DNA of 64,000 nucleotides. It comes from an uncultured Bacteroidota bacterium (GTDB lineage: Bacteria > Bacteroidota > Bacteroidia > Bacteroidales > VadinHA17). Where the stretch lies: the NCBI GenBank assembly GCA_903844815.1, contig CAIMVD010000205.1, positions 62,001 through 126,000 of the forward strand, read 5' to 3'. Of this stretch, positions 1 through 64,000 are shown piece by piece. The notes under the pieces are model-generated. The model saw nothing but the letters and a program-made list of their open reading frames with translations, did no database searches and was not told the origin of the DNA. The first letter of the stretch is position 1. Every line of letters begins with the position of its first letter. Both the position numbers and the translations under genes were made by a program.

Positions 1-1
1 C

Positions 2-1540
2 CAGATTGAAAAGATTATTCATTTCGACACCCAGGAAGAATATGCAGGAAATGAGATCCATTTTAATGAGGTAAGAAAACTTGGCAGGGAGTGGCTCGAA
101 ATTGCTGAAAATGCTGCGGCGTTCAGCGAATTGTCTAAGAGTATTACCCCGGCTGACTTCGCCAATATCTGTTACACTTCAGGCACTACTGCTGATCCAA
201 AGGGAATAATACTTACTCACGGGAACTATGTGACAAACGTCTACCAGGCCTATAGTCTGATGGACCTTCCCCCATTTTATAAAACCCTCCTCATTTTACC
301 CTGGGACCATTCATTCGGACATACTTGTGGTATTTATGCCTTCATGGGAAAGGGTGCCAGTATTGCATCGGTGAAAACAGGAAAGACTCCCATGGAAACT
401 CTCCGGAATCTTCCCGGCTGCCTTAAGGAGATCAAACCAAATCTTCTGATGAGTGTTCCTGCTATTGCAAAAAACTTCCGCAAGAATATTGAGAAAGGAA
501 TTAAGGAAAAAGGGAAATTTACTGAATTGCTTTTTAATCATGCACTTAAAATTTCTTACTCCTACAATAAAGAAGGCTGGAATAAAGGACAAGGACTGCA
601 AAAGATAAAAAAGCCACTTATCGATTTCTACGATAAGTTAATATTCAGTAAGATACGTGAGGCTTACGGCGGGGAACTTGATTACTTCATCGGAGGTGGT
701 GCCCTTCTCGATATTGAACTGCAACGGTTTTTTTATGCCCTCGGCATACCAATGTTCCAGGGATACGGGCTTAGTGAAGCAGCTCCTACAATATCATCGA
801 ATTCAATGAGCAGACATAAACTGGGTTCATCGGGAGTACTTGTGAACAATATGGATCTTAAGATCTGCGACGATGACGGGAATGAACTGCCAACCGGGCA
901 AAAAGGCGAAATAGTTATCAGGGGCGGAAACGTAATGCATGGCTACTGGAAAAACGAATCCGCTACGAAAGAAGCATTAAGGGACGGCTGGCTATATACC
1001 GGCGACATGGGATATATGTCGGAAGACGGATACCTATATGTTTTGGGACGTTTTAAAAGCCTGCTTATCGCCGATGACGGTGAAAAATTCAGTCCTGAAG
1101 GCATTGAGGAGGCAATGACTGAACAATCGAAATACATCGATCAGGTTGTGCTGTTCAATAACCAAAAACCTTATTCGGTAGCCCTGGTAGTGCCCAATCA
1201 GCATATGCTTAAGTTATTTCTTGAAGAAAAAGACCTCACAGCCAGCTCTGACGAGGGTGTTCGCTCTGTATTAAACCTTATCGAAAGCGAGGTCAATGAA
1301 TACCGGTCTAACGGCAAATACGGTAAAATGTTCCCGCAGAGATGGCTTCCTGTAGCTATCTGCATACTCGAAGAAAGCTTTACAGAAGATAATGGGCTAA
1401 TGAATTCAACAATGAAGATTGTGAGAGGAAAAATAATGGATAAGTACCACGATCTTATTGAATACCTTTATACTCCTGATGCCAAGGCAATAACAAATGA
1501 AAGGAATATTGAAGAGGTTGAAAAGATGAAATTGGGATAA
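2..1540 (+). CDS. Long-chain acyl-CoA synthetase (AMP-forming), 5' end cut by window
   Basis: Activates fatty acids to acyl-AMP and then acyl-CoA at the cytoplasmic side of the membrane. The frame is open from base 2, so the true start lies outside the window; about 512 residues are visible and family members are near 600, so roughly the first 90-110 are missing. The ANL-family motifs are all present: the P-loop-like YTSGTTADPKG, the GYGLSEAAP motif, the YTGDMG adenylate-binding Asp, and GRFKSLL before the C-terminal subdomain. The C-terminal lysine region (STMKIVRGKIMDKY) is typical of FadD/FAA-like enzymes. The GH2 gene follows 61 bases downstream on the same strand, but a functional link is not evident. 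Family is sure; substrate chain length cannot be read. Confidence 0.9.
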   Translation, partial: QIEKIIHFDTQEEYAGNEIHFNEVRKLGREWLEIAENAAAFSELSKSITPADFANICYTSGTTADPKGIILTHGNYVTNVYQAYSLMDLPPFYKTLLILPWDHSFGHTCGIYAFMGKGASIASVKTGKTPMETLRNLPGCLKEIKPNLLMSVPAIAKNFRKNIEKGIKEKGKFTELLFNHALKISYSYNKEGWNKGQGLQKIKKPLIDFYDKLIFSKIREAYGGELDYFIGGGALLDIELQRFFYALGIPMFQGYGLSEAAPTISSNSMSRHKLGSSGVLVNNMDLKICDDDGNELPTGQKGEIVIRGGNVMHGYWKNESATKEALRDGWLYTGDMGYMSEDGYLYVLGRFKSLLIADDGEKFSPEGIEEAMTEQSKYIDQVVLFNNQKPYSVALVVPNQHMLKLFLEEKDLTASSDEGVRSVLNLIESEVNEYRSNGKYGKMFPQRWLPVAICILEESFTEDNGLMNSTMKIVRGKIMDKYHDLIEYLYTPDAKAITNERNIEEVEKMKLG

Positions 1541-1549
1541 GGAGAAGAT

Positions 1550-1577
1550 AAAAGACAAAAGACAAAAGATAAAAGTC
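1550..1577. repeat. Heptamer tandem repeat AAAAGAC x4
   Basis: Four 7-base units (AAAAGAC, AAAAGAC, AAAAGAT, AAAAGTC) lie end to end in the 61-base gap between the acyl-CoA synthetase stop and the GH2 start. Another heptamer array, of different sequence, is found at 54676-54724. Function unknown; slippage-prone length variation is possible. Confidence 0.7.
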
Positions 1578-1601
1578 ATAAGATCCTGTTAAATAAAGAT
1601 A

Positions 1602-4070
1602 ATGAAACCTTCCTTACGATTTGCTGCGTCTGCGCTGCTAGTGATGAGTGTATCCTGTACTCAAAAACCACCAATTTCATGGAAAATCGCTGAAAACCCT
1701 ATTGTTACGGAATGGGCTGGCGATGTCGATCCAGCCAAACCCTGGCTTAACTATCCTCGACCCGACATGTTGAGAACTAATTGGATATCTCTTAATGGAA
1801 TGTGGGATTATGCCATTACCCCGAAGGAGGCCAAACCTGAAAAGTGGGATGGCCAAATTCTGGTCCCCTACCCCGTTGAATCAGCTCTTTCAGGCGTAAG
1901 GAAAAGAGTTTCGGAGAACGAAAATCTGTGGTACAGAAGATCATTTAAAGTTCCAAATCCCTGGAAAAAGAAACACCTGCTCCTTAATTTTGAGGCATGT
2001 GACTGGGAAACAACTGTTTGGATCGACGGAAAAGAGGCAGGGAAGCACCTGGGAGGTTATGATCCATTCACTTTTGACATAACCCCGTTTCTCAATACCC
2101 AGAAAGACCATGAACTGATCGTTTGCGTCTGGGATCCTACAGATAAGGGACCCCAACCGCGTGGCAAACAGGTAGCGGCTCCTGGTGGAATCTGGTATAC
2201 ACCAACTACAGGAATATGGCAGACGGTTTGGATAGAACCTGTAAATGAATCCTATATCTCCTCCTTCCGTACAATCGCCAATCCTGACGATGGAACCATC
2301 TCGATAAATGCAGTGACAAATGGTACAGATCAGGGTACTATTTCCTACACTGTAAAAAAAGATGGCAGGCAGGTTTCAGCGGCTGAAGGAAAAACAGGTA
2401 TGGACGTTACATCTTCTATTGAGAAACCGGCCCTATGGTCTCCGGAATCACCTTCGCTTTATGATATTGAAATTGAACTTAAAATAGGCAGCAAAATAGT
2501 TGACAAAGTAAAATCATATACCGGCTTCAGAAAAATCTCAATTGGCAAATCAGCCGATGGCTTTACAAGAATGCTTTTGAATAATTCCTTTATATGGCAA
2601 AACGGGCCTCTCGACCAGGGTTTCTGGCCCGATGGCATCTACACTCCTCCCACCGAAGAAGCTATGGTATACGACCTTAAAATGACCAAAAAAATGGGGT
2701 TCAACATGCTCAGGAAACATGTTAAGGTTGAAAACAGGATCTTCTACTACTGGTGCGACAAATTAGGAATTCTGGTTTGGCAGGATATGCCCAGCGGAGA
2801 TGAGTATATTGGAGGAGATGATCCCGACATAACTAAATCAAAAGAGTCGACTGAGCAGTACGAATTGGAATTAAAAAGGATGATAGAGACAAAATACAAC
2901 CATCCTTCAATAATCATGTGGGTTCCATTCAATGAGGGCTGGGGCCAGTTTGAAACCGGAAGGATCACTGATCTCATAACCGGTTATGATCCGACAAGGC
3001 TTGTCAACAGCGCATCAGGGTGGACCGACAGGGGAACCGGCAGCGTTAGTGATATTCATCATTATCCCGATCCTGCTGTCCCTCAGTCTGAAGAAAAAAG
3101 AGCTATTGTCCTCGGTGAATTCGGTGGCCTCGGATTGCCGGTTCAGGGACACACCTGGGAACAAAAAAACTGGGGCTACAGGAACATGGAAGATTCACTT
3201 CAGCTTTTATCAAAATATGAATCATATTACGAACAGGTTCAGAAATTCGTAAATGAAAAAGGACTGAGTGCGACAATCTATACTCAGACAACCGATGTTG
3301 AAACCGAAACAAACGGCCTGATGACCTATGACAGGAAGATAAATAAAATGGGCGCTGAAAATGTCTTCAGAGCCAACAATAACATCATTCCTCCCACATT
3401 AGCCCCGGGATCAAGAATCTTCACCGATACGTTTACGGCAGAACTGAATAATAACAGGAACGGAGGCAAAATATTCTATACTCTCAATGGCAGCGAACCT
3501 TCAATCAAATCCTTACTGTTTAACGGACCAGTTGCAATTACGGAAACCTGTACACTGAAGGCTTTTACTAAATGGGACGACGCAGAAAGCCGTCCGGTCA
3601 CCTTCCTCATAGAAAAGAAAGAACTTATGCCAGCTGTGGATCAGGCGAATCTGAAACCTGGTCTGCGGGCGGCAATCTACGATGGTAGATTTACAAAAAT
3701 GCCTGACTTTAACTTACTTAAGCCTGTTATGATGAAAACAGTACGAAATGTCACCCATCTAGTTGCAGAAAAGGATTCATTTTTTGCAATAGTTTTTGAG
3801 GGATTCTTACAAATTCCTGCTGATGGCGTTTACGGGTTATCTGTCAATTCCGACGATGGCAGCAAGCTTATTATCGACGGCATGGACACTGTTGTAAACG
3901 ACGGAATACATGGCATGCGGGAGGAAGGAAAGCACTTTCCTCTTGCCAAAGGGTATCATAAGATCAGAATAGAATATTTTCAGGGTGAAGGAGGCGTGGG
4001 GCTTGAATTCCTCTTAGAAGCCCCGGGACAATTAAAGACCATTGCTCCTTCATCGATGTTCTTTAATTGA
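1602..4070 (+). CDS. Lipoprotein glycoside hydrolase family 2 with CHB_HEX and PA14 domains
   Basis: A secreted beta-glycosidase of the GH2 clan (beta-galactosidase/glucuronidase/mannosidase-like). Residues 1-19 form a lipoprotein signal ending at a lipobox-like SVSC, so the mature protein is probably tethered by Cys19 in the periplasm or on the outer membrane. Domain order: GH2 sugar-binding (about 60-210), Ig-like sandwich (about 215-310), TIM barrel (about 320-590) with the acid/base in WVPFNEGWG (Glu445) and the likely nucleophile in VLGEFGG (Glu506). Two accessory modules follow: a chitobiase C-terminal-like beta-sandwich (about 605-670, FYTLNGSEPS) and a PA14-like module (about 685-815, SVNSDDGSKLIIDG), both usually carbohydrate-associated. 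No SusC/SusD partners are in view, so it is not in an obvious polysaccharide utilisation locus. Substrate is not predictable from sequence alone. Confidence 0.9.
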   Translation: MKPSLRFAASALLVMSVSCTQKPPISWKIAENPIVTEWAGDVDPAKPWLNYPRPDMLRTNWISLNGMWDYAITPKEAKPEKWDGQILVPYPVESALSGVRKRVSENENLWYRRSFKVPNPWKKKHLLLNFEACDWETTVWIDGKEAGKHLGGYDPFTFDITPFLNTQKDHELIVCVWDPTDKGPQPRGKQVAAPGGIWYTPTTGIWQTVWIEPVNESYISSFRTIANPDDGTISINAVTNGTDQGTISYTVKKDGRQVSAAEGKTGMDVTSSIEKPALWSPESPSLYDIEIELKIGSKIVDKVKSYTGFRKISIGKSADGFTRMLLNNSFIWQNGPLDQGFWPDGIYTPPTEEAMVYDLKMTKKMGFNMLRKHVKVENRIFYYWCDKLGILVWQDMPSGDEYIGGDDPDITKSKESTEQYELELKRMIETKYNHPSIIMWVPFNEGWGQFETGRITDLITGYDPTRLVNSASGWTDRGTGSVSDIHHYPDPAVPQSEEKRAIVLGEFGGLGLPVQGHTWEQKNWGYRNMEDSLQLLSKYESYYEQVQKFVNEKGLSATIYTQTTDVETETNGLMTYDRKINKMGAENVFRANNNIIPPTLAPGSRIFTDTFTAELNNNRNGGKIFYTLNGSEPSIKSLLFNGPVAITETCTLKAFTKWDDAESRPVTFLIEKKELMPAVDQANLKPGLRAAIYDGRFTKMPDFNLLKPVMMKTVRNVTHLVAEKDSFFAIVFEGFLQIPADGVYGLSVNSDDGSKLIIDGMDTVVNDGIHGMREEGKHFPLAKGYHKIRIEYFQGEGGVGLEFLLEAPGQLKTIAPSSMFFN

Positions 4071-4105
4071 GACAGGCAGAAATATTTCCCCTTTCGGGAG
4101 CAGGT

Positions 4106-4651
4106 TCAAAGCCTGCTCTTGAAAGGTAAAAATGTCATGAAGTCGGCGTGATGCACAATATAAGCTTCTGTAGTCCTTTTCACAAGGTCGCCTTCATGTG
4201 CATGTGCGGCGATGATATGGCATACTTCGGGAGGCACACCACACTCCTCAGCAAGCGAAACGCCTGAGAAGGGATGTCGTAAATATTGCCCGTATTTTCC
4301 CTGAACAGATTTTCCGTCCTTATCCAGCTCATATTCAAGCAGCTTGCCCACATCGGCCAGAATAGCGCCGGAAAGAAGAACATCCATATTTACAGGAAGG
4401 TCATTCCCGAAAAATTCATTCATCTTTTCGCCACTAGCTTTTGCTACGTGAACGACGCATCGTTTATGAGCCATGAAACTCACCTTCAGATCGGGACCGC
4501 ATAAAAGAGTAAACGGAATCCTCTCAAGATCATCTGCCGTAAGAATACTTCGTTCCAACGCGATTTCCCAGGTTTTAGCTGTTTTTTCACGAAGCGTATT
4601 GTCGGTTATCCATTCCAATTCAGGCCACAGTTTGAGAACCTCATCATTCAT
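4106..4651 (-). CDS. HD-domain phosphohydrolase-like protein with altered HD dyad
   Basis: A 181-residue cytoplasmic protein with the all-helical HD fold pattern. Candidate metal-binding residues are His62/His68 (MAHKRCVVHV), a core motif LADVGKLLEYE at 98-108, His126 (RHPFSG), His145/150/152 (HIIAAHAHEG) and His167-His168-Asp170. The canonical His-Asp dyad (normally HD.GK) reads Ala99-Asp100 here, so metal binding is either reduced or uses another His. It starts 19 bases after the stop of the upstream dehydrogenase gene and is probably co-transcribed with it. Enzymes of this superfamily cleave phosphoester or nucleotide substrates; the substrate here is unknown. Family assignment is good, activity uncertain. 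Confidence 0.75.
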   Translation of the reverse strand: MNDEVLKLWPELEWITDNTLREKTAKTWEIALERSILTADDLERIPFTLLCGPDLKVSFMAHKRCVVHVAKASGEKMNEFFGNDLPVNMDVLLSGAILADVGKLLEYELDKDGKSVQGKYGQYLRHPFSGVSLAEECGVPPEVCHIIAAHAHEGDLVKRTTEAYIVHHADFMTFLPFKSRL

Positions 4652-4670
4652 GTTAAATAATTTTCAATTA

Positions 4671-5867
4671 TTAATTAAGTTTTTCAATAATAGCGTCTGC
4701 CATCTGAGTGGTAGATGCGGCACCTTTGTTAATTACATCAGGATGTCCCGACATCTTCATCATATCATAGGTCATCACTTTACCTTCTTCAATTACATCT
4801 GAGACAGCCTTCCTTATCCGCGAAGATATATTATCCTCACCAAGGTAATCCAGCATCATACAGGCTGATTCAACCATGGCGATAGGGTTAACTATCGATA
4901 CTTCAAAGTCAGCGTATTTGGGAGCTGATCCGTGTGTCGGTTCAAAAACTGCAATTCCGTCAGATGAGAACTGGGCACTGCAGGCAAATCCAAGTCCTCC
5001 TATAAGTCCTGCAAAACCGTCGGATGCTATATCACCAAACATGTTGCCGGCAACAATTACTCCATAATCTTCAGGGTTCTTTGTAAGCCACATCATTTGA
5101 GCATCAATATTGGTATTGAGAAGTTTTATGCCGGGGTATGAGTTCTTCTGTATCTCCTTTGCAAGCTTCCACATAAGTCCGGAAGTTTCCCTGATAACGT
5201 TAGGCTTTTCGCATACTGTAACAGACTTATAGCCATATTTAAGCGCATATTCAAAAGCAGCTTCAAGTATTCTGAGTGTAGCACGGCGGGTAAAAATCCT
5301 TGTTGATAATGAAATTTCCTCCACTGGCACTTTGCCAAAATTTGCCGCGAACTTAGGATGTGTCATAAATGCCTCATAAACCTGTTTTGGAGGATTTGTC
5401 CATTCAACACCGGCATACAGGCACTCGGTATTCTGGCGGAATATTACAACATCCACGAGGGGTTCATCGAGAGTGTTGTCTTTTCCTCTTCTAACAAAAT
5501 TAAGCGGATTTCCCTTGTAAGACTTGCAGGGTCTGACGCAGATATCAAGGTTGAAATGCTGCCTAAGTCCAACAATGGGGCTTGAATAGGTAAATCCTTT
5601 ACCCTGCAGATCAGGACTTAACTCAGCTTTTGCTTCTTCATTTGGCTTTGATGTTATAGCTCCGAAGAGAGCAATCTTATGTTTTTCAATAAGGTCAAGA
5701 GTTCTTTTTGGCAGTGGATTTCCCTCTTTGCACCAAAACTCCCATCCTATATCTCCAAATTCATATTCCGCTTCAAAACCGGCGGCATTAAGCACTCTGA
5801 GCGCCTCATTCAGAACTACCACTCCAATCCCGTCTCCGGGTAATGCAACTATTGTACGTACTGCCAT
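4671..5867 (-). CDS. Isocitrate/isopropylmalate-type decarboxylating dehydrogenase (probable isocitrate dehydrogenase)
   Basis: Oxidative decarboxylation of a 2-hydroxyacid by the beta-decarboxylating dehydrogenase fold. Seen: N-terminal ALPGDGIG, the substrate loop GLRQHFNLDICVRP, RQNTECLYAG, the catalytic Lys/Tyr region with EKPNVIRETSG, the metal-binding Asp motif NMFGDIASDG, and the coenzyme loop FEPTHGSAPKYAD. The Lys-Tyr after GSAP resembles NADP-type isocitrate dehydrogenases rather than the Asp-Ile of NAD-type isopropylmalate dehydrogenase (family knowledge), so isocitrate is favoured. No leuC/leuD neighbours support a leucine role. The ATG at 5867 was chosen because conserved sequence begins there; the 14 codons upstream start with a non-ATG codon and look non-conserved. 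It heads an operon with the HD protein. Confidence 0.82.
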   Translation of the reverse strand: MAVRTIVALPGDGIGVVVLNEALRVLNAAGFEAEYEFGDIGWEFWCKEGNPLPKRTLDLIEKHKIALFGAITSKPNEEAKAELSPDLQGKGFTYSSPIVGLRQHFNLDICVRPCKSYKGNPLNFVRRGKDNTLDEPLVDVVIFRQNTECLYAGVEWTNPPKQVYEAFMTHPKFAANFGKVPVEEISLSTRIFTRRATLRILEAAFEYALKYGYKSVTVCEKPNVIRETSGLMWKLAKEIQKNSYPGIKLLNTNIDAQMMWLTKNPEDYGVIVAGNMFGDIASDGFAGLIGGLGFACSAQFSSDGIAVFEPTHGSAPKYADFEVSIVNPIAMVESACMMLDYLGEDNISSRIRKAVSDVIEEGKVMTYDMMKMSGHPDVINKGAASTTQMADAIIEKLN

Positions 5868-5939
5868 ATTATTTAAATTATAAGTTATTCGTATTAATAT
5901 TTGAAACAATAGTGTAAATATAATGAAATATAAAAAGAG

Positions 5940-5947
5940 TAAGTTTG
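5940..5947 (+). promoter_or_regulatory. Putative Bacteroidota -7 element for pepD
   Basis: TAAGTTTG matches TAnnTTTG exactly and ends 21 bases before the pepD ATG. No TTTG is found 19-21 bases upstream, so the -33 box is weak or absent. Confidence 0.45.
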
Positions 5948-5968
5948 CATAACACAGAAAGTTAAATT

Positions 5969-7435
5969 ATGAGCAATTTAGGTCATCTGAATCCGCCAGC
6001 GTTATGGACATATTTCGAAGAGATCTGCAAACTTCCGCATATTTCGAAACATGAAGAAAAAATAAGACAATACCTTCTGCAGTTTGCAGAAAAGAACAAA
6101 CTTGAGGCAAGGGAAGATTTAACAGGCAACATCCTGATAATAAAGGAGGCATCCCCTGGAATGGAAAACAGGGAAACGCTGATTCTGCAAAGCCATCTCG
6201 ATATGGTAGGTGAAAAAAACGCCTCCAATCCGCATAACTGGCTAACCGACAGTATAAAACCTGTTGTTAACGGCGACTGGGTAGCTGCCGATGGTACAAC
6301 CCTGGGAGCCGACGATGGCATTGGCATTGCAGCACAGATGGCAATCCTTACTGACCCTGGTCTCAAAGCCGGTCGGATTGAATGTCTCTTTACAGTAGAC
6401 GAGGAAACCGGTATGACAGGCGCTATTAATCTTAGTCCCGACTTTCTTTCAGGAAGGATCCTTTTAAACCTCGATTCAGAGGATGAAGGTATTCTGTTCA
6501 TTGGATGTGCCGGGGGCATGGATACCGTAGGAACACTCAAATTTGACAAGGTCAGCATCCCCTCAGGAAGCGGTGCACTTACAATATCCGTAACCGGTCT
6601 TCATGGAGGACATTCAGGCGATGAGATACATAAAGGATATGGAAACTCAATCAAGATAATGACCGGTTTGCTCAAAGAAATTTCATCCGGATATAAAATG
6701 TCGCTTTCGGAATTTAATGGCGGAAATCTGAGAAATGCTATTCCAAGAGAGGCTTTTGCTACCATTATCATCAAAATTAGTGATATTGAAAAAATAAGGT
6801 TACTCACCAATGAATTCCTTGTCAGATGCCGGGCAGAATTCGGAGACCTCGAACCATTGATTGAAATCTCCCTGAAAGAATTCCCTCTTCCATTTTTTTC
6901 AATGGACATGGAATGTCAGGAGAAGTTCCTGGATGCCCTGAAGTGTTGTCCTCACGGAGTAATTGCCTGGTCGAAGGAAATGGAGGACCTTGTCGAAACA
7001 TCCACCAACCTTGCATCAGTCCGCTTCGATAACGAAAATAATATAACAATTGTAACAACCCAGCGCAGTTCCGTCGAACCGGCAAAGCATGAAGCAGCAG
7101 AAATGGTGAAAGAATGCCTTGCGAAAGCCGGCGCCATTGTAGTCAGTTCCGACGGCTATCCGGGCTGGACACCTGACGTGACCTCTGAGATACTCTCTAT
7201 AACCAGAAACTCCTACAGGAGACTCTTTGGTAAGAAGCCGGTTGTGAGGTCGATACATGCAGGTCTGGAATGCGGAATGTTCTATGAAAAAATGAAGGAT
7301 ATCGATATGATCTCATTTGGCCCCACCATAAGAGGAGCTCACACTCCGGAGGAGAAAATCGAGATATCAACAGTTGGGATGTTCTGGTATCTCCTGACCG
7401 ACGTCATTGAAAACATTCCCTTAAGACAAGAATAG
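5969..7435 (+). CDS. pepD: Aminoacyl-histidine dipeptidase (cytosol non-specific dipeptidase, M20)
   Basis: Zn-dependent dipeptidase of the M20 family that hydrolyses Xaa-His and other dipeptides in the cytoplasm. Length (488 residues) matches PepD. The two-metal centre is visible: His in LQSHLDMVGE, the bridging Asp in LGADDGIG, the catalytic and ligand glutamates in VDEETGMTGA, the Asp in LNLDSEDEG, and a C-terminal His in GPTIRGAHTPEE. The inserted dimerisation or lid domain starts around LHGGHSGDEIHKGYGN. It is transcribed alone, divergently from the dehydrogenase operon, and faces the rubredoxin gene tail to tail. Likely role is amino-acid salvage from peptides. Confidence 0.93.
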   Translation: MSNLGHLNPPALWTYFEEICKLPHISKHEEKIRQYLLQFAEKNKLEAREDLTGNILIIKEASPGMENRETLILQSHLDMVGEKNASNPHNWLTDSIKPVVNGDWVAADGTTLGADDGIGIAAQMAILTDPGLKAGRIECLFTVDEETGMTGAINLSPDFLSGRILLNLDSEDEGILFIGCAGGMDTVGTLKFDKVSIPSGSGALTISVTGLHGGHSGDEIHKGYGNSIKIMTGLLKEISSGYKMSLSEFNGGNLRNAIPREAFATIIIKISDIEKIRLLTNEFLVRCRAEFGDLEPLIEISLKEFPLPFFSMDMECQEKFLDALKCCPHGVIAWSKEMEDLVETSTNLASVRFDNENNITIVTTQRSSVEPAKHEAAEMVKECLAKAGAIVVSSDGYPGWTPDVTSEILSITRNSYRRLFGKKPVVRSIHAGLECGMFYEKMKDIDMISFGPTIRGAHTPEEKIEISTVGMFWYLLTDVIENIPLRQE

Positions 7436-7462
7436 TTTCTTGAATAAGGTACTGCTTTTATG

Positions 7463-7624
7463 CTATTTGTTTATAAAGAATTCATCCTTACCCGCTCCGC
7501 AGATGGGACAAATATAATCATCGGGCAGCCCTGAAAAGGGAGTTCCGGGTTTAACGCCTTCCTCCGGATCACCTAGTTCAGGATCATAGATATATCCGCA
7601 AATTGCACATCTGAATTTTTCCAC
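7463..7624 (-). CDS. Rubredoxin (53 residues, GTG start)
   Basis: Small one-iron electron carrier. The translation begins [18 protein letters not shown] and ends [19 protein letters not shown], giving the two CxxC knuckles (FRCAICGY and YICPICGA) that bind Fe(SCys)4, plus the conserved acidic and aromatic core. Length is exactly that of a classical rubredoxin. The GTG at 7624 is the only plausible start: it puts the usual M-[EK]-K-[FY]-x-C beginning at residue 1, and no ATG precedes it in frame. It begins six bases after the citF stop, so it is the last gene of the mce-citDE-citF unit. It may serve rubrerythrin (51461-52039) or another oxygen-detoxifying oxidase; a link to citrate lyase itself is not obvious. 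Confidence 0.9.
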
Positions 7625-7630
7625 GTTGAA

Positions 7631-9193
7631 TTATTTTACAGGTTTAAGTTTTCTAATTACATCAATTACTGTACCGTCGACCCACTTGACGGCGGCAACA
7701 ATTTCATCTTCAAAACGGGGTTTCTGAGGCTTACCGCATATTCTTTCTGCTTCATCCTTCATTTCAGTAAGAGACCTTATTGGAAGGCCGCTGCCCTTTA
7801 CGCTTTCAATCAGGTCACGTCTCAATGGGTTAATAGCAATTCCCCTCTCTGTAATAACAACATCGATGAGTTCTCCTGGACCGCAAAGGGTGGTAACTTC
7901 ATCTACAATAACAGGTATCCTGTCGCGAAAAAGCGGGATTGGAAGAATCACATTCCTTGCATGGAGGCAATTCTGCCACCCTCCTATTCCATGCAGTAAA
8001 TAACCATCGGAATGAGTAACCACATTGCCATTAAAATTAAGGTCTATCTCGGTAGCCCCCAGGATCATAATATCCATCAGGCTGGTCAGATTTCCCTTAG
8101 AATGATAATTATAGGCGTTAAAGACCGGATAAGCAATATGATTCGGATTATTTTCGATCGACCGTACAGAGTCCAGGTCGAATGCCTGGGCATCAAGGAT
8201 ATGACCCATCTGGCCCTCCTCAAGCATTTTAACCATATACTTTGTGCTACCCCCAAACCCGAATTTTGACTTCCAGCCCTTGTCTTTAAGAATCTGATGA
8301 ACAAAGACTGCTATTGCCAGGGACGTACCTCCGGCACCGGCCTGCATCGTTACACCATCCTTCAGAATCCCTGATTTTTCGATAAATGCTGCGGTAAGTT
8401 CAGCAATAAGAAGTCGGTCGGGACTTTTGGTAACCTGAGTCGTACCCGATACAATCTTCTCCGGAATACCAATTTTATCCACGACAACGACATAATCAAC
8501 ATAGTTACCTTCAATTTCCATAGGGAAACAGGGCATTTCAATCAGGTTATCAGTAACAATAATAACCTTCGTAGCATACATGGAATCAGCCTTGCCATAT
8601 CCTATTACACCGCATGCAGAACTGCCTCCCGTGCCTTTTGCATTTCCGAAGGAATCTGCCGACGGAGCAGCCAGTACTGCTATATCGATCTTTACTTCGC
8701 CATCCTGAATAGCCTGAACACGGCCCCCGTGTGACCGCAGTACAGCTGTTCCCTTCATTTTTCCTTCTGATACAAACCTGCCCAAAGGGCCGTTCATACT
8801 TCCTTCAATCCTGTTAATAGTCCCGTCTTCAAGGTATTTTATCACAGGGTCGTTGCATGGGAATGAGGCAGAAGGAAACCAAATAAGGTCTTTTATATTC
8901 ATATCTGAAGCTATGTCAAATACCTTGTTGCTTATGAGGTCCCCGTCACGAAGGTGATGATGAGTCGAAATCGTCATTCCGTTTTTAAGACCGCAAAGCC
9001 GTAGCGCTTCTTCAAGTGATGATACAACCTTATTTCCGTCGGCAGGGTAGTCGGAACAGGTCGCGATCGGAGGCGAATACTTTCTTCCTTCAGGACGATG
9101 TTTCCCAACTCCCTTATAGGGAATAACTGGCGTTCCGTTGATCTCCAGGGGTACAATCCGCCCTGCTGCATTTATTACGGTTTCTGATGCCAT
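7631..9193 (-). CDS. citF: Citrate lyase alpha subunit (citrate CoA-transferase)
   Basis: Transfers the acyl carrier's acetyl thioester to citrate, forming citryl-ACP in the citrate lyase complex (citrate to acetate plus oxaloacetate). The 520-residue length matches CitF. Recognisable conserved stretches are the N-terminal KVVSSLEEAL, STHHHLRDGD, the glycine-rich SFGNAKGTGG and MQAGAGGTSLAIAV segments, and the C-terminal ITERGIAINPLR. It lies 25 bases downstream of the fused citDE gene, in the same direction, and six bases upstream of rubredoxin. Accessory genes for holo-enzyme maturation (citC, citG, citX) are not in this window. Likely produces oxaloacetate for fermentation under anoxia. 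Confidence 0.94.
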   Translation of the reverse strand: MASETVINAAGRIVPLEINGTPVIPYKGVGKHRPEGRKYSPPIATCSDYPADGNKVVSSLEEALRLCGLKNGMTISTHHHLRDGDLISNKVFDIASDMNIKDLIWFPSASFPCNDPVIKYLEDGTINRIEGSMNGPLGRFVSEGKMKGTAVLRSHGGRVQAIQDGEVKIDIAVLAAPSADSFGNAKGTGGSSACGVIGYGKADSMYATKVIIVTDNLIEMPCFPMEIEGNYVDYVVVVDKIGIPEKIVSGTTQVTKSPDRLLIAELTAAFIEKSGILKDGVTMQAGAGGTSLAIAVFVHQILKDKGWKSKFGFGGSTKYMVKMLEEGQMGHILDAQAFDLDSVRSIENNPNHIAYPVFNAYNYHSKGNLTSLMDIMILGATEIDLNFNGNVVTHSDGYLLHGIGGWQNCLHARNVILPIPLFRDRIPVIVDEVTTLCGPGELIDVVITERGIAINPLRRDLIESVKGSGLPIRSLTEMKDEAERICGKPQKPRFEDEIVAAVKWVDGTVIDVIRKLKPVK

Positions 9194-9218
9194 ATACTAC
9201 TTATTAAGTTTAAACCGG

Positions 9219-10436
9219 TCATTCAACAGAATCATTCCAATTGGGTGGAATAAGGCCAAGATTCAATGCAAGCCTCAGAGTTCTTTGAGCACGAAGTACT
9301 ACAGGAGGATCAATCATTTTTGTCCCAAGCGAAACAACACCCAGCCCGTTTTCCCGGGCTGTATCAAATGCCATTACTATTTTTTTAGCTTTTTCAATTT
9401 CATCATTGTCAGGAGAAAAGCCTTTTTTTATAACGGCGATCTGTCGCGGATGAATGCATCCCATTCCCTCAAAGCCCAGAGCCCTCGATGAAAGGACATT
9501 TTGCCGGAGCGCTTCCATATCACCAACATCCGAGAATACGGAATCTATTGGCTGAATACCGGCAGCCTTAGCAGCCACCACAATCCTTGTCCGTGCATAA
9601 AACGACTCATTACCGGCAATTGTTCTTGCAACTCCAAGGTCGGCCGTATAATCTTCAAGTCCTATAGCCATTGCAACGACATTTTCCGAAGATGAGGCTA
9701 TCTCGTAGGATCTTTCAACACCTCTTGCGCTTTCAATTACCGGCATCAGGTAAACATTGGAATCTATTCCATTAGCTGTTTTTATTTCACTGATCTTCCT
9801 CTCAACTTCCCTGATATAACCGGGGTCTTCACATTTAGGAATTATTATGAGGTTAACATTATGAGGGATAACATGATTAAGATCTTCGAGCCCTTTCTCA
9901 CCCTGGTTTATCCGAACCATCCTTTCAGCCCCGTAAAAATCAATTTGCCTGAGCGCATTGCGGACCATTATTCTTGCCTCTTCCTTCTTTTCAGGGGCGA
10001 CAGAATCCTCAAGGTCAAGAATGATACCATCAGCTAAATGCAGTCCAGCATTTATCATCAGGCCCGGTGAGTTTCCGGGCAAATATAGCCTGGAAAAACG
10101 AAATCTGTCGCGTGCCGTTGAATATCTGTTCACTGGCAGTAATTCCGGAAGGAATTCAAGCGTGGTACCGGTAATCTTCCTGATACACGCTTCAAGACGT
10201 GCGGCAATTACAAATGAAAGCGCACCTGAATCATTTATTCTTAAAACGGCATTTTCAATCGAATAGAATGCCAGAATCTCCTTCACCAGTTCAATTATAG
10301 ATTCCCCGTACAAGGATTTTACCTTTGAAACAAGGTCAATGATTATACCTCCTTCTTCCCTGAGTTCGATGAAAATTTCACAATCGGACCTGACTTTTGG
10401 TCCTGCATTACCGCTGACAGCTGTTGAATTCTTCAT
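9219..10436 (-). CDS. Citrate lyase gamma-beta fusion (CitD-CitE)
   Basis: One polypeptide carries both the acyl-carrier (gamma) and citryl-ACP lyase (beta) functions. Residues 1 to about 90 resemble CitD, including INDSGALSFVIAARLEA, the hallmark of its C-terminal half. The prosthetic-group serine of CitD (Ser14 in Klebsiella, from memory) corresponds approximately to Ser17 in GPKVRSDCEI, shifted by one position in an ungapped alignment. Residues about 110-400 are CitE: RLYLPGNSPGLM, DGIILDLEDSVAPEKK, MPVIESARGVE, AIGLEDYTADLG, GCIHPRQ. The start overlaps the epimerase stop by four bases (ATGA), showing translational coupling. Function of each half is well supported; that Ser17 is modified is inference. 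Confidence 0.88.
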   Translation of the reverse strand: MKNSTAVSGNAGPKVRSDCEIFIELREEGGIIIDLVSKVKSLYGESIIELVKEILAFYSIENAVLRINDSGALSFVIAARLEACIRKITGTTLEFLPELLPVNRYSTARDRFRFSRLYLPGNSPGLMINAGLHLADGIILDLEDSVAPEKKEEARIMVRNALRQIDFYGAERMVRINQGEKGLEDLNHVIPHNVNLIIIPKCEDPGYIREVERKISEIKTANGIDSNVYLMPVIESARGVERSYEIASSSENVVAMAIGLEDYTADLGVARTIAGNESFYARTRIVVAAKAAGIQPIDSVFSDVGDMEALRQNVLSSRALGFEGMGCIHPRQIAVIKKGFSPDNDEIEKAKKIVMAFDTARENGLGVVSLGTKMIDPPVVLRAQRTLRLALNLGLIPPNWNDSVE

Positions 10437-10849
10437 AATGCCTTCTTTTTATTTTCGCATAGTTCCATAAGCACGCCAAAAGTTGAACCAGGATGAAGGA
10501 AAGCAATATCGAGTCCTTCCGCCCCTGTCCTGGGTATTTTATCAATCAGTCTTACTCCATTTTCTGAAAGACCAGTAAGCTGATCTTCAATATTATCCAC
10601 AGCAAATGCTAAATGATGAACACCTTCTCCTCTTTTTTCAATGAATTTCCCTACAGGTCCTTCCGGATCGGTGGATTCAAGAAGTTCAATCTTAGTCTGG
10701 CCTATTTGGAAAAAAGCTGTTCTGACCTTCTGTTCAGCAACCTCTTCAATATTATAGCATTTAAGTCCAAGAATTTTTTCATAGAAATTTATCGCGGCAT
10801 CGAGATCTTTAACAGCGATGCCAATATGTTCAATATGAGATGGTTTCAT
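10433..10849 (-). CDS. mce: Methylmalonyl-CoA epimerase
   Basis: VOC-superfamily metalloenzyme interconverting (R)- and (S)-methylmalonyl-CoA in the succinate-propionate pathway. At 138 residues it has the family length. Seen: IEHIGIAVKDLDAA with the first metal His, EQKVRTAFFQIG with the Gln ligand, GEGVHHLAFAVDN with the second His, and FLHPGSTFGVLMELCE with the final Glu. Unusually, its neighbours are citrate lyase genes rather than methylmalonyl-CoA mutase or decarboxylase. Its stop overlaps the citDE start by four bases, so it leads that operon. A sister VOC function is possible but the motif match to epimerase is strong. Confidence 0.88.
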   Translation of the reverse strand: MKPSHIEHIGIAVKDLDAAINFYEKILGLKCYNIEEVAEQKVRTAFFQIGQTKIELLESTDPEGPVGKFIEKRGEGVHHLAFAVDNIEDQLTGLSENGVRLIDKIPRTGAEGLDIAFLHPGSTFGVLMELCENKKKAL

Positions 10850-10944
10850 TTGACTTTAAATTAATATTTTAGTGCGGTTAGGAATTAATCCACAGACAGA
10901 ACAGGATTAATTACGTGTCTGTATGACCTTCCTTACCCCTGAAA

Positions 10945-10981
10945 CAAAATTAAATTTTTAACAGAACAAGACACAGACAAA
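10945..10981 (-). promoter_or_regulatory. Putative promoter of the mce-citDE-citF-rubredoxin unit
   Basis: On the reverse strand TAATTTTG (10952-10945) matches TAnnTTTG. A TTTG lies upstream at 10981-10978, but with 25 bases between them instead of the usual 19-21. It would leave a leader of about 90 bases before the mce ATG. The rest of the 180-base gap shows nothing recognisable. Confidence 0.35.
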
Positions 10982-11028
10982 AATCATGTTTTGTAAATTT
11001 TTATTCAGGAACCATTGCAATTTACCTC

Positions 11029-12588
11029 TTAAAACGGGAATTCAACAGGTGATTTTATACCAGATTCTTTATTAACCGGTTTCTTTGCAGTAAGATGAAC
11101 AGGATTGCCGTCGACAAAAATAGCCTTATAAGGAACTGTGGGACAAGCATATTCACAATGTCCGCAACCGATGCAAATATCGGTGTTTACCTCAGGAATA
11201 AGAAGGTTTCCCTCATACGGAATCATGTAAACAGCTTTTGTAGGACAGCTTTCTGAGCAGGCACCACAGGCTGTTTTTTCGGTTTTAACTATGCAATTAT
11301 CCTTAATGAAATTAACCTTTCCCAGCTGAGTCAGTTTTTTGGCATCAAGCACCAAAGGGCTCAGGGCTCCTGTGGGGCATACTTCATTACAAATGGTGCA
11401 GTTGTATGTGCAGAAGCTCTTATGATAATTCATCACTGGCTGCATCATCCCCGAAAACCCATATTCTTTTACTGCAGGCTGGAGAACCTGATTTGGGCAG
11501 GCTGTAATACATAAAGAACAAGCTGTACAGTTTTTGCTAAAATGTTCCAGAGAAATACTTCCGGGAGGGCACACCGGCCAATTCCTGGTTTCCTTAACTG
11601 TTGAATCCTTCTTTGGCTTTGGAACTGGTTTATCCTGTCCGTATGACTTCTGCGATAATCCAAGCAATAGAAGTAAAGAACCGGCAACTACCTTGCGTCT
11701 GGATTCATCTGTTTTGTGCTCCTTTTTCTTAAATTTCACCAGACCGTATGAAAGAGCTTTATCCTGACAGGCATTAATGCAATTGAAACAATCGACACAT
11801 CTCGAAACATCGACATCATATTTCAGAAAATCAATACACGACGATTTGCATCTCAAGGCACACCTGCCGCATCTTGTGCACTCCGATTCATTGAAGTTAA
11901 TTCGGAATATTGAAATCTTCGAAACCAGGCCAAGAAGTGTTCCCACCGGGCATACAATATTACAGTACAAACGCCCCTTGGTAAGAGAAAGGGTTCCAAT
12001 AAGAACAAAAAAAGCAGCAGGAATCGAATATGCAGCCAGCTTAAAAGGCTTTTCAGGCACATTGCTGAGAGTATAAATATCAAATTTCCCCAGTACTCCT
12101 GCAAGCATATTGTTTAGTTCGATTACTACAGGTTTTATAAAGAAGGTCATAAACCTGCCGTAAATACTAAAAGGATCCAGAATTGAGAGAAAATAGATTC
12201 CCCATATCATCGTAGAAACCAGGGTAAGAGCCAGAAGCGAATATCTTAAGATTATATGCGGCTTTTTATATCCATATCTCCTGAATTTTTTTCTCAACAC
12301 CCCCCCTATCCTGCTGAACAAATCCTGACCTATCCCAAGCGGGCAGAAAAAGGAGCAATATGTTCGTCCTGAAACAAGTGTTAAAAGCAGAACAAGAACA
12401 AAGGTTGCAGTCAAAAGAATCTCCAGGTTGTAAAATTTAATTACTGAGGGAACAAATTGTGTAATTGTCAGCAGATTAATATAATCAGCGGGAATTATAT
12501 ACCTGAAATCTACAAATACCAGAAAAAAACAGATATAAACTACTGTGGAGAATGCGATACGGAATCTACGTAGAAAATGTGACCTCAT
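11029..12588 (-). CDS. Membrane polyferredoxin, NapH-like with fused NapG-like ferredoxin half
   Basis: A 519-residue membrane iron-sulfur protein. The N-terminal half is NapH/MauN-like: hydrophobic segments near 11-28, 55-73, 112-137 and 185-203, with two CxxxCP motifs at 78-83 and 209-214 after helices 2 and 4, followed by two 4Fe-4S motifs (CTRCGRCALRC at 237-247 and CVDCFNCINAC at 264-274). A twin-arginine plus hydrophobic stretch (ESRRKVVAGSLLLLLGL, 295-311) then precedes a second ferredoxin-rich half with motifs at 354-364, 393-404, 441-448 and 472-482, resembling NapG. It starts six bases after the stop of the DUF362 gene, so the two are co-transcribed. Likely moves electrons between the quinone pool and a periplasmic partner; the partner is unknown. 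Confidence 0.82.
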   Translation of the reverse strand: MRSHFLRRFRIAFSTVVYICFFLVFVDFRYIIPADYINLLTITQFVPSVIKFYNLEILLTATFVLVLLLTLVSGRTYCSFFCPLGIGQDLFSRIGGVLRKKFRRYGYKKPHIILRYSLLALTLVSTMIWGIYFLSILDPFSIYGRFMTFFIKPVVIELNNMLAGVLGKFDIYTLSNVPEKPFKLAAYSIPAAFFVLIGTLSLTKGRLYCNIVCPVGTLLGLVSKISIFRINFNESECTRCGRCALRCKSSCIDFLKYDVDVSRCVDCFNCINACQDKALSYGLVKFKKKEHKTDESRRKVVAGSLLLLLGLSQKSYGQDKPVPKPKKDSTVKETRNWPVCPPGSISLEHFSKNCTACSLCITACPNQVLQPAVKEYGFSGMMQPVMNYHKSFCTYNCTICNEVCPTGALSPLVLDAKKLTQLGKVNFIKDNCIVKTEKTACGACSESCPTKAVYMIPYEGNLLIPEVNTDICIGCGHCEYACPTVPYKAIFVDGNPVHLTAKKPVNKESGIKSPVEFPF

Positions 12589-12594
12589 CAGGAA

Positions 12595-13515
12595 TTACAT
12601 TTTTATTCTTTTTATATTAAGCGATTCCAGGTTCATATTACCAAGACCCATCTTATGTGCAATGGGAATATATTCAATTTTTTCAACAGGAACATTGAGC
12701 ATTTTTGCCGCAGCGGCATCTCCTGCAACCCAGTCGGCAGTAAGAATCTGCGATTTCATCATCACAACATCCTCCTTTGAGACACCCTGCGGGCCATTTT
12801 TAACCATAACATTATAACAATCAATAACATTCAGCGCAGGTTTCTTCTCATAAAGTGCATAATCGGCAATACACTGGTTAAGGTCATTTGAATGCCAGTA
12901 GCCTCTGTCCCAAACAAGCCCCATTGAGTTTTTAAGGCAGGCTGTCATCCTGGCTGATTCATGATTTTTAAGAACAGGAACATTAATGAAGACATCGGTT
13001 TCAAGGAGAAGCTGATGGACTTTTGCCGATTGAAGTTTGATGCCTCCCGGGATCTGAATCTCATGATAGTAGCTTTCCGAATTACCGGGAACGACCTTTG
13101 CTCCGGCCGATTTTGCAGCTTTTTCAATGCCCGACGATTTATAGCAGTTCACCCAGTTATCGCAGGTATGGTCAAAAACATAAACCTCCCTGGCACCGGC
13201 TTTGAAACAGTGTTCAATTATCCTTTTGACCAGCAAGGGATTTGTATTTGCTGCAAGTTCGGGAAGTACATCCCATCCTATATTTGGCTTAATAAGTACT
13301 TTCTGACCTTTCTTAACGAAAGTTCCTATACCACCCAGTTCCTGTATTCCAATGTCAAACATTGCATCAGGGGAGCCCCCCATCACTGCAACCATATCAT
13401 ATTTGGCCATAGGAGGAACAGTGGCCCATAACTTGTCATATCCTCCCAGACTGAGTGCAGCTCCGGCAGCCATGCCTGCACTTACGGATGTCTTAAAGAA
13501 GTCGCGTCTTTTCAT
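12595..13515 (-). CDS. Tat-exported DUF362 family protein
   Basis: A 306-residue protein of the DUF362 family, whose biochemical role is not established. The N-terminus MKRRDFFKTSVSAGMAAGAA is a clear twin-arginine (Tat) signal, so it folds in the cytoplasm, probably with a cofactor or Fe-S cluster, before export. Family-typical segments include LIKPNIGWD, AREVYVFDHT, INVPVLKNHESARMTACLKN and NVIDCYNVMVKNGP. Cysteines in the mature part are few and do not form a ferredoxin CxxCxxC motif. It is the first gene of a two-gene unit with the polyferredoxin, suggesting a periplasmic redox or maturation role. Function should be treated as unknown. Confidence 0.83.
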   Translation of the reverse strand: MKRRDFFKTSVSAGMAAGAALSLGGYDKLWATVPPMAKYDMVAVMGGSPDAMFDIGIQELGGIGTFVKKGQKVLIKPNIGWDVLPELAANTNPLLVKRIIEHCFKAGAREVYVFDHTCDNWVNCYKSSGIEKAAKSAGAKVVPGNSESYYHEIQIPGGIKLQSAKVHQLLLETDVFINVPVLKNHESARMTACLKNSMGLVWDRGYWHSNDLNQCIADYALYEKKPALNVIDCYNVMVKNGPQGVSKEDVVMMKSQILTADWVAGDAAAAKMLNVPVEKIEYIPIAHKMGLGNMNLESLNIKRIKM

Positions 13516-13600
13516 GTTTATACTCAGGATATGTTACGGTTTAGTCTTAACGTCGGACGAAAATACTATTTTTTTTTATTATTCAGTGAAGATAGTAAGC

Positions 13601-13638
13601 AGTATATTAGCGGTAGTATATTAGCGGCAGTATATTTT
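13601..13638. repeat. 14-bp direct repeat AGTATATTAGCGGT, 2.7 copies
   Basis: Units at 13601-13614 and 13615-13628 differ only in the last base, and a third copy is truncated after ten bases. The array sits in the 202-base divergent gap between DUF362 and larC, where repeated regulator-binding or promoter-length variation would be possible. No exact TAnnTTTG box was found for larC here. Confidence 0.7.
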
Positions 13639-13717
13639 GATAAACTTACATTTTTAGATTCAGATAACTTTTTTAAACAATAATTGTTAAATATTGACAT
13701 ATTCTCATAAAGTAAAT

Positions 13718-14902
13718 ATGAAAATCCTCTCATACGATTGTTTTTCAGGCATCAGCGGAGATATGAATCTGGGTGCAATGATTGATCTTGGTATCAGCAA
13801 GACCTTTCTTGTAGATGAATTAAAAAAACTCAACCTGCCTGGATGGGAGCTTGAGGCAATAGCCGACCAGCGGCATGGCATCAAAGGAACCAAAGTTACA
13901 GTCAGGCAGACAAGACAGGAACATGCCCACCGTCATCTGGAAGATATCGAAAAGATAATCGGAAATTCAACACTTGACAACGCGACAAAAGATCTTGCCC
14001 TGAAGATCTTCATGAAGATAGCTGTCGCAGAGGCTGCCGTTCACGGGATACCACTCGACCACGTCCATTTTCACGAAGTCGGCGCTGTTGATTCAATTAT
14101 AGATATTGTTGGAGCCGCAATCTGTTTCATCGCGCTTAAAGTCGACAGGGTCCACGTTTCTGCTGTTGAGCTCGGAGGCGGATTTGTAAATTGCGATCAC
14201 GGAAAGCTTCCTGTTCCTGCACCGGCCACAGCTGAAATAATTAGAGGCCTGCCTGCAAAAAAAGGTGGCGTGGGTTTTGAGGCTACTACGCCCACCGGAG
14301 CAGCAATTCTGGCAACGCTCGCTACCGACTTTAATCAGGATTTGCATCTTAAAATCGAAAAAACAGCTTACGGTGTTGGACAAAAGGACAATCCTGATGT
14401 TCCAAACCTGCTGCGTGTTTTTCTTGGTGAACCTGCCGGGATTGCAGAAACAGGACACGATGCGCTTAAGCTTGAATGCAATATCGATGACATGAATCCT
14501 GAATTCTTCGACTATATATCGGAAAAACTTTTCAAATCAGGGGCTTCCGATGTATTCCTGTCAAATATTATTATGAAAAAGGGACGGCCTGCTATTGAAC
14601 TAAATGTAATTTGCGAAAAGGAGTTTGCCGATTCTCTGAAAGAGATAATTTTTACCGAATCAACAACAATTGGAATAAGAACGCTTCCATTCAAAAAAGA
14701 TACACTTACCAGAAAATTCGAAACTATCCCCTCTCCCTTTGGAAACGTAACCCTGAAGAAATCATTCTACAAGGGGAAAGAAGTATCATGTAAACCTGAG
14801 TACGATGAGTGCAAGAGGATCGCATCAGAGACAGGAATCCCTGTCAAAGAAGTTTATAATGATCTTTTACAGGTCTTAGCTTCAAACAAACTCTCACCGT
14901 GA
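13718..14902 (+). CDS. larC: Nickel-pincer cofactor biosynthesis protein LarC
   Basis: LarC inserts nickel into the pyridinium dithiocarboxylic acid mononucleotide made by LarB and LarE, giving the cofactor of lactate racemase LarA and related enzymes. The N-terminal motif YDCFSGISGDMNLGAMIDLG, the His-rich RQEHAHRHLEDI (nickel-binding in this family), HVHFHEVGAVDSIIDIVG, and ATTPTGAAILATL are hallmarks of the former DUF111 family. The ATG at 13718 is used, eight codons inside the longest open frame, because conserved sequence starts there. Length (394) is that of a full LarC, with no frameshift between its two halves as occurs in some species. larB is 1.7 kb downstream; larE and larA are not in the window. 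Confidence 0.93.
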   Translation: MKILSYDCFSGISGDMNLGAMIDLGISKTFLVDELKKLNLPGWELEAIADQRHGIKGTKVTVRQTRQEHAHRHLEDIEKIIGNSTLDNATKDLALKIFMKIAVAEAAVHGIPLDHVHFHEVGAVDSIIDIVGAAICFIALKVDRVHVSAVELGGGFVNCDHGKLPVPAPATAEIIRGLPAKKGGVGFEATTPTGAAILATLATDFNQDLHLKIEKTAYGVGQKDNPDVPNLLRVFLGEPAGIAETGHDALKLECNIDDMNPEFFDYISEKLFKSGASDVFLSNIIMKKGRPAIELNVICEKEFADSLKEIIFTESTTIGIRTLPFKKDTLTRKFETIPSPFGNVTLKKSFYKGKEVSCKPEYDECKRIASETGIPVKEVYNDLLQVLASNKLSP

Positions 14903-14989
14903 GATGTAATACTAAGAGCAAGAAATAATACAAATGAGACTGGGATTTAGCTTTCGGTAAAACTATTTGACCTAATTCTAAAATTATTA

Positions 14990-15021
14990 CTTGAATGAAT
15001 AAGGTTTATACTGTATATTTG
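14990..15021 (+). promoter_or_regulatory. Bacteroidota-type promoter for the repeat membrane protein
   Basis: CTTG (14990-14993), 20 bases, then TATATTTG (15014-15021) fits TTTG-N19-21-TAnnTTTG with one mismatch in the -33 box. Predicted start is near 15028, giving a leader of about 67 bases before the ATG at 15095. Confidence 0.6.
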
Positions 15022-15094
15022 ATTTACACTACAGTCGCAGAAGAGACATCACTAATGTATTGAAATTATTATCAGTATTCCAAAAAATATAAGC

Positions 15095-16468
15095 ATGAAA
15101 AAAATAGCATTTATTATAATTGGATCTGTTCTCCTTTCATTTTCTCAATTAATGGCTCAACAGAAAACCGGGTATGAATACTGGAAGATGGAACATGATC
15201 CTGCATACAACATGCTTCTTCAGAAACAGAGTGCGGGTGACACTCTTTCAGCAGAAGATCAGTCTTTCATTGCTAATTACAAGACCAGGCTCAGCGATTA
15301 CTTCGATAGTTTATCGGATGACGAGAAGGCGTTGTACTATAAAAACCGCACAAAATGGACAGGCCAGCCCTTCCAGGACCAAAAAGTTAACATTCCGCAA
15401 GAACCTGATGTGTATTCAGGTGAAAGGAGTATGTATAGCCAGTATCTTGTTTCTTCCGGCATTTTCGGTTTTTTTTATGGATTGTCGTTTGATGTGTTAT
15501 TCAATATTGTCGATGGAGGCTCCGCGGCCATACCTCTGTTAGCTGCTGGCACTTCAACATTGATTCCAATGCTATCACTTAAGGATAAAAAAGTCACCTA
15601 CAATTCACTTGCCCTGTCAATTCACGGAAAGTCTGCCGGAGCCATGCAGGGAGCCGCACTGGGATTATTGTTAACTGGTTCCAATATTGACCAGGGGAAG
15701 CTGATCCTTGCTCTTTCAACTGTTTCGAGTATTACAATGGGTCGGATTGGATACAACCTTGGAAAGAATAAACCATGGACCCAGGGACAGGTTGCCTTAT
15801 ATTCACACTATGGCTTCCTCATGCCCCTTGAAGGATTGGCTCTGGTTGCAGCCTTTGAAATTGAAGAGCCCAGAATCTATGGATTAACTTCGCTTGCTTT
15901 CGGAGCAGGTGGATATCTGCTTGCTGACCGTGTCGGCAAATCATATGACTTTACCAGAGGTGATGTAACCGCAATATCTACCTTTACAACTGCAAATACA
16001 ATATTGGGATTCTCAATAATTTCAGATATTGCCGCTGAATCGGATATCAGTCCTGCACATTTCCTCGTACCCGCCATAGGGGCTATCGGGGGAACCCTCC
16101 TGGGCCAGGAATGGGTCAAGGGTGCCCATCTTACCAGCCAACAGGGACGCAATACTGCCCTTGCTACTGCAGGAGGCGCTGTTATTGGCATGGGATTAAC
16201 CGCCATCTTCGCTCCTGAAAGACCAACCCCCTATTATATTGTTTCATACATTACAGGAATGAGCTCCTATGCTCTATTAATAAACAAATACAAAAACAGC
16301 AGCAGCAACAGCACTGCATTTCTTGATAAGGATAAAAAAAGTAAATGGAATTTTGGTTTTATGCCTCAAAATATCCTTTTTAATCGTAAAATAGCCTCAT
16401 TTGCCCTGGCTAATCCGGGCAGACGGATAAATTTCCTGCCAGCATTCTCGGCTTCAGTTAACTTCTGA
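15095..16468 (+). CDS. Unknown exported membrane protein with internal glycine-rich repeats
   Basis: Not recognised. A signal peptide (1-21, ending LMAQ) is followed by a soluble stretch (22-110) and then by many alternating hydrophobic Gly/Ala-rich segments up to about 385. At least three internal repeats are visible, each with a pattern of G..GK/KG, a short loop, T.G or Q.G, then a small-residue hydrophobic segment: around LGKNKPWTQGQVALYSHYG, RVGKSYDFTRGDVTAISTF and WVKGAHLTSQQGRNTALATA. These could be transmembrane helical hairpins or strands of a barrel. The gene lies between larC and larB with its own promoter. Placement might hint at nickel uptake or cofactor function, but that is speculation. 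Confidence 0.7.
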   Translation: MKKIAFIIIGSVLLSFSQLMAQQKTGYEYWKMEHDPAYNMLLQKQSAGDTLSAEDQSFIANYKTRLSDYFDSLSDDEKALYYKNRTKWTGQPFQDQKVNIPQEPDVYSGERSMYSQYLVSSGIFGFFYGLSFDVLFNIVDGGSAAIPLLAAGTSTLIPMLSLKDKKVTYNSLALSIHGKSAGAMQGAALGLLLTGSNIDQGKLILALSTVSSITMGRIGYNLGKNKPWTQGQVALYSHYGFLMPLEGLALVAAFEIEEPRIYGLTSLAFGAGGYLLADRVGKSYDFTRGDVTAISTFTTANTILGFSIISDIAAESDISPAHFLVPAIGAIGGTLLGQEWVKGAHLTSQQGRNTALATAGGAVIGMGLTAIFAPERPTPYYIVSYITGMSSYALLINKYKNSSSNSTAFLDKDKKSKWNFGFMPQNILFNRKIASFALANPGRRINFLPAFSASVNF

Positions 16469-16487
16469 TGACCTTTTATCATAAATC

Positions 16488-16519
16488 TCTGATAAATTGG
16501 ATTCAGGTAAGTATATTTG
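16488..16519 (+). promoter_or_regulatory. Bacteroidota-type promoter for larB-wbqC
   Basis: TCTG (16488-16491), 20 bases, then TATATTTG (16512-16519). The -7 box is exact and the -33 box has one mismatch. Predicted start is near 16526, about 40 bases before the larB ATG, so larB need not depend on read-through from the preceding gene. Confidence 0.55.
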
Positions 16520-16566
16520 GGCTTTGAAGTTCTTTTACCCAACGATAACCCTGAAAAAAAGCTTGT

Positions 16567-17316
16567 ATGAATGTAAATGAGGTTGAGAAACTCCTCAATG
16601 ATGTGAAAAACGGAGAGACCAGTGTTGGCGACGCCCTTGAGGTTCTAAAGAATTTTCCATATACCGATTTGGGTTTTGCAAGGATTGACAACCACCGCGA
16701 AATAAGAACCGGATATCCTGAAATAATATATTGTGCCGGAAAAACTATCGACCAGGTACGCGAGATCTTCCGGGCAATGTCGGTACGTGAAAACAATATA
16801 ATTGGCACCAGGGCCAGTAAAGAGATGTTTGAGGCAGTGATGAGCATCCTCCCTGATGCTGTTTATTACAACGAAGCCCGGATAATCTCGCTTCAGAAAA
16901 AGAAGCCAGCTGCCCCTGAGACAAGAATTGCCGTGATCACAGCAGGAACATCTGATATCCCTGTAGCTGAAGAAGCTGCAATTACAGCTGAACTTCTTGG
17001 AAATAATGTCCTTCGAATTTATGATGCCGGTGTTGCTGGAATACACAGGCTTGTCGACAAACTTACAGAGATAAGGAGTTGCAGGGTAGTCATTGTCATT
17101 GCAGGTATGGAAGGTGCACTTGCCAGCGTTGTAGGCGGACTGGTTGACAAACCTGTAATTGCAGTACCTACCAGCGTGGGATATGGCGCCAATTTCGGGG
17201 GAATATCCGCTCTTCTGGCTATGCTTACAAGCTGTTCTTCAGGCGTGACAGTTGTCAACATCGACAACGGTTTTGGAGCAGGCTTCTCTGCTAGCATTAT
17301 TAACAAGTTGAATTAA
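16567..17316 (+). CDS. larB: Nickel-pincer cofactor biosynthesis protein LarB
   Basis: LarB carboxylates and hydrolyses nicotinic acid adenine dinucleotide to pyridine-3,5-dicarboxylic mononucleotide, the first step to the nickel-pincer cofactor. The N-terminal half (1-115) is the LarB-specific region with LGFARIDNHREIRTGYPEII; the C-terminal half (about 120-245) is a PurE/AIR-carboxylase-like domain with ITAGTSDIPVAEEA, VIAGMEGALASVVGGLV and VPTSVGYGANFGGISALL. Length 249 is normal. It follows the unknown membrane protein by 98 bases and is followed after six bases by the WbqC-like gene. Together with larC it shows that the cell makes the cofactor, assuming larE lies elsewhere. Confidence 0.94.
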   Translation: MNVNEVEKLLNDVKNGETSVGDALEVLKNFPYTDLGFARIDNHREIRTGYPEIIYCAGKTIDQVREIFRAMSVRENNIIGTRASKEMFEAVMSILPDAVYYNEARIISLQKKKPAAPETRIAVITAGTSDIPVAEEAAITAELLGNNVLRIYDAGVAGIHRLVDKLTEIRSCRVVIVIAGMEGALASVVGGLVDKPVIAVPTSVGYGANFGGISALLAMLTSCSSGVTVVNIDNGFGAGFSASIINKLN

Positions 17317-17322
17317 TTTTCG

Positions 17323-17949
17323 ATGGAAGGGAAAATTCTGATTTCCTCAGCATACCTTCCACCTGCGGAATATTTTTCTTTAATAGCTGATGCTGAGGAA
17401 GTACTGGTTGAAAAAGAAGAGAATTACCTTAAACAATCGTACAGGAACCGTTGCTATATCATTTCTGCACATGGAATCCAGTTACTTTCAGTACCCGTTT
17501 TTGAAGGCAGCAGACGCAATACACCAATACGTGATATAAGGATCGACTATTCAAAACGGTGGCAACAGGTCCATCTGGGAGCTCTCTCTGCTTCATACAG
17601 CGCATCTCCGTATTTTGTCTTTTACTTTGAAGCTATTGAGCAGATTATTCTAAAAAATTACAATTTCCTCCTTGACCTTAATATGGAACTTGCCGGTTTA
17701 ATCTGCTCAATCATGAAAACAGGGAAAAAACTAAATTATACCACAAGCTTTACTGCTGTTGGAAGTAAGGATAACGATTTCAGGTATTCTCTTTCTCCTA
17801 AAAAAGAATCATCATTCAGGCCAAAAGAATATATTGGAGTTTTTAATTCCGGAACCGTCTTTGATCCAAGAATTAGCATTGTTGACCTCATTTTCAATAC
17901 CGGACCAGAAGCAGCAGGGTATCTGAAAAATCTACAATTTATATCCTAA
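17323..17949 (+). CDS. WbqC-like family protein
   Basis: A 208-residue cytoplasmic protein that reads like the WbqC-like family, widespread in Bacteroidota and of unproven function (some relatives lie in O-antigen clusters). Typical segments are ISSAYLPPAEYFSLI at the start, NRCYIISAHGIQLLSVPV, IRIDYSKRWQQVHLGALSAS and SPYFVFYFEAIEQII. It begins six bases after larB and is probably co-transcribed. Its last 18 bases overlap the tail of the FadL-like gene on the other strand. Family confident, role unknown. Confidence 0.8.
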   Translation: MEGKILISSAYLPPAEYFSLIADAEEVLVEKEENYLKQSYRNRCYIISAHGIQLLSVPVFEGSRRNTPIRDIRIDYSKRWQQVHLGALSASYSASPYFVFYFEAIEQIILKNYNFLLDLNMELAGLICSIMKTGKKLNYTTSFTAVGSKDNDFRYSLSPKKESSFRPKEYIGVFNSGTVFDPRISIVDLIFNTGPEAAGYLKNLQFIS

Positions 17950-19413
17950 AGTCAGTGTAAACATGTTGTTATTGTTGTTCATAATTGCTTTTGCCGGAAC
18001 ATAACTGTCGTCAAGAGGATATAAAAGAGATGATTGCGAATACTTGAAATTGGTAAAGGCAAAATCGATCGAAATATTCTGTTCTCTATACCCTATTCCA
18101 AATGACAGGGAACGGTAGTCCAGATTCTCATTGTCGTCACCTGGCTTAAATGCTTTTCCATAATAGCCATATCCCGACCTTAAATAGAGCTTATTCAGTC
18201 GAAGTTCGCCACCGAAGCGCAGATTATTTGCAGCCTGAAGGCCATCCCGTATCTGTCTGTTCTTATCTGAATAATCATAGTCGTCGCCAGTTTCGGAAAA
18301 CTTGGCAGAACTGTAATCAACAAACTCGTAATCAACGCTCAGAAGGGCTATCTTTTGAACCTGGACAGCAATCCCGGTGAGAAGTCTGAAAGGAGTAGCA
18401 AGTGCATAATTGTATCTAAGCGGATCATTTGAATATTCATACTTTGCCCCGTCAGTAAAGGCGGAAGTAATGTTATCATAGTAATATTCATTTATACGGT
18501 ACCAGACAGGTGTATGAACCGCAATTCCAATCCTCAGAAATTCAACAGGTTTTATTATTGCCCCGGCTTTAAAGGAAAAGCCGGTTCCTGAATTTTCCAG
18601 ATAGTCGGTATAATTGAAACTTTTGAATTGAGAAGGAAGATCTATATCAGTCGATTCGAGATGCTCTGTATGTGCTGTATACTTAATTGTGTTAATCCCA
18701 AAGGTGGCGCCGAAGAAAATTTTGTTCGCATAGTTCCCTCCAACAGATATAGCATGCTCTCCGGTATATCCTTCATAAGATCCTAATTTTCTTATCTTTT
18801 GTCCATAAACTGAACCGGGGTTGTCACCGTAGTTAGAAAAGACAGTTCCAAAAGAGCGGCCCCCGGAACCGGTAATAGTATCGATAATCCAGGCATCGTA
18901 GCCAATTCCTTCTGCTCCTCCTAGATCTTTATAAAATGTTCCCTCACCCAATTGCGCCCAATAATCAGCCATTGAACTGGTATTGCTTATACCCTGAATT
19001 ATCGGGTTGTGGTGAAAATTATTTGTCTTATTGAAAGAGTATCCGAAATTCAGGCTGACAAGTCCTGACTCTGGTCCGTTTGAAATCAGGTTTGTAACGA
19101 ATCCTCCCTGATTCAGATTGAAATTATATATGTAATCGGAAGAATACCCGTTAAACTGCGCTGAAGTTTTATTATAAGCCATCTGCGGTGAAATGCTAAG
19201 TTCGGAAGATCTGAAGACGCCGATACCTGCAGGATTCTGACTAAAAGTTGACATGTCACCTCCAAGTGCAGTAAAAGCACCACCCATTGATAAAAATCTG
19301 GCTGTACCTCCGTAAAAAATCTGGGAATAACGCAGGGCATCATCAACGTTTTGGGCAAATATGCCTGAGAAAAACAACAATCCTGCCACTATTAACAAAG
19401 CTATTCTTTTCAT
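17932..19413 (-). CDS. FadL/OmpP1-like outer-membrane beta-barrel protein
   Basis: An exported 493-residue protein with a signal peptide (1-20, ending GIFAQ) and a beta-barrel pattern throughout, ending in an aromatic-rich strand (FTLTLGYKL) typical of outer-membrane insertion. The N-terminal segment GGTARFLSMGGAFTALGGD followed by FSQNPAGIGVFR is the signature of the OmpP1/FadL/TodX family, which forms channels for hydrophobic molecules; the conserved NPAG motif is the start of the family's hatch region. It is probably monocistronic, lying upstream-to-downstream after the two Tyr-rich secreted protein genes. Cargo cannot be predicted. Confidence 0.85.
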   Translation of the reverse strand: MKRIALLIVAGLLFFSGIFAQNVDDALRYSQIFYGGTARFLSMGGAFTALGGDMSTFSQNPAGIGVFRSSELSISPQMAYNKTSAQFNGYSSDYIYNFNLNQGGFVTNLISNGPESGLVSLNFGYSFNKTNNFHHNPIIQGISNTSSMADYWAQLGEGTFYKDLGGAEGIGYDAWIIDTITGSGGRSFGTVFSNYGDNPGSVYGQKIRKLGSYEGYTGEHAISVGGNYANKIFFGATFGINTIKYTAHTEHLESTDIDLPSQFKSFNYTDYLENSGTGFSFKAGAIIKPVEFLRIGIAVHTPVWYRINEYYYDNITSAFTDGAKYEYSNDPLRYNYALATPFRLLTGIAVQVQKIALLSVDYEFVDYSSAKFSETGDDYDYSDKNRQIRDGLQAANNLRFGGELRLNKLYLRSGYGYYGKAFKPGDDNENLDYRSLSFGIGYREQNISIDFAFTNFKYSQSSLLYPLDDSYVPAKAIMNNNNNMFTLTLGYKL

Positions 19414-19499
19414 TGTTTCATTTTTTAAGTATATCTATCCCTGCACTCCTTTATCAGGAATGGAATATTTTGAAAGAAATTCAATACCTGTTTAAACTA

Positions 19500-20945
19500 T
19501 CAGCGACGTCCTGAAGAAGATGAGCCTGAGGAAGTCGAGCCTGAGGAAGATCCACCGGATGAGCCTGAAGAGTATGAACCACCGGAAGATGAACCAGAAG
19601 ATCCGCTGCTATATGAAGATGAGGAACGTCCTCCTGAATAGGAAGAGCCGTTACTATTTGAAGAGCCTGATGAGACCCCCGAACTGCTTTCAGCACTTCT
19701 CCTTGATGGAACTGAGTATGAACCGGAACTTCCTGATGGGGAAATAACCCTGCGCTCAACGCTGCTGCCCTGAGAATTACTTCTGAAGTTATTCTGATTC
19801 TGATAAGTATTCTGATTTGACGGAGTTCTTGCCGATGATGGATTCGTATAGGTACGGCTGCTGCCAGCATCTGACCTGCTACGGCTGACATCGGTACTTA
19901 CACCTTCCGAAATTCTGCTGTTGTTATATGAAGGCCTGGTGCTCATCCTTGGATTGCTGTAGCTTGGAGTATATGTCCTGTTCGAATTGTCATAATCAGG
20001 TCTGGCACTTGCTGCCCTTCTCGTGGTTGTCGAACCTTCTTGTGAAACCTGACTGCTGACCTGATCCTGTGCCTGGCTTCTTGCCGCAGGTGTACCAACC
20101 TGCCTGCTGCCGGCGAGGGCGGATGACTGTCGTCTGGAATCGGTTCCGATTGATTGCCCTGATACCACTCCCGAGGATGCTCTTCTGCTACCGGTAGCGC
20201 TTCCTTCAGCAGAAAAGTCTTGTGTTCTGCCGGAAGAACCTGTCCCTGAGCTACCATTCCATTTTGATGATAGTGTACTTGGCCTTTCTCTTCTTCCATA
20301 AGCTACCGAAGAACCTTCGGAAACATTTTGATATCCGCTATAATACGGAGCATAAAAACCTCCATAGTAAGAGGGGAACATACGTCCAAAACCCATATAC
20401 ATTCCGCCATAGAAACCACCATAATAGCTTCCGTAACCTCCATAATATGAATTATACCCGCCGTAATAGTCACCGTAGTAAGGATTCCAGGAATACGGAT
20501 CATAATAACTGTAAGGATATCCTCCATATCCCCCATATCCTCCAAAACCGAAAGAGGACCCATAGCTGAAATAAGTCGGATCTCTCCAGTATGGCTCAAA
20601 ATAATTTCCATGGAACCTTCTGAGACGATCGGTGTAGGAATAGTCATCGTAATATTCGTACGGGCTCCCGCTGTTATAGTTATCTGCTGTCTGATTATCA
20701 ATATCTACAGCGTCGGAGTACTGGTCGGCAAACAGAGTGTCGGTAGCATATTTATTGTCATAATATTCATCCGGCTTCTGGTTCGCTCCCCTTGCCTGGT
20801 CTTTCGACTGTGCCTTCGTACTGACGACAGCTTTGTCGGAAGAGGTATAATAAAGGTCATCATACTCGGCTCCGGTATAAAGTGTTGAGGTACAGGAACC
20901 AAGTGTCAGAATAATAAGAACCGATGTGCAGAGTAATGTTTTCAT
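19500..20945 (-). CDS. Lipoprotein with Tyr/Gly-rich centre and Ser/Arg-rich tail, unknown function
   Basis: Not assigned to a known function. Lipoprotein signal with LGSCTS (lipid-modified Cys18). The order of parts is: an acidic, Tyr-containing N-region (20-105) with the motif RLRRFHGNYFEPYWRDP; a strongly Gly/Tyr-rich region (about 125-205, repeated GGY and YYGG); and a long disordered Ser/Arg/Asn-rich tail (about 215-481) ending SSGRR. Low complexity suggests a flexible, surface or periplasmic structural protein. It shares domain order, the R-[IL]-[KR]-R-F-H motif and the GRR C-terminus with its neighbour 141 bases upstream (21087-22331), so the two are likely diverged duplicates. Several overlapping open frames here are composition artefacts. 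Confidence 0.75.
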   Translation of the reverse strand: MKTLLCTSVLIILTLGSCTSTLYTGAEYDDLYYTSSDKAVVSTKAQSKDQARGANQKPDEYYDNKYATDTLFADQYSDAVDIDNQTADNYNSGSPYEYYDDYSYTDRLRRFHGNYFEPYWRDPTYFSYGSSFGFGGYGGYGGYPYSYYDPYSWNPYYGDYYGGYNSYYGGYGSYYGGFYGGMYMGFGRMFPSYYGGFYAPYYSGYQNVSEGSSVAYGRRERPSTLSSKWNGSSGTGSSGRTQDFSAEGSATGSRRASSGVVSGQSIGTDSRRQSSALAGSRQVGTPAARSQAQDQVSSQVSQEGSTTTRRAASARPDYDNSNRTYTPSYSNPRMSTRPSYNNSRISEGVSTDVSRSRSDAGSSRTYTNPSSARTPSNQNTYQNQNNFRSNSQGSSVERRVISPSGSSGSYSVPSRRSAESSSGVSSGSSNSNGSSYSGGRSSSSYSSGSSGSSSGGSYSSGSSGGSSSGSTSSGSSSSGRR

Positions 20946-21086
20946 TTTAGGATCTCCCTTTTATTTACAAATAGAGGTGCAAATATTATACCAAAGAAAC
21001 AATTTTTTTAACAAACTTGATCAGATACTTAAAATTTAGTCTCTTAAAGCTTAAAAAATAACAGGACTCTGTGAAAAGCCCACTAC

Positions 21087-22331
21087 TTACCTTCGTCCTT
21101 CGCGTTTTTCGCTTGATGAGGAGGTATTTTTTGATGATTCCTTACGTACAGCTGATGGCGAAGAACTTCTCCTTTGTGCCTGCGGTGCAGCCTGTCTTAC
21201 TGATGAAGAGCTTCTTTCAGTGCTTCTTCTAATTTCAGGAGCAGCTGATCGGGCTGAATTGCCGGAAGGAATCCTGTTTGACGATGCCTTGTCCGATTCT
21301 GCCATTCGGTTTACTGATTGACGGGAGGAAACACCTGGTTCTGAAATTCTATTTGTTGTCCGCGAGTCCGGTTGCCGTGGCTCGGCACTTCTTGCTGGTT
21401 CACGGTTAACTGAAGCAGGCTGTGCTGACCTTCGGCCCATGTCACCAGCGCCACTAACTGATCTGTCAGAATTCCTGTTTAAGTCACCGCCCGGGATAGT
21501 CTGCCTTTCAGAGCTTCTGTTAATATCCCCTGACTGATTCTGGCGTCTGCCATTAACTGCAGAGGTTTCGTTTCTGCTTGCTGACTCTCTGCCGGTATTT
21601 AATGATCGTTCATCCGGCCTACGGTCTGCCTGGTTGTTCCTGCTCATACTTACAGAAGACTCCCTGCGCGATAAATTATCGCGATTATTATTATCACTGT
21701 TGTCATATCGTCTGCCTTCCCTGTTATCCACCGGGTTATTCTGTGAAGAATTCCCGTAATACTTATGAGAATTGTAGTAAGATCTGTATGAAGGCCTGTA
21801 ATCATTGAAGCTATAATAATTATTGTATCTGTTATAATTATTATGCCATGAGTAATTATTTCCTGTCCGGAAATTCCCGATCCTAATATTAAAATTGATG
21901 TTTATGCTAATCGGAGAATACCAGTTATTATAATAATAAGGTTCATAATCACCATAATAGTAGTTCCCGGCAAAGGGTTCATTCCATCTGTTGCCAAATC
22001 CAAAACTAAAGCCGCGACCGGAGAAAGGACGTGACCAGGCATACCCGTAAAAAGGTGCGTTAGCTTCATAGATACTTATTCCCCAGGAAAATGGCTGATA
22101 ATTATACCAGTAAACATCAGTAAAAACGGGGGCATAATAATCGAAGGCTGCATACGAATGGTGAAACCTTTTTATGCGTGAGGCATAATAGTAATCATTT
22201 TCAGGATAATAGTTATTAATAACTACCCCCGCGTTATCATCCCTGAATTCACGGCTGTCATCAAACTGCGCATTTAAGATTGCAGGTGATAATAAAAGGG
22301 CTGATAATAATATGTTGTATTTTGTTTTCAT
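21087..22331 (-). CDS. Secreted Tyr/Asn-rich protein with Ser/Arg-rich tail, unknown function
   Basis: Not assigned. Signal peptide (1-21, ending ILNAQ) without lipobox, so unlike its neighbour it is released into the periplasm or beyond. Residues 25-195 are Tyr/Asn-rich and contain ASRIKRFHHSYAAFDYYAP, matching the R-[IL]-[KR]-R-F-H motif of 19500-20945. Residues about 200-414 are rich in Ser, Arg, Asn and Glu, probably disordered and highly basic, and end EKREGRR. The similar architecture and shared last three residues suggest paralogy. An RNA-, polysaccharide- or envelope-binding role could be imagined from the charge, but nothing in the sequence proves it. Confidence 0.75.
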   Translation of the reverse strand: MKTKYNILLSALLLSPAILNAQFDDSREFRDDNAGVVINNYYPENDYYYASRIKRFHHSYAAFDYYAPVFTDVYWYNYQPFSWGISIYEANAPFYGYAWSRPFSGRGFSFGFGNRWNEPFAGNYYYGDYEPYYYNNWYSPISININFNIRIGNFRTGNNYSWHNNYNRYNNYYSFNDYRPSYRSYYNSHKYYGNSSQNNPVDNREGRRYDNSDNNNRDNLSRRESSVSMSRNNQADRRPDERSLNTGRESASRNETSAVNGRRQNQSGDINRSSERQTIPGGDLNRNSDRSVSGAGDMGRRSAQPASVNREPARSAEPRQPDSRTTNRISEPGVSSRQSVNRMAESDKASSNRIPSGNSARSAAPEIRRSTERSSSSVRQAAPQAQRRSSSPSAVRKESSKNTSSSSEKREGRR

Positions 22332-22375
22332 GGTACCCTCCGTTTCTTTTTTTAATATTAAGTGAAGTTTTTACT

Positions 22376-22383
22376 TATTTTTG
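22376..22383 (+). promoter_or_regulatory. Putative -7 element for proS
   Basis: TATTTTTG matches TAnnTTTG exactly, 47 bases before the proS ATG in the gap to the divergent secreted-protein gene. No TTTG sits 19-21 bases upstream. Confidence 0.4.
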
Positions 22384-22430
22384 TGCCCAATATGTTCTGA
22401 TATTATTTAAAACAAATTTCATACCAAAAA

Positions 22431-23906
22431 ATGGCGAAGTTTCTTACTAACAGGGAAGAGAATTACTCACAATGGTACAACGATCTGGTTATCAAGGCAG
22501 ATCTTGCCGAAAGTTCGGCTGTAAGAGGATGTATGATTATTAAACCTTACGGATATGCCATCTGGGAAAAGATTCAGGCAGAACTCGACAGGTTATTCAA
22601 AGCCACCGGTCATGTTAACGCATATTTCCCTTTGTTCATCCCAAAGTCCTTTTTAAGCAAGGAGGCAGCACATGTTGAAGGATTTGCAAAAGAGTGTGCC
22701 GTTGTTACACACTATCGTCTAAAAAACGATGAGAACGGTAAAGGTATTATTGTTGATCCTACCGCAAAACTTGAAGAAGAACTTATAATCCGTCCTACTT
22801 CTGAAACTATAATATGGCATTCATACAAAAACTGGATTCAATCATACAGGGACCTGACCATATTAATAAATCAGTGGGCCAATGTTGTAAGATGGGAAAT
22901 GAGGACCCGTCTTTTTCTCAGAACAACGGAATTCCTCTGGCAGGAAGGCCATACTGCTCATGCCACACGGGAAGAGGCTGTTGAGGAAGCCGAAAAGATG
23001 ATAAATGTATACGCCGGTTTTGCTGAAAACTCAATGGCACTTCCGGTTATAAAAGGATCTAAAAGTGAAAGCGAGCGCTTTGCGGGTGCAATCGATACAT
23101 TTGCAATAGAGGCTTTGATGCAGGACGGGAAAGCTCTTCAGGCCGGGACCAGCCATTTTCTGGGACAGAATTTCGCCAAGGCTTTTGATGTCCAGTTTAC
23201 CGATAAGACCGGGAAACTCGATTATGTATGGGCAACTTCATGGGGAGTTTCGACCAGACTAATGGGAGCATTGATTATGGCTCATTCCGACAATAACGGG
23301 TTGGTGCTTCCTCCAAAACTTGCTCCAATTCAGGTTGTTATTATTCCTATTTACAGGAATGTCGATCAGCTTGCAGGTATGTCAGGTAAGGTAATGAAAA
23401 TCAAGTCAGATCTCGAGGCTGTTGGAATATCGGTAAAATACGATGACAGGGACAACAACAAACCTGGTTTTAAATTTGCGGATTATGAGCTTAAGGGAGT
23501 TCCTGTTAGGCTTGCAATTGGCCCACGCGATCTTGAGAACAATACAATTGAAATTGCCCGTCGCGATACCCTTACCAAGGAAACTATCCCGACAGATAAT
23601 CTCACAGCACATATTCAGGCTCTTCTCATCGATATCCAGGAGAATATCTATAAAAAAGCCCATGACTTCAGGAAGGAAAACACATTTTATGTTAATAAAT
23701 GGGATGAATTTCTCCGGATTCTCGACGATAAGGGAGGATTTATAATGGCACATTGGGACGGAACAGCTGAAACTGAAGAGAAGATTAAAGAGGAAACCAA
23801 AGCTACAATAAGGTGCATTCCTTTCGACAGCCCCGATGAAGATGGTGTTTGCGTTTACTCGGGAAAACCTTCAAAAAGAAGAGTTCTGTTTGCCAGATCA
23901 TATTAA
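22431..23906 (+). CDS. proS: Prolyl-tRNA synthetase, archaeal/eukaryotic-like short type
   Basis: Charges tRNA-Pro in the cytoplasm. The 491-residue length and lack of the INS editing insertion identify the archaeal/eukaryotic-type enzyme found in many Bacteroidota. Class II motifs are visible: [20 protein letters not shown], the motif 2 region [26 protein letters not shown], and the motif 3 [12 protein letters not shown]. The anticodon-binding domain begins near APIQVVIIP, and the C-terminal domain specific to this type ends the protein ([19 protein letters not shown]). A start at 22431 fits the conserved beginning. Downstream by 50 bases is an unknown gene on the same strand. Confidence 0.95.
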
Positions 23907-23956
23907 TATTTATTACATTGGTTGCCTGAAGATCTTCACCAAAACATCGAGTTGCA

Positions 23957-24667
23957 ATGTCAGAAAACGAAGAAAAAAAACAGGCGATAATTTTTACTCT
24001 CAAAGAAAAATCACTTCTGAAGCAGAGAGTTTATGACAATACCTTCGAGTCGTTCGGTGTACTTAAGGACGTACTTAGGGTGATGGCTAAAGATGTTAAT
24101 ACAAGCCTTGCCGGGACCGATTCAAGGATAAGGATGGAATACTCTGACAGAAGCAATTTTGATGCACAGATCAGGGTTGCAGGCGATGTTTTATTATTCA
24201 GTATGCACTCAAACATCTTTCAGTTCGACAGGGATCACCCTGCCTGGAAGACATCCTATATCCAAAAAAACAAATACAACGCCTATTCAGGTATAATAAA
24301 CATATACAACTTTCTTGCTGATTCCTTCAGGTATTCAAGGCTTGATGACCTGGGATATCTGATTGCCAGAATTTTCATTAACCATGAAAAACAGTATTTT
24401 GTTGAAGGAAAGAGGCAGATGGGAATGTTATTCACAAACTACGGAAGTGAAGAGATTACAAGGCAGTCACTTCAGGTAATTATATCTACGGCTATTCAGT
24501 ATTCTCTTGAATTTGATCTTCTTGTTCCTCCTTACGATACTGTAAAGATCGCCACAGTAGGACAGGCTGAAGCTAAAATCCAGCATTCCAGGGTAATAAC
24601 CGGGAAAAGATTGGGATTCCAGTTCAATTCCGATGACGTTCTGATGAATAACCCCGACAATACCTGA
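23957..24667 (+). CDS. Conserved hypothetical protein
   Basis: Not recognised. 236 residues, no signal peptide or membrane segment, mixed alpha/beta composition, therefore probably cytoplasmic. Distinct stretches such as DAQIRVAGDVLLFSMHSNIF, YLIARIFINHEKQYFVEGKRQMG and LEFDLLVPPYDTVKIATVGQ look conserved but carry no catalytic motif known to me. The stop codon shares its last base with the start of the Omp85-like gene (TGATG), so the two are translationally coupled and may act together. It follows proS by 50 bases. Confidence 0.7.
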   Translation: MSENEEKKQAIIFTLKEKSLLKQRVYDNTFESFGVLKDVLRVMAKDVNTSLAGTDSRIRMEYSDRSNFDAQIRVAGDVLLFSMHSNIFQFDRDHPAWKTSYIQKNKYNAYSGIINIYNFLADSFRYSRLDDLGYLIARIFINHEKQYFVEGKRQMGMLFTNYGSEEITRQSLQVIISTAIQYSLEFDLLVPPYDTVKIATVGQAEAKIQHSRVITGKRLGFQFNSDDVLMNNPDNT

Positions 24668-26616
24668 TGCACTTCAAATGCGGGAAATACAGAAGTTCCT
24701 GTAGGGCTTTTTCAATGATAGCCTTTCTTTTCCATTGCATAAGTTTGTTTTCACAGATTCAGTTGGAAAATGATACAATACTGCCCGCATATGCGGGAGG
24801 AATTGTAAAAACTACCGATAACTACAGGAATTTGCCGTCAGACTCGAGGCACCGCAAGAGACCATCAGCTATCGCTTCAGCAAACGACACCATAAGGACT
24901 TCCCATGTATATTTTGATTCTCTGAAATCTAAGGCCTCCAAAAACCGGCTGATGAAAAAGCTGTATGATTTCGTAATTGTCCCGCCACGGAATGTCAGTG
25001 AAACAGGTTTCAGCGGCAAAAGCGAAGCCGGATTCTTAAATTATTCCGGTTTAAAAATCAGAAAAATTGAGATCCGCAGACTTAATGTTTTCGGGAGCAA
25101 TTTAAATAACCCGGTTGATTTAAAAGAGAGTGGCATAGATAAGATCCTTAATAAATCGCATGTCAACACAAATGAAAAAATAATCAAAAAAAATCTTCTC
25201 TTCATTACAGGCGATACAATTTCTCCTATAACCCTTAGTGAAAACGAGAGGCTGCTTCGCCAGCTTCCTTTTATTGATGATGCCAGGATTATTGTAATTC
25301 CTGTCTCCGATAATGAAGCTGACATAACCATTCTTACAAAGGATCTTTACTCATTAGGCACAACTCTGGACTACGGTGGGCTGAAAAAAGGAGAAGCCTC
25401 TGTTTTTGAAAAGAACATTCTGGGCACCGGCCATGAATTGGGAATTAATATCCCCTACGATTCCTCGCTTCCCGATTCTCCCGGTTTTGGAATTTACTAC
25501 AAAGTTGACAATATCGGAAAATCGTTTATCAACATGAACGGTTACTACCAAATAGGATGTTATCAGGACACTTATGGATTCAGTATTATACGTAAGCTTG
25601 TCAGCACCGAAACAAAATATGCAGGCGGAATATCCGTTCAGCAAATGTCCACCATGGAAGATCTTGACACTCTGACAGTTCCTCAATCACTTAAGTACAA
25701 TTTACAGGATTACTGGCTTCAGCGGTCATTTCTGATTAACAGGGAAAATGCATCAAGGATAATACTTGGGGTAAGGTATAAGAACAATGGAGTATATGAT
25801 CGTCCGTATATTCTTCCGGATTCATATTATAACCTTCAAAATTACAGGCTTTACCTGGCTTCCGCAACCTTTTCGTTTCAGAAGTTCTACAAAACAAGGC
25901 TAATATACAGTTACGGCCGTACTGAAGATATTCCTTATGGCGGATTAATAAGCTTTACCGCCGGAAAGGAATTCAATGAGTTTAATAAATACAGGCAAAG
26001 GACTTACGTTAGCTCAGAACTTGCTCTTGGAGAATCAATAAAAACTTTTGGTTACCTTTACACTTCGCTTGGAATCTCTGCATTTGTCAGCGGTAGCCCG
26101 GCGCGACAGGGGCTTTTTACAGCAAAACTTAATTATTTCTCAAACCTGCTTCCTGTTGGAAGAAGTATGATACGAAATTTCATTTATTTCGACTATACCC
26201 GAGGATTCGACAGAAATACTGACGAAAGATTGAGGTATAATAAAGAAAATGGATTTTCAGGTTTTCGAAATGATTCAATCGTCGGAAATCAGCGATTAAA
26301 GGTAAGCCTTGAATCGGTTATGTTTATGCCTTCAAGCCTGTACGGCTTCAAATTTGCTGTATTCGGATTTGCTGATTTTGCCTTTCTTTCCGATATGATA
26401 AATCCTGAAGGAAGGATGAGTACTCTGTCAGGGGTTGGAGTAGGATTAAGAATCAGGAATGACAATCTGATTTTCAGTACTTTGCAGATACGACTAGGTT
26501 TCTTTCCCAACCCTCCTGAATATTCCAGGATAAATCATGTAATTATTTCAGGAGAACAACTACTTAAACCACCGGGATTCGACACCCCTCCTCCCGAAAT
26601 AATTCCATACAGGTAA
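24667..26616 (+). CDS. Outer-membrane Omp85-like protein with POTRA-type N-region
   Basis: A 649-residue exported protein. Residues about 125-235 look like a POTRA module of the BamA/TamA type (KIRKIEIRRLNVFG, then ENERLLRQLPFIDDARIIV, a standard pattern), and residues 240-649 have alternating beta-strand character with many aromatic residues, as in a 16-strand barrel. It lacks the full five-POTRA array of BamA, so it is an accessory member of the superfamily. Signal sequence: either the whole N-terminus from the ATG at 24667, or a shorter one from Met17 (24715, MIAFLFHCISLFSQ). The overlap with the preceding stop favours 24667. Probable role: insertion or export of an outer-membrane or surface component; substrate unknown. 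Confidence 0.75.
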   Translation: MHFKCGKYRSSCRAFSMIAFLFHCISLFSQIQLENDTILPAYAGGIVKTTDNYRNLPSDSRHRKRPSAIASANDTIRTSHVYFDSLKSKASKNRLMKKLYDFVIVPPRNVSETGFSGKSEAGFLNYSGLKIRKIEIRRLNVFGSNLNNPVDLKESGIDKILNKSHVNTNEKIIKKNLLFITGDTISPITLSENERLLRQLPFIDDARIIVIPVSDNEADITILTKDLYSLGTTLDYGGLKKGEASVFEKNILGTGHELGINIPYDSSLPDSPGFGIYYKVDNIGKSFINMNGYYQIGCYQDTYGFSIIRKLVSTETKYAGGISVQQMSTMEDLDTLTVPQSLKYNLQDYWLQRSFLINRENASRIILGVRYKNNGVYDRPYILPDSYYNLQNYRLYLASATFSFQKFYKTRLIYSYGRTEDIPYGGLISFTAGKEFNEFNKYRQRTYVSSELALGESIKTFGYLYTSLGISAFVSGSPARQGLFTAKLNYFSNLLPVGRSMIRNFIYFDYTRGFDRNTDERLRYNKENGFSGFRNDSIVGNQRLKVSLESVMFMPSSLYGFKFAVFGFADFAFLSDMINPEGRMSTLSGVGVGLRIRNDNLIFSTLQIRLGFFPNPPEYSRINHVIISGEQLLKPPGFDTPPPEIIPYR

Positions 26617-26681
26617 TGAACAAAACAATTGTTGGTTTGTAATATCATTAATCAATAGTAACTAAATTAACTTTAATTAAA

Positions 26682-27314
26682 ATGGCAGTATTAGTTGGAA
26701 AAAAAGCACCTGGTTTCACTGCAAACGCAGTAGTCAATGGTGGTGAAATTGTTGAAGGTTTCTCTCTTGAGCAGTACCTTGGTAAAAAATATGTTGTTTT
26801 TTTCTTCTACCCGGCAGATTTTACGTTTGTTTGCCCGACGGAACTTCTTGCTTTCCAGGATAAAATTCAGGAATTTAATAGCAGGAATGTCGAAGTTGTA
26901 GGCTGTTCTGTGGATTCCCATTTCTCACATTGGAAATGGCTCCAGACTGACAAGAACCAGGGTGGAATTAAAGGCGTGAAATATCCGCTGGTTGCTGACC
27001 TGTCTAAGACAATATCTGAAAATTATGATGTCCTTGCAGGAAATTATGATTATTCTGAATCAGGCGATGTAACATTCAAAGGCACACCAATGGCTTACAG
27101 AGGCCTTTTCCTGATTGATAAAAACGGAATTGTGCGTCATCAGACCGTAAACGACATGCCTCTTGGAAGAAGCGTATCCGAAACCCTACGCATGGTCGAT
27201 GCACTACAGTTCTTCGAGGAAAACGGCGAAGTTTGCCCTGCTGACTGGCACAAGGGTGAAGCCGGAATGAAAGCAACTCAGGAAGGTGTTTCAGAATACC
27301 TTTCAAATAAATAG
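26682..27314 (+). CDS. Typical 2-Cys peroxiredoxin (AhpC/Prx1 class)
   Basis: Thiol peroxidase reducing H2O2, organic peroxides and peroxynitrite. The peroxidatic Cys51 lies in YPADFTFVCPTE with the conserved Thr and Pro; the resolving Cys185 lies in NGEVCPADW, so the disulfide is intersubunit. The conserved Arg is in the YRGLFLIDKNGIVRH neighbourhood. Length 210 includes the long Prx1-type C-terminal tail. It stands alone, bounded by a strong terminator. The reductant (thioredoxin or AhpF) is not in the window. Confidence 0.93.
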   Translation: MAVLVGKKAPGFTANAVVNGGEIVEGFSLEQYLGKKYVVFFFYPADFTFVCPTELLAFQDKIQEFNSRNVEVVGCSVDSHFSHWKWLQTDKNQGGIKGVKYPLVADLSKTISENYDVLAGNYDYSESGDVTFKGTPMAYRGLFLIDKNGIVRHQTVNDMPLGRSVSETLRMVDALQFFEENGEVCPADWHKGEAGMKATQEGVSEYLSNK

Positions 27315-27333
27315 TTTTTTGCTGAATAATTGA

Positions 27334-27370
27334 AAAGGTATCCCATGAACGGATACCTTTTTTTATTTTT
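27334..27370 (+). terminator. Rho-independent terminator after peroxiredoxin
   Basis: A perfect 10-bp stem, AAAGGTATCC (27334-27343) with GGATACCTTT (27351-27360), a 7-base loop and a T-rich tail. It begins 20 bases after the stop codon. Confidence 0.9.
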
Positions 27371-27371
27371 G
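27364..27371 (+). promoter_or_regulatory. Putative -7 element for tilS, embedded in terminator tail
   Basis: TATTTTTG matches TAnnTTTG and lies 19 bases before the tilS ATG, inside the T-rich tail of the previous terminator. No -33 box at normal spacing. Confidence 0.4.
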
Positions 27372-27390
27372 CAGATCAAGCCTGTAATTT

Positions 27391-28743
27391 ATGCTGAACG
27401 GATTCAATAGTTTTATTAAGGGAAATGGCCTCGCAAAGGAAGGCGATAAAATCTTGCTGGCCGTTAGCGGAGGCATCGATTCAATGGCGATGGCACACCT
27501 CTTTCTGATGGCAGGATATCAGACCGCAATTGCCCATTGCAACTTTTCACTCAGAGGTAAAGATTCAGACATGGATGAAGATCTTGTCAGGCAATTCGCT
27601 TCATGCCATAATATCCCTTTCTTCTCAACGAGGTTCGACACAAAAAAACATTCACGGGATAATGGCCTGTCGATACAGATGGCTGCCAGAGAACTAAGAT
27701 ATATCTGGTTCGAAAAGATTATGAATGAAAATAACTATGATCTCCTTTCAGTAGCACACAATCTTAATGATAATGTAGAAACCTTTATCATTAACCTTAT
27801 TCGCGGAACGGGTATTGCAGGCCTGGCAGGTATGAAACCATTATCGAACAGGATAATAAGACCACTCCTGTTTGCTACAAGGCGCAAAATTGAAATATTC
27901 TGCAGCGAAAATAATATCAGCTACAGAGAAGACTTATCGAATGAAGATACAAAGTATACCAGGAATAAAATCAGGCACAAAATTATCCCTGTCCTGAAGG
28001 AAATAAATCCATCCATTGAAACAACACTTAATGAAACAGCAGAAAGGATTGCAGGAATAAATGAAATTGTCAATAATTACATTTCTGAGATAAGGGAAAA
28101 AGTATCCGAAGATAAAGGTGAACTTACATCGTTCAGCATATCAAAACTTCTGCCTTTTATTCAGAACAGGACCATTCTTTTTGAACTTTTCAAACCATTC
28201 GGTATCACGGGTGTTATGCTCAGCGACCTTGTAAGTGTAATAGAAGGAAAGACAGGGAATCAGTTATTTACAAGCACCCACAGAATCGTTAAGAACAGGA
28301 AAGAGATAATATTATCACATGAAGGAAAATTGAATAATGACCTCTTTTTAATTGATGATCTTACTGATTTCCTTAAGGTTCCGGGCATCGAATCGGCCTG
28401 GTACGAAGAAGCATCAGTAACATATGAAATATCATCTGACAGGTTTTCAGCCTGCATCGACGCTGAAAAGATAAAATTTCCGCTGACTGTCAGAAAATGG
28501 AAGCCCGGTGACCGTTTCTATCCACTTGGGATGAAACATCAGAAGAAATTAAGCGACTATTTTATCGACTGCAAGTATTCTATACTGGAGAAGGAGAATA
28601 AACTCATACTCGAATCAGAAGGCAGAATCATATGGATAATCGGAGACCGGCTTGATAACAGGTTCAGAATAACCGCTCATACAAAAAAAGCCCTTATCCT
28701 TAAATCTGCAAAGAAAGCAATGAGAATAATTCCTCTTAAATAG
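27391..28743 (+). CDS. tilS: tRNA(Ile)-lysidine synthetase
   Basis: Modifies C34 of the CAU-anticodon tRNA-Ile to lysidine, so that it reads AUA; essential in most bacteria. The PP-loop SGGIDSM at 26-32 binds ATP; the family motif HCNFSLRGKDSDMDEDLV and NDNVETFIINLIRGTG follow. The C-terminal part contains the TilS-specific PRKWKPGDRF-like element (VRKWKPGDRFYPLGMKHQKKLSDYFID). Length 450 is normal for Bacteroidota. It is transcribed convergently with aroC; the 54-base gap holds only a weak imperfect hairpin. Confidence 0.94.
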   Translation: MLNGFNSFIKGNGLAKEGDKILLAVSGGIDSMAMAHLFLMAGYQTAIAHCNFSLRGKDSDMDEDLVRQFASCHNIPFFSTRFDTKKHSRDNGLSIQMAARELRYIWFEKIMNENNYDLLSVAHNLNDNVETFIINLIRGTGIAGLAGMKPLSNRIIRPLLFATRRKIEIFCSENNISYREDLSNEDTKYTRNKIRHKIIPVLKEINPSIETTLNETAERIAGINEIVNNYISEIREKVSEDKGELTSFSISKLLPFIQNRTILFELFKPFGITGVMLSDLVSVIEGKTGNQLFTSTHRIVKNRKEIILSHEGKLNNDLFLIDDLTDFLKVPGIESAWYEEASVTYEISSDRFSACIDAEKIKFPLTVRKWKPGDRFYPLGMKHQKKLSDYFIDCKYSILEKENKLILESEGRIIWIIGDRLDNRFRITAHTKKALILKSAKKAMRIIPLK

Positions 28744-28797
28744 CCATCAGCGGTTTAAGAGGCGAAAGGCTGCTGGCGTCAGATTACAATTGAATTT

Positions 28798-29790
28798 TTA
28801 CCCCCTTATACCATAAATTCCTCTGTCGATAAGCATTAGGTCAGCCATGGCTATTGCGGTTGCAGCTTCTACTATAACAGGCATACGCAGGGCAATGCAG
28901 GTATCATGCCTTCCTTTAACCTGTAACGATGTCATTTTCTTCTCGCTGAAATTGAAGGTCTCCTGAACTACGCCAGTTGATGAGGTAGGCTTAACCACTA
29001 CACGGAAAATAATTTCATTCCCGTTTGTAATACCACCGTTGATACCTCCGGCATTATTTGTAGAAGTTTTCCCATCAGCGCCAACGAACGGATCATTATG
29101 TACTGATCCTCTCATCGATGCGGCTGCAAAGCCCACTCCAAACTCGATACCCTTTATCGCAGGTATTGAAAAAATAATATGGCTCACAGCCGATTCGAAA
29201 GAATAGAAAAAAGGCTCTCCAATGGCACGGGGATTCCCTGTTATCCTGCATTCAATTATACCTCCGATTGAATCATTTGCGGCAAGAGCTTTGCTCACAG
29301 CATCCACAATATTTTCAGAACCACCTGCAGAAATAAGGGTGGCAGAAATTGCTGAAGAACCTGCGATTTTTTTTGCTATCACTCCTGCAGCAACCAGGCC
29401 CCATGTAATCCTCCCTGAAAAATGGCCGCTTCCTCTCATATCTGAATAACCTACATACTTGACGCCCGACACAAAATCGGCATGTCCGGGACGCGGAATT
29501 TTCACGAACTCATCATAATCTGATGACTTTTTGTCGCTATTGCGGGTAATAAGTGTTATCGGAGCACCTGTAGTGTAACCGTTGAAAACACCGCTCAGTA
29601 TCTCAGGCAAATCAGGCTCATGTCGTGGCGTAGTACCTGCATTGCCGCTCTTCCTTCGCTTCAGGTCAGCCAGGAAATCTTCCTGGCTTACCGGCAGACC
29701 CGAAGGGCAACCATCAACTACAACACCTATCGCCGTTCCATGTGATTCTCCAAAGAGAGAAACCCTGAAGATATTTCCGAAAGAATTCAT
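28798..29790 (-). CDS. aroC: Chorismate synthase
   Basis: Last step of the shikimate pathway, converting EPSP to chorismate with reduced FMN. The 330-residue protein opens with GNIFRVSLFGESHGTAIGVVVDG, and has RKSGNAGTTPRHEPD, the FMN/His region GHADFVSGVKYVGYSDMRGSGHFSGR, and the C-terminal NAGGINGGITNG and VKPTSS. It is somewhat shorter than the usual 350-360 residues but no motif is missing. Its start overlaps the aroB stop by four bases (ATGA), so the two are translationally coupled. Confidence 0.95.
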   Translation of the reverse strand: MNSFGNIFRVSLFGESHGTAIGVVVDGCPSGLPVSQEDFLADLKRRKSGNAGTTPRHEPDLPEILSGVFNGYTTGAPITLITRNSDKKSSDYDEFVKIPRPGHADFVSGVKYVGYSDMRGSGHFSGRITWGLVAAGVIAKKIAGSSAISATLISAGGSENIVDAVSKALAANDSIGGIIECRITGNPRAIGEPFFYSFESAVSHIIFSIPAIKGIEFGVGFAAASMRGSVHNDPFVGADGKTSTNNAGGINGGITNGNEIIFRVVVKPTSSTGVVQETFNFSEKKMTSLQVKGRHDTCIALRMPVIVEAATAIAMADLMLIDRGIYGIRG

Positions 29791-30833
29791 AAATATTTTT
29801 TATTTTTTCTGAACCTGTTATAAAAATCTGTTATTTCCTCAATCGATATTTTCAATACAGTTGCTTTTCCTATTCCTTCGGTAAAAATAAAATTGATGTC
29901 TCTTCCTGTTTTCTTTTTATCATGAAGGATAAGCTGTCTGATCCTGTCTCCGGAAATGTCATACTTCCTGAGAAGGCCGAACTTGTTAAGCATATTAATT
30001 ATGCCCTCATTTTCTTCGCTGGTTATGAGTCCCTTTTCAAATGAAAACAGAGTAGCGAGCTCCATTCCGGCTGCAACTGCAAATCCATGCTTTACAAGCT
30101 CCTGAAGCTCGATGGCATGACCGAATGTATGACCAAAATTAAGGATTCTGCGCAATCCGTTTTCAAATTCATCCTCCTGAACCACTGAAGCCTTAAAAGT
30201 TACCGACCTGGTTACCAAAAGTGTCAGCAGATCAAAGTCTCTTTTCATAATCTCTTTATAACTTCTGTCGATGATTTCGAAAAGTTCCTTGTCACCAATT
30301 ATAGCAGTTTTGATTAGTTCAGCAAGACCCGAAAGATATTCTTCATCAGGGAGGGTAAGCAACATGGCCGGATCGCAGATCACAAATTCAGGCTGCCTGA
30401 TTGTTCCGAGAGTATTCTTTGTGCTTCCTACATTTACACCGGTTTTGCCTCCAGTGCTCGCATCCACCTGCGAGAGAAGACTTGACGAAACATAGCCGCA
30501 TCTGATACCCCTCATATATATCGATGAAAGAAAACCGGCAATGTCACAAACCACTCCTCCCCCGATACCAAGAATAAAACCGGAACGGTCGATGCCCAGT
30601 TCAAGCAGCTTCCCTGCAAGATGTTCAATTCCGTCCATCTGCTTGCTCCCTTCACCGGGAGTAACTGTTAAAACAGGAAATGATGGAAAACGCGAACCGT
30701 AAAGCCTGTTAACATTTTCATCGGTAACTACCACTACTCCCGATTCGGGAAGCATACCGGCCACAGTTTCCATCGAGGCACCAACCAGTATTTCTGACCT
30801 GACCCCAGAAGTTTCAATTAAAATCTTTTCCAA
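29787..30833 (-). CDS. aroB: 3-dehydroquinate synthase
   Basis: Second step of the shikimate pathway, NAD- and Zn-dependent conversion of DAHP to 3-dehydroquinate. Seen: GGGVVCDIAGFLSSIYMRG (NAD-binding), VDASTGGKTGVN, the Zn ligands in LAELIKTAIIGD and NFGHTFGHAIE. Length 348 is normal. It is the first gene of an aroB-aroC pair with a four-base overlap. A -7-like box lies just upstream. aroQ is 12 kb away with pyruvate kinase. Confidence 0.95.
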   Translation of the reverse strand: MEKILIETSGVRSEILVGASMETVAGMLPESGVVVVTDENVNRLYGSRFPSFPVLTVTPGEGSKQMDGIEHLAGKLLELGIDRSGFILGIGGGVVCDIAGFLSSIYMRGIRCGYVSSSLLSQVDASTGGKTGVNVGSTKNTLGTIRQPEFVICDPAMLLTLPDEEYLSGLAELIKTAIIGDKELFEIIDRSYKEIMKRDFDLLTLLVTRSVTFKASVVQEDEFENGLRRILNFGHTFGHAIELQELVKHGFAVAAGMELATLFSFEKGLITSEENEGIINMLNKFGLLRKYDISGDRIRQLILHDKKKTGRDINFIFTEGIGKATVLKISIEEITDFYNRFRKNKKYL

Positions 30834-30850
30834 TTTCCGAATTATTGTTT

Positions 30851-30887
30851 CAAAAATAATAATAGTACAATTGATTTAACGCTCAAA
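30851..30887 (-). promoter_or_regulatory. Putative promoter of aroB-aroC
   Basis: Reverse-strand TATTTTTG (30858-30851) matches the -7 element, 18 bases ahead of the aroB ATG. A TTTG (30887-30884) lies upstream but with a 25-base spacer, longer than usual. Confidence 0.4.
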
Positions 30888-30900
30888 TGCACTACATGGT

Positions 30901-32781
30901 TCAATTTTCCTTCTCACTTATTTCAAGCCATCTCATCTCTTTCTCATCGAGCAATCTCATTAATTCTCCATGCCTTAGAGATTTGATGTACAATTTGTCT
31001 GCATCAAGATCTCCCTTGTACATCTCTGCTTCAATTGTCTGTTTCTCCGATTCAAGATTCTGTATTTCGGTGGTCAGGGATTCAAATTCGCGTTTTTCCT
31101 TGAAAGTAAGTCCCTGTTTCTTTTCCTTTTTTACGACAGGTTCAGCAGTTTCCCTTGATGTTGCTATTTTTAACTGTTTTGACTGGGCTTCCGCCAATTC
31201 AGCTTCCTCCTGTGCATCTCTGAGCAGGGTATAGTTTCCCGGGAAATCCTTAATAAACCCCTCTCCCTTAAATTCAAAGATATGGTCAACAACTTTATCC
31301 ATAAAGTACCTGTCGTGCGAAACAATAATAACACATCCCCTGAATCCTGCAAGATATTCTTCCAGAACATTCAGAGTGAGAATATCCAGATCATTTGTGG
31401 GTTCATCAAGAATCAGAAAATTAGGATTCTTCATCAACACGGTAAGAAGATAAAGACGTCTTTTTTCACCTCCTGACAGTTTACGTATCAGGGTGTATTG
31501 CTTCTCAGGGGGAAAAAGGAAATAATTCATGAATTGAGCCACAGACAGAATAGAACCGTCGCTTAAGGTCACCTGTTCGGCGATTTTCTTAACAGCATCG
31601 ATGACAGTCATCTCATCGTCAAATTCAATCCCCTGCTGTCGGTAGTACCCATAGACTATTGTTTCACCGCTATCCACAGTACCGGAATCGGCAGTGGCAA
31701 GTCCGGCAATAATATTGAGAAGAGTTGTTTTGCCAGTTCCGTTTGGGCCGACAAGGCCAACCTTTTCAAAGCGGTTGAAGCTATAGCTGAAATTTTTTAT
31801 TACAACTTTATCACCAAAAGCCTTAGTTATGTTCTTAATTTCAAGGATTTTCTTCCCCATCCTGGAAATATTAACATTTATATTAATATTTTTATCTTCA
31901 GGCCTTCTTGCAGCCTTTTCCTTAATCTCATAAAATGATTCGATTCTCGATTTTGCCTTATGCCTGCGTGCCTTTGGCATCCTTCGCATCCAGTCAAGCT
32001 CGGTTTTAAAGAGGTTTCTGGCCTTTTCTGTGCTCATACGTGCTGACGTTTCCCTGCTTTGCTTTTTGTCGATGTAATATTCGTAATTGCCTTCATACCT
32101 GTATAGTTCGTTACCTGAAAGCTCAAGGATCACATCGCATACCCTGTCAAGGAAATACCTGTCATGCGTTACCATCAGCATGGTTTTTTTCGACTTAATA
32201 AGGTATTCTTCGAGCCATTCTATCATATCGAGATCAAGATGGTTTGTAGGCTCGTCAAGAATAAGAAGGTTAGAATCCTCCACCAGAACCTTTGCCAGGG
32301 CAACTCTTTTCCGCTGCCCCCCCGAAAGGGTTCCAATCACAGCATTAAGGTCAGTAAGGTTTAGTTTGAAAAGTATCTGCCTTACCATTACCTCATAATC
32401 CCACGCCTTATGATCATCCATATGCTGAATGGCCGACTGAAGCTTTTCATTGTTTCCCGAAAGGAGACATTCCTCATATTCCCTTATAACTGAAACAACT
32501 TCGCTCCCTGTCGAAAACAGTTCGTCGATTATTTTATTTGAGTCATCAAGGACTGGCGACTGATGAAGGTAGGCTATATGAAGGCCGCGACGAATACTAA
32601 GCAATCCTGTATCTGGTTTTTCAAGACCCGCAAGGATATCAAGCATCGAAGATTTTCCGGCACCATTGACAGCAATCAATGCTACTTTATCATCTTTATT
32701 AATATTTAGACTGATATTATCAAAGAGGAGCTGGTCCCCTATTCTCCTGGAAATATTATCAGCCTGAAGGTAACTAATCAT
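30901..32781 (-). CDS. ABC-F family ATPase, Uup-like
   Basis: A soluble protein with two fused ABC ATPase cassettes and no membrane domain, as in ABC-F proteins that act on the ribosome or on DNA (Uup). Cassette 1: AVNGAGKSS, LSGGQRKRVALAK, LLILDEPTNHLDL. Cassette 2: [34 protein letters not shown]. The inter-cassette linker (about 235-310) is charged and helical, and a C-terminal coiled coil (about 550-625, FKEKREFESLTTEIQNLESE) is typical of Uup. The start at 32781 (MISYLQAD) is preferred to the ATG two codons upstream, because a -7 element at 32798-32805 would put transcription start only a few bases before the latter. Probably monocistronic. Confidence 0.88.
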   Translation of the reverse strand: MISYLQADNISRRIGDQLLFDNISLNINKDDKVALIAVNGAGKSSMLDILAGLEKPDTGLLSIRRGLHIAYLHQSPVLDDSNKIIDELFSTGSEVVSVIREYEECLLSGNNEKLQSAIQHMDDHKAWDYEVMVRQILFKLNLTDLNAVIGTLSGGQRKRVALAKVLVEDSNLLILDEPTNHLDLDMIEWLEEYLIKSKKTMLMVTHDRYFLDRVCDVILELSGNELYRYEGNYEYYIDKKQSRETSARMSTEKARNLFKTELDWMRRMPKARRHKAKSRIESFYEIKEKAARRPEDKNININVNISRMGKKILEIKNITKAFGDKVVIKNFSYSFNRFEKVGLVGPNGTGKTTLLNIIAGLATADSGTVDSGETIVYGYYRQQGIEFDDEMTVIDAVKKIAEQVTLSDGSILSVAQFMNYFLFPPEKQYTLIRKLSGGEKRRLYLLTVLMKNPNFLILDEPTNDLDILTLNVLEEYLAGFRGCVIIVSHDRYFMDKVVDHIFEFKGEGFIKDFPGNYTLLRDAQEEAELAEAQSKQLKIATSRETAEPVVKKEKKQGLTFKEKREFESLTTEIQNLESEKQTIEAEMYKGDLDADKLYIKSLRHGELMRLLDEKEMRWLEISEKEN

Positions 32782-32797
32782 AAACATCTTTATTGTG

Positions 32798-32805
32798 CAA
32801 ATATA
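32798..32805 (-). promoter_or_regulatory. Putative -7 element for the ABC-F gene
   Basis: Reverse-strand TATATTTG (32805-32798) matches TAnnTTTG, 16 bases before the ATG at 32781. Predicted transcript start near 32791 gives a very short leader. Confidence 0.45.
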
Positions 32806-32845
32806 AAAAGTGTTATCTTACCTTTTTTAAAATAATGGAATCTGC

Positions 32846-33514
32846 ATGACAATTCAGGAAAGATACCGGATAGCAATAGAATATTTTACCAGCAAGTATC
32901 CTTTTCCGGAAACTGAACTGGTGTACGTCAATCCTTTCGAACTGATTGTTGCGGTTATTCTGTCGGCCCAATGTACCGATAAGAGAGTCAATATCATAAC
33001 ACCTGCACTTCTGAAAAATTTTCCGCATGCAGAATCAATGGCTAAAGCCGAACCATCAGAAATTTATGAATTTATAAAATCATGTTCCTACCCTAATAAT
33101 AAGGCTAAACATTTATCGGGTATGTCGAGGATGCTGGTCAGCGAATTCGGAGGCATAGTACCGTCAGATCCTTCTCTTTTACAAAAACTGCCCGGAGTAG
33201 GACGCAAAACTGCAAATGTTGTTGCTTCAGTTCTGTTTAACAAACCGGTTATGGCAGTTGACACTCACGTATTTAGAGTATCGGCCAGAATCGGTCTGGT
33301 AATAAACGCTAAAACTCCACTTGCTGCCGAATTACAGCTTACCCGTCATCTCCCGGAAGAGACCATTCATAATGCCCATCACTGGCTTATTCTTCACGGA
33401 AGGTATATTTGCAAAGCCCGAAATCCAATTTGCAGCTCATGTGGATTGACGGAAATATGCAAATTCTGCCTTAGTAAGTCTAAACCAACTAAAAATAAAA
33501 TCAGCAAATCATAA
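32846..33514 (+). CDS. nth: Endonuclease III
   Basis: DNA glycosylase/AP lyase removing oxidised pyrimidines in base-excision repair. The helix-hairpin-helix LPGVGRKTAN carries the catalytic Lys121; the catalytic Asp139 is in AVDTHVFRVS. The C-terminal 4Fe-4S cluster ligands have the exact C-x6-C-x2-C-x5-C spacing (Cys189, 196, 199, 205). Length 222 is typical, with a short basic Lys/Ser tail. It is transcribed divergently from the ABC-F gene and followed by a hybrid kinase 68 bases downstream. Confidence 0.96.
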   Translation: MTIQERYRIAIEYFTSKYPFPETELVYVNPFELIVAVILSAQCTDKRVNIITPALLKNFPHAESMAKAEPSEIYEFIKSCSYPNNKAKHLSGMSRMLVSEFGGIVPSDPSLLQKLPGVGRKTANVVASVLFNKPVMAVDTHVFRVSARIGLVINAKTPLAAELQLTRHLPEETIHNAHHWLILHGRYICKARNPICSSCGLTEICKFCLSKSKPTKNKISKS

Positions 33515-33582
33515 AAAACAACTTTAATAACATGACATATTTTATAAATTGTTATTTTTAACACTTTAATAAATAGCCCGCA

Positions 33583-36500
33583 ATGATTTTTCCAAAAAGA
33601 CGCAATGAGCTCCTGAATAAAATAGATCAACTTGAAAAGGAACTTGATATTTATCGCGCCAACAACCAAACGATCAATGAGGCATCGGGTGGCAAATTGT
33701 TCAAAGCATTTCGTTCCGCCTCATATCTTATGGCTATAAGCAATTCAGAAACAGGATTTTATGTTGATGCAAATGACCAGTTCCTTAATGCTATGGGCTA
33801 TAGCAAGGAAGAGATAATAGGTCATAATGCTGATGATCTTCATCTTTTTGCTGATATCGAGGAAAGCAGCAAATATCTCAGGTTAATATCAAAGCTAAAA
33901 AAAGTAAAAGACTACCCTGTTACACTTAGAACAAAGGGCGGAGAACAGAAACAATATCTTTTTTCGGCTGAAACCATTCTTATTGATGAAGAATTATTCC
34001 TACTTACAATTTTTGACGGTACTGACGGAATAAAGGACAAGAGGATCGGCGAGAGTGTTGGAGGTGTTCTTGAAGAGATATTCAATACGGTAACATATTA
34101 TTTTGCACTGTTCAGAGTAAGCGAGGATAAGCGCTTCTACATAGTCGACATGAACAGTAAAGTTGAGGAAGTAGAGGACATCCGAAAAAGCGATGTCCTT
34201 GGAAAATGTATTGATGATACTACCCTTGCAAGCAGGACCAAACTGCTGGAGCTTTTACAATATGTCAGGATAACTGAAAATTTTCATAAACTTGCTGCCT
34301 CTCCAAAAGGCGATGATTCTGAAGGCTATTATATGGGCTTCCTGCTTACATCGGGGAATATTATTATCACCTGGGAGCCAGGAAATCAGCAGAAAAACCG
34401 GGATGATATTAACCGTCAGGGTGTTTTTTTCAGGAAGGTAGCAGAAACATTGCCTGAAATTATTTTTGAAGTTGATTATTCGGGCAGGTTTCTTTTCGTA
34501 AATCAGGAAATGTCTAATTTCTTTCAGTACTCCAGGGAAGAATTTATTCACAAATTAACTCTTGCAGACATTTACCCCGATGGGTTCAATGAAATATTAA
34601 AAGGATTTAAAAAACTGAAATTACCCAGACAAACATCTGATTATGAATTTCTGGCTAAGAAGAAAGATGGAACTTTGATATCATCGGAAACACATTCTTT
34701 TGCCAGCTTTCATGAAGATAAAATTATAGGCTACAGGGGTCTGGTAAAGGACATCACCAGGCAGAAAGAGTATGAGAACCAAATAATAAGGGAGAAAGCC
34801 TTCCTTGAAAACCTGATCGATTCAGCTCCGGAGGCTATTGCTATAACAGATGCACATGGCATGGTTACTACAATAAATAAAGAGTTCACTAAACTCTTTA
34901 AATTCACGTCTGAAGAAGCCATCAATAAATTTATCAGTGATCTTGTACTGCCTGATGAGATGAAGGACGTCGGGAGTTACAATGATTTTGAAATTAAGGA
35001 AGCTAAAAAAACTATCCGGAAAGACAAATACGGTAATAAAGTCCATGTGTCTGTTATCTCATCCAATATTAAAGTTAATGACACTATAATTGCGTCTGTT
35101 GGAATTTACAGGGATATTTCCGCTGAAAGGAAGAGCCAGCTTATGCAGGAAATTTTATATAATATCTCAACTGCGGCACTCAAACAATATGACTTTAAAG
35201 ATATTTGCATTATAATTGTTAATGAACTAAGTAAAATCTGGGATACAAGCAATCTTTATCTTGCCCTTTACAACAAGGAAACAGACACATTTTCAGTGCC
35301 TTTTTTCACTGGCAAAAAAGATTTTCTCAATGAAATCCCGGGCGGAAAGACAATTACCAGCTGGGTTCTGAGCAACAATAAACCCATGCTTCTCAGGGAA
35401 GGAGATCTTGAAGCTCTGGTTAATGAAGGCCATATCGATATGAACGGTTCACACTGCAAAGTATTTATGGGGGTTCCGTTAAAAGCAGAGAATGAGACAA
35501 TCGGGGTTATGTCGCTTCAGGACTATCAGGACGAGAATAAATTTAATCCTGAAGACCTTATTGCCCTCGATTTCATAGCTAACCAGATTGCCATAGCCCT
35601 GCACCTCAAGATCATGTTCGACGATCTGGTAACGGCCAGGGAAAAGGCTGAAGATGCAGCCCAGACTAAGCAGATTTTTATGTCGACTATGAGTCATGAG
35701 ATCAGAACACCTTTAAACGAAGTAATTGGTATTACTAATCTGTTACTTCAGGGCAATCCCAACAATGATCAGCTCGATTATCTTAAGACCCTTAAGTTCT
35801 CGGGGAACCACCTTCTCACTCTTGTAAATGATGTCCTCGATTATAATAAGATCGAATCAGGTAAAATTGTATTGGAACAAACCCAGTTCAACCTCAGTGA
35901 CTTCCTGGACGAAATTATACGTTCCTATTCATTCAGATCCAAGGCAAAGAATCTCGGTTTTTCTGTAAATATCTCAAAAGATCTGCCAACAGAAGTTGTT
36001 GGCGATCCTGTGAGGCTTAATCAGATTCTGTCGAACCTGCTGTCAAATGCCCTTAAGTTTACTCATGCCGGAAGCGTTGGAGTAACAGTAAATGAATTAA
36101 AAAGGTCCAAGGGGAAAGCACTCATTGAGTTTTCAGTCACCGATACCGGCATAGGTATTCCAAAAGAGAAACATACTTTCATCTTTGAAAGTTTCTCACA
36201 GGCTGCCGATGATACAACCAGACAATTCGGCGGCACAGGCCTGGGTCTCGCCATATGTAAGAAGCTTATTGAACTGCAGGGGGGTACTATCAGTCTCGAA
36301 AGTGAACCAGGCAAAGGATCTACTTTCAGGGTTTCTATTACACTTCAAATCCCTGAATCAAGCATTAAGTCTAAGTCGGATGAATTGCCGGAAAATTATT
36401 CAGGACTTGAAGGAAAGAGGATTCTGGTTGCCGAAGACAATAAAATTAACTTTTTTGTTGCAAACAAGTTCCTGACTGGCTGGGGCACCATTGTAACTCA

Positions 36501-36786
36501 TGCCGAAAATGGGCAGATTGCGCTCGATCTTCTTGAAAAAGAAGAATTTGACCTTGTATTGATGGACCTTCACATGCCTGTGCTCGATGGTATTGAAGCT
36601 ATAAAGATTATCAGAAAATCAGAAAACCCACAGATCAGTTCTATTCCAATAGTGGCACTTACTGCCGCCGTCATGTCTGAGAGCATCGACAAACTGGAAG
36701 AACTTAATATTAATGATTACGTTCTGAAGCCATTTAAACCACATGACCTGTTCGAAAGGCTTTACAAAAATATCAAACGGGAATAA
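33583..36786 (+). CDS. Hybrid sensor histidine kinase with PAS, GAF and receiver domains
   Basis: A 1067-residue cytoplasmic two-component sensor; no signal peptide or membrane helix is seen, so it senses internal or diffusible cues. Order: short coiled N-terminus, PAS (about 48-150), a PAS-like segment (165-280), PAS (285-400, ending in the PAC motif GYRGLVKDITRQKE), PAS (405-515), GAF (530-680), HisKA with phospho-His705 in TMSHEIRTPLNEV, HATPase (about 810-930, with N, G1 DTGIGIPKE and G2 GGTGLGLAI), and a C-terminal receiver with phospho-Asp995 in LVLMDLHMPVLDG and Lys in YVLKPF. All catalytic residues are present. No partner response regulator or HPt gene is adjacent, so the output may pass through a distant phosphotransfer protein. 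Confidence 0.93.
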   Translation: MIFPKRRNELLNKIDQLEKELDIYRANNQTINEASGGKLFKAFRSASYLMAISNSETGFYVDANDQFLNAMGYSKEEIIGHNADDLHLFADIEESSKYLRLISKLKKVKDYPVTLRTKGGEQKQYLFSAETILIDEELFLLTIFDGTDGIKDKRIGESVGGVLEEIFNTVTYYFALFRVSEDKRFYIVDMNSKVEEVEDIRKSDVLGKCIDDTTLASRTKLLELLQYVRITENFHKLAASPKGDDSEGYYMGFLLTSGNIIITWEPGNQQKNRDDINRQGVFFRKVAETLPEIIFEVDYSGRFLFVNQEMSNFFQYSREEFIHKLTLADIYPDGFNEILKGFKKLKLPRQTSDYEFLAKKKDGTLISSETHSFASFHEDKIIGYRGLVKDITRQKEYENQIIREKAFLENLIDSAPEAIAITDAHGMVTTINKEFTKLFKFTSEEAINKFISDLVLPDEMKDVGSYNDFEIKEAKKTIRKDKYGNKVHVSVISSNIKVNDTIIASVGIYRDISAERKSQLMQEILYNISTAALKQYDFKDICIIIVNELSKIWDTSNLYLALYNKETDTFSVPFFTGKKDFLNEIPGGKTITSWVLSNNKPMLLREGDLEALVNEGHIDMNGSHCKVFMGVPLKAENETIGVMSLQDYQDENKFNPEDLIALDFIANQIAIALHLKIMFDDLVTAREKAEDAAQTKQIFMSTMSHEIRTPLNEVIGITNLLLQGNPNNDQLDYLKTLKFSGNHLLTLVNDVLDYNKIESGKIVLEQTQFNLSDFLDEIIRSYSFRSKAKNLGFSVNISKDLPTEVVGDPVRLNQILSNLLSNALKFTHAGSVGVTVNELKRSKGKALIEFSVTDTGIGIPKEKHTFIFESFSQAADDTTRQFGGTGLGLAICKKLIELQGGTISLESEPGKGSTFRVSITLQIPESSIKSKSDELPENYSGLEGKRILVAEDNKINFFVANKFLTGWGTIVTHAENGQIALDLLEKEEFDLVLMDLHMPVLDGIEAIKIIRKSENPQISSIPIVALTAAVMSESIDKLEELNINDYVLKPFKPHDLFERLYKNIKRE

Positions 36787-36798
36787 CGCTGGCAGGTT

Positions 36799-38004
36799 CT
36801 ATTTTATACAATTGCGGCTTATATACTCAACAGCCCTTTTATTTCCAAGGCTTAACGAATGCCTGAAATCGTGACAGGCATCTTCAGCTTGTCCTGAATT
36901 AAGAAGTGAGATGCCTTTGTTGAGCCATACATCAGCATTACCCGGTTTAAGGTCAAGCGCCATGCTGTAATCATCAGCTGCCCATTTCCATGATTTAGCA
37001 ACAAAATAGGAGTTAGCCCTGTCAATATAGCATTCCGGATCATTTGGATGGAGCTTTATGTTACCTGTAAATAAATCAATGGCTTTCAGATTATCGCCCG
37101 ATGCAGCCTGAAGTTTGCCCGCCAAACTGATGGCAGTCATATTTTCAGGATACAGATCAAGGTATTTTCCTACGTCAGCCAGTGCTTTTTCAACCTCACC
37201 TGTCTTTCTGTAACATTCAGCCCTCTGCATATATAACTGAGCATCAACGATACCCATTTCGATCAACCTTGTGAAGGTCATTGAAGCCCCGGATGGATTA
37301 GAAGCTCCTTCCTGACTTTTTGCCAGCAAACGCAGATACTTCTCCGATTCGGGATAAGAAGAAGAAAGTCCGTCGGCTAACCTTAATGCATCAGAGTATT
37401 TTCCAGAAGCAAGACCGATCAAAGCTTCACCATATGCAGCAGCATCACTGTCCGGGAAGCCTGATTTTATATCATTTAAAATATTCAGAGCTTCTCCTGT
37501 TTTGCCGGTCGAGATATAATACTCCAATTCCGACAGGGATTTTTCAGATTTACTGTACCATTCTTTCTTCCAGATCTGCCGCCATTCAGGACTGTTTTCA
37601 ACTTTACTGAAAGACTGATCGAGCAGAACTTCCTTTTCCGTTTTGCGAAATTTTGATGCGAGGTTTCTTTCGAGATGATATACTGACGTAGCAGCATCAC
37701 CCTTCATTGAATAAACCTTTGCAAGACCGTATTCTCCGGAACCAGGTGTTAAACTATTGGCTGTATTATAATCGCTCAATGCACCGGACACGTCACCTGC
37801 AACAATCCTGGCCTCTGCCCTCTCTGAGTACAGTCCGCTGTCGTTTGTCAAGGCAATGGCTTTTGTAAGCAACTCAATTGCCTGACCGGGCTTTCCTCCA
37901 TCGCTAAAAGCTTTTGCCCTGAGAATATTATCGACTGTTGACTGCCCATTTACATAACCAGCAATTAAGCTTAACAGAAACAGGGTTGCTACTTTTTTCA
38001 TCAT
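36799..38004 (-). CDS. Secreted tetratricopeptide-repeat protein
   Basis: Signal peptide (MMKKVATLFLLSLIAGYVNGQ) followed by repeated TPR units from about residue 25 to the end, for example KPGQAIELLTKAIALTNDSG, GEVEKALADVGKYLDLYPEN and WKWAADDYSMALDLKPGN. TPRs form protein-binding superhelices; the protein therefore probably assembles a periplasmic or outer-membrane complex. The ATG at 38004 was chosen because the longer frame begins with TTG two codons upstream. It is the last gene of a unit with the T9SS cargo protein (16 bases away) and the DUF6702 gene, so a scaffold or chaperone role for that surface protein is plausible. Confidence 0.85.
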   Translation of the reverse strand: MMKKVATLFLLSLIAGYVNGQSTVDNILRAKAFSDGGKPGQAIELLTKAIALTNDSGLYSERAEARIVAGDVSGALSDYNTANSLTPGSGEYGLAKVYSMKGDAATSVYHLERNLASKFRKTEKEVLLDQSFSKVENSPEWRQIWKKEWYSKSEKSLSELEYYISTGKTGEALNILNDIKSGFPDSDAAAYGEALIGLASGKYSDALRLADGLSSSYPESEKYLRLLAKSQEGASNPSGASMTFTRLIEMGIVDAQLYMQRAECYRKTGEVEKALADVGKYLDLYPENMTAISLAGKLQAASGDNLKAIDLFTGNIKLHPNDPECYIDRANSYFVAKSWKWAADDYSMALDLKPGNADVWLNKGISLLNSGQAEDACHDFRHSLSLGNKRAVEYISRNCIK

Positions 38005-38019
38005 TGTCAATATGCTATT

Positions 38020-40632
38020 TTATTTAGTCTGAACTGGTCTGGGCTTTGCCTCTTTATCAGTGATTACATGAACAAAGCCTGAAAGATGGAACATCTCAAG
38101 ACCTGATATCCTCATCTCATAAACATCACACTGGTAGAAATAAACTCCGGGAGAAACTATTTTACCATTGTACGAACCATCCCACTCTATCCGTGGATCC
38201 TCCGTGGAGAAAAGTTGCAGGCCGTTCCTGTTGAAAAGTTTGAAATCGACTTTCTCTACAAGCCCTGAAGTTTTCGCTACAAGCCAGTCATTGATATCGT
38301 CGCCATTTGGAGTAAACACATTGGGGATCTCATAAAAATCACACGAATCGATACATACCATTACCGACTTTTCTCCCTCATTTCCAACTGCATCAAATGA
38401 TGAAACCGCGTAGCATCCTGAAATAATATCTCCCGGGTAATGCCTGTAAGTGAATAAATTTGTGTCATTAATCGTCGTCAGGAGGGTAAGTGCTTCTTCC
38501 GATTTCATTTTATAATAAATTTTATAGCCTGCTATATCATCGAGACATGCCTGGCCTGTCACACTCCATCTGACGGTATTATAAAGACTGTCGCACTGAC
38601 TGGAGACATTTATTTCAGGAGTACATGGAGCCTCGTTATCGATTGGAGTTACGCATACCGATTCGGAAAAATTCACAAGGTTTTTAGGAAGACCCGGGGT
38701 ACTGTATCCTCCGGTCGACCTTACATAATAACAGTATTCATTTCCATTAATGAGTCCGTTATCGGTAAATGTAAGTACATTAGTAGAACCTACAGAATCC
38801 CATTTGGTTGTTGATTGATTAAACCTGAAGAAATCGTACCGTGAGTTTATCCAGGGTACATTTCTGTTAAGAGTGAACCTGGCTTTTTTGTCACCCGGAT
38901 TTGCAGTCACAAAGACTGAAGAGGCATAACCCGGCTCACCGACAATAAATCTATTTCCGGGGGCATTGTTGTACAACTCTATCCTGTATATGTATCCTGA
39001 GTTTTTGGTGTCAAGAATAGTATCAACCATTACCGTATCGTTAAGATCGGATGTAAGGATCGACCGGATCTGCTTATAATCTGATCCTCCGGTACCTTTA
39101 GCACGGAATATAAGGTACTCCCAGGGGCCTGTTGAAGGAATTGTGTCAAGCTTATCGGGTTTTCTCCAGGAGATAAAAACCGATCCGTTTAACGGTTCGG
39201 TGACTCTGATACTCACATTCTTTATTACCGGAACACCTGAAACAAGAGCGGAAGTAATTTCATTGGAGGCCTTGCTTTCAGTTCCATTTGGATAAACTGC
39301 AACAATCCTGTAGGCATATTCCTTTCCAAACTGAAGTCCCTGTCCATTATCGTTATCGGTGAAAAGGGTTGTGGAACTACCAGCTATATATCCAACTTTG
39401 GAAAAACCTGTTGAGGAAGGAATGCCTCCCGAACAAGAATCAGGTTTAAACGAAGTTGCTCCTTCCCTTCGGTAAATACTAAACCCGCTGATAGCGCCGG
39501 TTCCATAATTTGCCCAGGATAACACTATTTGTTTTCCTTCAGGCAAAGCGCTCAGGAGTTTAGGAGAGGGCCCGACAACCTTTATGTTCATATTGTCGAT
39601 ATCCGACAACTTAACTTCCATGTTTGAGTCATCCGATTTAAAGATAACATTGTATGGTTGTGCCCTTACTGCCTCATGGCATGGGGTCCATCGAAACCTT
39701 GAAGAGGCCTTGCCTGCTACAGAATCTATCTTTGTGAATTCGGCAGGACACTTAACAATGTTAAATACTCCGGAGGTTGCCTTGAGCGAAATCCCATCTT
39801 TATTAGGATCAGTTGCCGAAAAAACAAAATCAATTGTTTGTCCTGCTTCAACACAATAGTCTCTGAGAGGTCCATTAACAGGCGGTTTATTTGTGGTTTC
39901 ATAAACCTCTATCTGCATGTCGCGAATTACCATCCCTATCTTCTTCTTGTACCTGAATTCCTGTATTTCCATTGCCACATTGTACTTACCGGTATCTGCA
40001 GGGGCATCCCATATCAAATCACCGCTGATAGAATCCACCTTTATCGAATGAGTAGCGGGGGGCAGAGAATAGTTCTCAATTGGTTTTCCATCTTCACGGG
40101 TACAAACAGTAAGCTTATACGAAAGGCTGTCTCCATCAGGATCAAAAGCAGCGGGATTATGAATAAAAATGTAACCCAGAGCTGCCTTATCATATGGAGG
40201 ATTAAGAAGAACCGGAGTGCTGTTACGTCCTATTGCCGGGTTGACTGTAAGAATAGTGGAGATCGAGAATACAACATTCACTGAATTGGGTATATTCCTC
40301 ACTCCCAGGTTCCTGTTCGGATCCTGGACAACTATTTTATATATTCCGGGGCCCGGAAAGGTATGAATGATCTTGTAAATATTTTTCTGATAGTAATTGG
40401 GCAGGAGAGTTTTGGATATTCTTGGAGCTTCCGATGTGGTATTATCGCCCCATTCAACGGGCAGGTAATCCCTGTTGGCAAAACTCAGTGTGTATGTAAA
40501 TGTGGAAATAGTAATTTCAAATGTCAGATCCGATAACTGCACATAGGTAATTTCACCTGCACGGTTGTGAGTTGCATTCGCACTCACAAAAAAGGATGCC
40601 GCCAAAACCAGCAAAAATATTTTCCTCATCAT
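38020..40632 (-). CDS. Large surface protein with type-B T9SS C-terminal sorting domain
   Basis: An 870-residue secreted protein: signal peptide (1-20, ending SANA), Ig/cadherin/fibronectin-like beta domains (for example DPDGDSLSYKLTV, a cadherin-like Asp motif, near residue 165, and several Fn3-type segments between 370 and 680), and a C-terminal gliding-motility-type (type B) sorting domain at about 785-860, with IPNVFTPNGDDINDWL, FKLFNRNGLQLF, WDGSYNGKIVSPGVYFY. This domain directs export by the type IX secretion system, usually without removal of large parts in the type B class. Likely function is adhesion or surface structure. The gene is flanked at 15-18 bases by TPR and DUF6702 genes. 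No catalytic domain was seen. Confidence 0.9.
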   Translation of the reverse strand: MMRKIFLLVLAASFFVSANATHNRAGEITYVQLSDLTFEITISTFTYTLSFANRDYLPVEWGDNTTSEAPRISKTLLPNYYQKNIYKIIHTFPGPGIYKIVVQDPNRNLGVRNIPNSVNVVFSISTILTVNPAIGRNSTPVLLNPPYDKAALGYIFIHNPAAFDPDGDSLSYKLTVCTREDGKPIENYSLPPATHSIKVDSISGDLIWDAPADTGKYNVAMEIQEFRYKKKIGMVIRDMQIEVYETTNKPPVNGPLRDYCVEAGQTIDFVFSATDPNKDGISLKATSGVFNIVKCPAEFTKIDSVAGKASSRFRWTPCHEAVRAQPYNVIFKSDDSNMEVKLSDIDNMNIKVVGPSPKLLSALPEGKQIVLSWANYGTGAISGFSIYRREGATSFKPDSCSGGIPSSTGFSKVGYIAGSSTTLFTDNDNGQGLQFGKEYAYRIVAVYPNGTESKASNEITSALVSGVPVIKNVSIRVTEPLNGSVFISWRKPDKLDTIPSTGPWEYLIFRAKGTGGSDYKQIRSILTSDLNDTVMVDTILDTKNSGYIYRIELYNNAPGNRFIVGEPGYASSVFVTANPGDKKARFTLNRNVPWINSRYDFFRFNQSTTKWDSVGSTNVLTFTDNGLINGNEYCYYVRSTGGYSTPGLPKNLVNFSESVCVTPIDNEAPCTPEINVSSQCDSLYNTVRWSVTGQACLDDIAGYKIYYKMKSEEALTLLTTINDTNLFTYRHYPGDIISGCYAVSSFDAVGNEGEKSVMVCIDSCDFYEIPNVFTPNGDDINDWLVAKTSGLVEKVDFKLFNRNGLQLFSTEDPRIEWDGSYNGKIVSPGVYFYQCDVYEMRISGLEMFHLSGFVHVITDKEAKPRPVQTK

Positions 40633-40650
40633 TCGATTCTTTCTTCTGAA

Positions 40651-41130
40651 TTATTTTAATCTGAAAGTCTTTTCTGTTGATTCCGGAGTCAGTCTGACTG
40701 CCTCTTCAAAATCGTTAACCCTTACAATCAACATATTTGCCTGATCACTATAGAGAGTTGTCATTATCAGGTTCGTAACACTCACTGTTTTGGGCTTCTT
40801 TACCTTCCCAAATTCCATGTTTATACTGATCTCATTGTCATTAAGCGAAAAATTCTGAAGCCTGCCGCCCAGCTGTTTTTCATTGACAGCAAGCTTCACT
40901 TTTTCGGACAAGTATTTTTCCATAACGGTGAAGGAGATTGAGTCATTGCGCGAAAAATCAACATTTTCTTCCTGTAGGCCGAATAATTTACAATCCCTTA
41001 AAAAATCATCATAATACATCTTTACAAAAACTTTAAATACATCGTTGCCTCGAGTATAATCTACACTTGTCAGCGTGACATGCACCGGATGAAAAAGAAG
41101 AAATGCCGATAAGAATAGCGTACTCAACAT
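40651..41130 (-). CDS. DUF6702-like exported protein
   Basis: A 159-residue protein with a signal peptide followed directly by HPVHVTLTSVDYTRG, then FKVFVKMYYDDFLRDCKLFG: this pattern (HP, beta-strand, ..DDF) matches what I recall of DUF6702, a Bacteroidota family of unknown function. It heads the unit DUF6702 - T9SS cargo - TPR protein, with an 18-base gap to the next gene. A role in envelope or surface assembly is inferred only from context. Confidence 0.68.
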   Translation of the reverse strand: MLSTLFLSAFLLFHPVHVTLTSVDYTRGNDVFKVFVKMYYDDFLRDCKLFGLQEENVDFSRNDSISFTVMEKYLSEKVKLAVNEKQLGGRLQNFSLNDNEISINMEFGKVKKPKTVSVTNLIMTTLYSDQANMLIVRVNDFEEAVRLTPESTEKTFRLK

Positions 41131-41183
41131 TAGAACCCGTTTACTGTCGTGATATATTCATCAAAAATCAGACCAAACAATAA

Positions 41184-42614
41184 TCAATCCTTAATACTTA
41201 CCCTGTCTTTCAAATAGTTCACAGAGCCCACCTCAATGAAAGAGAAGCCCAGCCCTCCTGAAAAATTACCGGCAAGGACAACAACAATATCATCCCCTTC
41301 GAGATTATGTGTCTTTACAAGTTTCTTCAGTGCAATATTTATAAATTCATCTACCGACTTCCGCTTCTCCTGGAAACTTGCATAAACTCCGTAAGAAAGA
41401 GATAGTTCCCTCATTGTAGATTCGGAATAACATTGGGCCAGAATGAGTTTTGTTCCCCTGTAGCCAGACATGTCCCTTATAGTTCTGCCTCCGAGAGTGT
41501 CTGCTATTATACCCTTTGCCCCTATCCTGAAGGCTGTTTTGACGGCAACCTTAGACAAATATGATGAAATTTCTCCGGTAAGGCTTATATAGGGAATGTC
41601 GATGAACTTCTCCTTGTTTTTTTCTACTTCCATGGCAACTTTTGTCATAGTCTTAACAGCTTCTACAGGATATTTTCCTGCAGCAGTCTCACCGCTAAGC
41701 ATGATGGCGTCAGTCTGGGAATTAATGGCATTGGCAATATCGCTTACCTCGGCACGGGTCGGCCTCGGATTTGTAATCATGGAATGCAGCATCTGGGTAG
41801 CTACAATCACAGGTTTACGCCTTACAATGCACTTTGTTATTATCGTCTTCTGAATTCCCGGGATCTTCTCGTATGGGATCTCTATTGCAAGGTCTCCCCT
41901 GGCAACCATAATTCCATAAACGAGCTCAAGTATGTCGTCTATATTATCGACACCCTCCTGATTTTCGATTTTGGCAATGATCTTCATTGAACTATTATTG
42001 GCATTAATTGCCGCCTGCACATCAAGCACATCCTGACGAGATCTGACAAAGGAGTGTGCTATGAAATCCACCTTATTCTCTGCAGCCATGGCAATAAATG
42101 CGTGGTCTTTTTCGGTGAGTGATGGCAGATTTATCTTAACTCCGGGAATGTTGACGCTTTTCCGGGAGCCCAGAAGACCCTCATTATCAACTATGCACTC
42201 AAGGTGGTTACCAACTCTCTTAACTGCTTTTAGTTCCAGTTCTCCATCATCAATCATTATCAGCGAGCCAATAGGGATATCCGATGCAAAATTAGGATAT
42301 GTGACATAGATGCCTTCCTCAGAGGTTTTTTTATCCCGGTCACCAGAAATGGTAATTATCTTTCCTTTCTTAAGCATGATAGGATGATCGGTAATCGTCG
42401 TACGGATCTCCGGCCCTTTGGTATCGATTAAAACTGCGATTTTATCGGAAACAATCCGCGCGTTATGCACAATCTGACGGGCTGATTCAACAGTAAGATG
42501 AGCCGAATTTATACGAACCACATCCATTCCTGCCTCAAACAACTCCCTAATAAATTCGATACTGCAATTCTTATCTGAAATTGTCGCAACAATCTTTGTC
42601 TTCTTCCTGTTCAT
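41184..42614 (-). CDS. pyk: Pyruvate kinase
   Basis: Glycolytic enzyme converting PEP and ADP to pyruvate and ATP. Seen: N-terminal KIVATISDKN and GMDVVRINSAHL, IDTKGPEIRTT, the metal site KIENQEGVDNIDDILE, MVARGDLAIEIPYEKI, and ATQMLHSMITNPRPTRAEVSD with DAIMLSGETAAGKYP. Length 476 is normal. Its ATG overlaps the aroQ stop by four bases, so the two genes are translationally coupled. Pyruvate phosphate dikinase (44183-46924) and PEP carboxykinase lie nearby on the other strand; together they set flux around PEP. Confidence 0.96.
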   Translation of the reverse strand: MNRKKTKIVATISDKNCSIEFIRELFEAGMDVVRINSAHLTVESARQIVHNARIVSDKIAVLIDTKGPEIRTTITDHPIMLKKGKIITISGDRDKKTSEEGIYVTYPNFASDIPIGSLIMIDDGELELKAVKRVGNHLECIVDNEGLLGSRKSVNIPGVKINLPSLTEKDHAFIAMAAENKVDFIAHSFVRSRQDVLDVQAAINANNSSMKIIAKIENQEGVDNIDDILELVYGIMVARGDLAIEIPYEKIPGIQKTIITKCIVRRKPVIVATQMLHSMITNPRPTRAEVSDIANAINSQTDAIMLSGETAAGKYPVEAVKTMTKVAMEVEKNKEKFIDIPYISLTGEISSYLSKVAVKTAFRIGAKGIIADTLGGRTIRDMSGYRGTKLILAQCYSESTMRELSLSYGVYASFQEKRKSVDEFINIALKKLVKTHNLEGDDIVVVLAGNFSGGLGFSFIEVGSVNYLKDRVSIKD

Positions 42615-43054
42615 AAGCTTTTGTTTCTTTGATTAACTATTTCCCTGACGGCTTCGATACCAAGCCTGTAACTATCCAGGCCAAAACCAGAAATACTTCC
42701 GGCACATGCTCTTCCAATAAGGCTTGTGTGCCTGAATTCTTCACGCGCAGCTATATTGGTAATATGAACTTCGACCACAGGCGAAGTAACTGAAGCAATG
42801 GCATCAGTGATGGCAACGGAAGTATGAGTATATCCTCCCGCGTTGAGAATTATCCCGTCGCAGGAAAAACCGGCGGAATGTATCCGGTTTATAATTTCAC
42901 CTTCAATATTCGATTGGAAATAATCAAAAACAATCTCCGGAAAACGCGATTTCAGTATTCCAAAATATTCTTCAAATGACGATTTTCCATATTTCCCTGG
43001 TTCCCTCTTACCCAAAAGATTGAGGTTTGGACCATTTATTATTACTATCTCCAT
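42611..43054 (-). CDS. aroQ: 3-dehydroquinate dehydratase, type II
   Basis: Third step of the shikimate pathway; the small dodecameric type II enzyme. Catalytic motifs: PNLNLLGKREPGKYG with the catalytic Arg/Tyr loop, NAGGYTHTSVAITDA, and EVHITNIAAREEFRHTS. The ATG at 43054 (MEIVIINGPN) begins exactly at conserved sequence; the longer reading from a TTG three codons upstream is rejected. Length 147. Leading gene of a two-gene unit with pyk. Confidence 0.94.
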   Translation of the reverse strand: MEIVIINGPNLNLLGKREPGKYGKSSFEEYFGILKSRFPEIVFDYFQSNIEGEIINRIHSAGFSCDGIILNAGGYTHTSVAITDAIASVTSPVVEVHITNIAAREEFRHTSLIGRACAGSISGFGLDSYRLGIEAVREIVNQRNKSL

Positions 43055-43114
43055 CTTCGACAATCCTTTTAAAAAATAATCTGATGACCTTTAAAAATCA
43101 ATTGTAAAAATAGA

Positions 43115-43122
43115 CAAAAATA
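43115..43122 (-). promoter_or_regulatory. Putative -7 element for aroQ-pyk
   Basis: Reverse-strand TATTTTTG (43122-43115) matches TAnnTTTG; transcription would start near 43108, about 54 bases before aroQ. No -33 box at 19-21 bases. Confidence 0.4.
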
Positions 43123-43150
43123 TTTAAGAGTATACCTTAACCGGGTTCTA

Positions 43151-43170
43151 TTACTTTGTGTTACTTTGTA
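43151..43170. repeat. Two 10-bp units TTACTTTGTG/TTACTTTGTA before xerD
   Basis: Two 10-base units differing by the last base, ending 19 bases before the xerD ATG. The heptamer CTTTGTG (reverse CACAAAG) resembles the phased CACAGAG and CACTAAG heptamers at 47 kb, 54 kb and 62.4 kb, and may be a short relic of the same family. TACTTTG within the unit is one base short of a -7 element. Confidence 0.45.
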
Positions 43171-43189
43171 TGATAATGATTCAAATAAT

Positions 43190-44089
43190 ATGAGTCTTTC
43201 ATGGAAACAATCGATAAGAAATTTTGAAATCTACCTGAGGCTGGAGAAGTCTTTGTCGGAAAATAGTATCGAAGCATACCTTTACGATGTTTTGAAACTC
43301 GAAAAGTACTTCACTGAAATTGCCGCGAATACTCAGCCAGCATCTGTATCCTTTCAGGAACTGCGTTCATTCCTTGCATGGTATGTCCTTGACAACAACA
43401 ATGCCCGATCACAGTCCAGGTTAATATCCGGAATAAGGGCTTTTTTCAGATTCCTTTTAATTGATGGCGAAATTGAAGAGAATCCTGCACTGCTGCTCGA
43501 CTCTCCGAAGATTGGACTAAAGCTTCCCGAAGTGCTCTCAATTGCAGAGATCGATGCAATGATCTCGGTTATAGACCTGAGCAAAAAGGAAGGACACAGG
43601 AACAAGGCAATCATTGAAACGCTTTACGGCTGTGGTTTAAGAGTTTCGGAACTTGTGAATCTCAGGCTTACTGACATACATTATAAGGATGAATATATTA
43701 TTGTCACCGGAAAAGGAAACAAACAGAGGCTGGTACCTGTCAGCGGAAAGGCTCTTAAGGAGATTGATATTTATAAGCAGTCCAGAAATCTGCTTCCTTT
43801 AATCAAGGACCAGAATATACTTTTTCTGAACCGTAGGGGAGGAAAACTTACAAGGGCAATGATATTCACAATAATAAAAGAGCTTGCTGCCAGGGCTGGT
43901 GTAATGAAGAAGATAAGCCCTCACACTTTCCGCCACTCTTTTGCCACTCACCTCATTAATGCGGGAGCCGATCTGAGGGCTGTACAGGAGATGCTCGGAC
44001 ATGAATCAATCATGACTACAGAGATTTACACACATATCGACAGGAGTTTCCTGCGCGACACTCTTATACTGTTTCATCCCAGGGCATAA
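43190..44089 (+). CDS. xerD: Tyrosine recombinase XerD
   Basis: Site-specific recombinase that resolves chromosome dimers at dif with XerC. Starting at the ATG at 43190 gives 299 residues, the classic XerD length; the eight upstream codons open with TTG and are not conserved. N-terminal SAM-like core-binding domain about 1-100, catalytic domain 110-299 with Arg151 (CGLRVSELV), Lys175 (TGKGNKQR), His245 and Arg248 (SPHTFRHSFATHL), His271 (LGHESI) and Tyr280 (TEIYTHI): the complete catalytic set. It is flanked by housekeeping genes and not by phage or excisionase genes, so it is the chromosomal Xer and not a mobile integrase. Confidence 0.9.
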   Translation: MSLSWKQSIRNFEIYLRLEKSLSENSIEAYLYDVLKLEKYFTEIAANTQPASVSFQELRSFLAWYVLDNNNARSQSRLISGIRAFFRFLLIDGEIEENPALLLDSPKIGLKLPEVLSIAEIDAMISVIDLSKKEGHRNKAIIETLYGCGLRVSELVNLRLTDIHYKDEYIIVTGKGNKQRLVPVSGKALKEIDIYKQSRNLLPLIKDQNILFLNRRGGKLTRAMIFTIIKELAARAGVMKKISPHTFRHSFATHLINAGADLRAVQEMLGHESIMTTEIYTHIDRSFLRDTLILFHPRA

Positions 44090-44097
44090 ATCGGGTT

Positions 44098-44134
44098 TTT
44101 GGCATCCGAAATTCAATTAAATATCTTAACTTTG
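44098..44134 (+). promoter_or_regulatory. Putative ppdK promoter
   Basis: TAACTTTG (44127-44134) followed by CG is an exact -7 element; TTTG at 44098-44101 lies 25 bases upstream. Predicted start is near 44141, leaving about 42 bases of leader. Confidence 0.5.
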
Positions 44135-44182
44135 CGTCCGAATTTGAAAAAAATATATTTAACTATTTCAAACCAATAAATT

Positions 44183-46924
44183 ATGTCAAACGTAAAAAGA
44201 GTCTACTCCTTTGGAAAGAAAGCCGCTGAAGGTAAAGCTGATATGAAGAATCTTCTTGGCGGAAAAGGTGCAAACCTCGCGGAGATGTGTCTTCTCAGCC
44301 TGCCTGTTCCCGCCGGGTTTACTATCACAACTGATGCCTGCAACGAATATTATGCAAACGACTGCACACTTCCTGCTGAACTTATGCCTGAAGTATGGGC
44401 CGCAATGACTAAAACTGAAGAGTCCATGAACATGAAATATGGCGATTCAGAAAATGCTCTTCTTGTTTCATGCCGCTCGGGCGCAAGAAGTTCAATGCCC
44501 GGTATGATGGATACAGTTCTTAATATCGGTCTCTGCTCCGCAACAATTCCCGGTTTTCTGAAGAAGACCAATAATCCCCGTTTTGTCTGGGATTCATATC
44601 GTCGTCTTATAATGATGTACGCCGACGTGGTTATGGAAAAAGCTGAAGGCATCGAACCTTCTGATGGTAAAGGAATACGCAAGCATCTTGACGAAACCCT
44701 TGATGGCTTCAAACACAAAAATGGTTATAAATCAGATACTGAAATAACAGCTGATGAACTGAAAGAACTTGCTGAAGAATTCAAGAAAATTGTAATTAAC
44801 ATACTTGGCAAACCTTTCCCTGATGATGCAAGAGAACAACTTGAAGGAAGTATCAAGGCTGTTTTCAAAAGCTGGAACGGAAAGAAAGCCATTTCATACC
44901 GTCGTATTGAAGGAATTCCCGACGATTGGGGTACAGCTGTAAACGTACAGGCTATGGTATTCGGAAACATGGGCGACACTTCCGCAACAGGCGTTGCTTT
45001 TACCCGTAACCCTGCTACAGGTGAGAACCTTTTCTATGGCGAATGGCTTGTAAATGCACAGGGTGAAGACGTTGTTGCAGGTATCCGCACTCCAAGTCCG
45101 CTTAATGATGACACTAAAAATGATCAAAACCAGCACCTTGCAAGTATGCAGGAAGCTATGCCTCAAACTTACCAGGAACTGACTAATATCCGCAATATCC
45201 TTGACAACCATTACAAGGATATGCTTGATATTGAGTTCACAATTCAGGAAGACAAATTGTATATGCTGCAATGCCGCGTTGGAAAACGTACCGGTACTGC
45301 CGCCGTTCAGATTGCAATGGATTACCTCAAAGAAGGCAAGATTGATGAAAAAACTTCAGTTATGCGTGTTGAACCGGCTCAGTTGGATGAAATTCTTCAC
45401 CCAATTCTTGATCCTAAAGAAGAATTAAAAAGCCACGTAATTGTCAAAGGCCTGCCAGCAGGACCCGGAGGTGCTGTAGGAAAATTAGTCTTCACCGCTG
45501 AAGCTGCCGTAGCTGCTGTTCGTGCCGATGCAAAAGCTCAGGTTATTTTATTACGTGAAGAAACCAACCCGGAAGATGTTGAAGGTATGTCAGCGGCAAT
45601 TGGAATTCTTACTGCCCGTGGTGGTATGACTTCACATGCTGCATTGGTTGCCCGCGGTTGGGGTAAGTGCTGTATTGTTGGAGCAGGAAAACTCCATGTT
45701 GATGCAGAAAATAAACAAGCAAAGATTGAAGGTTCTGATATTATATTAAGAGAAGGAGATATTGTTTCAATGAACGGTTCAAGAGGCCTGGTTTATCAGG
45801 CTTCTTTACCTTTGATCGATTCTTCAGAAAATCCTATTTTCCCGCTTTTCATCCAATACATGAAAATTGTGGACAAATTCCGCACCATGGGTGTCAGGAC
45901 CAATGCAGAGACTCCAGCCGATGCAAAAAAAGCACGTGAATTTGGAGCTGAAGGTATTGGTTTGTTCCGCACCGAGCACATGTTCTACGGAAAAGGTTCG
46001 GAAGAACCATTGTTCTTACTTCGCAAAATGATTTTGAGCGATGGAAAAGAGGAACGTATTACAGCTTTGAATGAATTATTCCCTTACGTAAAAAAAGATA
46101 TCAAAGCGACTTTGCTGTCAATGGATACGCTGCCGGTAACTTTCCGTCTGCTGGATCCTCCATTACATGAATTTGTTCCTCAAAATGCTGAGAAACAAGC
46201 AGAATTGGCCAAAGCATTAGGCATTACTGCTGAAGCTGTTGCAAAACGTGGCGATGCACTTCATGAATCAAATCCAATGATGGGACACCGTGGAGTACGT
46301 CTGGGTATCACTTATCCGGAAGTTACCGAGATGCAGATTCGCGCTATTTTTGAGGCTTCAGCTGAATTGATCCAGGAAGCAAAAGATCCGCACCCTGAGT
46401 TAATGGTTCCTGTTACCTGCGACGTTGCTGAATTAGATATTACTAAAGTTATTTTTGATAAAGTCAAAGCAGAAGTAAGCGCCAAATTCGCAATGTCATC
46501 CCTTGAATGCAAATATGGCACCATGATTGAAATACCTCGTGCCTGCCTGTTAGCTGATCGCATGGCAAAAACTGCCGAATTCTTCTCATTTGGTACTAAT
46601 GACCTGACACAGATGACATTCGGTTTCAGCCGCGATGATACAGGTGGCTTCATGAACGATTACTTAGATAAGAAAATATTAGCAGCTGATCCTTTTCAAA
46701 CAATTGATCAGGAAGGTGTTGGCCAGCTAATAGAAATGGCAGTTGTAAAAGGCCGCGCAACCCGCACCGACTTAAAAGTAGGGATTTGCGGTGAACAGGG
46801 CGGCGATCCTGCATCTGTTGAGTTCTGCTACAAAAAAGGACTTTCATATGTAAGTTGTTCTCCGTTCAGAGTTCCAATTGCAAGACTTGCTGCTGCACAG
46901 TCTTCTATTAAATTCGGAAAATAG
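44183..46924 (+). CDS. ppdK: Pyruvate, phosphate dikinase
   Basis: Interconverts PEP, AMP and PPi with pyruvate, ATP and Pi; allows reversible glycolysis in anaerobes. 913 residues: N-terminal ATP-grasp (KNLLGGKGANLAEM), phospho-His485 in GGMTSHAALVARG, and the PEP/pyruvate barrel with GADGIGLFRTEHMF-like AEGIGLFRTEHMF, FRLLDPPLHEF, FSFGTNDLTQMT and GICGEQGGDP. Codon use changes abruptly near 45428: by hand count only 2 of about 33 leucines before it use TTA/TTG, against about 25 of 43 after it, although the protein remains continuous. The gene ends at a strong terminator. Reads as highly expressed (CGT/CGC arginine). Confidence 0.95.
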   Translation: MSNVKRVYSFGKKAAEGKADMKNLLGGKGANLAEMCLLSLPVPAGFTITTDACNEYYANDCTLPAELMPEVWAAMTKTEESMNMKYGDSENALLVSCRSGARSSMPGMMDTVLNIGLCSATIPGFLKKTNNPRFVWDSYRRLIMMYADVVMEKAEGIEPSDGKGIRKHLDETLDGFKHKNGYKSDTEITADELKELAEEFKKIVINILGKPFPDDAREQLEGSIKAVFKSWNGKKAISYRRIEGIPDDWGTAVNVQAMVFGNMGDTSATGVAFTRNPATGENLFYGEWLVNAQGEDVVAGIRTPSPLNDDTKNDQNQHLASMQEAMPQTYQELTNIRNILDNHYKDMLDIEFTIQEDKLYMLQCRVGKRTGTAAVQIAMDYLKEGKIDEKTSVMRVEPAQLDEILHPILDPKEELKSHVIVKGLPAGPGGAVGKLVFTAEAAVAAVRADAKAQVILLREETNPEDVEGMSAAIGILTARGGMTSHAALVARGWGKCCIVGAGKLHVDAENKQAKIEGSDIILREGDIVSMNGSRGLVYQASLPLIDSSENPIFPLFIQYMKIVDKFRTMGVRTNAETPADAKKAREFGAEGIGLFRTEHMFYGKGSEEPLFLLRKMILSDGKEERITALNELFPYVKKDIKATLLSMDTLPVTFRLLDPPLHEFVPQNAEKQAELAKALGITAEAVAKRGDALHESNPMMGHRGVRLGITYPEVTEMQIRAIFEASAELIQEAKDPHPELMVPVTCDVAELDITKVIFDKVKAEVSAKFAMSSLECKYGTMIEIPRACLLADRMAKTAEFFSFGTNDLTQMTFGFSRDDTGGFMNDYLDKKILAADPFQTIDQEGVGQLIEMAVVKGRATRTDLKVGICGEQGGDPASVEFCYKKGLSYVSCSPFRVPIARLAAAQSSIKFGK

Positions 46925-46943
46925 TATATTTTCTATAGGTCTG

Positions 46944-46978
46944 AAGAGGGTGTCTCCAAAGGGCACCCTCTTTTTTTT
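46944..46978 (+). terminator. Rho-independent terminator after ppdK
   Basis: Stem AAGAGGGTG (46944-46952) with CACCCTCTT (46964-46972), an 11-base loop, and a run of eight T at 46971-46978. It begins 20 bases after the stop. Confidence 0.88.
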
Positions 46979-47015
46979 CAGATCCTTCAAGCTATTTAAA
47001 GCTGTTTGAAAAATC

Positions 47016-47112
47016 CTCTGTGTCCCTCCGTGACGCCTCTGTGTTCCTCTGTGTGAGTTCTTAAAATGTTGTGACACAGAGTGACACAGAGAAAACACAG
47101 AGATCCACAGAG
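47016..47112. repeat. Hairpin of phased heptamers CTCTGTG/CACAGAG
   Basis: Four CTCTGTG heptamers (47016, 47026 as CTCCGTG, 47037, 47047) are followed, after a 21-base loop, by four CACAGAG heptamers (47075, 47085, 47096, 47106). Both arms show spacings of 10, 11 and 10 bases, so the heptamers pair while the 3-4-base spacers mostly do not. It occupies the 373-base gap between ppdK and pckA; the rest of that gap holds the ppdK terminator and the pckA promoter. Related arrays are at 53976-54040 and 62426-62464. Confidence 0.8.
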
Positions 47113-47256
47113 AAAACATAAGCATTAATTCCGGTTTTAAGAGAATACCGGAAAACCTTAGTGAAATCAGAATCCGTCACTCTTCAAGGTCTGGGTGAAT
47201 GTTAATAATTATAAAAATTGACTTATATTAGTCCGGTAAAGGAGATGAATATTTCA

Positions 47257-47264
47257 TAACTTTG
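47257..47264 (+). promoter_or_regulatory. Putative -7 element for pckA
   Basis: TAACTTTG is an exact TAnnTTTG match, 33 bases before the ATG at 47298. It overlaps the in-frame TTG at 47262, which argues that this TTG lies upstream of the transcript and is not the start codon. Confidence 0.5.
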
Positions 47265-47297
47265 GAAACTATAACTCCAATCAACGCCATTCTTAAT

Positions 47298-48917
47298 ATG
47301 ATTAGCCCACAGGATTTACTGCAATATGGTATAAAAGACGTTGCCGAATTACATTATAACCCTTCCTATAATGAACTTTTTGCCGAAGAGACTAAACCAG
47401 GTCTGGACAGATATGAAAAGGGAATAATTACCAGAAGCGGCGCGGTTTCAGTCGACACCGGAATATTCACGGGACGCTCTCCAAAGGACAAATATGTTGT
47501 TATGGATGACCTCACAAAGGATAGTGTCTGGTGGAAATCGGACCTTGCAAAGGTATCCGACAACAAACCCATTTCGCAGGAGATATGGAACCATTGCAGG
47601 AATATATCTTCCAGTCAGCTATCCGGCAAAAATCTGTTTGTAGTGGACTGTTATTGTGGTGCAAATGAAAACACAAGGCTGAATGTCAGGTTCATACTCG
47701 AAGTAGCCTGGCAGGCTCATTTTGTTAAGAACATGTTCATCCGACCCGAACCGGCTGAACTTGAAAACTTCAAACCTGATTTTGTCGTTCTGAATGCTTC
47801 AAAGGCTGTCAATCCTGACTGGAAAAAACAGGGACTTAACTCCGAGAACTTTATTCTCTTCAACCTGAAGGAAGGCATGGCTGTGATAGGCGGAACATGG
47901 TACGGCGGAGAAATGAAAAAAGGTATTTTTTCAGTAATGAACTACCACCTCCCGCGCAAGGGCATTGCATCGATGCACTGTTCTGCCAATGTCGGCAAAA
48001 ACGGCGATACCGCTATATTCTTCGGACTATCGGGCACCGGTAAAACAACCCTTTCCACTGATCCTGAAAGGGCACTTGTGGGAGATGACGAACATGGCTG
48101 GGATAATGATGGCGTTTTCAATCTTGAAGGCGGATGTTATGCAAAGTGTATTAAACTTAGCCAGAAGAATGAACCAGATATCTTTAACGCGATCCGGCGC
48201 GATGCACTTTTAGAAAACCTTGTTGTGCTGTCAGATGGCACCATCGACTTCAATGATAGTTCTAAAACTGAAAACACAAGGGTCTCCTACCCTATTTACC
48301 ATATTAACAACATTGTTAAGCCTCAATCAAAGGCAGGACATGCAAAAAGGGTTATCTTCCTCACAGCTGACACTTTCGGGGTTCTTCCACCGGTGAGCAG
48401 ACTTACTGAGGAACAGACAAAATATTATTTTCTGAGCGGATATACTGCAAAAGTGGCGGGAACTGAACGTGGGATCGTAGAACCAGTACCATCTTTTTCA
48501 GCTTGCTTCGGTGCAGCATTCCTTATGCTTGATCCAATTATCTACGCTAATCAACTGGCAACCAAGATGAAACAGAACAATGCCGAAGGATGGCTTGTAA
48601 ATACCGGATGGACTGGAGGCCCGTATGGAACAGGTACAAGGATAGACCTCCCGGCGACTCGTCGTATAATTAATTCAATACTTGATGGTTCTATACTCAA
48701 TTCAGATTTTGAAACTCTTCCTGTTTTCAACCTTTCTATTCCGGTAAAAATTGACGGAGTTGAAGAAGAAATTCTTGACCCTTCGAAAGCATGGAACTCT
48801 CCTTTGAGATGGCGTATCGCCGCAACGGATCTTGCCTTAAAATTCATAAATAATTTCAGCAAATTCACTGGCAACCAGGAGACTGCGAAACTTGCCGATT
48901 ACGGCCCTAAGATCTGA
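47298..48917 (+). CDS. pckA: Phosphoenolpyruvate carboxykinase (ATP)
   Basis: Interconverts oxaloacetate plus ATP with PEP, CO2 and ADP. In fermenting Bacteroidota it usually runs towards oxaloacetate and succinate. The ATG at 47298 gives [15 protein letters not shown], aligning with the E. coli LTPQELEAYGISDV start (from memory). Motifs: [13 protein letters not shown], the substrate region [20 protein letters not shown], the P-loop [11 protein letters not shown], and [13 protein letters not shown]. 539 residues, normal. Between ppdK and plsY on the same strand but with its own promoter. Confidence 0.95.
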
Positions 48918-48959
48918 TATCTGGTTTCATCATTTTGCACTATTTGCAAATAAATTTTT

Positions 48960-49607
48960 ATGACCATGAATATACCGCTCATTGCAATGGCAATATTCTT
49001 CGCCTACCTGCTGGGATCAATACCCACGGCAGTCTGGGTAAGCAAAAAGTTTCATAATATCGATGTACGGGAGCATGGCAGCGGCAATGCCGGTGCAACA
49101 AATGTAATAAGGGTCCTTGGATGGAAAACAGGAGCTCCTGTCATCATAGTCGATGTGGCAAAGGGCTGGCTTGCTTCAAGCCTTCCGGTTTTCTTTCATC
49201 TGGCCGGCCCTGATAGCTCCCTTCTTGTAAATTTGCAGATAATCACCGGAATTGCTTCGATAGTGGGGCATGTATATCCGGTATTTGCCTGGTTCAGGGG
49301 AGGGAAAGGAGTTGCTACAATATTCGGAGTTCTCCTGGCTTTAAACTTTTACCTGACCCTTTCCTGCTTTGGAGTATTCCTTGCTATATTTCTCATAACG
49401 TGGATAGTTTCAATATCCAGCATGTGTGCCGGTCTTTCCTTCCCATTATTGCTTTTATTCTTTTTCAACACTCCCTCAACTGTATTTAAAGTTTTTTCAG
49501 TCCTGGTGGCAGCAGCCTTGATATTCACTCATCGCAAAAACATCGGAAGACTTCTGAAAGGCGAGGAATCAAAACTTATCTGGAAATCGAAAGACAAAAA
49601 GTCCTGA
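48960..49607 (+). CDS. plsY: Glycerol-3-phosphate acyltransferase PlsY
   Basis: Inner-membrane enzyme that uses acyl-phosphate to acylate glycerol-3-phosphate, the first step of phospholipid synthesis. Multiple hydrophobic helices (about 5-25, 57-80, 84-104, 120-170, 173-190) and the three PlsY motifs are visible: GSIPTAVWVSK, GSGNAGATNVIRVLG and WFRGGKGVATIFG. Length 215. It starts 42 bases after pckA and ends just before the convergent M48 protease gene. Confidence 0.95.
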   Translation: MTMNIPLIAMAIFFAYLLGSIPTAVWVSKKFHNIDVREHGSGNAGATNVIRVLGWKTGAPVIIVDVAKGWLASSLPVFFHLAGPDSSLLVNLQIITGIASIVGHVYPVFAWFRGGKGVATIFGVLLALNFYLTLSCFGVFLAIFLITWIVSISSMCAGLSFPLLLLFFFNTPSTVFKVFSVLVAAALIFTHRKNIGRLLKGEESKLIWKSKDKKS

Positions 49608-49615
49608 TAAACCTA

Positions 49616-50557
49616 CTAGTACTGCTCCAGCAGCTCAATGCGCCTGTCGATTGGCGGGTGGGTCGCGAATAATGAGGTAAATGAAACAGATCTTTTCGCT
49701 TTTCTTGTTTTCGGATTGTCAAGAAACAACTGCGCAACATCCCTTCTTTTAACGGCTTCAATAGTCGGATCGGCAGCCACTTTCCTCAGGGCTGAAGCAA
49801 GTGCTTTAGGTCGTCTTGTGAGCTCTGCCGCACCTGCATCGGCCAGATATTCCCTGTTCCTCGATAATGAAAACCTCAGCAGGGAAGCAATAAGATAACC
49901 AACAAGGGCAAGGGCAAGAGCTACTAATATCATTACTCCTCCTCCTTTTTTGCTCCTGCCCACACCACCGAACTGTATTGAACGAAAAATGGTCTCCGAT
50001 ATAAATGCAAAAATACCGACAAAAACTATCGAAACAATCAGCAGCCTGACATCACGGTTCTTAATATGAGTAAGCTCATGGGCGATAACGGCATCAAGCT
50101 CATCATCGTCAAGTTTATCAATTATACCACTTGAAAGGGAAATCGAAAATGAATTTGAATTTAGTCCGCTTGCATAAGCATTAAGGGAGTCATCGTCAAT
50201 TATTCTGATTTTAGGCATTGCCATCCCTCCCGAAATGCAAAGGTTCTCAACAAGATTATATACCCTTGTATTCTCTTTTCTGGTAAGCGGTCTCGATCCG
50301 GTGGCCCTGTTTATCATTGCTGAATGGGAAAACCATGCTATAGTAAACCATATAATCACACCCAGAATGACCCAGGGAGCTGTCCTGAAGAAACTGTGGT
50401 CAACAATCAAAAGGCTTGTTTCCTTGCCCTGGCTTAGTGAAAGGAAAAGCAGGAAAAGCCAGGTAAGACCCAGGAAGATAAGGGGAAACACTAGCAGAAT
50501 GATAGCTGAGTTGGAATTATTCTTCCATATCTGGTTCTGGAGACCGAAATATTTCAT
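49616..50557 (-). CDS. Membrane M48-family zinc metalloprotease (HtpX-like)
   Basis: Membrane protease for quality control of membrane proteins. The zinc motif is VIAHELTHIKNRD, and the third ligand region is SRNREYLADAGAAELT. N-terminal helices near 22-45 and 58-78 and further hydrophobic stretches near 175-235 flank the active site. The presence of MNRATGSRPLT and IIDDDSLNAYASG is typical of the HtpX group. It lies three bases downstream of lemA, a pairing seen widely; the two are likely co-transcribed and functionally linked. Confidence 0.92.
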   Translation of the reverse strand: MKYFGLQNQIWKNNSNSAIILLVFPLIFLGLTWLFLLFLSLSQGKETSLLIVDHSFFRTAPWVILGVIIWFTIAWFSHSAMINRATGSRPLTRKENTRVYNLVENLCISGGMAMPKIRIIDDDSLNAYASGLNSNSFSISLSSGIIDKLDDDELDAVIAHELTHIKNRDVRLLIVSIVFVGIFAFISETIFRSIQFGGVGRSKKGGGVMILVALALALVGYLIASLLRFSLSRNREYLADAGAAELTRRPKALASALRKVAADPTIEAVKRRDVAQLFLDNPKTRKAKRSVSFTSLFATHPPIDRRIELLEQY

Positions 50558-50560
50558 TTA

Positions 50561-51121
50561 TCAGAACCTGATTACAGGAGGCTGTTCGGCAGAAGTACGC
50601 TGATCCCCGAGTTCAAACATAGCTTCCCTTTTGAAATTAAAAAGTGTCGCAATCAGGTTCGACGGGAAAAGCTCGGTTGCAACATTCAGTTCCTTTGTGG
50701 CTGAGTTAAAGAAACGCCGGGCGGCTGCGATCTTGTTTTCAACATCTGAAATCTCGCCCTGCAGATTCATGAAGGTTTGACTCGCCTTAAGATCAGGATA
50801 AGCTTCAACAGCTACCTTCAGACCATCCAGGGCACTGCTAAGCTTATTTTCGGCGGCTATCTTTTCCGATATAGTCCCTGCTTTCATAGCCGCTGTACGT
50901 GCCTCCGTAATTTCAACCAGAACACTTTTTTCATACCCCATATATCCCTTTACTGAATCAACAAGCTGAGGAATGAGGTCATGACGTAGCCTTAGCTGTA
51001 CATCAACATCGGCAAAGGCCTGCTCCCTGTTGTTTTTCAACTTTACAAGCCTGTTATATAAGGTTATAACCATCAAACAAATCGCAAACAAAATTCCCAG
51101 AAAAAACAATACTATTACCAT
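50561..51121 (-). CDS. lemA: LemA family protein
   Basis: A 186-residue membrane-anchored protein of unknown biochemical role. One N-terminal transmembrane helix (2-22) is followed by the helical LemA domain: LVKLKNNREQAFADVDVQLR, RHDLIPQLVDSVKGYMGYEK and the conserved FNSATKELNVATELFPSNLIA. Paired with an M48 protease, as in many bacteria, where LemA may serve as an adaptor. Start ATG at 51121. The MITE-like element lies upstream on the far side of its 5' region. Confidence 0.93.
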   Translation of the reverse strand: MVIVLFFLGILFAICLMVITLYNRLVKLKNNREQAFADVDVQLRLRHDLIPQLVDSVKGYMGYEKSVLVEITEARTAAMKAGTISEKIAAENKLSSALDGLKVAVEAYPDLKASQTFMNLQGEISDVENKIAAARRFFNSATKELNVATELFPSNLIATLFNFKREAMFELGDQRTSAEQPPVIRF

Positions 51122-51234
51122 TTTCTACAAGTATTTATGTCGTTTTCAAATTTCCATGAGCGGTAAAAGGCCTTAAAGATAGATATTTTTGCTATATTTA
51201 ACTCGCAATTTGACCAATATTAGAAATCACAATA

Positions 51235-51426
51235 CAATGGCGTTTAGTTAAGGAATATTATTACCAAACATGAAAAGAATATTTTACCACAGGGACCACT
51301 CTACTATTCTTGTGTTTTTACCCCCCAACCCCCCAAGGGGGGATTTAAGAACACCCCCCTTGGGGGGCAGGGGGGTAAAATGTGGGAGTAAGAAACTGAT
51401 TACCCGGGCTTAACTAAACGACATTG
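51235..51426. mobile_element. MITE-like 192-bp element with 18-bp inverted termini
   Basis: Inverted termini of consensus CAATGKCGTTTAGTTAAG at 51235-51252 and (reverse) 51409-51426, one mismatch. The flanks are AATCACAATA (51225-51234) and AATCACTATA (51427-51436): a 9-of-10 direct repeat abutting both ends, as expected of a decayed target-site duplication. The centre contains a GC-rich hairpin (51316-51380). No transposase is encoded. It fills most of the 339-base lemA-rbr gap; an exact -7 box (TATTTTTG, 51184-51191) lies to its left, so it may have inserted into the leader of the rbr transcript. Nothing else was seen in the gap. Confidence 0.65.
51316..51380. repeat. GC-rich palindrome inside the MITE-like element
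   Basis: Left arm 51316-51342 is TTTTA, C6, AA, C6, AA, G6; right arm 51354-51380 is C6, TT, G6, CA, G6, TAAAA. The arms are reverse complements except for two bases (CA in place of TT), with an 11-base loop, and each arm also contains its own C6-AA/TT-G6 palindrome. C6/G6 runs of this kind are common in Bacteroidota intergenic DNA as I recall it. Confidence 0.85.
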
Positions 51427-51460
51427 AATCACTATAATCAAACCATTAACAATTTCAACT

Positions 51461-52039
51461 ATGGAAAAGAGTTTAAAAGGAACCCTGACCGAGAAGAACC
51501 TGCTAAAAGCATTTGCAGGTGAATCACAGGCAAAAAACAGGTATGAGTTTGCAGCCAAAGTTGCAAAAGAGGAAGGTTACGAACAGATAGCAGGCATATT
51601 TCTCGAAACTGCCCAGCAGGAACAGGTACATGCAAAAAGGTTTTTCAAATTCCTTGAAGGAGGAATGGTTGAAATTACAGCGTCCTATCCCGGAGGAAAA
51701 ATAGATACAACCAAAGAGAATCTTTTTGCCGCAGCCGAAGGTGAGCACGAAGAATGGACTGACCTCTATCCCGAATTTGCAAGAATAGCAGAAGAAGAAG
51801 GATTTAAGACCGTTTCAACTGCTTTCAAAGCCATTGCAGCCGCTGAAAAAGGACATGAGGAAAGATACAGGAAACTACTTGAAAACGTGATGCAGGACAA
51901 GGTGTTTGAGCGTGACGAAAAAGTCTTCTGGTATTGCAGAAAATGCGGATATATACATTTTGGTACAAAACCACTAAAGAATTGTCCTGCCTGCCTTCAC
52001 CCGGAGTCATATTTCGAATTGTTAGCCAATAATTACTAA
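51461..52039 (+). CDS. rbr: Rubrerythrin
   Basis: Peroxidase of anaerobes with a diiron four-helix bundle and a C-terminal rubredoxin-like domain. Diiron ligands lie in [38 protein letters not shown] and [11 protein letters not shown]; the C-terminal iron site is [12 protein letters not shown] and [12 protein letters not shown]. 192 residues. Its stop codon shares one base with the nitroreductase start (TAATG), so the pair is translationally coupled. Electrons may come from the rubredoxin at 7463-7624. Confidence 0.95.
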
Positions 52040-52590
52040 TGATAGAAGGCATATCAATGCTTGAGCTTATTTCAAGCCGGCAGAGCGACAGGAAATACAG
52101 TGACAAGCCTGTTGAGAAGGAAAAACTCGACAGGATACTTGAAGCCGGAAGGATCGCTCCGTCGGCCTGCAATGCACAGCCCTGGAAGTTTATTGTGGTA
52201 ACCGATCCTGAACTTCTGCTGAAAACGGCAGAAGCTGCATCGGCAAAACTGCTCAACATGAATTCCTTTGTCGGACAAGCTCCTGTTCAGATCATCATTG
52301 TAAGGGAAAAACCTAATTTTTCCTCGAAAGTAGGCGCAACAATTAAGAACAAGGACTATTCGCTTATCGACATTGGCATTTCGACTGAGAATATTTGTCT
52401 GCAGGCCGAAGCTGAGGGCATCGGTTCATGCATAATCGGATGGTTTGACGAGAAAGCGCTTCAGAAGCTGCTCGGCATCCCATCATCGAAACGGGTTGAA
52501 CTTATGATCACGCTTGGTTACTCACTCAGCGACAAAAGGGTGAAAAAAAGGAAACCGGCAGAAGAGACGGTTTCCTATAATAAGTACTGA
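52039..52590 (+). CDS. Nitroreductase family protein
   Basis: Flavin-dependent NAD(P)H oxidoreductase of the nitroreductase fold, 183 residues. FMN-binding segments: SRQSDRKYSDKPVEKEKLD near the start, APSACNAQPWKFIVV, and SIDIG-like SLIDIGISTENICLQAEAEGIGSCIIGWF. The coupled start at 52039 is chosen; Met7 (MLELISSRQS) is an alternative. The link to rubrerythrin suggests a role in supplying electrons or in oxidative stress, though the substrate is unknown. Converges on the aminotransferase gene with a six-base gap. Confidence 0.88.
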   Translation: MIEGISMLELISSRQSDRKYSDKPVEKEKLDRILEAGRIAPSACNAQPWKFIVVTDPELLLKTAEAASAKLLNMNSFVGQAPVQIIIVREKPNFSSKVGATIKNKDYSLIDIGISTENICLQAEAEGIGSCIIGWFDEKALQKLLGIPSSKRVELMITLGYSLSDKRVKKRKPAEETVSYNKY

Positions 52591-52596
52591 TCCATT

Positions 52597-53790
52597 TTAT
52601 GAAAGTCTTGAAAGCGCTCCTTTTATCCTTTTTACAGCTTCCACAAGCAGTTCGTCTGATGTAGCGTATGAAATCCTGAGGCAATCAGGCGCTCCGAAAG
52701 CATCCCCTCCGACAGTTGCCACCTGGGCCTTATCGAGCAGATAAAGAGCCAGATCGTCGGAGTTGCCTATCGTTGTCTCTCCATCAGATTTTCCAAGGAA
52801 ATGGCTGATATCAGGCATTACATAAAAGGCGCCCTGAGGGATCCTTACCTTTAATCCTTCGACATCTTTCAGCAGGCCGCACAGTAGATCGCGGCGGCGG
52901 AGAAATGCATCACGCATCATCTTTATCGATTCATGTCCTCCTTCAATGGCTGCCAGAGCAGCTCTTTGGGCTATTGAGCATACACCCGAGGTAAACTGGC
53001 CCTGAAGTTTATTGCATCCCTTGGCAATCCAGAGCGGAGCCCCTATATAGCCTATCCTCCAGCCGGTCATCGCGTATCCCTTTGAGACACCGTTAACCGT
53101 AATTACCCTGTCGTATATGAAATCAAACGAGGCCATACTGATGTGCTTGCCGGTAAACACGATATGCTCGTAGATCTCATCGGAAATCACAAACAAACCC
53201 TCATGTCCTTCAATGATCCTGGCAATCTTCTCCATTTCATCGAATGTATATACCATTCCGGTCGGATTGGATGGGGAATTGAACATTACAAGTCTTGTCT
53301 TACCCGTTATTGCAGCCGCCAGCTGTTCAGGTTTAATCTTGAAATCATTATCAATCGAAGCCTCCACAATTACGGGCTTACCACCTGCCAGTATTACCTG
53401 GTCGTAATAACTTACCCAGTATGGAGCAAGGATAATAACCTCATCACCCGGGTTTATAAGTGTAAGAATAACATTTATCAACGAGTGTTTTCCTCCGGCA
53501 GAAACAATTATCTGATCGGGGGAATAATTGAGTCCGTTTTCCTCTTTGAATTTCTTTGAGATGGCTTTGCGCAGATCATCATAACCCGGCACGGGAGGAT
53601 ATTTGGAATAATTATCATCTATGGCTTTTTTGGCTGCCTCCTTAACGTGATCGGGGGTGTTGAAGTCGGGTTCACCAAGGCTGAGACTAATGATATCAAT
53701 CCCTAAGGCTTTTAGCTCCCTGCTTTTCTGAGCCATAGCCAGAGTCTGGGATACTGACAGTGATTTCACTCGGTCGGATAAATATTCCAT
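52597..53790 (-). CDS. Class I/II PLP aminotransferase (aspartate aminotransferase type)
   Basis: Transfers amino groups between an amino acid (probably aspartate) and 2-oxoglutarate. 397 residues. PLP-binding features: the Schiff-base Lys in VNGVSKGYAMTGWRIGY, NPSNPTGMVY, ISDEIYEHIVF, and the C-terminal substrate-binding Arg in LRISYATSDE. The N-terminal ISLSLGEPDFNTPDHV marks the AspC-like subgroup I-beta. Monocistronic with a -7 box upstream. Substrate specificity (aspartate, tyrosine or other) cannot be fixed by reading. Confidence 0.88.
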   Translation of the reverse strand: MEYLSDRVKSLSVSQTLAMAQKSRELKALGIDIISLSLGEPDFNTPDHVKEAAKKAIDDNYSKYPPVPGYDDLRKAISKKFKEENGLNYSPDQIIVSAGGKHSLINVILTLINPGDEVIILAPYWVSYYDQVILAGGKPVIVEASIDNDFKIKPEQLAAAITGKTRLVMFNSPSNPTGMVYTFDEMEKIARIIEGHEGLFVISDEIYEHIVFTGKHISMASFDFIYDRVITVNGVSKGYAMTGWRIGYIGAPLWIAKGCNKLQGQFTSGVCSIAQRAALAAIEGGHESIKMMRDAFLRRRDLLCGLLKDVEGLKVRIPQGAFYVMPDISHFLGKSDGETTIGNSDDLALYLLDKAQVATVGGDAFGAPDCLRISYATSDELLVEAVKRIKGALSRLS

Positions 53791-53834
53791 AATTTCGATT
53801 TTAATGTTTTACGGTTTAACACTTCGGATCAGGC

Positions 53835-53842
53835 CAAAAATA
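53835..53842 (-). promoter_or_regulatory. Putative -7 element for the aspartate-type aminotransferase
   Basis: Reverse-strand TATTTTTG (53842-53835) matches TAnnTTTG; predicted start near 53828 leaves a 38-base leader. Confidence 0.4.
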
Positions 53843-53900
53843 GAAAGTTAAATCGGGAAAAAGAAGAAAAAAATGAAACAGACTTATTTTGAAAGAGTCC

Positions 53901-53932
53901 TTTGTTTTACTTGACTCTTAACCTTATCTTTG
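53901..53932 (+). promoter_or_regulatory. Full-consensus Bacteroidota promoter upstream of the 54127 gene
   Basis: TTTG (53901-53904), exactly 20 bases, TATCTTTG (53925-53932): both boxes and the spacing match consensus. Transcription would start near 53939, with a leader of about 190 bases that contains the heptamer array at 53976-54040. The 336-base gap 53791-54126 holds this promoter, the opposing aminotransferase promoter and the array. Confidence 0.65.
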
Positions 53933-53975
53933 TTTACAGAATCAGACAGAATCTGTTTATCGAACCTCAATAAAA

Positions 53976-54040
53976 CTCTGTGTTGCTAAAAATGAAGAAC
54001 TTACACTGAGTTACACAGAGATTCACAGAGCGACACAGAG
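53976..54040. repeat. Phased CACAGAG heptamer array, 10-bp period
   Basis: Four heptamers at an exact 10-base period (54004 CACTGAG, then CACAGAG at 54014, 54024 and 54034) preceded by one inverted CTCTGTG at 53976. It resembles the right arm of the hairpin at 47016-47112 with the left arm mostly lost. Lies in the predicted leader of the 54127 gene. Confidence 0.75.
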
Positions 54041-54126
54041 AAAATTCAATCAATGGATTCTGCATATCAGATAGTAAAATATCTGATAATAGCCTGTTGC
54101 CGGAAAATAACTTAAATGAAATAATT

Positions 54127-54648
54127 ATGGAAATACTTGCTGACATACTAAAAATAACGATCCCGGCCCTTATAGTTTTTTTGACCGCATGGATCCTTCT
54201 TAAAAATATGATCAGTCTTGATCAGGATAAAAGAAGACAGGAGATAATACTCCAGAACAGCCGTACTGTAACTCCTATAAAGCTGCAGGCGTATGAACGT
54301 ATCATCCTCTTCCTTGAACGGATATCACTCGAATCGCTGCTTGTGAGAATCAGCACAACCGACATGTCATCTTCTCAGCTTCATACGGCGATGCTAAGCA
54401 CTATCAGGAATGAATTCGAACACAACCTGTCGCAGCAGATCTACATGTCGCCACGGGCATGGGAGGTGGTTAAAAACGCACGATCGAATATGATAAGGAT
54501 CATCAATACCGAAGCCGAAACAATGGCCCCCGAATCGTCAGGACTAGCCCTTAGCCAGAAACTGCTCGAAAGAATAATTGAAATTGAATCGGAGCCTACG
54601 CGGGCAGCTATCGACTATATTAAAGCGGAAGTGGCGAAGATGATATAA
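54127..54648 (+). CDS. Membrane-anchored conserved hypothetical protein
   Basis: Function unknown. The ATG at 54127 begins MEILADILKITIPALIVFLTAW, an N-terminal transmembrane helix (about 5-27), followed by a charged, mostly helical cytoplasmic part of about 145 residues with TPIKLQAYERIILFLERISL and AWEVVKNARSNMIRIINTEA. The upstream ten codons start with TTG and are not supported. I recall similar short anchored proteins in Bacteroidota (possibly DUF7935), but am not certain. Monocistronic with a consensus promoter, ending before a heptamer tandem array. Confidence 0.7.
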   Translation: MEILADILKITIPALIVFLTAWILLKNMISLDQDKRRQEIILQNSRTVTPIKLQAYERIILFLERISLESLLVRISTTDMSSSQLHTAMLSTIRNEFEHNLSQQIYMSPRAWEVVKNARSNMIRIINTEAETMAPESSGLALSQKLLERIIEIESEPTRAAIDYIKAEVAKMI

Positions 54649-54675
54649 TTTTGAACGACAACATTTGAGTTCCTC

Positions 54676-54724
54676 GTTTCGCGTTTCGTGTTTCGCGTTT
54701 CGCGTTTCGTGTTTCGTGTTTCGC
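54676..54724. repeat. Tandem heptamer GTTTCGY x7
   Basis: Seven contiguous GTTTCGC/GTTTCGT units in the 224-base convergent gap between the 54127 gene and htpG. Reverse-oriented copies (GCGAAAC at 54833, ACGAAAC at 54846) are found near htpG, so a stem could form. An apparent reverse reading frame through it is an artefact of the repeat. Confidence 0.8.
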
Positions 54725-54872
54725 TTTCATGGTCACTTGTAATGAATACTGCATTCTGGAAACAAAAATTGTCCCGGTACAGGTTCCGCCCTGGGTCTGA
54801 AAATCTTAAACCTAAACTAAAAGATTCCCAATGCGAAACGCTGAACACGAAACAATTAAATCACCTTGAGTA

Positions 54873-56918
54873 TTAAAGAAGCTCGACGCTTCTTTTAACG
54901 AAGGTGCTAAGATCTTCTCCCTTTAGCAGGTTATTTGAAAGCAAAGCAAGGTCTATGAGCTGTTTTACCTTTTTGTTTCCCGATCCGTAAGCCTCCAGGA
55001 TATCTTTCCTCGAACTTTCAGCCACACCTAGTTCGCTGCGCATCTTATCGAGATCATCCTTTTCAACCTGACTTATCTCATCCTCTTTCATTTTCTTATG
55101 CTCCTTCTCGATGAAGTCAATTTCTTCCTTAATCTTATTTATTTCCGCATTACTGGCAGCAAGCTCTGAACTCTTTTCATTCTGAAGCTCCTCCGATATA
55201 CTTATAATAAGATTATGGTTTGGATTTACAACAAGATTATAACTATCAGGCAGCTCTCCGTAAAAGTTCATCCCGCCTCCTGTTTGCGACATCTCCTTCA
55301 TCCTTCTCATAAATTCCGACTGAGTGATTATCACAGGAGTATCAGTCTCATCCATCGACTCCATCACAACATTATACATCTCCTTCGATTTAACCTTAAT
55401 GCTAAATACGCTCTTAAGGTCTTCCTGTTGTCTTTCTGAGAGTTTCGATGCCTTTGGATCTTCCTTATGAATAAGTTTGTCGACTACATCGGAGTCAACG
55501 CGCACAAATCTTGAATCCTTGAGTTTCGATTCAAGGTGACTTATCAGATGAACATCGAGCTGGCCATCCATAAGAAGTACATCATAGCCTTTGTTCCTGG
55601 CTTTTTCGATGTAGGTAAACTGGTCGGTCTTATTTGTAGAGTAGAGATAAATCAGGCTCTTTTTCCTGTCGGTCTGATTATCCTTTATCAGGTTCTCATA
55701 ATCTTCGAAAGTAAAATACTTGTCGTCGGTATTTTTAAAGAGTGCAAATTTGGCAGCTTTCTCATAGAATTTCTCCTCTGTAATCATTCCGTATTCTATG
55801 AACAACTTAAGATTATCCCATTTTTTTTCAAACTCTTCCCTGTTGTTTTTGAAGATATCGCTGAGTCGGTCAGCAACTTTCTTTGTAATATGGCTTGATA
55901 TTTTCTTAACGTTCGAATCGCTCTGGAGGTAACTCCTCGATACATTCAGAGGAATGTCGGGCGAATCGATAACTCCATGAAGCAAAGTGAGAAACTCGGG
56001 TACGATTCCCTCAACCGAATCAGTTACAAAAACTTGATTACAATATAGTTGTATTTTATTACGGTGAATTTCGATATTGCTTTTTATTTTGGGGAAATAC
56101 AAGATCCCGGTAAGCTTAAACGGATAGTCAACATTCAGGTGAATATTGAAAAGAGGCTCTTCGCTGGCAGGGTATAGTTCGTGATAAAATTTCTTATAAT
56201 CTTCGTCTGTAAGGTCAGCAGGTTTCTGTGTCCAGGCAGGCTTTGTATTGTTAATTAATTTATCCTTACCGGTTTCGACCATCTTTCCGTCTTTCCATTC
56301 CTTTTCTTTCCCGAAGGCTATTTCAACAGGAAGGAATTTGCAGTACTTTTTCAAAAGCTGCTCGATCTTACTTTCTTCGAGAAAATCCTTCGATTCCTCG
56401 TCTATGTAAAGGATGACATCGGTACCCCTGGAATCTTTTTCGATATCATCGAGAGTAAATTCAGGGCTTCCGTCGCAACTCCATTTTACAGCCTGAGAGC
56501 CTTCCTGGTATGACTGAGAAAAAACTTCAACCTTTTCAGAAACCATGAATGATGAATAAAAGCCAAGTCCAAAGTGTCCGATTATTGAATTTGACTGGTC
56601 TTTGTATTTATCGAGGAAATCATTGGCGCTCGAAAATGCTATCTGATTGAGGTATTTATCCAGTTCCTCTTTTGTCATTCCTATACCCTTATCGGAAACA
56701 GTAATGGTTTTCTTCTCCTTATCAACAAAAACCTGTATTGTCGTTTCTCCTACGTCACCCTTATAGTCACCTACAGAAGCCATAGTCTTTAATTTCTGAG
56801 TTGCATCGACAGCATTCGAAATGAGTTCCCTGAGGAAAATCTCATGGTCGGAATAAAGGAATTTTTTAATAATCGGGAAAATGTTTTCAGTGGTTACACC
56901 AATCTTTCCGGTTTGCAT
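54873..56918 (-). CDS. htpG: Hsp90-family chaperone HtpG
   Basis: ATP-dependent chaperone. ATP-binding domain with LRELISNAVDATQKL, VSDKGIGMTKEEL and IGHFGLGFYSSFMV; middle domain with the conserved RGVVDSDDIPLNVSR-type segment (here GVIDSPDIPLNVSRSYLQ); C-terminal dimerisation domain to residue 681. The ATG at 56918 (MQTGKIGVTTENIF) is chosen; the 16 codons upstream begin with TTG and lack similarity. Length is slightly greater than E. coli HtpG. It lies 81 bases downstream of the pseudo-receiver gene on the same strand, so partial read-through from that unit is possible. Confidence 0.95.
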   Translation of the reverse strand: MQTGKIGVTTENIFPIIKKFLYSDHEIFLRELISNAVDATQKLKTMASVGDYKGDVGETTIQVFVDKEKKTITVSDKGIGMTKEELDKYLNQIAFSSANDFLDKYKDQSNSIIGHFGLGFYSSFMVSEKVEVFSQSYQEGSQAVKWSCDGSPEFTLDDIEKDSRGTDVILYIDEESKDFLEESKIEQLLKKYCKFLPVEIAFGKEKEWKDGKMVETGKDKLINNTKPAWTQKPADLTDEDYKKFYHELYPASEEPLFNIHLNVDYPFKLTGILYFPKIKSNIEIHRNKIQLYCNQVFVTDSVEGIVPEFLTLLHGVIDSPDIPLNVSRSYLQSDSNVKKISSHITKKVADRLSDIFKNNREEFEKKWDNLKLFIEYGMITEEKFYEKAAKFALFKNTDDKYFTFEDYENLIKDNQTDRKKSLIYLYSTNKTDQFTYIEKARNKGYDVLLMDGQLDVHLISHLESKLKDSRFVRVDSDVVDKLIHKEDPKASKLSERQQEDLKSVFSIKVKSKEMYNVVMESMDETDTPVIITQSEFMRRMKEMSQTGGGMNFYGELPDSYNLVVNPNHNLIISISEELQNEKSSELAASNAEINKIKEEIDFIEKEHKKMKEDEISQVEKDDLDKMRSELGVAESSRKDILEAYGSGNKKVKQLIDLALLSNNLLKGEDLSTFVKRSVELL

Positions 56919-56999
56919 ATCCTGTAATTTTATGGTTAAACAATTATGATTAACCTGATATGTCAAAAGATGTGCCGTAAGTTAAAAACTGACAAATAG

Positions 57000-57506
57000 T
57001 CACTTCAGAATAAACCTGATAACAATAACCGACAAGAGCGACAATAACAGCACAAGCATAAACAGATAAAGGGAGTAATTCCTTCTTCTTCTTAATATTT
57101 CAATGCTATGCTCACTTACGAACTTTTTTACTGTATTTGAAACACGAAGGAGGTAATTGGCATTCTTAGGGATGTAAGCCACAATATTAAACCTTATAGC
57201 CTTTTTTATTTCATCAATTTTTTCCGGTGGCCCGAGTAGAATCAAACCGGTTGTATGGTCTCTTTTCTTAATTTCCGCCGTGAGCCACTCAACCATCTCA
57301 ATATGTTCCCTGTTCTCGTGCAATCCGATGATGGCTATCTTGCAGTATTGCCGGCCCTTATCCTTCTCGATCCTGCTTAGCAATTCCTCTGTTGTAAGGA
57401 ATGACATCACCTGGCACCTTGGCGTGTCTGCTAAACTTTTCCTGACTTCATCGCTGTATGCCCGGTAATCGTCGTAACAAAAGATATGTGTCCTGACAGA
57501 TTTCAT
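57000..57506 (-). CDS. Tail-anchored pseudo-receiver protein
   Basis: A 168-residue protein that reads like a response-regulator receiver fold without a phosphoacceptor. N-terminal THIFCYDDY supplies acidic residues (Asp12-Asp13); strand 3 is CKIAIIGLHEN (55-65), where the usual Asp is Gly61; a Lys (114) in YIPKNANYL resembles the conserved beta-5 Lys. The C-terminus has an RRRR patch (139-142) then one hydrophobic helix (144-165), so the domain should face the cytoplasm on a tail anchor. The ATG at 57506 is used; five upstream codons begin with TTG. Last gene of a unit with a LytTR regulator, a class III aminotransferase and a secreted protein. Confidence 0.6.
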   Translation of the reverse strand: MKSVRTHIFCYDDYRAYSDEVRKSLADTPRCQVMSFLTTEELLSRIEKDKGRQYCKIAIIGLHENREHIEMVEWLTAEIKKRDHTTGLILLGPPEKIDEIKKAIRFNIVAYIPKNANYLLRVSNTVKKFVSEHSIEILRRRRNYSLYLFMLVLLLSLLSVIVIRFILK

Positions 57507-57533
57507 AAAGATAACTGCCAATTTCTGCCAGAT

Positions 57534-58358
57534 TTACTCACGATTTCTGGCATCTACATTTATTTTCAGATTCCATAATTCCTTCTCGTAGATAAAGGCA
57601 TCGAATGAATAGTCGGAGCCGTAAAATTTTCTGTCGCTTTTCTGCAAAGGGTTTATAGGCACAAGGTGATCAAAAACAATTGAATTGCGGGAATTAAAGC
57701 GCAGGGACATTGTTCCGTCGGAGGAGTACTCGAATACTTCACGGCTGGTTATGTGATCTCCTGATTTAAACCATTTCATTCCAAACAAGAGCGAGCCATC
57801 TTCCGAGAAGTTTAAAACATCAATTATTTTTCTGGTTACAAGCTGATTGCCATAATCTATCCCAAGCAAGATCCAGCAGATATTACCCCTGTATTTAAAA
57901 GGACGAATATCATAATACAATGCCCCGTACCAGTCTGACTGGCTATAATCTACATTCTTTTTAATTGGATCATCAGTATAGTAAGCAGATAATTCATATA
58001 CTTTATTCTCCTTACCCTTACCCTCCTTCCTGATAAAATAACAGAAGTACCGGCTCTTCTCCTTGGTGAGGAGAAGGTTCCATGTGATTATTTTAATCTT
58101 TGAATCAGGAGATGTAATCTGGCCCAGATACCGTATGTTCCTGAATTTATGAGAAAACACCGAATCGGACCTGACATAAGAACTGACAATTGCAGTAATT
58201 GAATCATTTATACGAAGCCTGATACTGTCCTCACGAACCACTGAAAGTCTTGAAAAGAGCTTTTCAAGGGTCTGTGTATTATTTACCCTGGCCTGACTAA
58301 AAGAGGCCTGGCCGGAGCCAGACAGAAGTAGAATAAAAGCAAATGCTGCAAATCTCAT
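57534..58358 (-). CDS. Secreted hypothetical protein
   Basis: Not recognised. 274 residues with a signal peptide (about 1-22, LLLSGSGQASFSQA). The mature part is mostly beta-rich with segments such as IKIITWNLLLTKEKSRYFCYF, GALYYDIRPFKYRGNICWILLGID and FEYSSDGTMSLRFN; no catalytic motif noted. Its start overlaps the stop of the class III aminotransferase by one base, so it is translationally coupled with it, and it precedes the pseudo-receiver by 27 bases. Possibly periplasmic binding or structural. Confidence 0.7.
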   Translation of the reverse strand: MRFAAFAFILLLSGSGQASFSQARVNNTQTLEKLFSRLSVVREDSIRLRINDSITAIVSSYVRSDSVFSHKFRNIRYLGQITSPDSKIKIITWNLLLTKEKSRYFCYFIRKEGKGKENKVYELSAYYTDDPIKKNVDYSQSDWYGALYYDIRPFKYRGNICWILLGIDYGNQLVTRKIIDVLNFSEDGSLLFGMKWFKSGDHITSREVFEYSSDGTMSLRFNSRNSIVFDHLVPINPLQKSDRKFYGSDYSFDAFIYEKELWNLKINVDARNRE

Positions 58359-59560
58359 CAGGCATCAATATTTTCCATTGTATAATCGAGAAGTTTCTTA
58401 AGCTGATTACAGGCCATCATAATTTCTTCACTTGTAATTGTAAGAGGGGGCGCAATACGGAGTGCGCTCTCGCAGAAGAGAAAAAAATCAATAACAATAC
58501 CGAATGCAGGAGCATTGGCAAAGGCGTATTTTACATATTCAGGCCGGGTAAGTTCAACTGCCAGTAACAATCCTTCCCCTCTGATCTCTTTAATCAGAGG
58601 ATGTGTGAGTTCTCTTCTGAAAAGAGCCGATTTTGAACCGCACGATTGAGCCAGATTCTCATCAATAATTACATTTAGGGATGCAAGACCGGCGGCGCAG
58701 CATACGGGATGCCCTCCGAAAGTAGTTATATGTCCAAGAACGGGGTTTGAAGTCAGCGATGACATAATCTCCGAAGATGAAATAAAGGCTCCGAGCGGCA
58801 TACCTCCCCCAAGGGCTTTGGCAAGCAGCAGGATATCGGGAACAACGCCGTATTTGTCAATGGCAAACATGGTTCCAAGACGGCCAAAGCCTGTCTGAAT
58901 CTCATCGAAGATCAAAAGGGAGCCGGTCGAATCACAACGCTTGCGGACTTTTTCAAGAAAATTATTCACTGGGCAAATTACACCTGCTTCCCCCTGAACT
59001 GGTTCGATAATGACACATGCCGTTTGTGAATCAATGATTTCGAGGGATTTTTCATCATTGAAGTCTGCGAGAAAAGTATCCGGAAGCAGTGGTCTGAAAG
59101 CATTCCTGTAAATTTCACTTCCCTGTACGCTTAATGCGCCGTGAGTGCTTCCATGGTAGGCGTTCCTGAAGGAAATTACCCGGCTTTGCCCGGTGAACCG
59201 TTTGGAGAGCTTAATGCCTCCTTCCACGGCTTCACTTCCTGAATTGACAAAAAAGCACATATCTAATCCGGGAGGAAGCAATTCCGAAAGTTTTTCAGCA
59301 TATTCAACCTGAGGGCTCTGAACGATTTCACCATATACCATAAGGTGCATATACCTGTCAACCTGATCCTTAACTGCTTTTACAACTCTTGGGTGATGAT
59401 GCCCCGTATTGCTTACGGCTACACCTGAAATAAGGTCGATATATTTCGCCCCGTCAGGGCTATACATAAAAACACCATCTGCTCTTTCTATCTCGATCAT
59501 CATCGGACCGGGTGAAGTTTGTCCAAGATGCTGCAAAAAGAGCTGACGGTTTGTAGCCAT
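58358..59560 (-). CDS. Class III PLP aminotransferase (acetylornithine/ornithine type)
   Basis: Omega-amino acid transaminase of fold type I. Seen: DLISGVAVSNTGHHHPRVV, the glycine-rich VNSGSEAVEGGIKLSKR, YHGSTHGALSVQG, LLIFDEIQTGFGRLG with the PLP-ring Asp, and the Schiff-base Lys in LLAKALGGGMPLGAF. 400 residues. The ATG at 59560 is preferred over the GTG one codon earlier. Acetylornithine/ornithine-type substrates are usual for this subgroup, but no arg genes are nearby. Second gene of the LytTR-led unit. Confidence 0.85.
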   Translation of the reverse strand: MATNRQLFLQHLGQTSPGPMMIEIERADGVFMYSPDGAKYIDLISGVAVSNTGHHHPRVVKAVKDQVDRYMHLMVYGEIVQSPQVEYAEKLSELLPPGLDMCFFVNSGSEAVEGGIKLSKRFTGQSRVISFRNAYHGSTHGALSVQGSEIYRNAFRPLLPDTFLADFNDEKSLEIIDSQTACVIIEPVQGEAGVICPVNNFLEKVRKRCDSTGSLLIFDEIQTGFGRLGTMFAIDKYGVVPDILLLAKALGGGMPLGAFISSSEIMSSLTSNPVLGHITTFGGHPVCCAAGLASLNVIIDENLAQSCGSKSALFRRELTHPLIKEIRGEGLLLAVELTRPEYVKYAFANAPAFGIVIDFFLFCESALRIAPPLTITSEEIMMACNQLKKLLDYTMENIDA

Positions 59561-59575
59561 CACTTAGTATAAAAA

Positions 59576-60283
59576 TTATCGGGCCATGACATTTATATCA
59601 TTCAGGAGGGAATCCTTGAATGACTTTCCAACAGGAATATTTTTAAGGGTACCGCCAACATTAAGGTCAAGCGAACCTTCATTTATTGTCTGAATCATAC
59701 TTTTATTAATGATAAATGACCTGTGCACCCTGATGAAAACGCCTGAAGGCACCTGATTCTCAATAGCCTTCATTGTAAAGTGAATTGTAAATTTATCATT
59801 GCTGGTTGTAAGGGTCACATAATTTTCAAGAGCTTCAATATAGATTATATCCCTGAGCTTAAGTTTGACAAGAGAGGAGCCTTTCTTTATGAAGATCTCT
59901 TCATCATCGGTATTTGTAATCTCCTTTTTCGAGAAGTACCTTACAGTTTTATCGACAGCTTTACAGAACCGTCCGTATGATACTGGCTTGAGGAGATAGT
60001 CCACTACGTTGAAGTCAAATGCTTTAAGAGCATATTCTTCGGCGGATGAGATAATGATAATGTTTGGAGGAGAATCAAGACTGGCAATAAAATCAAACCC
60101 GTTCATTTCAGGCATCTGAATGTCTAAAATTACGAGATCGATATCCTTTCTCTGGGTTATAACATTCCTAGCCTCAATGGAATCATTGTAGGTTCCGATC
60201 AAATCCAGTGAAGAAGATTTGTTCACATATCCTTCAAAGATTTTGCAGGTAAGAATGTCATCGTCAACAATAATGCAATTCAT
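59576..60283 (-). CDS. LytTR-type response regulator
   Basis: DNA-binding response regulator. Receiver: acidic pocket IIVDDD (4-9), phosphoacceptor Asp54 in VILDIQMPEMNG, Lys99 in DYLLKPV. The LytTR domain spans about 130-230 with KLRDIIYIEALENYVTLTT and FIRVHRSFIINK. 235 residues. Bacteroidota LytTR regulators are usually paired with a membrane-bound His kinase; none is adjacent here. It leads a unit of aminotransferase, secreted protein and pseudo-receiver, and may control that unit itself. Confidence 0.93.
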   Translation of the reverse strand: MNCIIVDDDILTCKIFEGYVNKSSSLDLIGTYNDSIEARNVITQRKDIDLVILDIQMPEMNGFDFIASLDSPPNIIIISSAEEYALKAFDFNVVDYLLKPVSYGRFCKAVDKTVRYFSKKEITNTDDEEIFIKKGSSLVKLKLRDIIYIEALENYVTLTTSNDKFTIHFTMKAIENQVPSGVFIRVHRSFIINKSMIQTINEGSLDLNVGGTLKNIPVGKSFKDSLLNDINVMAR

Positions 60284-60314
60284 GCGCGATTTTTTTGGTA
60301 GGGAATATCGAAAT

Positions 60315-60322
60315 CAAAAATA
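60315..60322 (-). promoter_or_regulatory. Putative -7 element for the LytTR-led unit
   Basis: Reverse-strand TATTTTTG (60322-60315) matches TAnnTTTG, 31 bases before the regulator ATG. The remainder of the 319-base gap up to the HU gene shows only the HU terminator; no small gene was seen. Confidence 0.4.
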
Positions 60323-60558
60323 GTAAAAAAAAATTAAACTAGATTAAAAATGATACAAAGTAAAATTTCTTTTATACATACAAAAATTCTTCAGGCTACG
60401 GGAAATCACACAACATTGCTGTCTTAATAAAATTATTCAATATTTCCGGGCACATTGGTTTACTCAGATTACATTAAATCACAGTCTGTTAAACAGGCAG
60501 GCTCACAAATTGTTTTGCCAACAGTGAAGTTATGACCGATTTTAATATGCCAGAATAA

Positions 60559-60584
60559 AAGAGGGGCTAATGACAGCCCCTCTT
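60559..60584 (-). terminator. Rho-independent terminator of HU
   Basis: Perfect 10-bp stem AAGAGGGGCT (60559-60568) and AGCCCCTCTT (60575-60584) with a 6-base loop; on the reverse strand it is followed by a T-rich tail. Lies 19 bases past the HU stop. Confidence 0.85.
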
Positions 60585-60602
60585 ATTTTTTCAAGGATAA
60601 GA

Positions 60603-60872
60603 TTAAAGACCTTTACTGAGAGCCGGAGCAGCTTTGAATTTAACAACTTTTTTTGCTGGTACATTCAATTTTGCGCCTGTGCGAGGATTGCGAACTACTC
60701 TTGCACTTCTTTTGTCTACTTTAAAAGTACCCAAACCAGGAAGCTGGATTCTTTCACCATTTTTCATTGACTTTCCAAATGCCGTAACAAATGAGTTCAG
60801 AGCCTTGCCAGCATCTTTTATAGATATACCAGCGTCTTCAGCGATAGCACTTACCAATTCCTTTTTTGTCAT
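60603..60872 (-). CDS. HU family DNA-binding protein
   Basis: Nucleoid-associated histone-like protein of 89 residues. MTKKELVSAIAEDAGISIKDA opens the helical dimer half; GERIQLPGLGTFKVDKRSAR and VRNPRTGAKLNVPAKKVVKF form the beta-ribbon arms that insert into the DNA minor groove, with the conserved RNPRTG tip. The ATG at 60872 is chosen since the in-frame extension upstream is not HU-like and contains the promoter. Monocistronic, with a full-consensus promoter and a strong terminator. Confidence 0.95.
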   Translation of the reverse strand: MTKKELVSAIAEDAGISIKDAGKALNSFVTAFGKSMKNGERIQLPGLGTFKVDKRSARVVRNPRTGAKLNVPAKKVVKFKAAPALSKGL

Positions 60873-60914
60873 AATGATAGTTTTAAGATTTAGACCAAAC
60901 GTTCTAATTGAATA

Positions 60915-60945
60915 CAAATTTATTTTTTTAATAATTCTGTGCAAA
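60915..60945 (-). promoter_or_regulatory. Full-consensus Bacteroidota promoter of HU
   Basis: On the reverse strand TTTG (60945-60942), 19 bases, TAAATTTG (60922-60915). A second copy of TAAATTTG at 60949-60942 shares the -33 box sequence. Predicted start near 60908, leader about 36 bases. Confidence 0.65.
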
Positions 60946-61183
60946 TTTATTTTTCCTATTTTCCACAAATAGTGGCAGTTTAAGGTTAAAACGGCCTTTT
61001 CTTTGGACGAAAATATAAAATCAAAAAAAATGACGCATCCGCTCACTGCACTTTGCAATCAGAACATTTCCCCCTCTCCTTTGTTCATTAACTGTTAATA
61101 ATAATGCTAAGTTGCTGGATATCTGAATTTTAAAAAATTTTTCTAAAAAAACAACAAAAAAGCACGAAAAAACAAAAAAACGT

Positions 61184-61191
61184 TATCTTTG
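61184..61191 (+). promoter_or_regulatory. Putative tRNA-Ser -7 element
   Basis: TATCTTTG matches TAnnTTTG and ends only four bases before the mature 5' end of the tRNA. An A-rich tract covers the upstream 50 bases; no -33 box at usual spacing. Confidence 0.5.
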
Positions 61192-61195
61192 CGGC

Positions 61196-61282
61196 GGAGA
61201 AATGGCGGAGTGGTCGATCGCGGCGGTCTTGAAAACCGTTGTCCGCGTAAGCGGACCGGGGGTTCGAATCCCTCTTTCTCCG
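61196..61282 (+). tRNA. tRNA-Ser (anticodon TGA)
   Basis: 87 nucleotides. The acceptor stem GGAGAAA pairs with TTTCTCC (61275-61281) and is followed by discriminator G; CCA is not encoded. The anticodon loop CTTGAAA carries TGA (61230-61232) on stem GCGGT/ACCGT, the long variable arm (GTCCGC gtaa GCGGAC) is the class II mark of serine tRNA, and the T loop is TTCGAAT. Reads UCA and other UCN codons. Confidence 0.93.
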
Positions 61283-61293
61283 CAGAACGGATT

Positions 61294-61324
61294 ACTCCCG
61301 CAGCTTACTGCGGGAGTTTTTTTT
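61294..61324 (+). terminator. Rho-independent terminator after tRNA-Ser
   Basis: Perfect 10-bp stem ACTCCCGCAG (61294-61303) with CTGCGGGAGT (61308-61317), a 4-base loop and eight T. It abuts the stop of the convergent pdxA-like gene (61323). Confidence 0.9.
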
Positions 61325-62318
61325 ACCCTGCAAGCCTCACTGCCAGCTTAATAGCCTCAATCATACTTCCATCACTGGCTTTACCCTGCCAGGCTATCTC
61401 AAAAGCAGTTCCATGATCAACTGATGTTCGGACAAAAGGCAGACCTACAGTTACGTTAACTCCGCTATTAAAACCAAGAAGTTTCAATGGAATATGCCCC
61501 TGATCGTGGTACATTGCAACAACAATATCATAACGCCCTTTGACCGCCTGTAAGAATACTGTATCGGGAGGAAAAGGGCCTTCAACATTTATACCCCGTC
61601 CCTTCATATTTTTAACAGCAGGTACAATCTCCATAATTTCTTCATTGCCAAACATTCCGTTCTCCCCTGCATGTGGATTTAACCCTGCTACAGCAATTCT
61701 TGGTTCTCCGCCGCATAGTATTTTCATTGTACCATAAGCAAGTTCAATCACCCTCTCTATCCTTTCCCTTCTTAACCCGGTAATAGATTCCATTAAGGAT
61801 ACATGGGTTGAAACATGAATAACACTCAGTTTCTTATCATACAGAAGCATTGCATAATTCATGGTACCTGTAAGATCAGCCAGTATCTCAGTATGCCCCG
61901 GATACTTATGCCCTGCCATGTGCAACGCTTCCTTGTTCAGCGGGGCTGTGACAATTGCACCTATCTCCCCATTCCTGGCGAGTTCAATCGCTTTTCTGAT
62001 ACATTCAAAAGCTGCATTACCTGACCCTGGCTGGAGTATTGCTGGCTGGAATTCATTCATATTGACAAGCTGCAAATCAAGGATATTCAACAGCCCCCTA
62101 TCAAACTTACAATCAGAAATATTTCGAACCACATTCAATCTGAATGATTTTATATTCAGGATCGAATATGATGCCGCCATAATATTGAAGTCAGCGATAA
62201 TGACCACTTTTTTGCTACTTATTATGGATTTTTCAAAACTTTTCAGAATGATTTCAGGGCCTATACCGGAAGGATCACCCATTGTAATTCCACAGATTAT
62301 TGATTTTCGATTAGCCAT
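61323..62318 (-). CDS. PdxA-family 4-hydroxythreonine-4-phosphate-type dehydrogenase (likely PdxA2)
   Basis: NAD-dependent dehydrogenase of the PdxA fold, 331 residues: ITMGDPSGIGPEI at the start, APLNKEALHMAGHKYPGHTE with a metal His, AVAGLNPHAGENGMFG and VVAMYHDQGHIPLKLLGF. Canonical PdxA makes pyridoxal phosphate; the PdxA2 subgroup oxidises 4-phospho-D-threonate or -erythronate. The next gene upstream is a DUF1537-type four-carbon acid sugar kinase fused to a KdgT-type permease, and such kinases are the known partners of PdxA2 (Salmonella, from memory), so PdxA2 is favoured. The 177-base gap to the kinase contains a heptamer array, so co-transcription is likely but not certain. Confidence 0.82.
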   Translation of the reverse strand: MANRKSIICGITMGDPSGIGPEIILKSFEKSIISSKKVVIIADFNIMAASYSILNIKSFRLNVVRNISDCKFDRGLLNILDLQLVNMNEFQPAILQPGSGNAAFECIRKAIELARNGEIGAIVTAPLNKEALHMAGHKYPGHTEILADLTGTMNYAMLLYDKKLSVIHVSTHVSLMESITGLRRERIERVIELAYGTMKILCGGEPRIAVAGLNPHAGENGMFGNEEIMEIVPAVKNMKGRGINVEGPFPPDTVFLQAVKGRYDIVVAMYHDQGHIPLKLLGFNSGVNVTVGLPFVRTSVDHGTAFEIAWQGKASDGSMIEAIKLAVRLAG

Positions 62319-62425
62319 TTTTCCTATCTGCTTTTACATTTATATCTATTAATATACTTAATAAACCTTTGTGCTCCCGATAACCACCGGAACCTTTATG
62401 CAACTTTGTAGTTAGTAATTATTAC

Positions 62426-62464
62426 CTCTAAGGTACACTAAGGATTTCATTAAGTAACACTAAG
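62426..62464. repeat. Phased heptamer array, CACTAAG variant
   Basis: Heptamers CTCTAAG (62426), CACTAAG (62436), CATTAAG (62448) and CACTAAG (62458), with spacings 10, 12 and 10. Same design as the CACAGAG arrays at 47 kb and 54 kb but a different base core. Lies between the pdxA-like gene and the kinase-permease fusion. Confidence 0.65.
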
Positions 62465-62495
62465 GATTATGCGCTTTAAAGATGCTTTCTGATAA

Positions 62496-64000
62496 TCAGG
62501 ATAAGAATTGTAATACCTTAGAGATCGTATCTTCTTTCCCGAAACCTCCTGCCTTTGAAACAACGATTATATGTTTGTATTGCTCGTCAGCAAAAGTGCC
62601 ATAGGGAACTCCTGGTAGTATTTCATCGAGAATGATCGTACCTGTGATCCCTAAACTCTGGGCAGCTTTTATTGCAGTGTCTCCGCCTGTGAAAAGTATC
62701 CCTCTTATTCTGACTTCATTAACCACCACCTTAGCTATCTCTCCCAAAAAAGAAGCTATTGTTTCACTCACTTCAAGCTTATTGAATCCATGTTTGCGAC
62801 CGTGCTCAATGCTTTCTTTCACACTCTCTCCGGAGGTTGCACTTCTCACAATAATATCTTCGCCTGTCATGGAGGAGTCCACAATGATATTCATGATTCT
62901 GGATTTTTCAGCTTCAGCATCTCCTGAAAACAATTTACAGGTTTCTACATCAATCAGCTTAACAGCTGCTTGCTTTGACGCCCATACAATCTGGTTCATG
63001 GTTATTTCGCTCACACTTCCTGCAATTACAATATTGCTGATCTTATCTTTTTTTATATTGAAATAAGACGGAAGATGAGCTGCAAAACCAGAAGTGCCTG
63101 CAAGCAATATTTTTACCTTAATTGCTGAAACTGCAGAAGCAATAGTCATGATATCTTTTTCATCCAAAGCATCTATAACTACTATGTCAATTCCGTTTGT
63201 TATCTGCTGGCTGATTTTAAGAATTAAATTCTCCTTTCCTGACAAAACATCGGAATAATGTATCACCTCTATCTTTTTATTGGTCTGCTGCGACAATATT
63301 CGAGGAATATATGATTCCCTGACTGGAGTTTTAGGATCGTTCGCCACTTCGGTATCAGCCAGCAAGACATCATTTACATACACATTTCCGTTTTTTGTGG
63401 TTCTTCTGTGCGATGGCAATGCAGGTACTAGAATTGTATGGTTGATCTCTAAAGAATCCATAAGAGCTGATATTTCTGCACCCGGGTTTCCCCTGAATGT
63501 AGAATCGAGTTTCTTATAGAGGTATTTTATGTTTTCAGCTCTAATTTTCTTACCAGTTTCAAATGTTTTTTTATAAGCCGTATCCTTATCGTCAAATCTG
63601 CTTTCAGTATCAACAACCAATACTTCACAATCTTTGAGCGATCTGCTTATTTGATCTTTATCTGAAATAACTATTGTCTTAAGTCTGCTCTTGCTGAACT
63701 GAACTCCTGTATCGGTGGCGCCTGTAAAATCATCCGCAACTATTACTAGTTTCTCTGTATGGCGTCTGTCAGGTGGTTCTGAATTAACTTCTCCTTTTGA
63801 TCTTCGACGTTTTGCTATAAATGCGGTTACAAGTGGAGTTAATATAGCAGTTGTAATTGTTGATGCAGCAATCTGAGGAGCAGCTATTGCTGAAAGGGCA
63901 GCAAACCCGGGATCTGCAAGAGCAACTGCAGCCGGTGTAGCAATGGCATTTCCTGCAGTGCTAGATGCTGCGGCTCCTGCAATACCGCTTCCTCCTGACA
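62496..64000 (-). CDS. KdgT-type permease fused to four-carbon acid sugar kinase (DUF1537), 5' end beyond window
   Basis: The reading frame is open to the window edge. Its C-terminal 425 or so residues are a four-carbon acid sugar kinase: [56 protein letters not shown] and [12 protein letters not shown]. Before it, without a stop or any in-frame ATG, GTG or TTG close to the kinase start, is [20 protein letters not shown] then [17 protein letters not shown], matching (from memory) the last transmembrane part of 2-keto-3-deoxygluconate permease KdgT. A basic linker ([20 protein letters not shown]) joins them. It would import an aldonate-type acid sugar and phosphorylate it; the PdxA2-like gene would then oxidise it. 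The permease N-terminus is outside the window. Confidence 0.85.

Follow-up and report, generated by a model that had tools for sequence, protein, structure and literature searches.

A KdgT-type permease and a DUF1537 kinase joined in one reading frame in three Bacteroidales assemblies

Introduction

In group translocation by the PTS, import and phosphorylation are carried out by one protein system. In KefC, a C-terminal soluble domain binds nucleotides and regulates ion flux. For four-carbon sugar acids, Zhang et al. are said to have described in 2016 a catabolism of D-threonate and D-erythronate with separate kdgT, DUF1537 kinase, and pdxA2 genes. An extract of PMC10079672 reports that the KdgT of Ralstonia imports D-threonate in E. 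coli and that growth of E. coli on D-threonate runs via dihydroxyacetone phosphate. A fusion between DUF1537 and a PLP-pathway gene is listed in an excerpt of PMC4921024 (Table 4), a paper citing Thiaville et al. 2016, and the KdgT Pfam family is assigned to clan CL0064 (CPA_AT) in an excerpt of PMC8562792. In the open-licence literature searched, we found neither a description of a KdgT–DUF1537 fusion nor any account of a secondary carrier fused with the kinase for its own substrate, in agreement with an earlier reading of this DNA from its sequence only, which had named no described example. Here we analyze such a fusion, located at the edge of a window (the whole stretch of 64,000 nucleotides under study, G000:C205:62001–126000) of the Bacteroidales genome G000.

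Results

One frame carries a complete permease and a complete kinase

The reverse frame at 63998–62496 of the window is open over 500 codons and closed by a TGA stop (62498–62496). The contig extends 3.7 kb past the window end (L002), and there the frame is completed by a start ATG at L002:3722 (window-equivalent 64721, outside the window), giving 741 codons. The sequence beyond 64000, which the sequence-only reading had proposed to inspect for a full KdgT domain, does contain one: Pfam places KdgT (PF03812) at residues 3–305, covering profile positions 1–305 of 305 (E 1.5e-117), and with 392.8 bits against a curated cut-off of 25 the protein belongs to the family at full length. It is followed by SBD_N (PF07005) at residues 325–550 (profile 1–230 of 230, 211 bits, E 2.6e-62) and NBD_C (PF17042) at residues 564–733 (profile 1–168 of 168, 107.4 bits, E 1.4e-30). 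SBD_N and then NBD_C, both complete and both above cut-off, make up a DUF1537 kinase, and the fusion in the window has this composition; its kinase half also aligns by sequence with the solved DUF1537 structures 4xfm, 4xfr, 1yzy, 3dqq, and 5dmh. At E <=0.001 the only Pfam domains detected in the fusion are KdgT, SBD_N, and NBD_C, with no PTS domain (EIIA/B/C or other). The features in the window are as follows.

62496..64000, reverse strand: fusion gene, in-window part (codons 242–741 and stop)
63807..64000, reverse strand: C-terminal part of KdgT, residues 242–305, with the last transmembrane helix (Pfam PF03812; helix 271–315 in the modelled L034 homologue)
63756..63806, reverse strand: basic, variable linker, residues 306–322 (no in-frame ATG, GTG, or TTG; low-confidence hinge 314–318 in the L034 model)
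63072..63749, reverse strand: kinase SBD_N, residues 325–550 (PF07005; alignment with 4xfm and 4xfr), with one 12-residue and one 11-residue marked stretch
62523..63032, reverse strand: kinase NBD_C, residues 564–733, with the TGGD and KAGGFG stretches (PF17042; structure alignment)
61323..62318, reverse strand: pdxA-like gene directly downstream of the fusion, probably encoding the 4-phosphate dehydrogenase of that pathway (PF04166, E 3.5e-104; TIGR00557 above cut-off)

The fusion recurs in two diverged assemblies

Homologues with both domains exist in two further assemblies, Bacteroidetes bacterium ADurb.Bin145 (G029, identical to L035) and Bacteroidales bacterium CSSed162cmB_75 (L034), each as one frame without stops. 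The window's fusion shares 60–62% protein identity with these two, with the joint in the same phase, and the fusion of a KdgT permease and a DUF1537 kinase in one frame is confirmed as real. The KdgT half of G000 is 76–77% identical to its two homologues, which are 76% identical to each other. Between the three fusions, pN and pS amount to 0.14–0.15 and 0.71–0.74 for KdgT, 0.28–0.32 and 0.72–0.80 for SBD_N, and 0.32–0.39 and 0.71–0.74 for NBD_C; synonymous sites are near saturation and both halves are under purifying selection. As a criterion of our own, we considered the columns that show at least 90% conservation among 61 stand-alone kinase and 81 stand-alone KdgT rows. The kinase columns are kept at 25 of 27 positions in G000 (which misses G346 and L524), 26 of 27 in L034, and 27 of 27 in L035, and the KdgT columns at 83, 83, and 84 of 85 positions, respectively. 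Both halves are maintained as working proteins; the linker only has to remain open.

The joint is open and largely a KdgT tail

As had been claimed, a single uninterrupted reverse frame leads from the last KdgT helix through a basic joint into the kinase, whose 14-residue beginning corresponds to residues 325–338. The linker between the KdgT and kinase domains measures about 17 residues in the window's fusion. Among the three fusions, the identity of residues 306–322 is 12% (G000 versus G029), 0% (G000 versus L034), and 33% in the remaining pair. The sequence-only reading had described this segment as an Arg-rich linker; it is indeed basic, but for the most part it is the tail that KdgT proteins normally have at their C-terminus, which in 81 stand-alone frames extends 4–33 residues (median 14) past position 305.

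The joint had also been described as devoid of start codons, and codons 286–367 of G000 contain no in-frame ATG, GTG, or TTG. A hidden internal start at one of these three codons was rejected on this ground for G000, where TTG 368 lies inside the kinase, beyond the DDFTGA motif. In the L034 fusion, GTG 288 belongs to the last helix, and the next of these three codons in frame is GTG 337; a CTG is present at 322. The G029 fusion has candidate internal starts at GTG 311 and ATG 325, and internal initiation would be possible there.

Gene neighborhood and putative substrate

Read 5′ to 3′, the fusion in G000 is preceded by genes for a GntP-family permease (445 aa) and then a LarA-like protein (415 aa), and is followed by one for a PdxA-like protein (331 aa). 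The LarA-like gene (L002:3742–4989, window-equivalent 64741–65988, outside the window) encodes a nickel-pincer isomerase of NCBIfam group 22, with 495 bits for a cut-off of 400. LarA-like proteins precede the fusion in G000 and the kinase in the genomes G089 and G064. In keeping with the gene set cited in the sequence-only reading, a pdxA-like gene follows the fusion in all three assemblies (the Pfam scan concerned the window's copy alone); the two genes overlap by four bases in G029 and L034 and are separated by 177 bases in G000.

The kinase half has its best NCBIfam match in the D-threonate kinase equivalog NF047819, yet stays below its cut-off (343.1 of 450 bits). Scores below cut-off were likewise obtained with the kdgT equivalog TIGR00793, a 2-keto-3-deoxygluconate transporter (275.2 of 453.8 bits), and with the D-threonate-4-phosphate dehydrogenase PRK03371, the best match of the PdxA-like protein (416 versus 583 bits). 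Since all three equivalog models score under cut-off, the substrate is not fixed; judged by these likenesses, it is probably D-threonate or D-erythronate. According to an extract of PMC11770544, in which group 22 is unnamed, the LarA superfamily has enzymes that act as C2 epimerases on 4-deoxy-threonate and 4-deoxy-erythronate. The LarA-like neighbor could therefore interconvert D-erythronate and D-threonate and, as a guess, may be a C2 epimerase that feeds the pathway.

Adjacent genes are common and fusions rare

Eight of the 117 genomes from the family of the window's genome matched the fusion protein, and two of these eight carry it fused (G000 and G029). In a same-genus relative (G067) the genes are apart, KdgT ending at L006:2472 and the kinase beginning with an ATG at 2480. 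Both G089 and G064 have LarA-like, kinase, and PdxA-like genes, named by sequence likeness, with kdgT absent between them, and inspection by eye of three frames in the 165 and 185 bases upstream of their kinases revealed no kdgT remnants. The run of G089, which belongs to the same genus as the window, consists of GntP (identified by Pfam), LarA-like, kinase, and PdxA-like genes; no KdgT was found in the G089 genome, and KdgT is therefore not needed there. Two further genomes, G092 and G093, gave weak matches to the fusion protein (E about 1e-4). In G073, a 254-residue frame (L008:1171–1935) comprises part of a mandelate-racemase-type N-terminal domain and a KdgT without about 114 internal residues, which is either a pseudogene or a misassembly.

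Scanning named genomes gave 243 confirmed KdgT-like loci, of which the best 80 were classified. Two are fused (L034 and L035), 41 have adjacent but separate genes with KdgT first, seven have both genes otherwise arranged, and 30 have KdgT alone within the stretch examined. Search patterns were drawn from the KdgT N-terminus, and fusions with a diverged start would escape them. The adjacency of kdgT and the kinase in 41 of these 80 loci indicates that the partners belong to one pathway. In eight of the 41 pairs the open frames share one phase and are separated by a single stop codon, an arrangement that would offer a ready route to fusion, which should therefore need little to arise. These same-phase pairs are L036, L037, L041, L043, L051, L068, L069, and L072. 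Even so, the fusion is rare within the sample, and we found it in no more than three assemblies.

We also searched samples drawn from the order (393 genomes), the class (395), and the phylum (395), which overlap and each include G000; with at most two candidates scored per genome, G000 alone gave a match over the full length. Long frames of about 690–800 residues with a weak match on the KdgT side were obtained in these samples and in G092 and G093. Of the plasmid records, 1608 gave a match, and in 29 of them a single place accounts for at least 80% of the query; the 12 rows listed all show a match split in two pieces, with permease and kinase named apart where annotated. Escherichia accounts for 221 of the 289 plasmid records with a KdgT-like match, and many of those listed are annotated kdgT.

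Careful trees were computed for KdgT with 18 of the 84 rows and for the kinase with 14 of the 64. The KdgT halves of the three fusions group together with weak support (77/89), and the three fused kinases form one clade with the kinases that stand alone in G089 and G064 (95/92). A branch of fused kinases only occurs in 0% of 200 bootstrap trees, and the corresponding constraint is not rejected (p-AU 0.165). Among the results listed for wider quick trees, the five-member kinase clade is found at 83, and the fused KdgTs together with a long-branched Arundinibacter KdgT at 95. On these trees, both one fusion with later loss of the KdgT half and two fusions remain as putative histories.

Predicted structure of a homologue

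The structure model is that of the L034 homologue rather than of the window's own protein and was computed from 88 aligned rows. It has a mean pLDDT of 92.4 and a pTM of 0.61, which fixes no arrangement of the two halves. The last KdgT helix (271–315) leads to a hinge (314–318, pLDDT <50) and then to the kinase. In Foldseek searches, this model matches solved DUF1537 proteins best (E 1e-26 to 3e-21). KefC, ASBT-type, and NapA-type carriers, which have the NhaA fold, are matched at E about 1e-5 to 1e-3; viral structures yielded nothing useful. The NhaA/ASBT-type fold and the basic tail argue for a cytoplasmic location of the KdgT C-terminus. Hydropathy plots of the KdgT halves, in which segments merged, were unused for topology.

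Discussion

From one frame with both domains complete and their conserved columns kept, in three assemblies and beside a pdxA-like gene, we propose as the probable reading a gene fusion, retained in evolution, between a KdgT-type permease and a four-carbon acid sugar kinase of the DUF1537 family; it would serve import, tethered phosphorylation by ATP, and then PdxA. The N-terminal half would have an NhaA/ASBT-type membrane fold, with its C-terminus expected in the cytoplasm, and the short helical extension and the hinge would position the kinase on the inner side of the membrane. The substrate imported by the permease would be a sugar acid with four carbons, D-threonate and D-erythronate being the likeliest; the tethered kinase would phosphorylate it with ATP, and PdxA would carry the phosphorylated product on towards dihydroxyacetone phosphate. 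We infer the substrate, the direction of transport, and the topology; the gain from the tether could be local capture, a fixed stoichiometry, or plain co-production. Phosphorylation traps the substrate without any fusion being needed, and the suggestion of the sequence-only reading that the fusion might trap substrate on entry finds no support beyond what two unlinked proteins would achieve.

The tether may also exist without coupling, the kdgT stop having been lost in a packed operon, with neutral co-production and two halves that work as if apart. We give this a chance somewhat short of even, and it concerns the gain only, overlapping with the preferred reading. It fits the genes being already adjacent in 41 of 80 loci, eight of these in phase and one stop apart, the unconstrained linker, with pairwise identities of 12%, 0%, and 33%, the low confidence of the hinge in the L034 model, and the G089 and G064 kinases of the same clade that stand alone; that the fused state has outlasted the saturation of synonymous sites would, however, be slightly unexpected if it were valueless.

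The import step of the preferred reading is less secure for the window's own copy. Asp143 is found in 77 of 84 KdgT rows (81 distinct) and Glu142-Ser143 in six, whereas G000 alone has Asn-Ala and lacks the acid at 142/143 that, as a criterion of our own, is near-universal in the gathered rows. The Ala codon 143 lies at L002:3294–3296 (window-equivalent 64293–64295, outside the window), and in the L034 model residue 143 sits at a helix break (136–142/145–154). The 142/143 pair presumably resembles the acidic pair of NhaA/NapA; the KdgT profile had no match up to E 10 among sequences of solved structures. Because the acidic residue is missing and the gene run also includes a GntP permease, the case for this KdgT as the importer is weakened. 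Of the sequence-only claim that import and phosphorylation are joined in one polypeptide, the joining of the domains stands, but import by this copy is in doubt: the KdgT half may act as a facilitator with the aid of the kinase, or as an anchor, or the substitution could be a consensus error. A KdgT half that has lost transport and remains as a membrane anchor or sensor, with the GntP permease two genes upstream as the importer, would agree with Ala143, against Asp or Glu142-Ser143 in the other 83 of 84 rows, and with the G089 run that has GntP without KdgT. We nevertheless consider it unlikely, as general decay is not seen: 83 of 85 conserved KdgT columns are retained, the 76–77% identity to the homologues is similar to their mutual 76%, the end branch of G000 (0.19) is like those of the homologues (0.17 and 0.21), and the other two fusions, L034 and L035, have kept Asp143.

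A bolder variant, to which we assign a slim chance, is that the tethered kinase and not an ion gradient drives accumulation, the acid-less KdgT acting as a facilitator and ATP phosphorylation at its inner mouth pulling the substrate in. If true, this would be group translocation achieved without PTS chemistry, and the lost acidic residue may be the proton-coupling residue of KdgT. That an assembly or sequencing artefact joined two genes is highly improbable, although the genome is a 411-contig assembly with 3.78% contamination, because the same in-phase joint is shared by two further, separate assemblies with diverged sequence, and a search of the G000 genome returned a single match each for KdgT and SBD_N, both in the fusion, hence no separate upstream gene such as the sequence-only reading had named as evidence against itself.

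Three natural fusions, G067 with its genes apart, and G089 and G064 without an adjoining kdgT provide a clean comparative test, which bears on whether tethering the kinase to the carrier alters uptake. The Asp143-to-Ala difference bears on whether the kinase can compensate for lost ion coupling.

Compared with known systems, the fusion is like PTS group translocation in bringing import and phosphorylation together, but it carries no PTS domain, and a group-translocation-like coupling of its phosphorylation to transport can only be surmised. Like the listed fusion of DUF1537 to a PLP pathway gene, it combines a DUF1537 kinase with a partner, which in that excerpt belongs to a B vitamin pathway and here is a transporter. 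In KefC-type CPA transporters (Foldseek hits 9emb and 8by2), too, a membrane domain with the NhaA fold precedes a soluble, nucleotide-binding domain at the C-terminus; the resemblance is one of fold only, the soluble domain regulating ion flux in KefC and being a metabolite kinase in the fusion. The separate kdgT, DUF1537 kinase, and pdxA2 genes belong to the same families and have the same kdgT-then-kinase order, an adjacent pair as in 41 of 80 loci. In the window's fusion, the kdgT stop and the kinase start are gone, and the two form one polypeptide.
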